Assembly (NCBI GenBank): GCA_027488865.1
Contig: JAIYAU010000002.1
Span: 1 to 41,493, forward strand
Length of the DNA stretch: 41,493 nt
Direction: 5' to 3'
Source: Cytophagaceae bacterium
GTDB taxonomy: Bacteria; Bacteroidota; Bacteroidia; Cytophagales; UBA9547
Part shown: positions 1 through 41,493 of the stretch, piece after piece
How the letters are laid out: every line of letters begins with the position of its first letter
Numbering within the stretch: the stretch's first letter is position 1
Position numbers and translations under genes: made by a program
Notes under the pieces: model-generated
Databases searched by the model: none
The model's input: the letters and a program-made list of their open reading frames with translations, nothing else
Told to the model about the DNA's origin: nothing

Positions 1-2
1 AG

Positions 3-707
3 ATTTATTGTGATTTTTCAGGTTATTCTGATATGGCCATTGGTATTGCATGGATCATGGGTTATGATCTTGGCATCAATTTTAATTCTCCATATAAGGC
101 TTTAAATATTACTGATTTTTGGAGAAGATGGCACATGTCTTTATCACTTTGGCTGAGGGATTATGTATACATACCATTGGGCGGTGGGAGAGTACCCACT
201 TGGAGAAAAGATTTAAATTTATTTTTGACCATGTTGATTGGGGGCTTTTGGCATGGGGCCTCTTGGAAGTTTGTTTTTTGGGGTGCTATGCACGGTGGTG
301 CTTTGGTGGTTCAAAAACACCTTAGCGAACAAGGTTGGTTTAAAAAATTCTATTTTTTTGATTTAAAGCCTGTTGCAGTATTCTGCACTTTTCACTTTGT
401 GGTGCTATTGTGGGTATATTTTAGGGCAGAAAATTTTGAGGTAGCCACTCACATGATTGGCAAAGTATTTCTAGATTTTGACTGGTCTTTTGTAAATGTA
501 TTTATTCAAAACCGAACGGCGATATTTGTAATGATTGTATTAGGACTAATCTACCAACTTATAAACTTAAGTTGGATAGAAAGGTTAAAGTCTTTTTATC
601 TTAATTCAAATTTTTGGATAAAAATGCTAGTGTTGTTGATAACCATACAGCTCGTTATTCAATTTAAGTCGGAGGTCGTACAGCCCTTTATTTATTTTCA
701 GTTTTAG
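3..707 (+). CDS. MBOAT-family O-acyltransferase, 3' part (AlgI-like)
   Basis: The reading frame is open from the first complete codon at position 3, so the gene begins outside the window. The visible start reads DFSGYSDMAIG, a hallmark of AlgI-type membrane-bound O-acyltransferases. It is followed by the WRRWHMSLS segment and by GGFWHGASW, which carries the family's invariant catalytic histidine. Hydrophobic stretches continue to the C-terminus, as expected for a polytopic inner-membrane protein that passes acyl (usually acetyl) groups to an exported polysaccharide or envelope polymer. In many Bacteroidota the partner is an SGNH/GDSL protein, and one lies at 2917-3825 after two inverted genes. 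The substrate cannot be read from the sequence. The ATG at 33 is internal to the gene. Confidence 0.9.
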   Translation: MYCDFSGYSDMAIGIAWIMGYDLGINFNSPYKALNITDFWRRWHMSLSLWLRDYVYIPLGGGRVPTWRKDLNLFLTMLIGGFWHGASWKFVFWGAMHGGALVVQKHLSEQGWFKKFYFFDLKPVAVFCTFHFVVLLWVYFRAENFEVATHMIGKVFLDFDWSFVNVFIQNRTAIFVMIVLGLIYQLINLSWIERLKSFYLNSNFWIKMLVLLITIQLVIQFKSEVVQPFIYFQF

Positions 708-713
708 AAAAAG

Positions 714-774
714 CCTTCCAAAAGTTTGACGCTATCTCCAATATTGAAAGTTATTGGTCTAAACTTTTGAAAGG
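714..774. terminator. Inverted repeat between convergent genes
   Basis: The arms are CCTTCCAAAAGTTT (714-727) and AAACTTTTGAAAGG (761-774), 14 bp with one mismatch and a 33-base loop. They lie between the MBOAT gene and the convergent reductase gene. The element could act as a bidirectional terminator, but the loop is long and the T run is weak. Confidence 0.4.
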
Positions 775-779
775 GTAGC

Positions 780-1811
780 TTATTCAATTGCTATTTCTAC
801 TTTAGGGGTAAGGGCATAACCAAGACAGGTTAGTATATAACCATTGTCAATCTCACCACTACTTAATGCCGATTGTTCATCTGATACTTTAACTTTACCT
901 GATGTACACCTTCCCATACATGCAGAGCATACACCACCTTGGCAAGAGTAAGGAATGTTTACTTTGGCTGCTTGCGCTGACTCCAAGATGGTTTTGCCAG
1001 CAGGCACATGAATCACATGGGTGCTTTTTCTGTATTTTATCGTTACTTCTGAGTCTATACTCGTGTTGTCGTCTGAGCCTTTTGTTAAGTTAAAACTCTC
1101 AAAGTGAATGTTAGTGGAGTCTATTTTTAATAATGACAAACCACTTTTTACCTCATTCATGAAGCCATCAGGTCCGCAAATGTAGTACGCTGCTTTGTTG
1201 GCATATACCACAGGTATCTGTTCGATAAGTTGCAACACCATATCCTTGTTTATTCTGCCAGTAAGGCCAACCCAATTGGACGATGGTTTTGATAAAATAT
1301 GTATTACCTGAAATCTGTTGGCATGTAACTTTTGCAGTTGCTCTAGTTGATTGTAAAAAATAATTGAATCTTCGTTAGAATTAGCATACAATAAGGCAAT
1401 TTTGGTGTTGGGCTCTAGTGCTAAAAGTGTCTTAATCATTGACATAAGTGGTGTAATGCCACTGCCTGCACCAAACATAACGATTTGTCTAGTTTGTGAC
1501 GACTTAGGTTCGATTGTAAAATTGCCTAAGGGGGCAAAGCTTTCTAGTTCGGTTCCAGCTGTTATTGTGTCGTTTATGTATGTAGACACTTTCCCGCCAG
1601 CCACTTTTTTTACCGTAATGGTGGGAGGCTCGTTAAGTGCCTGCGCGCTGCTCAACGAATATGAACGTTGTACTTGTTCACCAGCTATGTTGAAGGTAAG
1701 CGTAAGAAACTGTCCGGGTTTGTAATTAAGATCTGCAGGATCCAACACAATACTTACTGCGTCGGCGGTTTCCCTTATGACTTCTTTTATTTTTACTTTA
1801 ATTTGATTCAT
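780..1811 (-). CDS. PaaE-like 2Fe-2S ferredoxin/NAD(P)H oxidoreductase
   Basis: This 343-residue protein has three modules: an N-terminal FAD-binding barrel with the RSYSLSSA flavin motif, an NAD(P)-binding domain with FGAGSGITPLMSMIK, and a C-terminal plant-type ferredoxin domain. The cluster ligands are visible as C290, C295, C298 and C329 (CQGGVCSAC and a later TCLGY). Length and domain order match PaaE/HmpX-type reductases, which pass electrons from NAD(P)H through FAD and a 2Fe-2S cluster to an oxygenase or similar partner. No paaABCD genes are in the window, so a role in phenylacetate breakdown is not supported and a generic reductase name is safer. It starts at ATG 1811 and is convergent with the MBOAT gene. 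Confidence 0.85.
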   Translation of the reverse strand: MNQIKVKIKEVIRETADAVSIVLDPADLNYKPGQFLTLTFNIAGEQVQRSYSLSSAQALNEPPTITVKKVAGGKVSTYINDTITAGTELESFAPLGNFTIEPKSSQTRQIVMFGAGSGITPLMSMIKTLLALEPNTKIALLYANSNEDSIIFYNQLEQLQKLHANRFQVIHILSKPSSNWVGLTGRINKDMVLQLIEQIPVVYANKAAYYICGPDGFMNEVKSGLSLLKIDSTNIHFESFNLTKGSDDNTSIDSEVTIKYRKSTHVIHVPAGKTILESAQAAKVNIPYSCQGGVCSACMGRCTSGKVKVSDEQSALSSGEIDNGYILTCLGYALTPKVEIAIE

Positions 1812-1916
1812 TGCTTTTAATAAAGACGCAATTTAGTTGGTCTAGCAAAAATTAACCAACTAATTACCAAAACTTTTGAATTGCTATAAAATATGACACT
1901 ATTTGGGAGGGTAAAT

Positions 1917-1946
1917 AGGTCGAGCTACATGCGGAAAGCTCGACCT
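1917..1946 (-). terminator. Stem-loop downstream of the 1954-2424 gene
   Basis: A perfect 10-bp stem, AGGTCGAGCT / AGCTCGACCT with a 10-base loop, lies 7 bases past the stop codon of the minus-strand gene ending at 1954. In that direction the stem is followed by ATTTA, only a weak T run. It is a plausible factor-independent or assisted terminator. Confidence 0.55.
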
Positions 1947-1953
1947 TTAAAAT

Positions 1954-2424
1954 CTATTCAACTTCAATTACATCCTGAAGTGTTGGAAGTTTCACCTTAT
2001 CAACCAACTCATTTTCTAGAAGCTGAGCCCAAGTTTCTATATAGAAGATCACATCCTCTTTTTTATTATGTTTTAATTGCTCTCTTTTTTCTTGAGGTAT
2101 CATAGCCAACACCTTTTTGTCGCTGAGGTATTCCAAGTTTTTAAAGTCATCAAGTGAAAAGCCTTTGTTAATCATAGCACTTATCATCATGTCCAAGGGT
2201 AAACCACTTATTTGACAATACTCCTCAGCCATCTCCGACCAATCGCCTTCTCTTGCTGCAAGGGCATATTGGTGTATCTCTGCTTTAGTGAAGTTGGTGA
2301 TAATTTGTGCTAAATTGCCACAATTACAAGCACCCATGTGCCCCCATTGATACGATTTTTCGTCCTTTAGCTTTTGTGCAGTCTTTCTTAAAGCCGTCAC
2401 TATTTCCCAAGTTGCTAATGCCAT
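1954..2424 (-). CDS. Conserved hypothetical protein, 156 aa
   Basis: An intact frame from ATG 2424 encodes a soluble, mostly helical, acidic protein without a signal peptide or membrane segment. The N-terminal part has a short Cys/Gly motif (GACNCGNLAQ, around residues 31-40) beside WGHMG. These small conserved-looking residues could bind a metal or cofactor, but nothing in the sequence proves it. I do not recognise a named family. The gene stands alone on the minus strand, upstream of the reductase gene and followed by a clear stem-loop, so it is probably monocistronic. Ordinary codon use and a complete frame argue that it is a real gene. Confidence 0.7.
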   Translation of the reverse strand: MALATWEIVTALRKTAQKLKDEKSYQWGHMGACNCGNLAQIITNFTKAEIHQYALAAREGDWSEMAEEYCQISGLPLDMMISAMINKGFSLDDFKNLEYLSDKKVLAMIPQEKREQLKHNKKEDVIFYIETWAQLLENELVDKVKLPTLQDVIEVE

Positions 2425-2628
2425 AATAAATATAATTAGTTAACAATCTGCACCAATAACCTACTGTTTTTATATTTTGTTATAAATATACGATATTTTT
2501 AGGACGTATAAATGCGGACTTTTTATGCTTTCTTTAACTGTCGAACGTTTAGTAAGCTCTAATCAAAGCTTTAATACCCATTCTTCACACCCCACACAGC
2601 CGTCTCGGCCATACTGTTGGTGTTTAAT

Positions 2629-2856
2629 TTAAGGTAAATTCTTTTGCAGTAGGTATTTTATAACGTTACTGTTTTTAACCCTACGAGTAATCATGCTGTC
2701 GTGCTGATTGTGGCAGGGGTTACCAGTAACTTCTAGACAAAAATCTTCTTCTTGACCTAACAACGTGTGTACTTCACCTTCCACTCATACCTTACCGTCA
2801 ATTTTACCCATCCAAAACATATAAATACTACCCTTTTTAACATAATCTTTGGCAAG
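2629..2856 (-). pseudogene. Decayed ORF with in-frame stop
   Basis: The 490-base gap before the SGNH gene holds a minus-strand frame that reads like protein. It contains KKGSIYMFWMGKIDGKV, then a TGA at 2785-2787, then VEGEVHTLLGQEED, GNPCHNQHDSMITRRV and VIKYLLQKNLP before a TAA at 2629-2631. The charged, patterned composition and a Cys/His-rich centre look like a real domain, not chance translation. No ATG start is present upstream; the frame is closed by a TAG at 2857-2859. Either it is a pseudogene remnant, or a 52-residue protein starts at the GTG at 2784. I cannot name the family. Confidence 0.4.
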
Positions 2857-2883
2857 CTATATCAATAATGTACTTAGGTTTAT

Positions 2884-2891
2884 TAATTTTG
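2884..2891 (+). promoter_or_regulatory. Possible -7 element (TAATTTTG)
   Basis: TAATTTTG matches the Bacteroidota -7 consensus TAnnTTTG and ends 25 bases before the ATG of the SGNH gene. No good TTTG -33 box is found at the usual spacing, so support is partial. Confidence 0.35.
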
Positions 2892-2916
2892 CCTTTATAA
2901 TAGCCCAAATGAACTG

Positions 2917-3825
2917 ATGAGCCTGCGTAGTTTCTTTAAACATCCCTATCCTAAATTGTTAGTTTCAATGGTATTGATAGCTGCCAGCTTCGGAATATAT
3001 GCCTTTTCTCCTTGGTCGTTTAAAATTGCGGGATTAACAGTTAAAAAAATTGAGATAAACGAGCCTGAGGAAGAGCAAAATGATCTTGCAACTATATTAA
3101 ATGCCAACAAGGTTGACAAACGAATAGCTAAGGACACAACAAAAGCTAAAACCACTGCATCTACAAAAGCACAAATGGTGGTAGCGGCCTCACCAGCAGC
3201 CGAAAGCACTGCCATTGTCATAGACGAGCCCAATCGCGAGCCGCTCGACACCACCAAACAAATGATATTGCTTATTGGTGATTCGATGCAAGAAGGGTTA
3301 AGATTTAGACTTCAACAATATTGTCAAGAAAATGGGAGCGAGATGGTTTCGGTGATTTGGTATAGTTCATCGTCACACTGGTATGGCAACTGTGACACGC
3401 TTAGTTATTTTATCAAGAAATTTAAACCTACGTTGGTATTGCTGTCCCTAGGAGCCAATGAGCTTTTTGTGAATGATTTGAAAAAACGAGATCGTTATGT
3501 TAAACGCATCGTGAAACAAATGGAAGGGACTAAATTTATTTGGATTGGTCCACCTAATTGGAAAAAGGATACGGGCATTAACGAAATCATTCGTACTAAT
3601 GTGGGAGATTGTCGTTATTATCCTTCCAAAAATCTTAAGATGGCCAGGGCAAAAGATGGTGCACATCCCACCAAAGCGGCTTCTAAGGTGTGGATGGATT
3701 CGGTAGCTACTTTTATAGTTAAAAAAAGTTGTTATCCTATCAAGCTGGCTTTACCAAGTTCCAACAAGAAGTCAATTCCGCACACCATCATTTTAAAACC
3801 CAATCCACCGCCGTCGGTCATATAG
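2917..3825 (+). CDS. SGNH/GDSL-family hydrolase, membrane-anchored
   Basis: This 302-residue protein has a single N-terminal membrane segment (about residues 13-31) and a linker rich in Lys, Thr and Ala to about residue 110. The SGNH domain follows, with the nucleophile in GDSM (S123), the GANE block (residues 179-182) and the catalytic Asp/His in DGAHPT (D247, H250). It is therefore predicted to act in the periplasm as an acyl esterase or acyl-transferring partner. In Bacteroidota such proteins commonly sit beside MBOAT acyltransferases, and one ends at 707 on the same strand; two inverted genes have come between them. Its last 8 bases overlap the end of the convergent sirtuin gene. Confidence 0.8.
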   Translation: MSLRSFFKHPYPKLLVSMVLIAASFGIYAFSPWSFKIAGLTVKKIEINEPEEEQNDLATILNANKVDKRIAKDTTKAKTTASTKAQMVVAASPAAESTAIVIDEPNREPLDTTKQMILLIGDSMQEGLRFRLQQYCQENGSEMVSVIWYSSSSHWYGNCDTLSYFIKKFKPTLVLLSLGANELFVNDLKKRDRYVKRIVKQMEGTKFIWIGPPNWKKDTGINEIIRTNVGDCRYYPSKNLKMARAKDGAHPTKAASKVWMDSVATFIVKKSCYPIKLALPSSNKKSIPHTIILKPNPPPSVI

Positions 3826-4507
3826 AATTCACTAGTTTTTTATATAATTTGGGAAGTCCTACAGTTGCTTTTTCCTCTATAAAATGTAAATTTTCTCTTG
3901 GGGCAACTTCTGGCAAGTGGGGATCTACCACGTAGATCGGAGTGGCTTTGGAAGCATAGTCAATCAATCCAGCAGCAGGATACACCACCATGGACGTGCC
4001 AACGATGATCAAAATATCTGCTTTGGAAACAATCCTAGCCGCTTTTTCTATCATAGGTACAGCCTCTCCAAACCAAACTATATGGGGCCGTAGTTGAGAA
4101 CCAAGTTCACATTTATCGCCCACCTTTATCTCCCATCCGGGCACATCATATACAAGCTCAGGGTTGGCGGTACTTCTAGATTTTGACAATTCACCATGGA
4201 GATGAATAACTTGGCTTGAACCAGCTTTTTCATGCAGACCGTCCACATTTTGGGTAATAATGGTTACATGAAAGTGTTTTTCAAGATTTACTAGCACCTT
4301 ATGCCCTTCATTAGGTAGTACTTCTTGGGCTTGTTTTCTACGTTGGTTGTAAAAATCTAATACCAGCGCTTGGTTTTTGCGCCAGCCCTCAGGAGTAGCC
4401 ACTTCCATCACATCATGACCTTCCCACAATCCGTTGGCATCTCTAAATGTAGCAATGCCACTTTCGGCACTTATGCCTGCACCAGTTAATACTACCAGAT
4501 TTTTCAT
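3818..4507 (-). CDS. cobB: SIR2-family NAD-dependent protein deacylase, zinc-site degenerate
   Basis: The protein (229 aa) has the NAD-binding GAGISAESGI at residues 10-18, TQNVDGLHEKAG at 85-96 and the catalytic histidine in HLHGEL (H104). The YNQR at 53-56 matches the YxxR signature that lets class III sirtuins (CobB, SIRT5) accept acidic acyl-lysines, so desuccinylation is possible besides deacetylation. The region that normally holds two CxxC zinc pairs, between H104 and RPHIVWFGE, keeps only one cysteine (C133), so structural zinc is unlikely; I recall this as common among Bacteroidota homologues. The start is ATG 4507. The 3' end overlaps the SGNH gene tail to tail. The gene appears monocistronic. 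Confidence 0.88.
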   Translation of the reverse strand: MKNLVVLTGAGISAESGIATFRDANGLWEGHDVMEVATPEGWRKNQALVLDFYNQRRKQAQEVLPNEGHKVLVNLEKHFHVTIITQNVDGLHEKAGSSQVIHLHGELSKSRSTANPELVYDVPGWEIKVGDKCELGSQLRPHIVWFGEAVPMIEKAARIVSKADILIIVGTSMVVYPAAGLIDYASKATPIYVVDPHLPEVAPRENLHFIEEKATVGLPKLYKKLVNSI

Positions 4508-4871
4508 TGTTATATTAAATGTTATGTAATTTTATAAACTTCATTTTTTACGATTTGATGGTTTTTCCTTAAGGGATTGATAGGTTTTTTGTAAGAAATT
4601 AACATCAATAGAATTGTGCCACTTTGATTAATCCATATCTTGTAAAAGCCTCGTCTTGCGTGCAGCACTAATTAAAGTCAATACTAAGTTAAAGAACAAT
4701 TTTGAGAATAAAGTGGCATCCATTTAAATAAAAAATCGATTCCGTAATATTAAAAACTGTACCAACTTAAAACTTTATCTTTGTGTGTAAGGTGTTGCAA
4801 CCAAAATTGTACATTAACAGATTAACTCACTATAAATAAAGCCAATTGACGGCAAAAGTAAAATATTTATT
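4508..4871. other. Divergent intergenic region, 364 bp
   Basis: This AT-rich gap separates the sirtuin gene from the small gene at 4872. Apart from the -7-like element at 4776-4783, I see no reading frame with coding character, no RNA gene and no strong hairpin. Confidence 0.5.
4776..4783 (+). promoter_or_regulatory. -7 element TATCTTTG
   Basis: TATCTTTG is an exact match to TAnnTTTG and lies 88 bases upstream of the ATG at 4872. The -33 region has no clear TTTG. It is the best promoter candidate for the small gene at 4872 and would give a leader of roughly 80 bases. Confidence 0.45.
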
Positions 4872-5081
4872 ATGGAAAAAATTATCGACATAGAAAGTAG
4901 TGTAGAGGCAGCTCATTGGGTAGTGGTTTTGGAAGAGAACCAAATACCTCATGTAATTAGGCAATTAAATGATCCTATTTATGGAGGAGCACTAAGTTTG
5001 GGCAAGCCTTATGCACAGTTGCTGGCTGATGCGCAGTATAAAACACAAATATTGAGTTTGCGGAAGGAAATTAAGAATTGA
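4872..5081 (+). CDS. Small protein, 69 aa, possibly DUF2007-like
   Basis: This short intact frame begins MEKIIDIESSVEAAHW. The layout, with residues around EAAHWVVVLEENQIPHVIR suggesting helix, loop and strand, recalls DUF2007 'putative signal transducing' proteins, in which a short motif about a ligand being 'between' two subunits follows a ferredoxin-like fold. The match is by eye and weak. There is no signal peptide or membrane segment. A -7 promoter element lies upstream. The gene is isolated and convergent with moaA. Function unknown. Confidence 0.55.
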   Translation: MEKIIDIESSVEAAHWVVVLEENQIPHVIRQLNDPIYGGALSLGKPYAQLLADAQYKTQILSLRKEIKN

Positions 5082-5146
5082 TAATTAATTGGATAAGTTG
5101 TTGGTGAAATTAGTTAACTATTTTGACCTCTTTGCGTATAGGCTTC

Positions 5147-5281
5147 AAGCTTGCACCGATTGCCTTAGACCGTTATATGCTCATGGATTTAATAAAAAAT
5201 CGTTTATCTGCACGCTAGTCGTCACATAACATTTTTTCCAGAAACAATTGTGAGTGAGTCTAGCAATAATGGTGCAAGCTT
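5147..5281. repeat. 11-bp inverted repeat flanking 113 bp, possible recombination site
   Basis: AAGCTTGCACC (5147-5157) and GGTGCAAGCTT (5271-5281) are exact inverted copies, and the pairing extends imperfectly inward. The right arm ends 1 base short of the moaA stop codon. Between them lies a sequence reading TATAACGGTCTAAGGC on the minus strand. The layout, two short arms about 110 bp apart directly behind a gene, resembles a gene-cassette attC site, but no integrase is present and the core heptamers are not clear. Confidence 0.35.
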
Positions 5282-5282
5282 T

Positions 5283-6260
5283 TTATCCTCCTATCGTTGA
5301 CATGCTGGGCAATGACAAACCTTGTTGGTTTTTTTCAGCTTCAAAACCATTGATATATTTGAGTGAAATGGCCTGTTGGATAGCTTCAAGCACTTGTTCG
5401 TCAGAATTGCCGCTTCTAAGCAATTGTTTTATATCTAATACATTGTTGCCGTAAAGGCAAGTTTTTATTTGTCCTAGTGCCGTGAGCCTAAGTCTGTTAC
5501 AAGATCCACAAAAACTGCGAGTATAAGCTGGAATTACCCCAACCTTACCCACATGACCTTCAATGTTATAGTTAAAAGAAGTAGAATATGGCTCATCTTT
5601 GATTTTTATCAATGTATACTGGCTACTAATTACTTCCAAAATTTTCTTTTCATCAAATAAACCTACCGTGCCGTTGTTGCCTTGTCCATTAAACGGCATT
5701 TCTTCTATAAATCGAATGGTTATGGGAAGTTTGGTTGTCAATTGAACAAAATCCAAAATTTCATCGGTATTGATACCATCCATGAGTACTACATTGAGTT
5801 TTGTAGGAATATCATGTTCGATTAACGCTAATAAAGTTTGCCAAACAGTGTCAAATAGGTCTCTTTTGGTGATTTGATAAAAACGTTTTGCATGGAGGGT
5901 GTCTAAACTTAAATTGACACCATTTACGGGCAATTGTGCTAATTCTTTTACATGTGCTTTGGTATTTACCCCGTTGGTGGTTATGTAAATTTTATCAACC
6001 GCAGTTGTGTGCTTAATTTTGTCCAACAGCTTGACGATATCTTTCCTTACAAAAGGCTCTCCTCCTGTTATTCTCACTTTGTTGATGCCTTGATTAGCTA
6101 AAAGGCGAACAATCTTCAAGATTTCTTCAAAACTTAGAACCTCATTTTTAGGGGCAAATTGAGTTTCCTCGGCCATACAATAGGTACAGCGCAGGTTACA
6201 CCGGTCTGTAACAGCTATTCTTAAATAATTTATTACCCTATTGTGGCTGTCTATAAGCAT
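5283..6260 (-). CDS. moaA: GTP 3',8-cyclase MoaA
   Basis: The first enzyme of molybdenum-cofactor synthesis, a radical SAM protein that converts GTP to 3',8-cyclo-GTP. The N-terminal cluster motif is CNLRCTYC (C21, C25, C28). The second cluster, which binds GTP, uses C251, C254 and C268 (FCGSCNRLRL and KTCLYG). The protein ends in the conserved Gly-Gly needed for catalysis. Length (325 aa) is normal for the family. Its ATG overlaps the stop codon of the upstream DUF7009 gene as TAATG, so the two are probably translationally coupled. No other moa, moe or molybdate-transport gene lies in the window, so the rest of the pathway must be elsewhere. Confidence 0.95.
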   Translation of the reverse strand: MLIDSHNRVINYLRIAVTDRCNLRCTYCMAEETQFAPKNEVLSFEEILKIVRLLANQGINKVRITGGEPFVRKDIVKLLDKIKHTTAVDKIYITTNGVNTKAHVKELAQLPVNGVNLSLDTLHAKRFYQITKRDLFDTVWQTLLALIEHDIPTKLNVVLMDGINTDEILDFVQLTTKLPITIRFIEEMPFNGQGNNGTVGLFDEKKILEVISSQYTLIKIKDEPYSTSFNYNIEGHVGKVGVIPAYTRSFCGSCNRLRLTALGQIKTCLYGNNVLDIKQLLRSGNSDEQVLEAIQQAISLKYINGFEAEKNQQGLSLPSMSTIGG

Positions 6261-6631
6261 TAAGTAGTTTTTTTTCTTGGATTCTCAAAAGCAAAACTCT
6301 GGTCTTCGGCTTTATCATGATTAAGACATTCAAAATCCTTTTCTACAAGTACTTTTAATTCTGAATTATCTTCGTTATAAATATTGAAAGAAATACCTAC
6401 CTGTTCTGTTTGTGCCCATTGCAAAATTTGTTCTGTCGGTATGGCCAAATGTAACCCTAACTCATCAAGCTTAAAGCGAGGCGTTTCTATATCTTTTTGT
6501 TTGATACAAAAATGCAACTTTTGAAGACCGATGGATGTACTTGAATTAACGTTGCCATTTTTAAGTAAAATCTCGATATCCTGTTTGTCAAGTCTATAAC
6601 GCAAGTAGTTGTTATTGATTCTTATTTTCAT
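6260..6631 (-). CDS. DUF7009-family protein upstream of moaA
   Basis: This small cytosolic protein begins MKIRINNNYLRYRLDKQDIE and contains VEKDFECLNHDKAEDQ near its C-terminus; I recognise this layout as DUF7009, a family often found beside moaA in Bacteroidota. The frame extends upstream to a TTG at 6655, but the ATG at 6631 gives the family's usual MKIRI start and is preferred (123 aa). Its TAA overlaps the moaA ATG by one base. The pairing suggests a role linked to molybdenum-cofactor synthesis, such as a chaperone or modulator, but no activity can be read from the sequence. Confidence 0.75.
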   Translation of the reverse strand: MKIRINNNYLRYRLDKQDIEILLKNGNVNSSTSIGLQKLHFCIKQKDIETPRFKLDELGLHLAIPTEQILQWAQTEQVGISFNIYNEDNSELKVLVEKDFECLNHDKAEDQSFAFENPRKKTT

Positions 6632-6824
6632 AATATAATTCTCAAATAATATCAAAGATAGTCAGATATTGAGGTATCTGTCCCATTATTTGTTCAAATA
6701 TTTTAATTTGTATTATGATTTTGGGGTAATGTTGTTATTAAATGAAGATATATTATAAAATCTTAAGTAATAAAATATTTAAAGGGTATTTGTGATTTTG
6801 AGGATACTTTTGATCAAGGCTTAT

Positions 6825-8522
6825 TTATGATGCTCTGTCCTTAAATTGCTTCATAAATTGTTTTAATACCTGGGTATTGTTTATGGTCTCGGTTTCTATT
6901 TCTAATATTTTAGCACGCCCACTCGTTTCGAATAGCCAATTAAGCGCTGATATTAAACCATTTTTATTATCTATTTTTAAATAATCTAGGTTAAAATCCT
7001 GTGCACAATGGTAGGCTGTTAATGGTTGCACCGTTTCGAAATACTCTTCTAACTCTGGTTGTCTGTTTGGGCCATCAATTATTCTAAAAATCCCCCCAGC
7101 GTGATTGTTCAAAAGTACAATTTTTAGGTGTGCTGGTATATATTTGTTCCATAACGCATTACGATCATAAAAAAACGCCATGTCTCCTGTAATTAATAGT
7201 ACTTGATCTTGGCTTACCATGGCTTCACCCACGGCGGTACTCGTGCAACCGTCAATACCAGAGGTGCCGCGGTTGCTTCTTACTGTCACTTGTCCATGGG
7301 TGTAATGGCATGATAAATAGTTGCCATAGCGCACGGCCATGCTATTGGCAAAATGAATTTTAGTGGTTTTTAGCTTTGCATTAAGAATGGTGTAAACAGC
7401 TTCAAATTCTGAGAATGGCTTATCTATAAAAAAGGTAGAAAAGTTATTGGCCACATGTTGGTTGGCTTCCATCCAACTATTTATAAAAACCTCATCAAGT
7501 GTATTTTGAAAGAACGTATTAGAAGAAGCAAAAAAATCTTGTGGATCGAGCCTAATTATTTTAGTTAATTTCTTAAAAGTATCTGCTACTTCGCCGTTCG
7601 ATTGAATATGCCAATGATTGATGTATTCAGAATTCCGAATGAAAAGTTTTAAATTTTTAGAAATAAGGGACAAGCCAAAAGTAATAACCAGCGACGGGAG
7701 TAAGGCTGGATGGATAGTTTTGTCAACCAAAAATGTGTCATGGTGCGCAATTGCCTTATCAACCAGCACATTGGAGATGCTGTCCGCAACTAAAATGATT
7801 TTATTTGCTGTTGCCAAACGTTCTAGTTCATTTACCAGTGTTGACGGCCAATCACCTTGACCCACCATCACAAGTATTTTGTCGTGTTTTGCTATTTGAA
7901 GTTTTAGATTTTCAATTTCGTTTGGAGACAATTGTGCAGCACCTGTTACCTCTTCGATTAACATACCAGGAGAATCAAAGTCCATTGCCTCGTTCAGTTC
8001 TGGATAAAACGGCTCTCTTATAGGTACATTTAAATGTACTGGCCCTTGTGCCGATAAAGCTAAATTGATGGCTTCATTTACTAACCTTCCAGAATGCCAA
8101 ATATATTCAGGATGTGCAAATTCAGTTGGAAGCGAAAAACTCTTTACAATATGATTGGCGTACACATTTTCTTGTCTAATGGTTTGTCCATCAAGTTGAT
8201 CTATCCATTCTATGGGTCTATCTGCAGTAAATACAATAAGTGGTACTTTTTGATAGTAGGCCTCAGCTATGGCAGGGTAGTAGTTGAGGGCAGCAGTGCC
8301 AGAGGTGCATAAGATGGCGACTGGTTGTTTTAGGGCAATGGCCATTCCCAAAGCAATAAATCCTGCTGAACGTTCATCAGCAATGGTGTAGGTTTTGATG
8401 AGTGGATGCCTTACAAATGCTAAAGTTAGGTGTGCACAACGCGACCCGGGACTTAATACTACATGTTGAATACCCTTTTGGGCACAAATTTTTGTAATGT
8501 TTACGATTGAAGTTAATATCAA
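6825..8522 (-). CDS. menD: 2-succinyl-5-enolpyruvyl-6-hydroxy-3-cyclohexene-1-carboxylate synthase (MenD)
   Basis: A thiamine-diphosphate enzyme of menaquinone synthesis that joins isochorismate and 2-oxoglutarate with loss of CO2. The N-terminal domain has VVLSPGSRCAHLTLAF and the cofactor-activating glutamate in ADERSAG (E50). The C-terminal ThDP/Mg site is ITGDMAFFYDRNALWN. Length (565 aa) is normal. The start codon is TTG at 8522: the frame upstream reaches a TAG with no ATG or GTG, and the TTG start matches the usual MenD N-terminus. The partner menF lies 3.6 kb away on the other strand and is also TTG-initiated. menB, menC, menE and menA are not in the window. Confidence 0.95.
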   Translation of the reverse strand: MILTSIVNITKICAQKGIQHVVLSPGSRCAHLTLAFVRHPLIKTYTIADERSAGFIALGMAIALKQPVAILCTSGTAALNYYPAIAEAYYQKVPLIVFTADRPIEWIDQLDGQTIRQENVYANHIVKSFSLPTEFAHPEYIWHSGRLVNEAINLALSAQGPVHLNVPIREPFYPELNEAMDFDSPGMLIEEVTGAAQLSPNEIENLKLQIAKHDKILVMVGQGDWPSTLVNELERLATANKIILVADSISNVLVDKAIAHHDTFLVDKTIHPALLPSLVITFGLSLISKNLKLFIRNSEYINHWHIQSNGEVADTFKKLTKIIRLDPQDFFASSNTFFQNTLDEVFINSWMEANQHVANNFSTFFIDKPFSEFEAVYTILNAKLKTTKIHFANSMAVRYGNYLSCHYTHGQVTVRSNRGTSGIDGCTSTAVGEAMVSQDQVLLITGDMAFFYDRNALWNKYIPAHLKIVLLNNHAGGIFRIIDGPNRQPELEEYFETVQPLTAYHCAQDFNLDYLKIDNKNGLISALNWLFETSGRAKILEIETETINNTQVLKQFMKQFKDRAS

Positions 8523-8725
8523 GGCAGTGATGTTTCTAAGTTCAAATTTACAAATAGAGAACTAAGTATTATGAAGATGGTTATAAAAAGTTATATTCTT
8601 GATTTTAATTACCACTATGGCCATCAACACACCTTCTCGATCATTTGATTATTCAAAAATGGTAAAAATAAGTGGATTTAAATACATCTATTTAGTGCAA
8701 TATTGTATTTATTAGCGACAAGAAA

Positions 8726-10534
8726 TTAAGATTGATTAAACTCACCAGTATTAATAACCATCTGAATCTCCTTGATCACCTTGTCAAGTTCTAAAGTTGT
8801 AGTTCCCAATAAATCAACACATTGTAATTTTTCCTCTACTGTTTTAGCTTGATGGATGAGGCTTACCAACCCTAAGATGGTGGCCACAGGAGCCCTTAAT
8901 TTATGAGAATTAAGAAATGCATATTCAGCCAATTTGTTGTTTTGTATTTCTAAAGCTAGCGTTCTGTTCTTTACAAGCTCATCCAAATGATTATTTATTT
9001 GAGTTACCTCTTCATTCAATTGTTTTAGGTTTTCTGCCTGTATGGTAATTTCTAGTTTTTGCATTTCTAGAAGTTCATTCTTTTTTAATATTTCGTCTTG
9101 TTGGTTTTTAAAAGAAAGGGACATTTCATTAAAAGTATTTCCCAGAAACCCCAGTTCATCTTTGCTGGTTACGGGTATTTGTACGCCTAGCACACCATTT
9201 GATAGCTGTTTTGAGGCATTGGTAAGGCTCAAGATTGGTGCATAAATTAATCTAGCCATGTAAAAGGTGGCAAAAATTACTACCGCCACGGCCAAAATCA
9301 GCACAAATATGGATCTTTTGGCATAGGCATATACTGGTGCATAAGCTTCGTTAGCATCTATCTCGGCCAAAAAGACCCAATTTACTTCGGGTATCGAAAG
9401 CGGGGTATATGCACTTAATACTTGTTTTCCCCTATAGTCGGTCACTTGGTCAACCCCTTTTTGTTTGTTTGTGGCCTTAAGCACATTTTCATTACAGGTA
9501 GTTTGAAACAATACCGACGTTTGATACTGTTTCATCAGTTCAATATCACCTGATGGTATATTGTTTTCTATCATTAATTTAAAAAATTTAGAAGGACTTT
9601 CAATCAAAAATCTGGAGTTAGTTCTCATTTTACAGTCTTTTCCTAGGATATAACTTTCTCCAGTTTCTCCCAGGCCTTCTTCTCTCCATTCTTTTTTACT
9701 GGTAGTAATTGCATCTATTTTTTCTATTGGTATCTGTAAGATTATAGTACCTATTTTTTTATTTAGATCGTATACTGGTGCTGCTATAAAAGCTGCGGGT
9801 GCTAAAAAGGAGGGAGCATAACGTTCGTAATCACACATGACCGCTTTATTTTTTTCTCCTGAATATCTAATTTGTTTAAACAACTTTCCGAGATTGGTTT
9901 CAGCATAAGGCCCGTTTAGTAAATTTGTGCTAAAGTCAATTTCCTTTTTTACTGAATAAAGAATATCCCCAGTAGCGTCATCCACTAGGAATAAATCGTA
10001 ATATCCTTGGCTTGCTAGGTATTCGGAAAAAATGGGATGAAACTTTTCATGTATATCCGAATATTTAGTTCGTTTAAATTTAGAACTATTGCCAGTAAGG
10101 TAGAGGCTTTGTAATGAAATTTGCCTCGGGTCTGTGGGAATAAAATTGGCTATGTTAATAGAATTGGTTTTATTCACATTTACTTTTGGTGCAAATTCTT
10201 TGTGATAATATTCCGCTAGTTTTATCTTATTTTCATCTAAATGTGATTTGCCATCATATTGGTTAAAGGCGGTTTTAAATGATTGTATCGCTTCTATTAC
10301 CGTTGCCGATTGTGCAAAAAAACCTATTTCTAGATGAGAATGCTGAAAATAGCCTTCAATTTCTTTTCTTTTTAGTTCCCTTACTGTTCTTAGTTGCGTT
10401 TGCGCTTTTTCTTTTAGCGTTTTTATGGATTGGAAATACTCTATAACCACAGAAACAGAAAACGGTACGATACCTATTACCAAGAAAAAAAGTAGAATTT
10501 TATATTTTATTTTATGTGGGTACGTTGTTAACAT
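8726..10534 (-). CDS. Cache-HAMP sensor protein ending in a DHp-like helix, no ATPase domain
   Basis: The 602-residue protein has a membrane helix at about 11-31, a periplasmic domain of roughly 370 residues resembling a double Cache ligand sensor (a typical SYxLGKDCKMRTNSRF stretch), a second membrane helix near 408-430, a HAMP linker and a coiled coil (about 480-535). It then has an NSHKLRAPVATILGL segment in which H544 sits as in the H-box of a histidine-kinase dimerisation domain. It stops about 60 residues later, with no N, G1 or G2 boxes of a catalytic ATPase domain. It cannot phosphorylate itself by the usual route and may be a phospho-acceptor for another kinase or a pure scaffold. 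It starts at ATG 10534, on the same strand as menD but 203 bp upstream of it. Confidence 0.8.
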   Translation of the reverse strand: MLTTYPHKIKYKILLFFLVIGIVPFSVSVVIEYFQSIKTLKEKAQTQLRTVRELKRKEIEGYFQHSHLEIGFFAQSATVIEAIQSFKTAFNQYDGKSHLDENKIKLAEYYHKEFAPKVNVNKTNSINIANFIPTDPRQISLQSLYLTGNSSKFKRTKYSDIHEKFHPIFSEYLASQGYYDLFLVDDATGDILYSVKKEIDFSTNLLNGPYAETNLGKLFKQIRYSGEKNKAVMCDYERYAPSFLAPAAFIAAPVYDLNKKIGTIILQIPIEKIDAITTSKKEWREEGLGETGESYILGKDCKMRTNSRFLIESPSKFFKLMIENNIPSGDIELMKQYQTSVLFQTTCNENVLKATNKQKGVDQVTDYRGKQVLSAYTPLSIPEVNWVFLAEIDANEAYAPVYAYAKRSIFVLILAVAVVIFATFYMARLIYAPILSLTNASKQLSNGVLGVQIPVTSKDELGFLGNTFNEMSLSFKNQQDEILKKNELLEMQKLEITIQAENLKQLNEEVTQINNHLDELVKNRTLALEIQNNKLAEYAFLNSHKLRAPVATILGLVSLIHQAKTVEEKLQCVDLLGTTTLELDKVIKEIQMVINTGEFNQS

Positions 10535-10704
10535 ATTGTAGTATAGGTAAAATCCTAAACTTAGAAATTTAAAGGAAGTTGAATATACGGAATATTTTAA
10601 TTATGTGGAAAATTGTAGGAATAATTAATCTTTAGGTATATAATTCACCTTAAAATATTAAAATTCGTGTTATAATTTAAAAACGTTTAACTTATCAATT
10701 ATTC

Positions 10705-10737
10705 TTTGCGAAATAGTTGTAATTTCTTTTATCTTTA
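10705..10737 (+). promoter_or_regulatory. Possible promoter, TTTG / TATCTTTA
   Basis: A TTTG at 10705-10708 and TATCTTTA at 10730-10737 are 21 bases apart, close to the Bacteroidota -33/-7 arrangement (the last base differs from consensus). The ATG of the DUF4412 gene is 31 bases downstream. Confidence 0.4.
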
Positions 10738-10768
10738 ACACAATTTTTCACCCTTGTCTTCTAATAAT

Positions 10769-11536
10769 ATGAAAAAATTAACGTTACTCGTAATTAGTTG
10801 GTTCATGTGTAATTTATGTTTGGCACAAGAAGGTTACATCAGGTATGAAGTGAAATCAGAAATTTATGATTCAAAAGCCAAGGAGTCGATGCAAAAAGTA
10901 AATGATCCTGCGGTGCAAGAGCAACTAAGAGCTATAGAGGAGCAAATGAAAGATCCTGAAATGCAAAAGATTATGGAACAAAATCCACAACTCAAAGCAC
11001 AAATGGAAATGATGGCTGGTCTTAGTAAAGGTGAGAATGTGATGGATAAGATTATGCCAAAGTCAATAGTAATCTCATATAAAAACGGAAACTCATTAAT
11101 GAAAATGGATGGGGCAATCTCCACGGAGATATTGTATGTAAAAGCCACAAACTTGTCATATCAACTTAATCGAAATGAAAGAACTTACAGAATTATTGAA
11201 CCGGTTAACGATAATCAAACAAAACCAAAACAAAAGGCTGTTAAGACTAATGAAACAAAAAAAATTTTGGGCTACACGTGTTCCAAATATATAGTTACCA
11301 ACGCCTCGGAAAAACAAATTATTTGGGCGACTTCCGAACTTAAAGATTTTGATTTTAAAAAAATAGGCAGTTTTGATCAACATGGTGGTGGCTTGCCCGA
11401 GGGCGTAGATGGTATGCCATTACGATTTGAAATTAGCTCTAAAGAAATGAATATAACTTTTGAAGCGGTTGAATATAAACAAGAGGTTTTAAAGAATACC
11501 GACTTTATGGTTCCTGCGGATTTTGTAAAGCAGTAG
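10769..11536 (+). CDS. DUF4412-domain secreted protein
   Basis: The preferred start is the ATG at 10769, which gives a clean signal peptide ending near CLAQEG; a TTG at 10754 would add five residues. The mature protein has a Met/Gln-rich helical stretch (about residues 25-75) with three D/N-P repeats (NDPAVQEQL, KDPEMQKIM, QNPQLKAQM). A beta-rich domain follows, with KKILGYTCSKY, IIWATSEL and a C-terminal TDFMVPADF, which matches the DUF4412/GLPGLI type of periplasmic protein in this phylum. Function unknown; such proteins may bind lipid or assist outer-membrane proteins, which is speculation. It precedes menI but is separated from it by 148 bp. Confidence 0.75.
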   Translation: MKKLTLLVISWFMCNLCLAQEGYIRYEVKSEIYDSKAKESMQKVNDPAVQEQLRAIEEQMKDPEMQKIMEQNPQLKAQMEMMAGLSKGENVMDKIMPKSIVISYKNGNSLMKMDGAISTEILYVKATNLSYQLNRNERTYRIIEPVNDNQTKPKQKAVKTNETKKILGYTCSKYIVTNASEKQIIWATSELKDFDFKKIGSFDQHGGGLPEGVDGMPLRFEISSKEMNITFEAVEYKQEVLKNTDFMVPADFVKQ

Positions 11537-11684
11537 TGATTGATAATTGGAATATAAAAATTGGAACAAATCTCATTTTATCAAAACTGGCAAACATAAA
11601 CTTCTAGTTGAATGTTATTAAAAGAAGAGATTTGTAAAATATTATAATTTGTAAGTATAATTAAATCGTTATTAACAACACAAA

Positions 11685-12113
11685 ATGGATTCTATATTTA
11701 ATCCTTCTGTTTCACTTGAAAAACTAAATCTAAATACTGCCAATACTTTGGCGCAAACCTTAGGAATCGAATATACTGAAATCGGCCTTGATTACCTAGA
11801 AGCTAAAATGCCAGTTGATAATCGCACAAAACAACCTTATGGTGTTTTAAATGGCGGTGCGTCTCTAGCTTTGGCAGAAACCGTCGGAAGTGCCGCAGCA
11901 AATTGTGTACTTAAAAATACAAATACACATTGTGTTGGTATGGAAATTAATGGGAATCATATTCGACCAGTTTCAAAAGGATTTGTGATTGCGCGTGCCT
12001 CTCCAATACACCTTGGAAATAAAACGCATGTATGGGAAATTAGAATAAAAACAGAAGAAAATAAACTTGCGTGTATAGCCAGACTTACTTTGGCTGTGGT
12101 AGAAAATAACTAA
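11685..12113 (+). CDS. menI: Hotdog-fold thioesterase, likely DHNA-CoA thioesterase (MenI-like)
   Basis: This 142-residue single hotdog domain carries PYGVLNGGASLALAETVGS, the PaaI/YdiI/EntH-type active-site loop with the catalytic acid at E65. YdiI has a histidine (HGGAS) where this protein has N56. The gene ends 5 bases before menF, so a role in menaquinone synthesis, hydrolysing 1,4-dihydroxy-2-naphthoyl-CoA, is the best inference; family membership alone would allow other acyl-CoA substrates. It starts at ATG 11685, the first gene of a two-gene unit. Confidence 0.75.
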   Translation: MDSIFNPSVSLEKLNLNTANTLAQTLGIEYTEIGLDYLEAKMPVDNRTKQPYGVLNGGASLALAETVGSAAANCVLKNTNTHCVGMEINGNHIRPVSKGFVIARASPIHLGNKTHVWEIRIKTEENKLACIARLTLAVVENN

Positions 12114-12118
12114 GAAAA

Positions 12119-13306
12119 TTGAATAAACTCTTATTCCAACAATCAGTCGCGGAGGCCATCCATGCCTTATTTGAATACGCGCTTAACAAGCAACTACCCA
12201 TAGCCATTTGGCAATCTCCTGATACCAAAGAAATAAAAGTGGTGGTGTCGTTCACTGCACCTCAACTACAAAAAGTAGATTTAAACGGGTCTATTTCAGG
12301 CTTTGTGGTTTCGCCATTTGTTAATCCCGAAGGTGATTTAGCCTACCTGCTTCCAGCGGATCTATTTTATTCCACCGTTAATAACGAGTTTATAAGTTAT
12401 ACCAACAAAACAGATCAAGTAGCTAAAATAGAACAAGAATTGTATTATGCCAATAATACTTCAAAATTTATAATGGGTGTAAAACAACAATCTGCTTCTG
12501 CTGATAATAAGGAGCATTATGTAGAACTTGTTACCAAGGGAATACAGTTTCTTGAAACACATCAAGTAAAAAAGGTGGTTTTGAGTAGAAATAAACAGAT
12601 TCAATTAGCCAATGATTTTAATATTGTAGGTTCGTTTTTGGGGTTGTGTCAACGTTCTTCGGCTTTTAATTCCTTAGTATTTCTTCCAGAACAAGGCATT
12701 TGGATGGGCGCAAGTCCTGAGGTATTAATAAAAATCCAAAATGACATTTTTCATACCATGGCTTTGGCGGGTACACAACTTTTGTTAAACGAAAATGATG
12801 TTAAAAAAGCAGTTTGGACACATAAAGAAATAGAAGAACAAGCATTAGTAAGTCGCTACATTATCGATTGTTTTAAAAAAATCAGGTTAAGGGAATATGA
12901 AGATGTAGGGCCAAAAACAGTTGTTGCTGGTAATTTATTGCATTTAAGGACAGATTTTACAGTAAATTTAAAAGAAGTAAATTTTCCTGAACTTGGCACT
13001 GTAATGCTATCACTGTTACATCCTACCTCTGCGGTGTGTGGCATGCCCAAGCAGGAAGCTCTATCATTTATTTTGGCTAATGAAGGGTATAACCGTGAAT
13101 TTTTTAGTGGCTATTTGGGTCCAATTAATTTTAAAGGCCAGTCCGAACTATATGTGAACTTGCGATGTGCCAAAATAAAAGAAGGTATAGCCACTTTATT
13201 TGCTGGCGCAGGAATCACCTTAGAATCAAATCCCACCAAAGAATACTATGAAACCGAAAATAAAATGAGCAACATGGCTCAGATTTTCGACAATAAGTTG
13301 CGCTAA
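12119..13306 (+). CDS. menF: Isochorismate synthase MenF
   Basis: Chorismate-binding enzyme that isomerises chorismate to isochorismate, the entry to menaquinone synthesis and the donor of MenD's substrate. Motifs in order: KKVVLSRNKQ (general-base lysine region), MGASPEVLIKI, TMALAGTQ, THKEIEEQALV (metal-binding glutamates), LLHPTSAVCG, NREFFSGYLGP, LYVNLRCAKI and AGAGITLESNPTKEYYETENK. Length (395 aa) is usual for the family. The frame is closed just upstream and has no ATG before residue 110, so the start is TTG at 12119, 5 bases after the menI stop. Translation probably depends on coupling with menI. Salicylate or siderophore synthesis is less likely because menD and a thioesterase are neighbours. 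Confidence 0.93.
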   Translation: MNKLLFQQSVAEAIHALFEYALNKQLPIAIWQSPDTKEIKVVVSFTAPQLQKVDLNGSISGFVVSPFVNPEGDLAYLLPADLFYSTVNNEFISYTNKTDQVAKIEQELYYANNTSKFIMGVKQQSASADNKEHYVELVTKGIQFLETHQVKKVVLSRNKQIQLANDFNIVGSFLGLCQRSSAFNSLVFLPEQGIWMGASPEVLIKIQNDIFHTMALAGTQLLLNENDVKKAVWTHKEIEEQALVSRYIIDCFKKIRLREYEDVGPKTVVAGNLLHLRTDFTVNLKEVNFPELGTVMLSLLHPTSAVCGMPKQEALSFILANEGYNREFFSGYLGPINFKGQSELYVNLRCAKIKEGIATLFAGAGITLESNPTKEYYETENKMSNMAQIFDNKLR

Positions 13307-13327
13307 GTGAGTGCTCACCTAGCGCAA
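13298..13327. terminator. Bidirectional terminator between menF and the ABC-F gene
   Basis: TTGCGCTAAGTGAG (13298-13311) and CTCACCTAGCGCAA (13314-13327) form a 14-bp stem with one mismatch and a 2-base gap. It overlaps the menF stop and lies 6 bases from the convergent ABC-F stop, followed by TTTCATTT on the plus strand. It plausibly ends both transcripts. Confidence 0.65.
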
Positions 13328-13333
13328 TTTCAT

Positions 13334-14950
13334 TTATGCGTATAATTTATCCTTTTCAGCTTTAATCTCTTCACTATTAACGTATTCCGTATACGTCATT
13401 TCTTTATCAATTATGCCATTTGGAGTCAGTTCAATGATTCTGTTGGCGATGGTGTCCACAAATTGATAATCCTGAGAAGAAAACAAAATGGTACCTTTAA
13501 AATCTTTAAGTCCATTGTTTAGGGCTGTAATTGCCTCAAGGTCAAGGTGGTTGGTTGGCTCGTCCAATACCAAGGCATTGCCACCGGATAACATCATCCT
13601 TGAAAGCATGCAACGTACTTTTTCACCTCCACTCAACACATTCGATTTTTTCAATGCCTCTTCGCCTGAAAACAACATCCTACCCAAGAATCCGCGGATG
13701 AAACTTTCATCTTTCTCGGTACTGTACTGACGAAGCCAATCCACTAAATTGATTTCTCCACTACTAAAATATGAAGAGTTCTCTTTAGGAAAATATGAAG
13801 TGGTAATGGTAGTACCCCACTTAAATTCACCAGATTCTGATTGGTCTAAATCATTTAAAATATCGAAGAAAGCAGAAATAGCACGGTCATTTTGACTTAT
13901 AAATGCAATTTTATCTCCTTTATTAACTGTGAAAGTTACGTCTTTTAACAACCATTCTCCCTCGTGTTTTTTACTTACGTTCTCGACTTGGAGTATTTGG
14001 TTGCCTGCTTCACGAGTTTGTTGAAAAGCGATGTAAGGATATTTACGATTAGAAGGTTTTATGTCTTCGATAGTAAGTTTTTCCAATAATTTTTTACGAG
14101 ACGTTGCTTGTTTCGATTTAGACGCATTAGCACTAAATCTTGCTACAAAGTCTTGAAGTTCCTTTCTTTTATCTTCTACTTTTCTGTTGGCATCACTTTT
14201 TTGTTTAGCTGCCAACTGGCTAGATTCATACCAGAAAGTGTAATTACCAGAATACAATTGTATTTTGCTAAAATCAATATCAGCAATGTGGGTACACACC
14301 TCATCTAAAAAGTGCCTGTCGTGAGATACCACAATGACAGTATTTTTAAAGTCGCCAAGGAAGGCAATAAGCCAATTAATTGACTCAATATCCAAGTTGT
14401 TGGTTGGTTCGTCAAGCAAAAGGATATCTGGATTGCCAAACAAAGCTTGTGCTAAAAGCACCTTTACCTTTTCACCCGCTGTTAGGTCTTTCATGGTAAG
14501 GTAGTGTTTGTCTTCTGAAATACCCAAGCCACTTAATAGCTCCGCAGCTTCTGGCTCGGCATTCCATCCATTCATATCGGCAAATTCAGCCTCCAAGTCA
14601 CCTGCACGCATATTGTCCTCATCTGTTATGTCGGCCAGGGAGTATATCCTTTCTTTTTCTGCCATTATTTCATAAAGACGCTTATGACCCATAATTACTG
14701 TATGTAACACCAAGGCTTCATCAAACTCAAATTGGTTTTGTTTCAGGTAAGCAACACGCTCCCCGGGGTCGGTAACTATTTCACCGGTGGTAGGCTCTAT
14801 TTCGCCAGTCATTATCTTTAAAAAAGTGGATTTACCGGCACCATTGGCACCTATTAATCCGTAGCAGTTGCCTGACGAAAATTTAATATTTACCTCTTCG
14901 AATAACACCCTTTTGCCATAACGAAGCGATATGTTGCTTGCAGAAATCAT
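13334..14950 (-). CDS. ABC-F family ATPase (YbiT-like), second ATP site degenerate
   Basis: The 538-residue soluble protein has two ABC modules and no membrane segment, so it is expected to act on the ribosome, as ABC-F factors do. Module 1 is canonical: Walker A GANGAGKS (34-41), signature-like TAGEKVKVLLAQAL, Walker B ILLLDEPTNNLD and VSHDRHFLDEV. Module 2 keeps the signature LSGGEKVRCMLSRMM and Walker B LVLDEPTNHLD. Its Walker A is replaced by FISQNDRAISAFF, without GxxGxGK, and the H-loop histidine is replaced by glutamine (SSQDYQF). So one site is probably unable to hydrolyse ATP. I recall the same pattern in Bacteroidota relatives. It starts at ATG 14950. Antibiotic protection cannot be inferred. 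Confidence 0.9.
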   Translation of the reverse strand: MISASNISLRYGKRVLFEEVNIKFSSGNCYGLIGANGAGKSTFLKIMTGEIEPTTGEIVTDPGERVAYLKQNQFEFDEALVLHTVIMGHKRLYEIMAEKERIYSLADITDEDNMRAGDLEAEFADMNGWNAEPEAAELLSGLGISEDKHYLTMKDLTAGEKVKVLLAQALFGNPDILLLDEPTNNLDIESINWLIAFLGDFKNTVIVVSHDRHFLDEVCTHIADIDFSKIQLYSGNYTFWYESSQLAAKQKSDANRKVEDKRKELQDFVARFSANASKSKQATSRKKLLEKLTIEDIKPSNRKYPYIAFQQTREAGNQILQVENVSKKHEGEWLLKDVTFTVNKGDKIAFISQNDRAISAFFDILNDLDQSESGEFKWGTTITTSYFPKENSSYFSSGEINLVDWLRQYSTEKDESFIRGFLGRMLFSGEEALKKSNVLSGGEKVRCMLSRMMLSGGNALVLDEPTNHLDLEAITALNNGLKDFKGTILFSSQDYQFVDTIANRIIELTPNGIIDKEMTYTEYVNSEEIKAEKDKLYA

Positions 14951-15061
14951 ATTGTTATTTAATTTTTATAGAACCGTTAATTGGAACGTCTCTAGACTCA
15001 TGAAATTTTAACACAAATTTATAAAAAATTGTATGTATCGTGACTTAGATAGTCGTTAAAT

Positions 15062-15796
15062 TTATTTATTCTCTAGAATTTGGTTCAATCGGTTTAATTC
15101 CTTCACAAAACTATCACGTACCTCCTTGGCATAAGGGTTTTCTTGTTCTATGGTTAAAAACAGATCCCAAGAGTCACCACCAAGATTGCGCTTAACGTCG
15201 AGCATATACTGGTAAGCTGGCGTTTTTTGTTCTACATCGGGGATGTCCATAATATTCATGGCTCTGCCAATAAAATGCGTTAGCCCTTGCACATAGGCCA
15301 TTTGTTTATCGTGTTCCTCGGGTGATCGTTGGAGTACATTAAGCCCTAAATTATCTTGAAAAAGCTCTAGAATGCGCTGATACCTATTGGTACGAACTGG
15401 ACAAATTACAAAATTAAGACCCTTTATTCCACTTTTGCCACTTTGTGGTCCAAAAAGCGGATGAGTGCCTACAATCTGCACATCTGCTGGTAAGTATTTT
15501 TCCATAAGCTGTATAGGTTTTACCTTTACCGACGATACATCCATCACCAAGGCGTTTGTTCTAAATAAGCTTCTGGACTCTATCAACAGAGGTTCTAAAA
15601 ACTGCACAGGAACACCCAAAATAACAGTGTCTTTTGAAACCGTCTCTGCCAGAGAACCTACCTTTACGCCTATGCTAGCGGCCTCTGCTTGTACATCATG
15701 CAGATCATAAACAGTAATGGATGAAAAAAATGGCTTGAGAAAAGGTACAAAAAATTTACCAAAATTACCAAAACCTACAAGCCCTAAGTCTGTCAT
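15062..15796 (-). CDS. tyrA: Prephenate dehydrogenase (TyrA-type)
   Basis: The N-terminal NAD(P) Rossmann fold begins LGLVGFGNFGKF (GxGxxG). The catalytic region includes VGTHPLFGPQSG, with the conserved histidine, and QGLTHFIGRAM, with the second family histidine. It is 244 residues, short for TyrA, with no chorismate-mutase or ACT domain. The predicted reaction is the oxidative decarboxylation of prephenate to 4-hydroxyphenylpyruvate (or arogenate to tyrosine) for tyrosine synthesis. It starts 17 bases after the lspA stop on the same strand, so the two are probably co-transcribed. Shared chorismate use with menF is a link of pathway only, not of position. Confidence 0.85.
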   Translation of the reverse strand: MTDLGLVGFGNFGKFFVPFLKPFFSSITVYDLHDVQAEAASIGVKVGSLAETVSKDTVILGVPVQFLEPLLIESRSLFRTNALVMDVSSVKVKPIQLMEKYLPADVQIVGTHPLFGPQSGKSGIKGLNFVICPVRTNRYQRILELFQDNLGLNVLQRSPEEHDKQMAYVQGLTHFIGRAMNIMDIPDVEQKTPAYQYMLDVKRNLGGDSWDLFLTIEQENPYAKEVRDSFVKELNRLNQILENK

Positions 15797-15813
15797 CGCA
15801 CTTTTATTATAAT

Positions 15814-16470
15814 TTATAAATTGGTGTCTTCCACGGGTATAGTTGACTCATTATTTTGTTTTGGGTCAGTTTGACTCGTAGGATTTTCAAGTTCTTTAAA
15901 GTAGTTTTTTTGAAAAATTAGGATGATGCAAACCGAAACAAAAATTGAAGCATCTGCAAAATTGAAAATTGGCCAGAAAGACATGTATTGTCCTCCAAAA
16001 ATAGGAATCCACTGCGGGAAATATCCTTCCCAAATATCGATATAAGCCATGTCAATTACTTGGCCATGAAACCATTTTAAAGGAGCACCTACAGGTGCAT
16101 TGTCTATAAAAGGCAAAACACCATAAAAAGTGCTGTCGATAACATTGCCAATGGCGCCACCCAAAATAGCCGCAATGCACCATAATAATCCAGTTGGGGC
16201 ATTTTTTTTAGCTAAATGAATTAAATAGTAGCCAATACCTACCATAGCGAATAGCCTGAATACCGACAATATAACCTTTCCATATTTGCCCCCAATTTCC
16301 ATTCCAAAGGCCATTCCAGGATTGGTAATATAATGTAATTTAAATAGTTGAAGATCTCCAAAAATTGGGATTCCTTCATTAAAAGGCAAATTGAAATGTA
16401 CTAACATTTTGATAGTTTGATCTATAATGATAAGTACAAGTGAAAAGACAAAGTATTTGGCGTATTGCAT
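15814..16470 (-). CDS. lspA: Lipoprotein signal peptidase LspA
   Basis: The aspartyl signal peptidase II that cuts prolipoproteins at the lipid-modified cysteine. The predicted membrane helices run from VFSLVLIIIDQTIKM through the ILIF near the end. The catalytic aspartates are in GGAIGNVIDS and FNFADASIF, with the intervening loop containing GQVIDMAYI. The start is set at ATG 16470 (MQYAKYFVF), since the extension to TTG 16497 adds only nine non-membrane residues. The C-terminal tail of about 25 polar residues (TDPKQNNESTIPVEDTNL) goes beyond E. coli LspA. The gene is the first of an lspA-tyrA unit, and the window holds lipoproteins (17403, 30341) that would be its clients. Confidence 0.93.
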   Translation of the reverse strand: MQYAKYFVFSLVLIIIDQTIKMLVHFNLPFNEGIPIFGDLQLFKLHYITNPGMAFGMEIGGKYGKVILSVFRLFAMVGIGYYLIHLAKKNAPTGLLWCIAAILGGAIGNVIDSTFYGVLPFIDNAPVGAPLKWFHGQVIDMAYIDIWEGYFPQWIPIFGGQYMSFWPIFNFADASIFVSVCIILIFQKNYFKELENPTSQTDPKQNNESTIPVEDTNL

Positions 16471-16497
16471 ACTTGGGCGAAAATAATTAATTGGCAA

Positions 16498-17267
16498 AAT
16501 TCAATATTTTATTTCTTATTTCTCAATATTATCTCATTTATGTTTGGGCGGGATATTTATTTGAAAAGTTTTATCAAGAACAGAAGTAATTAATGAAATG
16601 CAATAGGGGATGGTTCCTAAAGATTTAAAGATAAATAAGTATTCTCCCTCCTTAGTTGGTGAAGACACACCAGCTCTTGATAGCAAGTTGGGCACTTCAG
16701 CAAAGTTTACTACATAAGCGTTTGAGAATTGTGGGAAGGAACCTGCGCCTTTCAGGACTAAAAACCAGCAATGGCGAAATTTCAATTATTCGTTTTGAAT
16801 TTTGAAAAAAATTATTCGTTTCGTTTTTCAGAATTCCATTATTCGTTTTGATTTCAAATTTTAAAAAACGAATAATTTTCTCGCACGAATAGTTGCAAAA
16901 GTTTTTTAATGAATGGAACAAAAATTAGATTTATCAAAGATTTTCGATTGCAAATACTGCATAAAAGGCATAAAACAAAAGCTCCAAATGCTGCGTATCC
17001 TACGGTTATCTTCCAAGCATCCTCCCAGCATCATTCGAGAACCATACAATAGGACAATTTTGATAGGTTAAGAACCGCCTCACCAAAAGCCCAATCCTGT
17101 CAATCCTTAAATCCTATAAAACATTGTTTAGACAATTGACACATATAAGCTTCAACAGAATTGGATTAAATCGTTACTTCTTTGGATCAATTGGATTTTT
17201 AAGAAATTAAGATTAAAATTGCTATGTCTTAGTAAATCATAGAAGGTAAAATAAAAAACCCGAAGCT
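16498..17267. other. Gene-free patchwork of short repeats
   Basis: No convincing gene is found here. A minus-strand frame at 16534-16785 is open but reads like antisense of a dispersed repeat, with TCC/CTCCTTAG-type sequence on the plus strand. Around 17092-17118 there are AATCCT units reading AATCCTGTCAATCC, a type of short sequence I recall as common in Bacteroidota intergenic regions. The composition suggests degenerate repeats, not unique sequence. Confidence 0.4.
16785..16876. repeat. Cluster of ATTATTCGTTT repeats
   Basis: Three direct copies of ATTATTCGTTT[TC] are at 16785-16798, 16811-16823 and 16838-16851, and one inverted copy, AAAACGAATAAT, is at 16865-16876. Copies are spaced by 12-14 bases. 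The last direct copy and the inverted copy can form a stem. It could be an origin-like or regulator-binding cluster, or a repeat-element relic. Confidence 0.6.
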
Positions 17268-17357
17268 ATGAAGACAATGACCAAACAAAAGGATACTACT
17301 GAAATATTGGTAGATAGCTTCATTATGCTAGACAAACCAGAAACTTCAACTATTTAG
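17268..17357 (+). CDS. Possible 29-residue peptide
   Basis: An ATG-initiated frame reads MKTMTKQKDTTEILVDSF and runs to a TAG at 17355-17357. It lies ahead of the lipoprotein gene in the accessory patch. There is no promoter match or known homology to support expression; it could be a leader peptide, the remnant of a larger N-terminus or chance. Confidence 0.25.
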   Translation: MKTMTKQKDTTEILVDSFIMLDKPETSTI

Positions 17358-17402
17358 GATATTTACGTAATTGCGTGAAGACAATCGTTACAAGCCATAA
17401 CA

Positions 17403-18050
17403 ATGACACGACAACTTTACATACTGATACTTTTGTTTTTGACTTTCGGTTGCGAGAACAAAAAGACAAATGAAAAGACCAATAATGTTGACACGTTAGC
17501 AGTTGAAGAAGCTGACACGACAGCGACAAATGTATATTCTGATAATGTTTACAAATCTGACAGCGTGACAATTGATGTTAAGAATGACAACCTCAACTTT
17601 TTTATAACCTTGACCGTTGGAAATCAAAAAAGAGAATATGACCTGACAAAATTGAACATTCAGACTAAAACACCAGATGAAATTCAATGGGCAAACAATG
17701 AATATGCTTGTATGATGACTTGGTGGTCGCAGGCACAATCGAGACATATCTTCATTCCGACAAAAAGAACCAATGAATTAATCTATCTTGACAAGGATAT
17801 AGAAGAAATGGACAGCATAAACAACAATATTGTTTACATCGACAGTATCAATTACGGAATTGGCAAAGTAGTTTTTAAGGCAGAAAACTTGTTGACCAGA
17901 AAATCTAAAGTTTTAGAACTTTCAATTAAGGGACAAAACAGTTTTTACCCTTTTTATGACACATTAATTTTGACCAAAAACAAGCTGAAAATTACGACAG
18001 CTAGTGAAAATAAAAGTATTAGCATAAATGAAATCAGTAACGGCTTGTAA
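17403..18050 (+). CDS. Predicted lipoprotein, 215 aa, unknown function
   Basis: The protein begins with a lipoprotein signal, QLYILILLFLTFGC, with the acylated cysteine at residue 17. A Lys/Asn/Thr-rich linker leads to a mostly beta domain containing EIQWANNEYACMMTWWSQ. No named family is recognised. Codon use favours GAC, ACA and AAC more than the flanking core genes, which fits acquisition as part of the accessory patch. It starts at ATG 17403 and is followed by a 90-base spacer before the AraC gene; co-transcription is possible but not required. Confidence 0.7.
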   Translation: MTRQLYILILLFLTFGCENKKTNEKTNNVDTLAVEEADTTATNVYSDNVYKSDSVTIDVKNDNLNFFITLTVGNQKREYDLTKLNIQTKTPDEIQWANNEYACMMTWWSQAQSRHIFIPTKRTNELIYLDKDIEEMDSINNNIVYIDSINYGIGKVVFKAENLLTRKSKVLELSIKGQNSFYPFYDTLILTKNKLKITTASENKSISINEISNGL

Positions 18051-18140
18051 CATGTGCTTTGATATAAAGTGGCAGCGTCACTTCGCAGGAGCTGAGTCAC
18101 AAATAGGAAGTTCAGTGCTTGCTCCACATTGAGCAGACAT
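18051..18140. other. Spacer with cassette-like sequence
   Basis: This short gap holds TAACATGTGCTTTGATATA close to the lipoprotein stop, followed by GTGGCAGCGTCAC, which can fold on itself, and ends in CTCCACATTGAGC. Sequences of this kind recur behind accessory genes in Bacteroidota in my memory, suggesting a recombination spacer; this is an impression, not a computed match. Confidence 0.25.
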
Positions 18141-18992
18141 ATGCAAGAAATAAATGACAAGTTGAAGATTAAAATTAATTCAGATGAAAACCCTTATCAA
18201 TCTGCTGACAATGAGCAAAAGATTATTCAACCAAGAAAGTTAGCTTCTTACTTCATTGTGCTTATTGAAAGTGGGACAATTACATATAAATTGGACTTGC
18301 AAGAAATTACTCTTACAAATGGACAATTGCTTTTTGCTATGCCAAATCAAGTTTTTACACCACCAACAAAATCTGACAATCTTAAATATTTCAAGGTGTT
18401 GTTTGATGAAAATACATTAGCATTGCTACCCCAGCAATTTCCTTTTTTAGCCAACCCCTTAAACTCACAAACAATAAATTTTGACAACCGTACAAGACAA
18501 AGGATAACAAAGAACTTTGAAATTTTAAATCAAATTCTTCATATTGACAACCAGACAACCGACATAGAAATCGTATTGGCATATTTGAACTCACTTTTAG
18601 TAGAATTGAACATTACATATTTCAAAAGCAAAGAGCAAACAAATATTTTAAACACCAACCTTTCAAAATTTATTGAGTTCAAATTAGTTGTGGAAACACA
18701 CCTGACAGAGCAACCTTCAATTAATATGATAGCTGAAAAATTGGCTTTAACCACTAACAGTTTATATCGCATTGTTAAAGAGTTTTCAGGCACATCAACA
18801 AAAGACTTTATCACTAACCGTTTAATGATAGAAGCACAACGAAAGCTACATTATTCAAATCTTTCTGTTAAAGAATTAGCATATGAATTGGGTTTTAATG
18901 ACCCTGACTATTTTTCACGTCTTTTCAAAAAATGTACAGGAAAGAGTGTAAGTGAAGTTTTAAAAAATCGGCAAGATTTGTCAAGAGAATAA
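18141..18992 (+). CDS. AraC-family transcription regulator
   Basis: This is a 283-residue protein from ATG 18141 (a TTG at 18129 gives four more residues). The N-terminal half is a cupin-like sensor domain (around residues 25-110). The C-terminal ~100 residues are a double helix-turn-helix with INMIAEKLALTTNSLYRIVK and SVKELAYELGFNDPDYFSRLFK, the AraC signature. The SDR oxidoreductase begins 70 bases downstream on the same strand. The usual arrangement would be a regulator controlling the adjacent dehydrogenase in response to a small molecule; the inducer is unknown. Confidence 0.88.
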   Translation: MQEINDKLKIKINSDENPYQSADNEQKIIQPRKLASYFIVLIESGTITYKLDLQEITLTNGQLLFAMPNQVFTPPTKSDNLKYFKVLFDENTLALLPQQFPFLANPLNSQTINFDNRTRQRITKNFEILNQILHIDNQTTDIEIVLAYLNSLLVELNITYFKSKEQTNILNTNLSKFIEFKLVVETHLTEQPSINMIAEKLALTTNSLYRIVKEFSGTSTKDFITNRLMIEAQRKLHYSNLSVKELAYELGFNDPDYFSRLFKKCTGKSVSEVLKNRQDLSRE

Positions 18993-19027
18993 ACTGATTT
19001 GTCCATCTACTCTGATTTTAAACGCTC

Positions 19028-19035
19028 TACTTTTG
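19028..19035 (+). promoter_or_regulatory. -7 element TACTTTTG before the SDR gene
   Basis: TACTTTTG fits TAnnTTTG exactly and ends 27 bases before the ATG at 19063. The nearest TTTG upstream (18998-19001) is 26 bases away, longer than usual, as may happen when an activator such as the adjacent AraC protein is needed. Confidence 0.45.
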
Positions 19036-19062
19036 CGACATAAATTTTAAAATAATTAAAAA

Positions 19063-19800
19063 ATGAAATCAGCATTAGTAACAGGAGCTAACAAAAGTAT
19101 TGGCTATGAAGTTGCACGACAACTTGCTCAAAAAGGGATTTATGTTTATCTCGGTAGTCGCAATTTAGAAAGCGGTTTAGAAGCCGTAAATAAATTAAAA
19201 ACAGAGGGATTAAACAATGTAGTAGCCATTCAGCTTGACATTACCAACGATGAATCGGTAAAAAATGCCCGAGCAGAAATTGGTAAGAAAACACAAGTAT
19301 TGGACATACTTATCAATAACGCAGGCATTTATGGTGGTTATCCACAAGAAGCACTTAATGCAACGGCAGAACAGTTCAAAAGCACCTTCGATGCAAATGT
19401 TTTTGGTGTCGTAAGAGTTACACAGGCATTTATTGACCTATTGAAAAATTCTGATGAACCTCGTATTATAAATGTAAGTTCAAGTCAAGGTTCAATTACT
19501 TTGCACAGCGACCCTACATACAAATATTACGACTACAAAGGAGCTGTTTATCTTTCTTCAAAATCAGCAATGAATATGTTTACCGTTGTTTTGGCTTATG
19601 AACTAAAAAATACTAACTTCAAAGTCAATGCGATTTGTCCAGGTTATACAAAGACAGATTTCAATGGACACCGTGGACACGGAACAGTTGAAGATGCAGG
19701 GAAGCGAATAATGAAGTATGCCCTAATTGACAATGATGGACCGACAGGAAAATTTTTTAGCGAAGAAAATAACCCAGCAACAGGAGAAATTCCTTGGTAA
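19063..19800 (+). CDS. Short-chain dehydrogenase/reductase (classical SDR)
   Basis: The 245-residue protein shows the NAD(P)-binding TGANKSIG near residue 7, the NNAG motif (DILINNAGIYGG), the active-site serine in INVSSSQGS and the catalytic YLSSK (Tyr and Lys with three residues between). NAD(P)H-dependent reduction of a carbonyl or the reverse is expected, but the substrate is not defined. It follows the AraC regulator and has its own -7-like element. Codon use is like that gene and the upstream lipoprotein. Downstream, the sequence runs into a group II intron relic within 45 bases. Confidence 0.88.
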   Translation: MKSALVTGANKSIGYEVARQLAQKGIYVYLGSRNLESGLEAVNKLKTEGLNNVVAIQLDITNDESVKNARAEIGKKTQVLDILINNAGIYGGYPQEALNATAEQFKSTFDANVFGVVRVTQAFIDLLKNSDEPRIINVSSSQGSITLHSDPTYKYYDYKGAVYLSSKSAMNMFTVVLAYELKNTNFKVNAICPGYTKTDFNGHRGHGTVEDAGKRIMKYALIDNDGPTGKFFSEENNPATGEIPW

Positions 19801-19844
19801 ACAACAACGTTGAAGAAAACAACGAACGGCTAATCGAGTAGAGT

Positions 19845-20030
19845 AAGGTGCTTAAAATAAGCACCTTAGCCCTCTCTCACCACCGTACGTTCGGGTCTCG
19901 AATACGGCGGTTTCTCAAAACAAAGGATTCAAATTGGGGTTTACCGTTTGGTAATAGTCAAGCATACTTTCGTAGCCACGTTTTCTTAACCTTTCTAGGG
20001 TAACGGTGGTAGTCATAATCGGGCTTTGGG
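19845..20030 (-). mobile_element. Group II intron 3'-end relic (domain V/VI and maturase tail)
   Basis: On the minus strand, ACCGCCGTA pairs with TACGGTGGT (one G-U) around an inner TTCG/CGAA stem with a CG two-base bulge (about 19881-19917), the form of a group II intron domain V. The next hairpin downstream (AAGGTGCTTA / TAAGCACCTT, 19845-19867) would be domain VI. Upstream, minus-strand reading gives KPDYDYHRYPRKVKK, then a stop, then LLPNGKPQFESF and RNRRIRDPNVRW, a sequence I associate with the region behind Bacteroidota intron maturases. No reverse-transcriptase domain is present, so this is a 3' remnant. Confidence 0.5.
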
Positions 20031-20082
20031 CTGCTCCTCGGTAGGTGTCCCCACCTACCGAAAATGATTGGCTGGTGGGGAC
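20031..20082. repeat. REP-like repeat, copy 1 (52 bp)
   Basis: It matches 21269-21320 at 50 of 52 bases. It contains the hairpin CGGTAGGTG / CACCTACCG with a short loop (TCCC), followed by GATTGGCTGGTGGGGAC. In this copy the sequence after GGGGAC does not pair back. Confidence 0.85.
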
Positions 20083-20175
20083 TCACTCTGGTTCGGAAGT
20101 TCACTTTATGAAGAGTCTTTAATAAAAACAACAATAAACCAAAAGCACCAGACATTTATCTAGGCGTTTTTGGTT

Positions 20176-20472
20176 TTAAACTCTTGGTCTTTTATTTGTG
20201 TTACGCTTGTTGTGAAAGCAAGAAAGTATCCGAACCGTATTTTTATCTTCATTGATGGTAAAATACAGAGAATGCGGAAAATTTTTGAGTTTCAAAGCAC
20301 GAACATTTTTATAACGGACTCTGAAAAATGGATTTGTTTCCAAGGTGCCGTTCGCATCTTTGAGAACGGCAATGAAATTTACAGGAGCATCCTCACTGTA
20401 CAATGCGTAGTAATCAATGGCGTTTTCAATCTCCTTTTGTGCTCGTGGCGAAACGATAATTTTATAAACCAT
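20176..20472 (-). CDS. RelE/ParE-family toxin
   Basis: This 98-residue basic protein starts MVYKIIVSPRAQKEIENAID, the usual beginning of ParE/RelE toxins, and ends in a strand with NTVRILSCFHNKRN. The residues RYKNVRALKLKNFPHSLYF fit the central sheet. The frame is open further upstream, but the ATG at 20472 gives the family start and overlaps the antitoxin stop by 11 bases. ParE toxins act on DNA gyrase and RelE toxins on mRNA at the ribosome; the sequence does not decide which. It forms a module with the antitoxin at 20462-20698. Confidence 0.82.
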   Translation of the reverse strand: MVYKIIVSPRAQKEIENAIDYYALYSEDAPVNFIAVLKDANGTLETNPFFRVRYKNVRALKLKNFPHSLYFTINEDKNTVRILSCFHNKRNTNKRPRV

Positions 20473-20698
20473 ACTTTTTATTGAGTTGGTTGATAGACTC
20501 TTCGGCAGAAAGATAAGTACTTTCATCTTCCTGCAAGCGTTCATCCAAAACGGCTTTCATATCAGCCGTAAGGTCAAAATCACTGTCGTCCTCTTCCACA
20601 ATAATAGTGATAGGCTTAGATTTAAAGGTAGCCTTTATAGCATCTAAAATATCGGTGCTTACTTCTTGGGCTGATGTTAAATGATATGTGGTATACAT
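20462..20698 (-). CDS. Type II antitoxin
   Basis: This 78-residue acidic protein overlaps the start of the ParE/RelE toxin gene. The N-terminus (SAQEVSTDILDAIKATFKSK) could be a small DNA-binding or dimerisation region, and the C-terminus (SAEESINQLNKKYGL) is the type of helix that wraps a toxin. It carries a DDSDFDLTADMKAVLDERL stretch. The overlap and order, antitoxin first, are usual. The regulator gene ends 6 bases upstream, so it may be part of the same unit. Confidence 0.78.
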   Translation of the reverse strand: MYTTYHLTSAQEVSTDILDAIKATFKSKPITIIVEEDDSDFDLTADMKAVLDERLQEDESTYLSAEESINQLNKKYGL

Positions 20699-20704
20699 AA
20701 TGTC

Positions 20705-21072
20705 TTATTTTGAAATTTGTAAATTTTGCTCAAAAAAGGTCTTAAATTTCTGCTTAGTAAGCATTGTATCAATGATTCTATAAACCGACTGTTTATCGTC
20801 CTCTTGCAGTTGGTTGATTAAGTTCAACTTCTCAAAATCGGGTTTTCCTTCCATCTTAACTACCCTAGGTACCACATTACCATAGTTTAAAATCTCACCA
20901 AAGGTCATATTAAAAAGGATAGCGCGCTTTTGAAGTTCATCAACAGACAAATCCCTATGCCCATTTTCCAGTTTATTGTAATTGTTGTTGCCAATGCTTA
21001 AATGAGTCGAAACCTCTTTTTGAAAAAGCTTGTATCCTCTGTTATACGCTTAATTATTGTTCCTGTTTGCAC
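20705..21072 (-). pseudogene. XRE-family HTH regulator, apparently frameshifted
   Basis: The 5' part is in one frame from GTG 21072, GTIIKRITEDTSFF; the rest is in another, FQKEVSTHLSIGNNNYNKLENG, followed by LSVDELQKRAILFNMTFGEIL and a C-terminal QSVYRIIDTMLTKQKFKTFF. Together these form a normal XRE helix-turn-helix regulator of about 120 residues. The frames meet at 21016-21030, where an A run and a T run lie together, so a single-base indel is likely. A TAA in the second frame lies at 21050-21052. Only the C-terminal frame starting at TTG 20950 (81 aa) is open, and it lacks the first part of the HTH. It precedes the antitoxin by 6 bases. Confidence 0.6.
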
Positions 21073-21118
21073 ATGCTCAATATTTATACAAAGATAAAAA
21101 AGATATTAGATAGAATTA

Positions 21119-21216
21119 ACTCTGGCGCAGAAGTTTACAGCCGTGACCTAAAACGTAGAAGGAACTTACTCTGGTGCGGAAGTTCACTTCCGTACCCAAA
21201 ACGTATTAGGAACTTA
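21119..21216. repeat. Two tandem 49-bp repeats
   Basis: Copies at 21119-21167 and 21168-21216 share ACTCTGG, GCRGAAGTTYAC, CCGT, AAAACGTA and AGGAACTTA with about 8 differences. A fragment, CTCTGGTTCGGAAGTTCACTT, recurs at 20085-20105, next to the first REP-like copy, so the family is dispersed. No protein is encoded. Confidence 0.75.
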
Positions 21217-21268
21217 GTTCCGAAAGGTGCAGTCCAATACCGTATCCACTGGTCTAATTTTTTAACTC

Positions 21269-21320
21269 CTGCTCCTCAGTAGGTGTCCTCACCTACCGAA
21301 AATGATTGGCTGGTGGGGAC
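21269..21320. repeat. REP-like repeat, copy 2 (52 bp)
   Basis: The second copy of the 20031-20082 element, with 2 mismatches. It holds the AGTAGGTG / CACCTACC hairpin. Here the following bases complete a second hairpin, TTGGCTGG / CCAGCCAA (21306-21329). This two-hairpin layout is that of REP elements moved by TnpA_REP (RAYT) transposases; no such gene is in the window. Confidence 0.8.
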
Positions 21321-21422
21321 GCCAGCCAAGGTTTTTACATCATTCAAAATAAGGTAAATACTCCCCTAATACCGCAATTTTTTAAATATATATATCACGG
21401 AAGGTAGTGGACAGCAACTTTG

Positions 21423-21794
21423 TTAGCCCTTATACTGAAGCCCACCAAAAAAATGCAACATCATGGATCTTGAAAGTCTTGCACAAACGGTGGCAGTGAG
21501 TAAAATAAGTAAAGTAGAGGTGATGGCATAATAATACCACCTTGGGTCTGGTAAAAAAATATTAAGTATAGTGAGCACAACAACAATGATGGCTACTTGT
21601 AGTCCATAAATAAAATACATAGCGCCATAATAAAATCCAGGTTCTGGGATAAGTCTCGCCTGGCAGTTATCACAATGCTCTTTTACCTCTAAAAACCTGC
21701 TTGAAAAGGCACTGTGGCTAAAGATATTTACTTTTCTACATTGTGGACACGTGTTATTGACAATTGACCACACCAACGAAGGATTAGATTCCAT
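21423..21794 (-). CDS. DUF983-domain membrane protein
   Basis: A 123-residue protein with two zinc-ribbon CxxC pairs near the N-terminus (CPQC and CDNC) and then two hydrophobic helices: YFIYGLQVAIIVVVLTIL and WYYYAITSTLLILLTA. The order matches DUF983. Several DUF983 proteins are small inner-membrane proteins found near respiratory genes, but no role is proven. It starts at ATG 21794 and is divergent from the DUF3078 gene, 121 bases apart. Confidence 0.85.
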   Translation of the reverse strand: MESNPSLVWSIVNNTCPQCRKVNIFSHSAFSSRFLEVKEHCDNCQARLIPEPGFYYGAMYFIYGLQVAIIVVVLTILNIFLPDPRWYYYAITSTLLILLTATVCARLSRSMMLHFFGGLQYKG

Positions 21795-21856
21795 AAGTCA
21801 TTTTTTTCAAAATTAGCTATTTTAAAACAAACTAGCTTTGTTTTAAACTTTTACTT

Positions 21857-21887
21857 ATTGATTTTAGATTCCTTTTTTTTACTTTTG
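21857..21887 (+). promoter_or_regulatory. Promoter ATTG-N19-TACTTTTG
   Basis: TACTTTTG (21880-21887) is an exact -7 match, and ATTG (21857-21860) stands 19 bases ahead at the consensus -33 spacing with one mismatch to TTTG. It lies 28 bases from the DUF3078 ATG. Confidence 0.5.
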
Positions 21888-21915
21888 ATTTTGTTATCTC
21901 TATTATTTTAAAATT

Positions 21916-22881
21916 ATGAAAGCAAACTATTTTTACATTCTACTTTTTGTATTATTTTCAAATTTGTTACAAGCTCAAGAAGTCTCTCCTCCAGCAAATG
22001 TAATCGAAACCAAAAAAGATACCTCTTATTGGGTTAAAACCTTAAAAACAGGATTTAATGTGAACCAACTCTATTTCACCGATAACTGGAAAGGTGGTGG
22101 AACCAATAACGTTAACTACCTTTTCTATTTATTGGCCACAGCAAACTACAAAAAAGATAAAATTAGTTTCGATAACTCTTTGGATGTGCAGTACGGAAGT
22201 GCTTATTTAAAAACTAACGAGCAATTTAGAAAAACCAATGATAGGCTTTTACTCGATTCAAAACTAGGGTATAAACTTTCGAAAAACTGGAACGCCTTTG
22301 CCTCTTTCAATCTATTAACCCAATTTGATGCAGGTTATAACTACAAAAAGGATGAAATTACTAATCAAGAAGTTACGACTAGAATCTCTGGTTTGTTTGC
22401 ACCAGCTTATTTAACTGAGACTTTCGGTGCTGAATATAAGCCTGTTGACTATTGGTTTTTAAGGTTAGGTTTGGCGGCGTTAAAACAAACCATTGTAAGC
22501 GATACTAGCATTTTTGAAAATGTACCAACGAGATATGGCTTAAAAGCAGGTAAAAAATCAAGAAACGAGTTTGGGTTACTGAATATCTCTTCGGGCTTTA
22601 ATAAAAACATTGCTAAAAACGTGAATTTGAAAATATTGTATCAAATGTTTTTTAATAACTACTCATACTTTTTTGAGCCTATCGAAACTTATCCTAAAAA
22701 TATGATTGAAGCTTATATTGATCAGCGTTTTGATGTAACGGTGACGTTTAAGGTAAATAAGTATATTTCAAGTCAATTTAATTATGTGGGCCTGTATGAT
22801 TTTGACCAAGACAAAAACTACCAAGCGGCACAATCTATTTCCTTGGGAGTAGCTATAAGTTTACCTGAATCAAAAAAGTAA
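21916..22881 (+). CDS. DUF3078-domain outer-membrane/periplasmic protein
   Basis: The 321-residue protein has a signal peptide ending near LLQAQEV. It then alternates amphipathic beta strands rich in aromatic residues and ends SLGVAISLPESKK, which fits an outer-membrane barrel. Segments such as GFNVNQLYFTDNWKGGGTNN and DNSLDVQYGSAYLKTNEQ are typical of DUF3078, a Bacteroidota family. Function unknown. It has its own promoter-like element and no partner gene on the same strand. Confidence 0.82.
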   Translation: MKANYFYILLFVLFSNLLQAQEVSPPANVIETKKDTSYWVKTLKTGFNVNQLYFTDNWKGGGTNNVNYLFYLLATANYKKDKISFDNSLDVQYGSAYLKTNEQFRKTNDRLLLDSKLGYKLSKNWNAFASFNLLTQFDAGYNYKKDEITNQEVTTRISGLFAPAYLTETFGAEYKPVDYWFLRLGLAALKQTIVSDTSIFENVPTRYGLKAGKKSRNEFGLLNISSGFNKNIAKNVNLKILYQMFFNNYSYFFEPIETYPKNMIEAYIDQRFDVTVTFKVNKYISSQFNYVGLYDFDQDKNYQAAQSISLGVAISLPESKK

Positions 22882-22963
22882 ATGATTCGAGGGAAAATAA
22901 TTTTTAGATGATAATAATGTTTTTGAAATGGTTTAATTTATAAACCTATCAGGCACAGCCCAT

Positions 22964-23734
22964 TTAGCTTTCAGTAAAAAAATGTGATAATACCGTTGCT
23001 AACTCTTGTGGCCTTTCAGCTTGTACCCAATGCCCTGCATCTAATATTGTTTCAACTTTACTTGCAGGGTACATCCATTTTATCATAATTAGATCATCTT
23101 CTGTGATATAGTCTGATTTGCCACCTCTTACAAATAATGTTGATTTTCTAAATTTAGAATTGGCATCCAATCCCTCGCCGATATTATCAATGTTTTTAGT
23201 AATGTTTTCGAGGTTCATCCTCCATGCAAAGTTACCCTCATCAGTACGATAGAGGTTTTTTAACAAAAACTGTTTAATGTCAATTTCAGGAATAAATTGA
23301 GTTATTTTTTCTTCGGCTTCTGTTCTGTTGTTTACTGTATTTAAATCTAACGCATTTAATGCCGCAAGATATCTCTGATGGTGTGGCTTATAATACTTGG
23401 GCCCAATGTCCACTACCACAAGTTTTTTAAGAAGATCCGGATATTTTGATGCAAACTTCATAGCCGTTTTACCGCCCATGGAGTGCCCAACGATGATTGG
23501 GTCTACAATTCTGTGATGGGTAATGTACTCCAGAAGATCATCGGCCATAACACTATAATTAAATTCCTCATCCCACGGAGAACGGCCATGGTTACGTTGA
23601 TCTAACAAGAACAATTTGTAGGTATCAGCGAATAGTTTGGAAAACGTGAGCCAATTATCGGATGATCCAAATAGCCCATGAAGTATAATTATGGGTTGTG
23701 TGCCTTCTCCTAACTCTCTAGAATATAATTGCAT
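22964..23734 (-). CDS. Alpha/beta-fold hydrolase (YbfF-like esterase)
   Basis: The 256-residue protein shows the oxyanion HGLFGSSDNW near residue 20, the nucleophile elbow GHSMGGK, a catalytic aspartate in the region around FVRGGKSDYI and the catalytic histidine in AGHWVQAERP, all in the order of alpha/beta hydrolases. YbfF-type enzymes cleave short acyl esters and palmitoyl/malonyl-CoA. A menaquinone-pathway role (MenH) is possible for this fold, but nothing here demands it. It starts at ATG 23734 and ends convergent with the DUF3078 gene. Confidence 0.83.
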   Translation of the reverse strand: MQLYSRELGEGTQPIIILHGLFGSSDNWLTFSKLFADTYKLFLLDQRNHGRSPWDEEFNYSVMADDLLEYITHHRIVDPIIVGHSMGGKTAMKFASKYPDLLKKLVVVDIGPKYYKPHHQRYLAALNALDLNTVNNRTEAEEKITQFIPEIDIKQFLLKNLYRTDEGNFAWRMNLENITKNIDNIGEGLDANSKFRKSTLFVRGGKSDYITEDDLIMIKWMYPASKVETILDAGHWVQAERPQELATVLSHFFTES

Positions 23735-23832
23735 ATGTCTAATAAAAATGTATTCAAAAATAAAATATTACTAATTGAATTCAAATAAATATAAAAAGAA
23801 CCTAATACGTTGTTTTAGTAACCCGCCTCTAC

Positions 23833-24444
23833 TTAATTCATTTTCATGATTTTGGTGATTTCATTTAGTTTGTTCACCTTTTCTTCAAAATCGCCTTTAA
23901 GTTTTTCTCTGATTTCCTTGAGGTTTTCCAAAACTCCTTGAAGAGAATCTGGTAAAATTTCTTCTAACACTTCCCTAAAACGTTTGGCAAAAGTTGGACT
24001 TTTGCCATTGGTAGATATCCCAATTTTTAGGTCTCCTTTTTTTATAACCGAACCTAAATAAAAATCGCATTCTTCTGGCGTATCAGCCACATTGGTTAAA
24101 ATCCTTCGTTCTTTGGTTGCCTGTCTTACCTCTAAATTGAGGGTATGATTGGCTGTGGCAACTATTACCAGATCTATATTATCAAGATCGGATATTTCGA
24201 ATGGTTTATAGAACAAGGTCAAACAAATGTTTTCTTTGGCCAATGTGAGTATCTCAGGTCTGATTTCGGGAGCAACCAAAGTTACATTGGCATTTGGACT
24301 ATTCTTAAATATGGATGTAATTTTTTCTAATCCCACAAAGCCACCCCCCACGACTAAAATTCTTAGTTTGTCTAGTCTAAAAAAAACTGGATACAACATG
24401 TTGCCTGTTTTATCAATTTTAATATCGTCAAATGCTGATTCCAT
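23833..24444 (-). CDS. Precorrin-2 dehydrogenase / siroheme synthase N-terminal domain protein
   Basis: The 203-residue protein has an N-terminal NAD-binding fold (RILVVGGGFVGLEKI), a central strand-helix region and the loop FYLGSVIKKGDLKIGISTNGKSP, typical of the CysG N-terminal/Met8p family. It is about the length of a stand-alone precorrin-2 dehydrogenase/sirohydrochlorin ferrochelatase and lacks the uroporphyrinogen methyltransferase half. The expected reaction is oxidation of precorrin-2 toward siroheme. It begins 2 bases after the ABC exporter stop, so coupling is likely even though the functional link is unclear. Confidence 0.85.
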   Translation of the reverse strand: MESAFDDIKIDKTGNMLYPVFFRLDKLRILVVGGGFVGLEKITSIFKNSPNANVTLVAPEIRPEILTLAKENICLTLFYKPFEISDLDNIDLVIVATANHTLNLEVRQATKERRILTNVADTPEECDFYLGSVIKKGDLKIGISTNGKSPTFAKRFREVLEEILPDSLQGVLENLKEIREKLKGDFEEKVNKLNEITKIMKMN

Positions 24445-24446
24445 AT

Positions 24447-26213
24447 TTATGCCACTATTGACTTATATTGCATTTGATGAAGCTGGTGGTAATAACCATT
24501 CAGGCTAATGAGCTCATCATGTTTGCCTATTTCTTTAATTTCTCCTTTGTCCAACACTATTATTTGATCAGCCATTTGGATGGTGGAAAGCCTGTGTGCG
24601 ATTACCAAAGACGTGCGCCCGAACATCATTTTATTAATCGCATTTTGTATCAGTTCTTCTGTTTCAGTATCTACTGAAGAAGTGGCTTCGTCCAATACCA
24701 GTATTTTTGGGTCATACACCATTGCCCTTACAAACGACAGCAATTGTCGCTGACCAACAGACAAGGTTGCGCCTCGTTCCATTACATCATAATCAAGCCC
24801 TCCAGGAAGTTGTGAGATGAATTTATCGGCACCAACTAGCTCCACTGCTTTTTGTACTTGTTCCCGAGAGATGGAATTATTTCCAAGCGTAATGTTTTCA
24901 TAAATTGATCCTGTAAAAAGAAATACATCTTGTAATACGATACCTATATGCTGTCGTAGATTTAAAACATCATATTCGTAAATATCTTTATTGTCTATTA
25001 AGATTGAACCCTTTTGTATATCATAAAACCTATTTACTAGGTTAATAATGGAAGATTTACCGGCACCTGTGGCACCTACAAAGGCCGTCATTTCGCCAGG
25101 TTGGATGTGAAAAGAAATGTCCTTTAAAATATAATTATCATCATTGTAAGCAAACCAAACGTTTTTAAAATCAACATCTCCGCGAAGTGATGAAGTTTTA
25201 TATGTACCGTTTTTTGCAATTTCATCTTCATTTAAGATGAGTTTTAGTACCCGATCTGCACTTACAATGCCCATTTGAAGGGTATTAAATCGATCGGCGA
25301 TCATTCTGATTGGTCTAAAAAACATAGCAATGTACATGATAAACGCCACCAACACTCCTTCTGTAACCTCCGCATGAAGAACTTCTCTGGCGCCATACCA
25401 TACCAGTAACCCAGTACTTGCTGCAGCAATCACCTCTGCGACAGGAAAATACACGGAGTAGTACAAAATAGATTTCATATTTGCCTTTTTGTGTTCGTCA
25501 TTAATTTTTATAAACTTGTTATACTCTCGGGTTTCGGCACTAAATATCTGTACGATGCTCATTCCTGTGATGTGCTCTTGCAGAAAAGTGTTAATATTGG
25601 CAACCGCAGTTCTCACTTCATTAAACGAAACTTTTACTTTCTCTTTAAATACATAAGTGCTAAAAATTAAAAAGGGTAAAAGGGACATACTAACTACCGT
25701 TAATTTCCAATCGGTAAAAAGCATAAAGCCTAGAATTATTACAATTTGCAGAATATCTCCAATTATAGCCGCAATTCCTTCACTAAATATGTCTGCAATG
25801 GTTTCCATGTCCGACACATTACGCGTGATAAGTCGACCCACAGGGGTATTGTCATAAAATTTTAAACGAAAACGCATCAAGTGCGAAAACAATTTTACGC
25901 GCATATCCTTAATCACATTTTGACCAACATATCCAGAAATATAAGAATGAGCATATTCTCCTATGGCCTGAATCAAAATTAAGATTATCAGCAATATAGA
26001 CATGGCAATAAGTAGATTGGCATTGCCTACACTTATGTATTTATCAATGGTATATTGGACCAAAAACGGTCTTATTGGGCCGATAATTGCCAAAAAGATT
26101 GTTAAAACTACTAACCAATAAAAACCCGACTTGTAGGGTTTTACAAATCGGAAAAGATCCCTCAATACCCTACCATCAAATATTTTACCGCTTTTGGCTT
26201 TTTCTTCTTGCAT
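24447..26213 (-). CDS. ABC exporter, fused permease and ATPase (MsbA-like)
   Basis: The 588-residue half transporter has an N-terminal six-helix permease (helix 1 around FYWLVVLTIFLAIIGP) and a C-terminal ATPase with Walker A GATGAGKSS, Q-loop, signature LSVGQRQLL, Walker B KILVLDEATSSVD and H-loop VIAHRLST. It would work as a homo- or heterodimer at the inner membrane. The substrate may be lipid or drug; the fold alone does not say. Ends 2 bases before the precorrin-2 dehydrogenase start. Normal ATP sites. Confidence 0.92.
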   Translation of the reverse strand: MQEEKAKSGKIFDGRVLRDLFRFVKPYKSGFYWLVVLTIFLAIIGPIRPFLVQYTIDKYISVGNANLLIAMSILLIILILIQAIGEYAHSYISGYVGQNVIKDMRVKLFSHLMRFRLKFYDNTPVGRLITRNVSDMETIADIFSEGIAAIIGDILQIVIILGFMLFTDWKLTVVSMSLLPFLIFSTYVFKEKVKVSFNEVRTAVANINTFLQEHITGMSIVQIFSAETREYNKFIKINDEHKKANMKSILYYSVYFPVAEVIAAASTGLLVWYGAREVLHAEVTEGVLVAFIMYIAMFFRPIRMIADRFNTLQMGIVSADRVLKLILNEDEIAKNGTYKTSSLRGDVDFKNVWFAYNDDNYILKDISFHIQPGEMTAFVGATGAGKSSIINLVNRFYDIQKGSILIDNKDIYEYDVLNLRQHIGIVLQDVFLFTGSIYENITLGNNSISREQVQKAVELVGADKFISQLPGGLDYDVMERGATLSVGQRQLLSFVRAMVYDPKILVLDEATSSVDTETEELIQNAINKMMFGRTSLVIAHRLSTIQMADQIIVLDKGEIKEIGKHDELISLNGYYHQLHQMQYKSIVA

Positions 26214-26335
26214 AACATTGTAAAGCTACAAATAAAAAACAAATATTTTGGCTAGACTGAAGCCCAAACAATAAAATCTAACTTTTGAATATAATTAATG
26301 TAAGGGTGTTATTTAGGAACATAAACGAATAATAG

Positions 26336-26372
26336 GTATTAATGTGAAATATTATAAATTTCACATTAATAC
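26336..26372. repeat. 15-bp perfect inverted repeat
   Basis: GTATTAATGTGAAAT (26336-26350) pairs exactly with ATTTCACATTAATAC (26358-26372) around a 7-base loop. It lies in the 339-bp gap between the divergent ABC exporter and the ISL3 fragment. It may be an operator for a dimeric regulator or a terminal repeat relic. The rest of the gap (26214-26552) is AT-rich with no gene seen. Confidence 0.7.
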
Positions 26373-26552
26373 TTAACTAACATATTATGAATTATATAAA
26401 TGAAAATAATCAGTTAAAATACTTAAAAATTAAACGCTATAAATCTTGTTTTTTTTAATTATAAAATTGTACTATTTCTATTCAATTCTTACATGTGATA
26501 TCCTACTCTAATATTTTCATGTTTAAATTGGATTAAAATTGGGTAAGGTAAT

Positions 26553-26942
26553 ATGGAAGGGTTAATAGATTCATTAAAAAAAATTGTAAGTGTAAAAGAA
26601 CCATGGTTTGTAGCTAAAACTGAAATTTTTGAGCCAACCAAAACAGTTAATATTTATATTGATTTAGACTATTCGAAAGCAGAATTTAAATGCGATAGGT
26701 GTAACAAACCCTCCTCAATACACGACAGCAATTATTTTATGTGGCGTCATTTATCTTACGAAGAATATAAATGTTATTTTAATGTAAAAATACCTAGAAT
26801 TATCTGTCCTAAGCATGGTCTTCACATTATGGATAAGAACAGATTTAGAAGAATGGGAGCCTCGCTAAGTGTGAATTACTCAGAAAGATTGTTATTAAAA
26901 GGTGTTCCTAACGAATTTAAGGAATTTGTTGTGATGTCTTAA
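26553..26942 (+). pseudogene. ISL3-family transposase, N-terminal zinc-finger fragment
   Basis: The 129-residue frame has FKCDRC (C47, C50), WRHLSYEEYKC and RIICPKHG (C85, H88), the zf-ISL3 domain of ISL3 transposases. Full-length proteins are about 400 residues or more, with a helix-turn-helix and a DDE catalytic domain; neither follows here. After CPKHGLH the sequence departs from the family and ends at a TAA. It is therefore a truncated insertion sequence, or a small stand-alone DNA-binding derivative. A strong inverted repeat lies about 180 bp upstream and a terminator-like stem downstream. Confidence 0.7.
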
Positions 26943-27036
26943 GATTTAAATTGTGTTTAGTTGTTGAGTAAAGCTTCATGGATTTTCTATGGAGCTTTCT
27001 GTCCGCATTACACAATACAAATGTCTAAAAATAGAT

Positions 27037-27084
27037 AAACCAACATTAACCAGTATAATTAATCTAGTTAATGTTGGTTTTTGT
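27037..27084. terminator. 14-bp stem terminator between ISL3 fragment and fumC
   Basis: AAACCAACATTAAC (27037-27050) and GTTAATGTTGGTTT (27067-27080) form a perfect stem with a 16-base loop and a run of Ts on the plus strand. It is 3 bases from the fumC stop, so it probably ends fumC transcription on the minus strand and the ISL3 fragment on the plus strand. Confidence 0.7.
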
Positions 27085-27087
27085 GGC

Positions 27088-28488
27088 TTATTTCAAACTA
27101 CCAACCATGTCTTGGGGTTTTACCCATTCCGTAAATTGCTCATTGGTTAAGTATCCAAGTTTAATAGAAGCTTCTCTCAATGTTTTACCTTCTTTGTGCG
27201 CTTTTTTGGCTATTTCAGCAGCTTTATAATATCCAATGTGTGGATTAAGTGCTGTTACTAACATCAATGAATTTTCAAGATTTTTTTGAATAAAGTCTAA
27301 GTTGGGTTCAATACCTTGTGCACATTTTGTATCAAAGGAAACACAAGCATCTCCAATTAGTCTTGCAGACATTAAAAAATTGAATATCATGACTGGTTTA
27401 AATACGTTCAACTCAAAATGACCATTCATTCCCCCAATATTAATGGCCACATCGTTGCCTAATACTTGCGCACACACCATAGTAAGGGCCTCTGGCTGGG
27501 TTGGATTTACTTTTCCTGGCATAATGGATGAGCCTGGTTCATTATCTGGTATAATAATTTCTCCAATTCCACAACGTGGACCAGAAGATAACATTCTTAC
27601 ATCATTGGCTATTTTCATTAAACTTACCGCTGTAGTCTTGAGTGCGCCATGAGATTCAACTATTGCATCATGTGCAGCTAGTGCTTCAAATTTATTTTCG
27701 GCAGTAATAAAGGGCAAGCCCGACAAAGCAGCAATTTTGCTAGCAACATTTTCTGCATATCCTTGAGGGGTGTTTATTCCTGTACCAACAGCAGTACCAC
27801 CAAGAGCAAGTTCAGATAAATGCAACAAAGAGTTGTTAATTGCACGTACGGCATGATCTAATTGTGATACATAACCCGAAAATTCCTGACCTAACGTAAG
27901 TGGTGTGGCATCCATAAAATGCGTTCTACCAATTTTAACGATATCGTTAAAGGCTAAAGATTTAGCTTTTAAAGTGGTTTTTAGTTGGTTGATGCCAGGT
28001 ATGGTAGTTTCCACAAGTATTTTGTAGGCTGCAATATGCATGGCAGTAGGGAAGGTGTCGTTTGAAGACTGCGATTTGTTTACATCGTCGTTTGGATTTA
28101 AGAATTTCTGTTCATCCGTTAAACTTCCACCTCTTAATACTTGGCCTCTGTTAGCTATAACCTCATTCACATTCATGTTGCTCTGTGTGCCCGAGCCTGT
28201 TTGCCATACCACCAAAGGGAATTGGTCGTCAAGTTTACCTTCCAATATTTCGTCACAAACTTTACCAATCAGTTCTGATTTATCAGCGGCTAATACCCCC
28301 AATTCGTTATTTGTAATAGCGGCAGCCTTTTTTAAAATAGCAAATGCCCGAATAATTTCAATGGGCATGCGGGTTGGTATTCCCCCTATTTTAAAATTAT
28401 CAATTGAACGTTGTGTTTGAGCTCCCCAATATGCTTCTAGAGGCACTTGAACTTCGCCCATGGTGTCTTTTTCTATTCTAAAGGCCAT
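27088..28488 (-). CDS. fumC: Class II fumarate hydratase
   Basis: TCA-cycle enzyme that adds water to fumarate to make L-malate. The 466-residue length and motifs [27 protein letters not shown] and the signature [17 protein letters not shown] identify the fumarase C / aspartase superfamily; the GKVNP serine loop and the [14 protein letters not shown] motif fit fumarase more than aspartate ammonia-lyase. It is an oxygen-stable, metal-free tetrameric enzyme in known members. Starts at ATG 28488. No TCA partner genes are adjacent. Confidence 0.95.
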
Positions 28489-28626
28489 TTTATGTTTTAT
28501 TTATTTGTTAAATATATGGTTTTGAGGTAATTTGAATTTATTATTTGCTGCATAAAATCAGGTGTAAAAATAGCATTATTTAATCCAATTGAAAAAGTAA
28601 AAACTGCTTGGATTCATTCAACAAAT

Positions 28627-29226
28627 TTACATTTTTATAAAGTTGCTAATTATTTTTGAACCTGCCTCTGCACTTTTTTCAGGATGAAACTGTACCGCAA
28701 AAAAATTATCTTTATGTAAAGCAGCACTAAACTCGGTGGCATAGGTGGTCTGTGCTATGGTATAATCGCTAAGTTCGGCATAGTAGCTGTGTACGAAATA
28801 AACAAACTCTGTTTCTTTCATGTCTATAAACAACGGTGATTTGAGGTTGTTAATGGTGTTCCAGCCTATTTGTGGCACCTTAAATTTATTAGTACCATCT
28901 GTTGATGGGAATTTTTTAACCAAGATATCAAATACACCTAGGCATTCTGTATCGTTTTCTTCAGAATGACTGCACATAAGTTGTAGACCAAGACATACTC
29001 CAAGAAAAGGTTGTTTCAAATCTTTAATTACTTTGTCCAACGATCTTGCTGTTAGGTAATTCATAGCAGTTTTTGCCTCACCTACCCCTGGGAATATTAC
29101 CTTTTTGGCACTCTTTATAGTTTCTGGATCATCCGAAATGATTGGTTCAATGCCAAGTTTATTAAATGCGTAAACTACGGATTGCACATTTCCAGCATTA
29201 TATTTTATAATTACTATTTCTGACAT
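28627..29226 (-). CDS. hisH: Imidazole glycerol phosphate synthase glutaminase subunit HisH
   Basis: The class I glutamine amidotransferase that feeds ammonia to HisF. The nucleophile is in FLGVCLGLQLM (C78) and the His/Glu pair in AVQFHPEKS (H181, E183). Length (199 aa) is usual. No other his gene is in the window, which is unusual because Bacteroidota often keep hisGDCBHAFIE together. It sits 54 bases after a radical SAM gene on the same strand. It may be the only HisH, or a second copy used in another pathway, such as surface-sugar amidation known for HisH/HisF paralogues. Confidence 0.88.
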   Translation of the reverse strand: MSEIVIIKYNAGNVQSVVYAFNKLGIEPIISDDPETIKSAKKVIFPGVGEAKTAMNYLTARSLDKVIKDLKQPFLGVCLGLQLMCSHSEENDTECLGVFDILVKKFPSTDGTNKFKVPQIGWNTINNLKSPLFIDMKETEFVYFVHSYYAELSDYTIAQTTYATEFSAALHKDNFFAVQFHPEKSAEAGSKIISNFIKM

Positions 29227-29280
29227 TTTTATGTGAAGACGGACAAAGTTTGCAAAAAATGGTGAGTATTAAAATGGTTT

Positions 29281-30303
29281 TTATGTAAATACCTTAGTGC
29301 CTTCGGTACAATTTTTACAAATTTCAATTTCTGATCTTGATTTTACCAAAGTTTTTCTAAAAGCTTGATACGACTTACTTGTCCAAAGCGTGTTAAAACT
29401 CGTTGCATTCATATCTCCTAACTGATAGTGTGCATCCTTATCGAAACAACAAGGTACCACTTTGCCATCCCAGGTGATTACACAAGAGTGCCACATTTTC
29501 CAACAGCTATTATCAAGATTCCTTTTTATTTCATATTTGCCTTGATTGTTTTTTTTGTATCGTGCATATTTATCTATACTCGGTAATAGAGGGGAGCCAT
29601 TCTCAAAATCATATATTTGAGCAGTTTTTAGCTTCACTTCATCTACACCAAGGCTATGTGCTAATTCATAAACTTCGTTTATTTGATGCTCGTTGGGTTT
29701 TACCACCAAAAATTGAAAAATGATATGTGGTGTTTTTGATTTTAACGCCTTCTTCCATTTAACTATGTTTTTTGTTCCCTCTATTACCTTATCTAGTTTT
29801 CCTCCAATTCTATATTGTTCATAAGTCTCTTGGGTTGTGCCATCAATAGATATTATAAGTCTATCAAGGCCAGAGGTTACTGTCAACTTTGCGATTTCCT
29901 CATTTAGATAGTGGGCATTAGTTGAGGTGGCGGTGTAAATTTTCTTATCACTGGCATATTTCACCAATTGTAAAAACTGAGGATTTAGAAAAGGTTCGCC
30001 CTGAAAATAAAAGATAAGGTAAGTTAAAGTAGGAGCCAATTCATCGATGGTTTTTTTAAATAATTCACCTTCAAGCATTCCTGTGGGTCTAGTAAATGAT
30101 CTTAAACCACTAGGGCATTCTGGACAGCGTAAGTTACAACTTGTGGTTGGTTCAAACGAGATGCTCATTGGCATCCCTTTAATAAATGAAACCTTAGCGA
30201 ATTTTGAATAATAATAGCTTGCCAAAATTTTTAAGGCATTTATTAATCGCTTTAGAGTAAGTTTTGAAACAAAATTGAGGGTGTCAGCTATTTTGGCATT
30301 CAT
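29281..30303 (-). CDS. Radical SAM/SPASM-domain protein
   Basis: The core radical SAM motif is CNLRCPEC (C56, C60, C63) followed by a TIM-barrel-like region with YFQGEPFLNP and SGLDRLIISIDG. The C-terminal SPASM region holds CWKMWHSC, DGKVVPCCFDKD and EICKNC, cysteines suited to auxiliary clusters. The start is ATG 30303 (340 aa); the TTG at 30321 is not needed. It lies between a lipoprotein and hisH, all on the minus strand with 37 and 54 bases between, so an operon is likely. No peptide precursor was recognised nearby. The substrate is unknown. Confidence 0.83.
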   Translation of the reverse strand: MNAKIADTLNFVSKLTLKRLINALKILASYYYSKFAKVSFIKGMPMSISFEPTTSCNLRCPECPSGLRSFTRPTGMLEGELFKKTIDELAPTLTYLIFYFQGEPFLNPQFLQLVKYASDKKIYTATSTNAHYLNEEIAKLTVTSGLDRLIISIDGTTQETYEQYRIGGKLDKVIEGTKNIVKWKKALKSKTPHIIFQFLVVKPNEHQINEVYELAHSLGVDEVKLKTAQIYDFENGSPLLPSIDKYARYKKNNQGKYEIKRNLDNSCWKMWHSCVITWDGKVVPCCFDKDAHYQLGDMNATSFNTLWTSKSYQAFRKTLVKSRSEIEICKNCTEGTKVFT

Positions 30304-30340
30304 TTTTGGATTTTCAAACAACCTTTGACTGCTAAACTGC

Positions 30341-30892
30341 TTAAAGTTTTACCTTTCTTATCAAGGTCTTTTCTGATAATTTAACACTCCACATACCAAC
30401 TAGGTCGCCTTTTTTAATATTTTTATTAGCTCCTGTACACATGGTATCTGAGGGTGCGTTATAGGTAATGGGCAAAGTATAAAGCCAAATGCCGTTTTTT
30501 AAGTTTTGACAATTTGGTTCTACACTAAGCTTATTTTCTATATTATATAAATAGGCGTCTAAAATTTCTTTTTCTGACGAAATCAGATTTTTTTGTTGTA
30601 AATCAGCGCTGAATAACGCTATTTGACCATCAAAATCCTTCTCAAGTGCTTTGGTAAGTTCTAAATTATGTATATCGCAAGCCACTGAACTCAGATTAAT
30701 TTCTTTAATCTTTTTTGTAAGAGTATCTGTAATTACCTTGCCAGACGCCATCGCTTGTGACACTATCTTGCCTTGGCTCACATGTTTTATTTTTCTGTCC
30801 TCTAATTCTTTTGCAAATTCGCTAGTATCTATTCTCCCTCTATCACAAGAATAAAACAATACCACAGTCAGAATCAATAATAATTTTCTCAT
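30341..30892 (-). CDS. Predicted lipoprotein, 183 aa
   Basis: The signal sequence MRKLLLILTVVLFYSC gives an acylated cysteine at residue 16, followed by a soluble domain. Cysteines occur in VACDIHN, EPNCQNL and TMCTGANK, and the C-terminus has KKGDLVGMWSVKLSE. The overall layout recalls DUF3365-type (Tll0287-like) c-type haem or sensor proteins, but there is no CxxCH haem site, so the match is tentative. It is the first gene of the minus-strand unit with the radical SAM and hisH genes. A -7-like element precedes it. Confidence 0.7.
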   Translation of the reverse strand: MRKLLLILTVVLFYSCDRGRIDTSEFAKELEDRKIKHVSQGKIVSQAMASGKVITDTLTKKIKEINLSSVACDIHNLELTKALEKDFDGQIALFSADLQQKNLISSEKEILDAYLYNIENKLSVEPNCQNLKNGIWLYTLPITYNAPSDTMCTGANKNIKKGDLVGMWSVKLSEKTLIRKVKL

Positions 30893-30924
30893 TTTAAATC
30901 ACCATCAACATAAAATAATAAGTA

Positions 30925-30932
30925 CAAATCTA
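30925..30932 (-). promoter_or_regulatory. -7 element (minus strand TAGATTTG)
   Basis: The plus-strand CAAATCTA reads TAGATTTG on the minus strand, exact to TAnnTTTG, 33 bases ahead of the lipoprotein ATG. No good -33 box is present. Confidence 0.35.
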
Positions 30933-31183
30933 AGACTTAAATGGTTGTTAATAACTAGATTTAACTAGATTATTTAGTAATCATGCACGTTTTAACTCAA
31001 AACCAACATAATCTTACATGAGATTTATATAATTTATGCGCGTTATTGATGACAAAATATCTTCTTAGTTGTTCTAACAATCAATTTTTAGGACAAAAAA
31101 TAAAATCTTTTGGGTTAAACAGTCAAAACTTACACTGGTATAAATCTTTACATTCTCTTAAAATTAGATTAACACTGTTTATT

Positions 31184-31191
31184 TATTTTTG
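31184..31191 (+). promoter_or_regulatory. -7 element TATTTTTG
   Basis: TATTTTTG matches TAnnTTTG but is 15 bases from the ATG at 31207, which would leave a very short leader. No clear -33 box. Confidence 0.3.
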
Positions 31192-31206
31192 CTAAAATAA
31201 ATTAGC

Positions 31207-32931
31207 ATGAAAAAAGCTGGAAGAAGATTTTTATTTTTTGGGTTTGCTTTTTTGTTTCTGCTGATCGTAATGGGTTCATATATCGGTTATGCTACGATCA
31301 GAACATCTAAGTTTATAGCTATTAATGAGGAAATTAGTTCATTAAATTACTATATAAAACAATATCTGCTTAATGTTGGTGATTTTATTGAAAATGCATA
31401 TTTAGATCAAACTTTTGTAAAAACAGGTGCTTCTGAGTCACTTACAAATGCCATAATTGCCTTAGATTCTGCTAGTGTTGTTGTTAATAGCCTTTCAAAG
31501 GGATGGTATGCTGACTTCAGTAATAATAGTCAATTGCTTATGGCAATGGCTGCATCCATTAAAAACAACCGACTTTATTGTGAGCAACTATCAACTTTAT
31601 TTCAAGAGAAAGGATTTAAAGATTTAGGTTTGGAGGGTAAAATGCGGTCGGCCATTCACGATATAGAGCATTATCCAGTACGTGTGAACATGGAAAATTT
31701 ACTCACCTTAAGAAGACATGAAAAGGATTTTTTACTTAGAAAAGATGAAGCTTACATTAATAAATTTAAAGATGAGATTGCTAAATTTAAAGAAGCCATC
31801 ACCCAGGACGAGAGATTTGGGGAGTTAGATAAGGAAAAATTATTTAATAGCCTAGATCAATACGTTACTTGTTTTGATAAGATTGTAATCATTGAAAAAA
31901 AGATTGGCTTTAATAAGTCAAACGGATTAAAGTTGTTAATTCGAACCGAGCATACAAGTTTTGAATCTTTGTATATCGATATGAGTGACGAGATAAAACT
32001 GGAACTACAACAATTATCCACCACCACCTATGTAATCATAACGGCACTTTTTATTATGTTGTTATTTTTGCTAACCTCCTTGGTGATTGGTTTATTCTAT
32101 TATCAAAAATTCATCAGCCAACCGATATTGATGTTAGAGCGGTCAGCTGCAGCGGTTGCTAAAGGTAATCTATCACAAGAGATAGATGCTGAAAATTCTA
32201 GTAGGCTGTTAAAGGAGGTTTTTATTAGTTTTAATAAAATAATTGAAAAAATAAAACTTACCATTAACCAAATTGAGGATGTTGCCAATAGAAAAATAAA
32301 AGAGCCAATCATTTTAAATGATGAAAATGATGACATTGGAATTTCTCTTAACAAAGTAATCGCCCAAATTAAAAGTTATGATCAACAAGAGGCCATAAGA
32401 AGATGGGAGGCCGAAGGGGTGGCCTTATTTAGCAACTTGGTACGAACGGCATCCACATTAAAAGAGCTTTGTGATGTTGTTTTGCCTCAAATTATTAAAT
32501 ATTTGGAGGCTAATCAAGGAGGATTGTTTGTACTAAATGAACAGAAAGATGCACTCATATTATATTCATCTTACGCTTATAACAGAAAGAAATTTTTAGA
32601 CAAGGAAATTAAAATCGGAGAAGGTTTAATTGGGCAAACATACCTTGAAAAGGAACTCGTCTATATTACCGAAATACCTGAAGGATACATATATATAACT
32701 TCTGGTATGGGTGATGCTGAGCCAAATGCATTGGTAATTGTGCCTTTAATAAACAACGAACAAGTGGAGGCTGTATTAGAGATTGCAAACTTTAAAAAGT
32801 TTACCAGCTATGAACAGCAATTTTTATTAAAAATTGGTGAAACAATTGCATCTGCAATTCATGCCATTAAAACTACCGAAAATACCCAGCGGTTATTGAA
32901 AAATTATAATCAATTTTCTGTGGTTGAATGA
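31207..32931 (+). CDS. HBM-like / HAMP / GAF sensor protein without an output domain
   Basis: The 574-residue protein has a membrane helix at about 8-28, a periplasmic helical bundle with LLTLRRHEKDFLLRK (residues 165-179, the helical bimodular sensor signature), a second membrane helix at 275-298, a HAMP linker to about 350 and a GAF domain (about 405-560). It ends AIKTTENTQRLLKN plus eight residues. In related proteins this point is followed by a long coiled coil and a kinase or other output; here nothing follows. The end overlaps the convergent recJ gene by 22 bases. It may signal through contact with other proteins, or be a shortened gene. Confidence 0.8.
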   Translation: MKKAGRRFLFFGFAFLFLLIVMGSYIGYATIRTSKFIAINEEISSLNYYIKQYLLNVGDFIENAYLDQTFVKTGASESLTNAIIALDSASVVVNSLSKGWYADFSNNSQLLMAMAASIKNNRLYCEQLSTLFQEKGFKDLGLEGKMRSAIHDIEHYPVRVNMENLLTLRRHEKDFLLRKDEAYINKFKDEIAKFKEAITQDERFGELDKEKLFNSLDQYVTCFDKIVIIEKKIGFNKSNGLKLLIRTEHTSFESLYIDMSDEIKLELQQLSTTTYVIITALFIMLLFLLTSLVIGLFYYQKFISQPILMLERSAAAVAKGNLSQEIDAENSSRLLKEVFISFNKIIEKIKLTINQIEDVANRKIKEPIILNDENDDIGISLNKVIAQIKSYDQQEAIRRWEAEGVALFSNLVRTASTLKELCDVVLPQIIKYLEANQGGLFVLNEQKDALILYSSYAYNRKKFLDKEIKIGEGLIGQTYLEKELVYITEIPEGYIYITSGMGDAEPNALVIVPLINNEQVEAVLEIANFKKFTSYEQQFLLKIGETIASAIHAIKTTENTQRLLKNYNQFSVVE

Positions 32932-34652
32932 ACTGCATTTTGACCAGTCACTCTTAGGTCTTTAGCCAACAACTCAAGTTTTAAATTGCCTCCAAAGTTA
33001 TTTTCTTGAACTTGATAACACATAGAAAATTCTTTACCATTGGCAAAAAGAGGATAAATCCCACTCATATTAAATCCAATCCCATCAAATTCACTGTTGT
33101 TGTACATCTGCTTCACCCTCAGTTTTAGATGGTCTTCTTTTACAACTTTTGATTTTCCAGTATCCAGTAATTTTTCACTCATAAAAACAGGTTGCATATT
33201 GCCAGGACCAAAGGGTGCAAATTGCCTCAATACATCATAAAATCGTACAGAAATTTCATCAAGCTGAAGCACCGTATCAATATTAAGAGGAGGATTTAAG
33301 TGAGATTCGTTTATTCTAGAGGCTACTACAGATTCAAATTTTTCCCTAAATTCCTCAACCTTGTTAAGACTAAGCGTAAGGCCTGCGGCGTAGGTATGAC
33401 CACCATATTGCTCCAACAGGTCGCTACATTCAGCAATCGCTTCATATACATCAAATCCATGCACTGACCGAGCCGAGCCAGCAGCTTTATTGTTTGATTC
33501 CGTAAGTATAATGGTAGGACGATAATATTTTTCAATACATCTTGATGCCACAATACCTATCACACCTTTGCTCCATTCTTTTTTAAACAAAACAGTTGAT
33601 TTTGCTTGTTTAAAATGCTCGTTGTTTTCAATCATGGCTAGCGCCTCCAGGGTAATATTTAAGTCCACATCCCTTCTGGTATTGTTTCGAATATTTACTT
33701 TTGAAGCACAACGATTGGCATCTTCCTCATTTTTAGCAATCAACAATTTTACACTATCACGTGCATGTTCTATTCTTCCTGCGGCATTTATACGTGGAGC
33801 CATCCCAAATACGATTTGTGACGTGCTTAAGGGGCCTTTAAGGTCTCCTATTTCTATAAGTGCTTGTATTCCTGGACGAGGAGACTCATTTATCTTTTTT
33901 ATGCCAAAATATGCCAAGATTCTGTTTTCTCCCATCATGTCCACAATATCTGAAGCTATACTTATGGCGACAAGGTCTAAATAGCCAAATAATATATTCA
34001 AAGGAATCCCTTCTTTTATACTCAAAGCTTGCATTAATTTAAAACCCACGCCACAACCTGAGAGTTCTTTGTAAGGATAGTTGCAATCTTCCCTTTTAGG
34101 ATCTAATACAGCAAAAGCCTCAGGTAATATATCTCCTGTGCGATGGTGGTCACATATAATAAAATCTATATCTTTTGACTTGGCATAGGTTATTTGTTGG
34201 GTGGATTTTACACCGCAGTCGATGGCAATAATCAAACCAAATCCATTATTTGCTGCATAATCAATGCCTTGGTAAGAAACACCATATCCTTCTGCATAAC
34301 GGTCGGGAATGTAAAACTCAAAAAAATTATCGCCATAGTTTTGGGTAAGAAAACTATATACCAAAGCTACGGAAGTCGTACCATCGACATCATAATCTCC
34401 ATAAATTAATATTTTTTCTTTTTTATTAATACCATCTATTAAACGCTGCACGGCTTTATCCATATCAGCCATCAAAAATGGGTCATGCAGTTGGTCTAGC
34501 GATGGCCTAAAAAAATCTTTTGCCGTGTTAAAGTCAAGGATGTTGCGTTGGGCCAACAAAGTGGCAATTGGGTTTGAAATATTTAACTGAGCTGATAATG
34601 ATTTTATTAACTCTGGGGAAGGTTGGTTTTTAATAATCCACTTTTTTTGCAT
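32910..34652 (-). CDS. recJ: Single-stranded-DNA-specific exonuclease RecJ
   Basis: The DHH-superfamily 5'-3' exonuclease of recombination and mismatch repair. Metal-binding motifs are GDYDVDGTTSVAL, the DHH core in ICDHHRTGD, and GCGVGFKLMQA; the DHHA1 region includes SARSVHGFDVYEAI and GGHTYAAGLTL. At 580 residues the length is normal for the family. It starts at ATG 34652. The 3' end overlaps the sensor gene tail to tail. It appears to be a single-gene transcript. Confidence 0.95.
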   Translation of the reverse strand: MQKKWIIKNQPSPELIKSLSAQLNISNPIATLLAQRNILDFNTAKDFFRPSLDQLHDPFLMADMDKAVQRLIDGINKKEKILIYGDYDVDGTTSVALVYSFLTQNYGDNFFEFYIPDRYAEGYGVSYQGIDYAANNGFGLIIAIDCGVKSTQQITYAKSKDIDFIICDHHRTGDILPEAFAVLDPKREDCNYPYKELSGCGVGFKLMQALSIKEGIPLNILFGYLDLVAISIASDIVDMMGENRILAYFGIKKINESPRPGIQALIEIGDLKGPLSTSQIVFGMAPRINAAGRIEHARDSVKLLIAKNEEDANRCASKVNIRNNTRRDVDLNITLEALAMIENNEHFKQAKSTVLFKKEWSKGVIGIVASRCIEKYYRPTIILTESNNKAAGSARSVHGFDVYEAIAECSDLLEQYGGHTYAAGLTLSLNKVEEFREKFESVVASRINESHLNPPLNIDTVLQLDEISVRFYDVLRQFAPFGPGNMQPVFMSEKLLDTGKSKVVKEDHLKLRVKQMYNNSEFDGIGFNMSGIYPLFANGKEFSMCYQVQENNFGGNLKLELLAKDLRVTGQNAVHSTTEN

Positions 34653-34985
34653 AAAACAAAAATAGCATTCCTTTATTTAATTTTTTCAACAGTGATAGCT
34701 TTAATTATAGTTAATGCTAAATGAACTCCTACGTGGTCTAGCTGTGAATTATACATCTTTTATAAGAAATACTTAATTATAACACCAATTAATTTGAGGG
34801 TATTTATATTGTAATAATTTTTATATCATTGATATTGAGTGATTTAAAAATTAATTATTACAAAATCTTTATAAATGGACTTAAAACTTACATTCGTGAC
34901 TTTACCAAACCAATGTTTGAAAATTAAGTGACTTTGCACACGTATAAACCCTTAAGAAACTAAACAAAAATAAAATATTAAAGAC
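34653..34985. promoter_or_regulatory. Divergent region before yfiR, with a long AT-rich stem
   Basis: The gap has no reading frame of coding character. TTGTAATAATTTTTA (34809-34823) pairs with TAAAAA and TTATTACAA (to 34863) with a 4-base bulge, giving an AT-rich hairpin. TGACTTTG at 34929-34936 is one mismatch from the -7 consensus, 49 bases before the yfiR ATG. Confidence 0.35.
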
Positions 34986-35510
34986 ATGAAAAAATCATTA
35001 GTTACGCTTTCTATAGTAAGTATGTTAATACTTGGAATTGTAGGTCAAGCTTTGGCTGCTGATGCAACTAAGTATAAAATCTTTGTGGGATTTATTAACC
35101 ACTTTACCAAGTTTGTGCAATGGCCAGAAGAAAAGAAGATGGGAGATTTTGTAATTGGTGTTATTGGCGATTGCCCTATTGCTACGGAGCTACAAGGCAT
35201 GAACGGTAAAATGCTAGGAGCTCAAAAGATTGTCATTAAAACATTTGCCAATGAAGATGCCATGTCAAGTTGCCACATTGTATTTGTTTCTGAAAAATTT
35301 GGCAAGTCACTAAGTGCGATTTCTGAAAAGGCTAAAATAAATAAAACATTGGTACTGTCTGAGTCAAACGGAGCGGCAAAACGTGGTTCTGACATCAATT
35401 TTATTGAAGATGCTGGAAGTGTAAAATTTGAAATTAATTCTACTACAGCTAACAATCATGGCTTAAAAATAGCCTCTAAATTAAAAGAATTAGGAAAGGT
35501 AATAGAGTAG
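34986..35510 (+). CDS. YfiR-family periplasmic protein (DUF4154)
   Basis: The 174-residue protein has a signal peptide ending in GQALAADA. The mature part begins KYKIFVGFINHFTKFVQWPE and contains IGVIGDCPIATEL (C63), SSCHIVFVSEKFG (C96) and SDINFIEDAGSVKFEINSTTA, matching the YfiR family. In Pseudomonas YfiR restrains a membrane diguanylate cyclase (YfiN); in Cytophagales relatives it is commonly coded near sensor kinases. Here the HBM-HAMP-GAF protein lies 2 kb upstream, with the inverted recJ gene between. A clear terminator follows. Confidence 0.83.
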   Translation: MKKSLVTLSIVSMLILGIVGQALAADATKYKIFVGFINHFTKFVQWPEEKKMGDFVIGVIGDCPIATELQGMNGKMLGAQKIVIKTFANEDAMSSCHIVFVSEKFGKSLSAISEKAKINKTLVLSESNGAAKRGSDINFIEDAGSVKFEINSTTANNHGLKIASKLKELGKVIE

Positions 35511-35537
35511 TTTGTTTGGTTTTTAATGATTAAAAGG

Positions 35538-35566
35538 GGGCGGTAATATTTACTGCCCTTTTTTTT
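35538..35566 (+). terminator. Rho-independent terminator after yfiR
   Basis: GGGCGGTAA (35538-35546) and TTACTGCCC (35550-35558) form a 9-bp stem with one G-U and a 3-base loop, followed by eight Ts. It lies 28 bases after the stop codon. Confidence 0.85.
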
Positions 35567-35710
35567 ATCCATATGGCCAATTAAGTCTTGTTTCCATTTG
35601 CCATTAGCTTCAAGAAATTTATATTAGAAGGTTTTTCACTTTTATATGATTAGTTTTATTTCACGGTTTTGTTATTTGAGGCAACGCCAAGCAGAGAGAT
35701 GCAGCGTTCA

Positions 35711-36286
35711 TTATATCTCGGTAAAAAACTTTAAAAAACTTGGTAGCCCATCACCGGTGCATTGAACACCATAAGGGCTGTTATTAAATGCTCGTTTGTA
35801 CTTCTTATAAGGATGAAGTTTTCTTATTGAATCTAGTCTTTGCTGGAAATAATCTGGAATGGGATCCCTGTGTATTAACCTTTTATCTATTACTCTTTTG
35901 TTATATCCCCAACAACTAGTATCTATCGAGTAGACTTCAACTAAATGTTTACTTAATTTTGATTCTTTATAATAACTTGGCCCTCCATAAGACCAACTTG
36001 ATGATTCAAATTTTTGTTCTCCTTGCGTCCCATTTAATATCTTGTCATAATAATCAAAATAATTACTAGAATCCTTAATATCATCCAAATTTGCAACTAA
36101 AAATAAAGTGTCTTTAAATAGCCCGTAACAATAAACACGATCATTCTTGATTACCTCAGAGTAAATTTTTTTTGTTTCTCTTACTTGAATGATCATGATT
36201 ATATAAAGACCAATGAAAATAAAAGGTACAGATACTATTCCAAGTACTCCGCTTATAATGGCTACCATTGAAAATCTATTATTCAT
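35711..36286 (-). CDS. Membrane-anchored protein of unknown function, 191 aa
   Basis: A complete frame from ATG 36286 with one N-terminal membrane helix (VAIISGVLGIVSVPFIFIG, about residues 8-26) and an outer domain of about 155 residues rich in Tyr, Ser and Lys, with cysteines in VYCYGLF, DTSCWGY and GVQCTGD that could pair in the periplasm. No family recognised. It stands alone on the minus strand, convergent with yfiR, from which it is separated by the terminator and 145 bases. Confidence 0.65.
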   Translation of the reverse strand: MNNRFSMVAIISGVLGIVSVPFIFIGLYIIMIIQVRETKKIYSEVIKNDRVYCYGLFKDTLFLVANLDDIKDSSNYFDYYDKILNGTQGEQKFESSSWSYGGPSYYKESKLSKHLVEVYSIDTSCWGYNKRVIDKRLIHRDPIPDYFQQRLDSIRKLHPYKKYKRAFNNSPYGVQCTGDGLPSFLKFFTEI

Positions 36287-36595
36287 TTTGTCCTTTTTTT
36301 ATTAAATATTCCGTTGATGTATATATCCCCATTAACAAACCTTTTAAAAACAAATTGCTAAGATGGTATAACTTTTGATTTTTGTTTCACGTGAATCTCA
36401 TATTTAAACGATTCTTTGACTTTGCTTATAAGACAAATTTAATAAAAATAATGCCAGTACGTTTTATGACAAGGATGTATACCTTTGCGCCAACAACAGC
36501 ACATTGCCAGCCCCAATAATGGTTTCAACCCTTAAAGTTAATCCAAGTGTTAACTTTTGTACAACCTCTAACGTTATTAGGATCAAAATAAATAT
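36287..36595. other. Divergent intergenic region, 309 bp
   Basis: Between the unknown membrane gene and the acyl-CoA dehydrogenase. It contains the -7 element at 36480-36487 and a further near-match TGACTTTG around 36417; no gene or stable RNA is evident. Confidence 0.5.
36480..36487 (+). promoter_or_regulatory. -7 element TACCTTTG
   Basis: TACCTTTG is an exact TAnnTTTG match, 108 bases upstream of the acyl-CoA dehydrogenase ATG. The -33 region is poor (TTTTATG). A fairly long leader would result. Confidence 0.4.
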
Positions 36596-37735
36596 ATGAA
36601 TTTCATACTTTCAGAAGAACACCTAGCTGTACAACAGGCTGCCAGAGAATTTGCACAAATGGAATTATTACCGGGTGTAATTGATCGAGACGAACACCAA
36701 GTTTTTCCTATTGAAATAACCAAGAAAATGGGGGAAATGGGTTTTCTGGGTATGATGGTCTCGCCTAAGTATGGTGGGGGAGGCATGGACACCATTTCTT
36801 ATGTGCTAGCCATGGAAGAACTTTCTAAAATAGATGCCTCTGCTTCTGTTATGATGTCGGTGAATAATTCTTTGGTTTGTTGGGGTATTGAAACCTACGG
36901 CACTGAAGAACAAAAACTAAAATACCTTACCAAACTAGCTACTGGAGAGATAATAGGTGCATTTTGTTTGTCGGAGCCAGAAGCAGGAAGCGATGCCACC
37001 TCGCAACATACTACCGCCCTTGATCTGGGAGATCATTATGTGATTAATGGTACCAAAAACTGGATTACCAATGGTAGTTCAGCCTCGGTGTATATTGTGA
37101 TCGCTCAAACCTATCCTGAAAAAGGCCATAAAGGAATAAACGCAATTATCGTCGAGAGAGGAACTCCAGGGTTTCAAATTGGTCCAAAAGAAAATAAAAT
37201 GGGAATAAGAGCCTCTGATACCCATCAATTAATGTTTACCGATGTTAAGGTGCCTAAAGAAAATAGAATTGGCGAAGATGGATTTGGGTTCAAGTTTGCA
37301 ATGAACACACTTAATGGTGGCCGAATAGGGATTGCTTCGCAAGCCTTAGGCATTGCCTCTGGTGCTTATGAACTCGCTTTAAAGTATTCTAAGGAAAGAA
37401 AAGCTTTTGGCAAGGAAATTAATAAACATCAAGCCATTGCTTTTAAACTCGCAGACATGGCTACCCAAATAGATGCTGCCAGACTTTTATGTTTTAAATC
37501 GGCTTGGCTCAAAGATCAGCACTTGGATTATGCACATGCAAGTGCCATGGCTAAGGTATTTTCATCTAAGGTGGCCATGGATACTACCATAGAAGCAGTG
37601 CAAATTCATGGTGGATATGGTTTTGTAAAGGAGTACCATGTAGAAAGGCTGATGAGAGATGCTAAAATAACTCAGATATATGAAGGCACTTCGGAAGTAC
37701 AGAAAATTGTAATATCCCGTGAAATACTAAAATAG
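36596..37735 (+). CDS. Acyl-CoA dehydrogenase
   Basis: FAD enzyme of beta-oxidation or branched-chain amino acid breakdown that makes trans-2-enoyl-CoA. The 379-residue protein shows GAFCLSEPEAGSDATS (FAD/substrate loop), WITNGSSASVYIV, ALGIASGAYELALKYS, ERKAFGKEINKHQAI and the catalytic base in YEGTSEVQKIVISREIL (E363), located as in butyryl-/short-chain acyl-CoA dehydrogenases. No electron-transfer flavoprotein gene is adjacent. An AraC-family regulator follows 142 bases later with its own promoter. Confidence 0.93.
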   Translation: MNFILSEEHLAVQQAAREFAQMELLPGVIDRDEHQVFPIEITKKMGEMGFLGMMVSPKYGGGGMDTISYVLAMEELSKIDASASVMMSVNNSLVCWGIETYGTEEQKLKYLTKLATGEIIGAFCLSEPEAGSDATSQHTTALDLGDHYVINGTKNWITNGSSASVYIVIAQTYPEKGHKGINAIIVERGTPGFQIGPKENKMGIRASDTHQLMFTDVKVPKENRIGEDGFGFKFAMNTLNGGRIGIASQALGIASGAYELALKYSKERKAFGKEINKHQAIAFKLADMATQIDAARLLCFKSAWLKDQHLDYAHASAMAKVFSSKVAMDTTIEAVQIHGGYGFVKEYHVERLMRDAKITQIYEGTSEVQKIVISREILK

Positions 37736-37792
37736 ATTATTTTAATATTATTTTTAATTATTTAAAGTAAAATCAAAATAATACAATATTTT

Positions 37793-37824
37793 TTTGCTAA
37801 AAACGACTATCTTTATTAGTTTTG
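37793..37824 (+). promoter_or_regulatory. Promoter TTTG-N20-TAGTTTTG
   Basis: Both boxes are exact: TTTG at 37793-37796 and TAGTTTTG at 37817-37824, with a 20-base spacer, the best full -33/-7 match in the window. It lies 53 bases before the AraC-family ATG. A second -7-like TATCTTTA (37808-37815) overlaps the spacer. Confidence 0.6.
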
Positions 37825-37877
37825 TACAATAGTTGTTGATGCTTGTTAGTTAGCTAGAGTTAATCAGTTTATAATTT

Positions 37878-38801
37878 ATGGAAGATTATAATAAAATAAT
37901 TGAATCGTTAGGTGTTCGATTTATTAAATCCAAAAACATCAAACTCACAAAACCCTTTTTGGTTGAAAACTTCTACGACGTAGAGAACATAGTAATTTTC
38001 TTGCACAAAGGTGAAATATATTTTGGCGATGAGCTAGAAAAGGTATCAGAAGGGGATGTGCTATTTATACCGGCAGGTAAATCTGTATCGCTTACCTATG
38101 GCCCTAAGAACAATAATAAAATTAACAATGATGAATACTTGACCAACAAAGAAAAGTATTTTACCATAAACACCATCATTGATCAAATAGGTTTAGAGCA
38201 AAATAGCCACACGTACGTGAGTTTTGACGCCAAGGTGTTTGACTCTGTTAACTTTTTTACCTCACTTGATATTCCTCCTTTTGTCGTGAGTGACTGCCCA
38301 CCTTTAAGATCGGCCATCATTGACATTATCAAAGAAGATCTTGTAGAAAAAGTAGGAAGTGAGCGTCTTATAAAAATATACACAGAAAGAATCGTAATAG
38401 AAATAGTAAGGTACATTTTAGAAAGAAGGTTGTTTGTGGAGCAGTTAGCCACCAATAGTACCTACTTTAAAGACCCGCGTTTGATAGATATTTTTACTTT
38501 TATCAAAGATAACCTTTCTGGTGATTTGTCCAATAGCATACTGGCCAAGGTAGCCAATGTGTCAGAAGATTATGTGGGGCAATATTTCAAAATGCTTACT
38601 GGTATTAATCCACAGGATTACATTGAATACCAACGTATGGAGGCTGCAGTAAATCTCCTAAGAACCACAAAGGATAGTATAAGAGATATTGGTAGACAGG
38701 TAGGCTATAAGGATACTGCATATTTTTGTAGAAGATTTAAAATGATGTTTGGTATTCCTGCGGGCAAAATGAGGAGACGAGAGTCGCTTATGAATGTTTA
38801 A
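37878..38801 (+). CDS. AraC-family transcription regulator
   Basis: The 307-residue protein has a cupin-like N-terminal half (LHKGEIYFGDELEKVSEGD and IPAGKSVSL) and a central helical region. The C-terminal AraC DNA-binding domain reads LAKVANVSEDYVGQYFK, then RDIGRQVGYKDTAYFCRRFKMMFG, the two helix-turn-helix units. It has its own strong promoter and a terminator behind, so it is monocistronic. The target is unknown; the adjacent acyl-CoA dehydrogenase is a candidate by position only. Confidence 0.88.
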   Translation: MEDYNKIIESLGVRFIKSKNIKLTKPFLVENFYDVENIVIFLHKGEIYFGDELEKVSEGDVLFIPAGKSVSLTYGPKNNNKINNDEYLTNKEKYFTINTIIDQIGLEQNSHTYVSFDAKVFDSVNFFTSLDIPPFVVSDCPPLRSAIIDIIKEDLVEKVGSERLIKIYTERIVIEIVRYILERRLFVEQLATNSTYFKDPRLIDIFTFIKDNLSGDLSNSILAKVANVSEDYVGQYFKMLTGINPQDYIEYQRMEAAVNLLRTTKDSIRDIGRQVGYKDTAYFCRRFKMMFGIPAGKMRRRESLMNV

Positions 38802-38833
38802 TAGTACCAAACAGACTAAATAAGCCAAATAAA

Positions 38834-38867
38834 TTAAAACTTCTCAAAGATTCTGGGAAGTTTTTTT
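38834..38867 (+). terminator. Terminator after the AraC-family gene
   Basis: AAAACTTCTC (38836-38845) pairs with GGGAAGTTTT (38855-38864), 10 bp including a G-U pair, with a 9-base loop and seven Ts at 38861-38867. It lies 35 bases beyond the stop. Confidence 0.75.
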
Positions 38868-38892
38868 GTTTAAATATTAATCGAACATATAG

Positions 38893-39771
38893 ATGATGAT
38901 ACATTGTACAAGCCCATCACATTGGGTTGACTATGAATTAATTGATGTGGGTAATTTTGAAAAGTTGGAGCGATTTGGCCTGTATGTGACTGCTCGGCCA
39001 GAGCCTCAAGCTGTGTGGGATAAATCATTGTCTGATGCCGAATGGCAAAAGTTAGCACATGCCACATTTAAACGTGACAAAACAAATCCAGAGAAGGGCG
39101 ACTGGATTCTTAAACCGAATATGCCTAGCCAATGGTTCATCAACTATAAACATGAAGATTTGGCACTAAGATTTAGGTTAGGGCTATCAGCTTTTAAACA
39201 TGTTGGCATTTTTCCAGAGCAGTCAGATAATTGGGATTACATTTTTGCAAAATGCAAAGCCATCAATCAACCAAAGGTTCTTAACTTATTTGCCTACACG
39301 GGTGGAGCCTCTTTAGCTGCTAGGGCGGCAGGAGCCTCTGTTACTCATGTAGACTCAGTTAAACAAGTTATTTCTTGGTCAAGAGAAAACATGGAGGCCA
39401 GCAAACTCGATAATATTCGTTGGGTGGTAGAAGATGCCTTAAAATTTGTACAGCGAGAGGTGAAAAGGGGGAATACCTACCACGGAATTATTATGGATCC
39501 ACCAGCTTACGGGAGAGGGCCTGATGGTGAAAAATGGGAACTGGAAGAAAACATTAATGAAATGTTAAAATTGTCCAAACAGTTATTACAACCTCAAAAT
39601 CACTTTTTTGTGATTAATTTATATTCCATGGGGTTTTCAGCACTAATACTTGATACGCTCATAAATCAAATTTTTGGCCAAGTTGACAACAAAGAACTAG
39701 GTGAGCTTTATATTAAAGATCGGTTTGATAAGAAATTGCCCTTAGGTATTTATCTACGATTTGCTTCATAA
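38893..39771 (+). CDS. Class I SAM-dependent methyltransferase (RlmI/RlmK-like)
   Basis: The 292-residue protein has the SAM-binding LNLFAYTGGASLAARAAGAS, an acidic strand end in THVDSVKQVISW, VVEDALKFV and the catalytic-type MDPPAYGRGPDGEKW, features of the PF10672 family that includes the 23S rRNA methyltransferases RlmI and RlmKL. No PUA domain precedes it, so the RNA target is uncertain. The start is ATG 38893 (a second ATG follows directly). No terminator is seen behind it before the Hen1 remnant. Confidence 0.85.
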   Translation: MMIHCTSPSHWVDYELIDVGNFEKLERFGLYVTARPEPQAVWDKSLSDAEWQKLAHATFKRDKTNPEKGDWILKPNMPSQWFINYKHEDLALRFRLGLSAFKHVGIFPEQSDNWDYIFAKCKAINQPKVLNLFAYTGGASLAARAAGASVTHVDSVKQVISWSRENMEASKLDNIRWVVEDALKFVQREVKRGNTYHGIIMDPPAYGRGPDGEKWELEENINEMLKLSKQLLQPQNHFFVINLYSMGFSALILDTLINQIFGQVDNKELGELYIKDRFDKKLPLGIYLRFAS

Positions 39772-39834
39772 AATAACGGTGAGTTTAAAAGAGCTTGAAT
39801 TTTGCCACCGCACGACAACGATAATATTGACCAA

Positions 39835-40059
39835 ATGATTTTAAATATTACGACCACTCATCAACCAGCGACTGACTTAGGATATTTGCTACATAAGCAT
39901 CCCGATAAATTTCAAACTTTGGAATTATCAGTTGGTAAAGCTCATGTGTACTATCCTGAAAAAAGTGAAGAGAAAACCACTATAAGCGTTTTGCTTGACA
40001 TTGACATGGTTCGTGGAACAAGAAATTTGGGTGGTGACGGCTTTGCTCTTGGCGCATAG
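39835..40059 (+). pseudogene. hen1: Hen1 (3'-terminal RNA ribose 2'-O-methyltransferase) N-terminal fragment
   Basis: From ATG 39835 the 74-residue product has ITTTHQPATDLGYLLHKHPD, ELSVGKAHVYYPEKSEE and ISVLLDIDMVRG, the conserved beginning of bacterial Hen1 (Hen1_L domain), which methylates the end of repaired RNA and works with the kinase-ligase Pnkp. It reads to GFALG and stops at TAG where relatives continue with QYVNDR. Full-length Hen1 is about 460 residues; the methyltransferase half and Pnkp are missing, so this is a remnant. A longer frame from 39802 adds residues that do not resemble the family. Confidence 0.75.
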
Positions 40060-40125
40060 CCAAAGAAATTAATCAGTAAGAAGGGAGAAAGATTTGTACA
40101 AAATGGCATCGGTGCGATACCTTAA

Positions 40126-40227
40126 TTCTCAAATCCGTTTTTTAGAACTATATCTTTTTCATTTGTAGACTTGGATAAGACAATGGACTTATACCTTCAA
40201 AACTTAAAACAAAAATTAAGCGAATAA
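40126..40227 (+). pseudogene. C-terminal tail of an unidentified gene
   Basis: After a TAA at 40123-40125 the frame reads FSNPFFRTISFSFVDLD, then KTMDLYLQNLKQKLSE and TAA. The coding-like run ends 1 base before the MGMT-family ATG, as if it were the last part of a gene co-transcribed with it. No start and no family can be given. It lies in the debris behind the Hen1 fragment and may be a small gene from ATG 40183 or chance. Confidence 0.25.
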
Positions 40228-40228
40228 A

Positions 40229-40645
40229 ATGGCAACAAAAAAAACCTGGTCTGAAAAATTGCATTGTGATAAAGAGCCAAAAATCAAACGAATTGATTTT
40301 GATTTTGCAGACATTACAGCAAATAGCACTATGTTTATTGCAACACCGCAAATAATCGACAATTACATCAAGCAAATACCAAAAGGTAAAAAAGTATCAG
40401 TTCAAACAATGCGGAAGGACCTTGCTATTGAAAACAGAGCTGACCATACTTGCCCGGTTACGACAGGAATATTTTTACGAATTGTAGCAGAAGCAAATTT
40501 TGAAAGATACCAACAAACGAATTCACTCAAAGACATTACACCATTTTGGAGAGTTGTAGAACCTAACTCGACACTTTCAAAAAAGTTAACATTTGGACAA
40601 GACTTTATAGTAAGCCAAAGACAATCGGAAAAAATAATTGACTAA
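40229..40645 (+). CDS. MGMT-family domain protein
   Basis: The 138-residue basic protein resembles the DNA-binding/active-site module of O6-alkylguanine-DNA alkyltransferases: IPKGKKVSVQTMRKDLA (a winged-helix-like region), then RADHTCPVTTGIFLRIVAEA, where the alkyl acceptor PCHR of the classic enzymes is replaced by TCPVTTG (C75 followed by Pro), and ITPFWRVVEP. Proteins like this are annotated as MGMT family; without PCHR, alkyl transfer is doubtful, though C75 might serve. It starts 1 base after the preceding stop, and its stop codon runs into a 19-base A tract. Low-GC codon use fits the accessory region. Confidence 0.6.
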   Translation: MATKKTWSEKLHCDKEPKIKRIDFDFADITANSTMFIATPQIIDNYIKQIPKGKKVSVQTMRKDLAIENRADHTCPVTTGIFLRIVAEANFERYQQTNSLKDITPFWRVVEPNSTLSKKLTFGQDFIVSQRQSEKIID

Positions 40646-40662
40646 AAAAAAAAAAAAAAAAA
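40644..40662. repeat. Homopolymer tract of 19 A
   Basis: An unbroken A19 overlaps the TAA stop of the MGMT-family gene (40643-40645). With the T16 tract at 41379-41394 it flanks the gene-free end of the window. Confidence 0.85.
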
Positions 40663-40991
40663 CAGCCACTAACAACTAAGTTTTCACTTGCTTGTATAAG
40701 CATTTACGAAGGCCATAGAAAATAAACTATTTGAGTAAACACTGTTTCATAGTTCAAAAACGAGAGTTTTTGAGACGGTTTGTGCGGCTGGTCGGTACAA
40801 GCTGTAATTATAGGCTGCTAGATTGTGAAGCAATAATTTCAACTATTTTTTAAAATATGGACATCAAAGATTATACTAGGCCAATATTGTTTAGTTGTAG
40901 GCCTAACCCCTCATCTGGGTTTAGGGGGCGTTTTCAGAATCAGGTTTTTTTAAGTAATGTCTTATTAGAAGATTGGGAGAGCTTCAGTCAT

Positions 40992-41109
40992 ATCAGCCTA
41001 TATACTTTCGTTCTATATCCTACGGTGTAGGTTTCTACTTCCTTTCTACTAGGGTTCTATGAGCTATCTATAAAGTGTATAATTGTGAATTGCTAATTGA
41101 CAATAGTGA
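40992..41109. repeat. 118-bp direct repeat, copy 1
   Basis: It begins ATCAGCCTATATACTTTCG and contains the CCTACGGTGTAGG hairpin and TTCTACTTCCTTTCTACTAG. It is nearly identical to 41163-41280, 171 bases downstream; differences include A/C in the ATATAC/ATCTAC and GAGCTA/GAGGTA positions. Confidence 0.85.
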
Positions 41110-41162
41110 GTGGATAATTGATAATTGTCAATTGTAAACAGGGTTTAGTGGTTATTCCTAAA

Positions 41163-41280
41163 ATCAGCCTATCTACTTTCGTTCTATATCCTATGGTGTA
41201 GGTTTCTACTTCCTTTCTACTAGGGTTCTATGAGGTATCTATAAAGTGTATAATTGTGAATTGCTAATTGACCATTGTGA
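41163..41280. repeat. 118-bp direct repeat, copy 2
   Basis: The second copy of the 40992-41109 element; its central hairpin reads CCTATGGTGTAGG. It is followed by a dense series of TTGATAATTG / TTGTGAATTG units to 41360. Confidence 0.85.
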
Positions 41281-41378
41281 ATTGAGAATTGATAATGGTA
41301 AATTGATAATTGTGAATTGATAATTGTCAATTGTAAACGGTAAATTGATAATTGAAAATAATTCAATCTTCAGGGGAC

Positions 41379-41394
41379 TTTTTTTTTTTTTTTT
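41379..41394. repeat. Homopolymer tract of 16 T
   Basis: T16 follows CAGGGGAC. It is the reverse-orientation counterpart of the A19 tract at 40644-40662. Confidence 0.85.
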
Positions 41395-41493
41395 CAAATG
41401 GATTGCACTCTGAGGGCTTATGTTTGCAAAAGAAATCCAATCATCCTTGAGGGGAAAGGATTGCGAAAACGTAAAAATTAAGATTTAAACCAA

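Follow-up and report, generated by a model that had tools for sequence, protein, structure and literature searches.

The window analysed here, 41,493 nucleotides in length, is the entire contig C4 of a draft assembly of a Cytophagaceae bacterium (genome G000; 4.33 Mb, 64 contigs, listed as 99.98% complete). Close to its right-hand end lies a scar at which the beginning of a hen1 gene, part of the bacterial Pnkp-Hen1 RNA repair system, meets the end of another gene. The features in and around the scar are as follows.

38893 to 39771, + strand: open gene of 292 codons for a class I SAM-dependent methyltransferase (RlmI/RlmK-like), left neighbour of the scar (PF10672, E 3.3e-12; NCBIfam matches all under their cut-offs).
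39787 to 39834, + strand: 48 bp of residual hen1 upstream region (39787 is where the blastn match to L037-L040 begins; comparison of upstream sequences by eye).
39835 to 40053, + strand: 5' fragment of hen1, 73 codons (PF12623; TIGR04074; PDB 4dqz; tblastn 91% to residues 1-76).
40003 to 40008, + strand: approximate place of a 9-nt in-frame deletion (codon alignment).
40054 to 40128, + strand: filler of about 76 bases with the premature stop at 40057-40059, no source match.
40129 to 40227, + strand: 3' end of a SRPBCC/polyketide-cyclase-like gene, the last ~32 codons and the stop, front missing (blastn to genome G361, locus L153; tblastn to L154).
40229 to 40645, + strand: open gene of 138 codons, family unassigned by profiles, in the same order after the SRPBCC-like gene in L153 and L154.

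The reading frame from the ATG at 39835 to the stop was confirmed in the window, and its Hen1 identity is not due to chance. Profile searches match it to the Pfam family Hen1_L (E 1.9e-25, positions 1-64 of 242) and to the NCBIfam family bacter_Hen1 (E 2.8e-25, 88.7 bits, positions 1-63 of 462), it matches residues 1-72 of the 230-residue chain of 4dqz, and it is about 91% identical in protein to intact Hen1 relatives. An earlier note on this DNA had described a Hen1 fragment of about 74 residues at 39835-40059. The fragment is real and its length nearly so: 73 codons are derived from hen1, and the last codon before the stop (Ala, 40054-40056) lies outside the homology. Alignment to intact relatives shows residues 1-76 minus three, the reading frame being preserved; a short repeat at this point in the intact genes leaves the phase of the 9-nt deletion ambiguous, and none of 114 aligned records (101 distinct) has a gap at residues 57-60 of Hen1. 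At the DNA level the homology with intact hen1 is confined to 39787-40052 (blastn against L037-L040) and takes in the 48 bp upstream of the ATG, which by eye correspond to the 3' half of an imperfect hairpin found in intact loci. What remains falls well short of a complete protein: the 88.7 bits compare with the 340 bits over 462 positions that the TIGR04074 equivalog cut-off requires, and the Hen1_L ligase-activating domain is covered over 1-64 of 242 positions, as against 1-241 in the intact gene of L040.

The remainder of the operon was not found. No further stretch of Hen1 is present in the 4.33 Mb assembly at E 0.001 in a profile search, and no Hen1 piece elsewhere in the genome could be put forward at that threshold; past the end of the homology the best tblastn match in the window, in any frame, is at chance level (E 1.5). 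This holds for the carboxy-terminal methyltransferase domain as well, for which later matches in the window are at chance level and the genome gives none at E 0.001. No Pnkp exceeds the family cut-off anywhere in the assembly, in the same operon as the fragment or outside it, and the best Pnkp match in the window (E 0.031, at 2184-2038) is far from the fragment. Two partial matches to the Pnkp profile in the genome, of 31.8 and 22.5 bits, were rejected as Pnkp, one being a T4 PNK/Pnkp1-like kinase-phosphatase and the other a metallophosphoesterase. A search for known RNA elements over the region returned one match only, at chance level (E 0.6). Significant homology thus stops inside the hen1 gene and the rest is not found, as in a pseudogene; the earlier note's statements that Pnkp is absent and that the fragment is a relic of a Pnkp-Hen1 system both stand, and the missing parts that it had proposed to look for in the genome were not found at these thresholds. 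Its suggestion of a sequence error at 40057-40059 is not supported, as the homology is already over at 40052 and later matches are at E 1.5 or worse. A sequencing error whose correction would restore hen1 was likewise rejected, since after 40053 only chance-level hen1 matches occur in any frame.

To the right of the fragment, the filler has no second copy in its own genome among the matches returned (40 of 107 candidates scored) and no blastn match better than E 0.15 in the fetched loci. The SRPBCC-like gene end that follows matches the last 31 residues of the L154 protein at 74%, and no earlier part of that gene was found in the window by tblastn; the L154 protein itself scores just below the PF10604 cut-off (E 1.1e-5, 26.2 bits against 27.4). 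A read-through search with 40060-40224 matched 4 of the 390 genomes of the order, own genome included. In G361 and G370 the query hits the final part of the SRPBCC-like gene, directly before a relative of the 138-codon gene, and in G132 there is a match with no 138-codon partner visible in the locus. DNA homology with G361 runs from 40129 to 40647 at 83%. The SRPBCC-like gene is thus truncated at the scar while its 138-codon partner is open and in the order seen in relatives. Because the G361 copy is also frame-broken, the damage to the SRPBCC-like gene need not date from the scar, and this gene may decay for reasons of its own. The 138-codon gene has a pN/pS of 0.18 against G361; its product has no Pfam, NCBIfam, PHROG or PDB match and is present in 9 of the 98 searched genomes, following the SRPBCC-like gene in L153 and L154.

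Two repeated elements lie between this gene and the contig end. A partly palindromic intergenic element at 40645-40901 recurs on contigs C23, C36, C43, C46, C59, C60 and C63 of the same genome, at eleven further places, some of them short, among 40 of 107 candidates scored, and contains no attC-like site by our hairpin scan. The second, at 40992-41305, contains a 143-base direct repeat (93%) and is related to sequences at or near the ends of contigs C15, C8, C41, C53, C44, C61 and C11, which is perhaps the reason that the contig stops there.

The hen1 DNA breaks off abruptly at 40052, inside the gene, and at 40129 the SRPBCC-like gene sets in just as abruptly, with only its 3' end. The truncation of two genes at one scar suggests a deletion and not a base error at 40057-40059. 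With a back-truncated hen1 meeting a front-truncated gene across filler, deletion is the simplest reading, the alternative being insertion of a hen1 piece; the two are not separable since no close genome lacking the event was found.

The nearest hen1 copies found, among the best 80 of 426 matches, are 90-92% identical in DNA and belong to Sphingobacteriales and Ignavibacteria; the close relatives are from Sphingobacterium pedocola (L037), two Ignavibacteria metagenome-assembled genomes (MAGs; L038 and L040) and a Sphingobacteriales MAG (L039). Only one of the nine other genomes of the same family (three of which are 68-84% complete) has a hen1 match, and that copy is less close, at 76% protein identity. 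The lost operon looks like a mobile, horizontally acquired module. Very probably the fragment is a pseudogene, left over from the 5' end of a hen1-pnkp operon that was acquired horizontally and then deleted. The operon would have arrived in the lineage by horizontal transfer, a single deletion with short filler would have taken out pnkp together with the remainder of hen1 and the first part of the SRPBCC-like gene, and the nine bases within hen1 would have been lost in a separate small slip. Such a loss may have been tolerable since hen1 and pnkp act together and the genome encodes further RNA-repair enzymes at other sites. Counted against a pseudogene are the frame that is still open, the 48 bp leader that is retained, the filler that is unexplained and the SRPBCC-like gene that is broken in G361 too.

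The substitutions in the fragment bear on its age. Compared with four relatives it carries eight private changes, 5 synonymous and 3 nonsynonymous, on 48 synonymous and 171 nonsynonymous sites (171/219), so nonsynonymous changes are fewer than neutral drift predicts (binomial 0.016, from only 8 changes). Most of the divergence would accordingly have arisen under constraint, and the stump may be young, its decay being recent, or still selected.

The hen1 upstream region and first codons might have been kept as a transcription source or leader for the 138-codon gene, the start of whose own operon would have been deleted, an idea that we regard as unlikely, though compatible with the pseudogene as best explanation. 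The 138-codon gene appears to be under purifying selection by its pN/pS, yet the gene before it is truncated; that ratio, however, is an average over the whole period of divergence from G361, most of which may precede the deletion. A promoter-like TTG-N17-TAATATTG begins at 39802, one mismatch away from the promoter consensus, and a stretch of 457 bases contains three one-mismatch matches of this kind where shuffles that preserve base composition only give an expectation of 0.3. None of the three is exact, and inspection by eye of the hen1 leaders of L041 and L044-L046 shows no conservation of the motif.

That the 74-residue product works as a stand-alone Hen1 N-terminal peptide, for instance by binding some ligase, is highly improbable. 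The ATG-started open frame, the 91% identity and the 5 to 3 ratio of private changes are what such a peptide would show. Yet the product covers only 64 of 242 Hen1_L positions, compared with the 230-residue solved N-terminal chain, and the residues that it has lost are never gapped in relatives; the genome has no match to the ligase part of Pnkp. Nor was a conserved 74-residue form seen: of the 89 matches across 390 genomes of the order, 10 have frames shorter than 440 codons, at assorted lengths of 59-279, and the three examined besides the window (G010, G023 and G114) break at other places. As the stub spans a quarter of the ligase-activating domain and lacks never-gapped residues, the separate use of the N-terminal domain that the earlier note had entertained is unlikely. 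The N-terminal domain of Hen1 has been described as switching on the Pnkp ligase (PMC4411300); with Pnkp missing, a quarter of this domain would be expected to be inert. Least likely of all is an intact hen1 that was mis-assembled or mis-sequenced: the assembly is a draft in 64 contigs and the fragment stops 1.4 kb from a contig end, which lies in a repeat common to several other contig ends, but a single contig spans both sides of the scar, no remainder of hen1 or pnkp is found in an assembly listed as nearly complete, and what follows on the right is not a frameshifted hen1 but a third gene, beside its partner and in the usual order.

The truncation in the window is not a unique event, as similar relics exist in other genomes. 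Among the 98 genomes searched, 25 (own included) have hen1 matches, 22 with frames of at least 443 codons and three broken (own, G010 and G023). Pnkp exceeds its cut-off in 20 of the 98, all within the 22 with hen1 of intact length, and in none of the three with broken hen1. Of the two remaining intact-hen1 genomes, G086 has a Pnkp that is interrupted close to the end of a contig, and G026, a draft in 720 contigs, gives no match. Against strict pairing are G025, with a distant 857-codon Pnkp relative under the cut-off, and G052 and G085, whose Pnkp matches lie in frames with one stop and are accompanied by no hen1 match. In these last two genomes (G052 C2:296486-297790 and G085 C4:100243-101556) the kinase-phosphatase half of Pnkp occurs alone, over profile positions 1-436 and 1-431.

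In the 390 genomes of the order, the ten frames shorter than 440 codons include one that runs to the end of its locus (G120) and two near a contig start (G229 and G307); the other seven are in G000, G010, G023, G114, G125, G178 and G331. The relics differ in what they retain: hen1 1-129 in G010, hen1 1-96 with two pnkp scraps in G023, hen1 1-147 with pnkp 594-858 in G114, and hen1 1-67 with pnkp 728-858 in L067. G002 has a relic of pnkp 787-851 about 3.5 kb from an intact pnkp. Since the query was the start of hen1, the many relics that retain the start are partly an effect of the search. In L067 (6001-6598) and L167 (1501-2749), internal deletions with different breakpoints have brought the beginning of hen1 right up to the end of pnkp.

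Of particular interest is the form in which the intact operon occurs. Intact hen1-pnkp DNA is a block of about 4.2 kb common to distant hosts with flanks that are unlike. More than 150 upstream bases are shared by six distinct loci (L037, L038, L040, L044, L045 and L046; L158, an identical upstream copy of L046, was left out), and when these are compared in pairs, the homology sets in at a common GTTA some 160 bases ahead of the ATG, or no more than a few bases away from it, with the exception of L037 against L040, where it extends to -204. Shorter upstream sequence is shared by L039, L041, L043, L047, L064 and L159, and none by L042, L048-L051, L055, L057, L059 and others. G370 and L046 (Pararhodonellum marinum, Cytophagales) have the same 400 bases upstream of hen1. 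After pnkp the shared sequence ends, by eye, in TAAC in L038, L040, L044 and L046, in TAAT in L045, and in neither in L037. In the window the homology starts at 39787, within the leader rather than at the GTTA, which means that the left end of the block is lost there too.

These boundaries resemble those of integron cassettes or of integrase-less attC clusters: a bounded block that starts at or close to GTTA and whose end, in five loci, is near TAAC or TAAT. The likeness is strongest in L040, where three 125-base hairpin sites with complementary outer ends lie on both sides of the hen1-pnkp block and part it from its neighbours, separating a GmrSD-type gene (HEC-05), hen1-pnkp and a SIR2 gene, all preceded by a TmtA-like gene. 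L044 has an attC-like hairpin upstream of the block. A home-made scan, as opposed to one with a curated attC model, covered 80 loci (825 kb, both strands) at score 12. Its 15 strand hits fall at 9 places in six of these loci (L040, L041, L044, L057, L059 and L064), with 0 hits in one round of block shuffles; at score 10.5 the shuffle background was 0.25 per round in L038 and L137, with means of 0 to 0.25 per locus. A stricter scan picked out two sites in L040 and one in L044, the 16 further hen1 loci that it covered giving none, while a looser one placed a hit inside pnkp of L041, probably by chance. No attC-like site was detected around the block in L037, L038, L045 or L046, though these share the GTTA start, or on either strand of the window. 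Seven stretches with the repeated intergenic elements of the own genome gave one attC-like hit, in L141, of another shape (77 nt).

Unlike in complete integrons, no integrase accompanies these blocks over the cut-off. None of eight genomes, four of them MAGs by title, encodes an IntI above the TIGR02249 cut-off, with partial matches of up to 123 bits in all eight; the own genome has five partial matches, none over the cut-off, and the stub in the window keeps neither end of the block. The genome of L038 (G099) has a broken integron-integrase-like gene at C1:3216962-3217763, about 19 kb from hen1-pnkp if G099:C1 is numbered like CP053447.1. Complete integrons have been reported in Ignavibacteriae (PMC9024848). 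Searches of 50,697 phage records gave no match, and none of 15 viral-contig pattern stretches encodes a relative; 17 of 72,556 plasmid records match, the best at 74%, so no close vehicle was found. The literature retrieved on integrons with Hen1 or Pnkp and on Hen1 transfer or pseudogenes does not, judging by titles and abstract openings, treat hen1-pnkp as a cassette or a relic.

Taken by locus, hen1-pnkp acts like a cassette in L040 and probably in L044, and membership of an integron is a candidate explanation. With slightly less than even confidence, we propose that the complete operon may travel as an integron-type cassette among Bacteroidota and Ignavibacteriota, can sit with anti-phage genes (L040, the one array examined), and is repeatedly gained and lost, leaving scars such as that in the window, which may also serve as leader for the next gene.

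The own genome is not devoid of RNA repair. It encodes RtcB and a pair at C5:18550-20524 (L003 399-2373; L035 1551-3525) in which a T4 Rnl1-type RNA ligase adjoins a Pnkp1/T4 PNK-like kinase-phosphatase. The ligase matches PF09511 (3.5e-19) and T4 ligase 1 (PDB 2c5u, 6.6e-17), and at 81 bits is below the T4 RnlA equivalog cut-off of 242 bits; the kinase-HAD phosphatase matches PF25109 (6.3e-51) and Pnkp1 (PDB 4xrp, 2e-62). The pair and RtcB may or may not cover the same damage as Pnkp-Hen1. The earlier note's reading of a lost Pnkp-Hen1 route is thus supported, with the qualification that what was lost looks like an acquired module and that the genome has other RNA-repair genes.

The fragment can be set beside two known systems. 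It shares with bacterial Pnkp-Hen1 (TIGR04074/TIGR04075) residues 1-76 of Hen1, less the three that are missing, and in its close intact relatives pnkp comes directly after hen1 (L037, L038 and L040-L049). L039, from the Sphingobacteriales MAG, has one gene between the two, a RhuM/Fic-domain gene at 2817-3803 (PADLOC candidate PDC-S23). Unlike that system, the stub lacks the methyltransferase domain and three quarters of the ligase-activating domain, and its genome lacks a Pnkp over the cut-off; hen1 and pnkp are always in a shared operon according to PMC4411300. The hybrid Pnkp1-Rnl-Hen1 complex, as described in the same paper, resembles the own genome in that the kinase/HAD-phosphatase is close to its Pnkp1, and differs in that the neighbouring ligase is of the T4 Rnl1 type and the Hen1 fragment of the classical Pnkp-Hen1 type.

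The stub itself is ordinary decay, a trace of operon loss; the cassette-like block is a lead worth following. Following up the stub gave evidence that Pnkp and Hen1 can act together as a compact mobile unit, which in one array has attC-like ends and lies next to defence genes. If this is true, the patchy spread of Pnkp-Hen1 would be easier to understand, and a role of the pair against ribotoxins or phage nucleases would fit.
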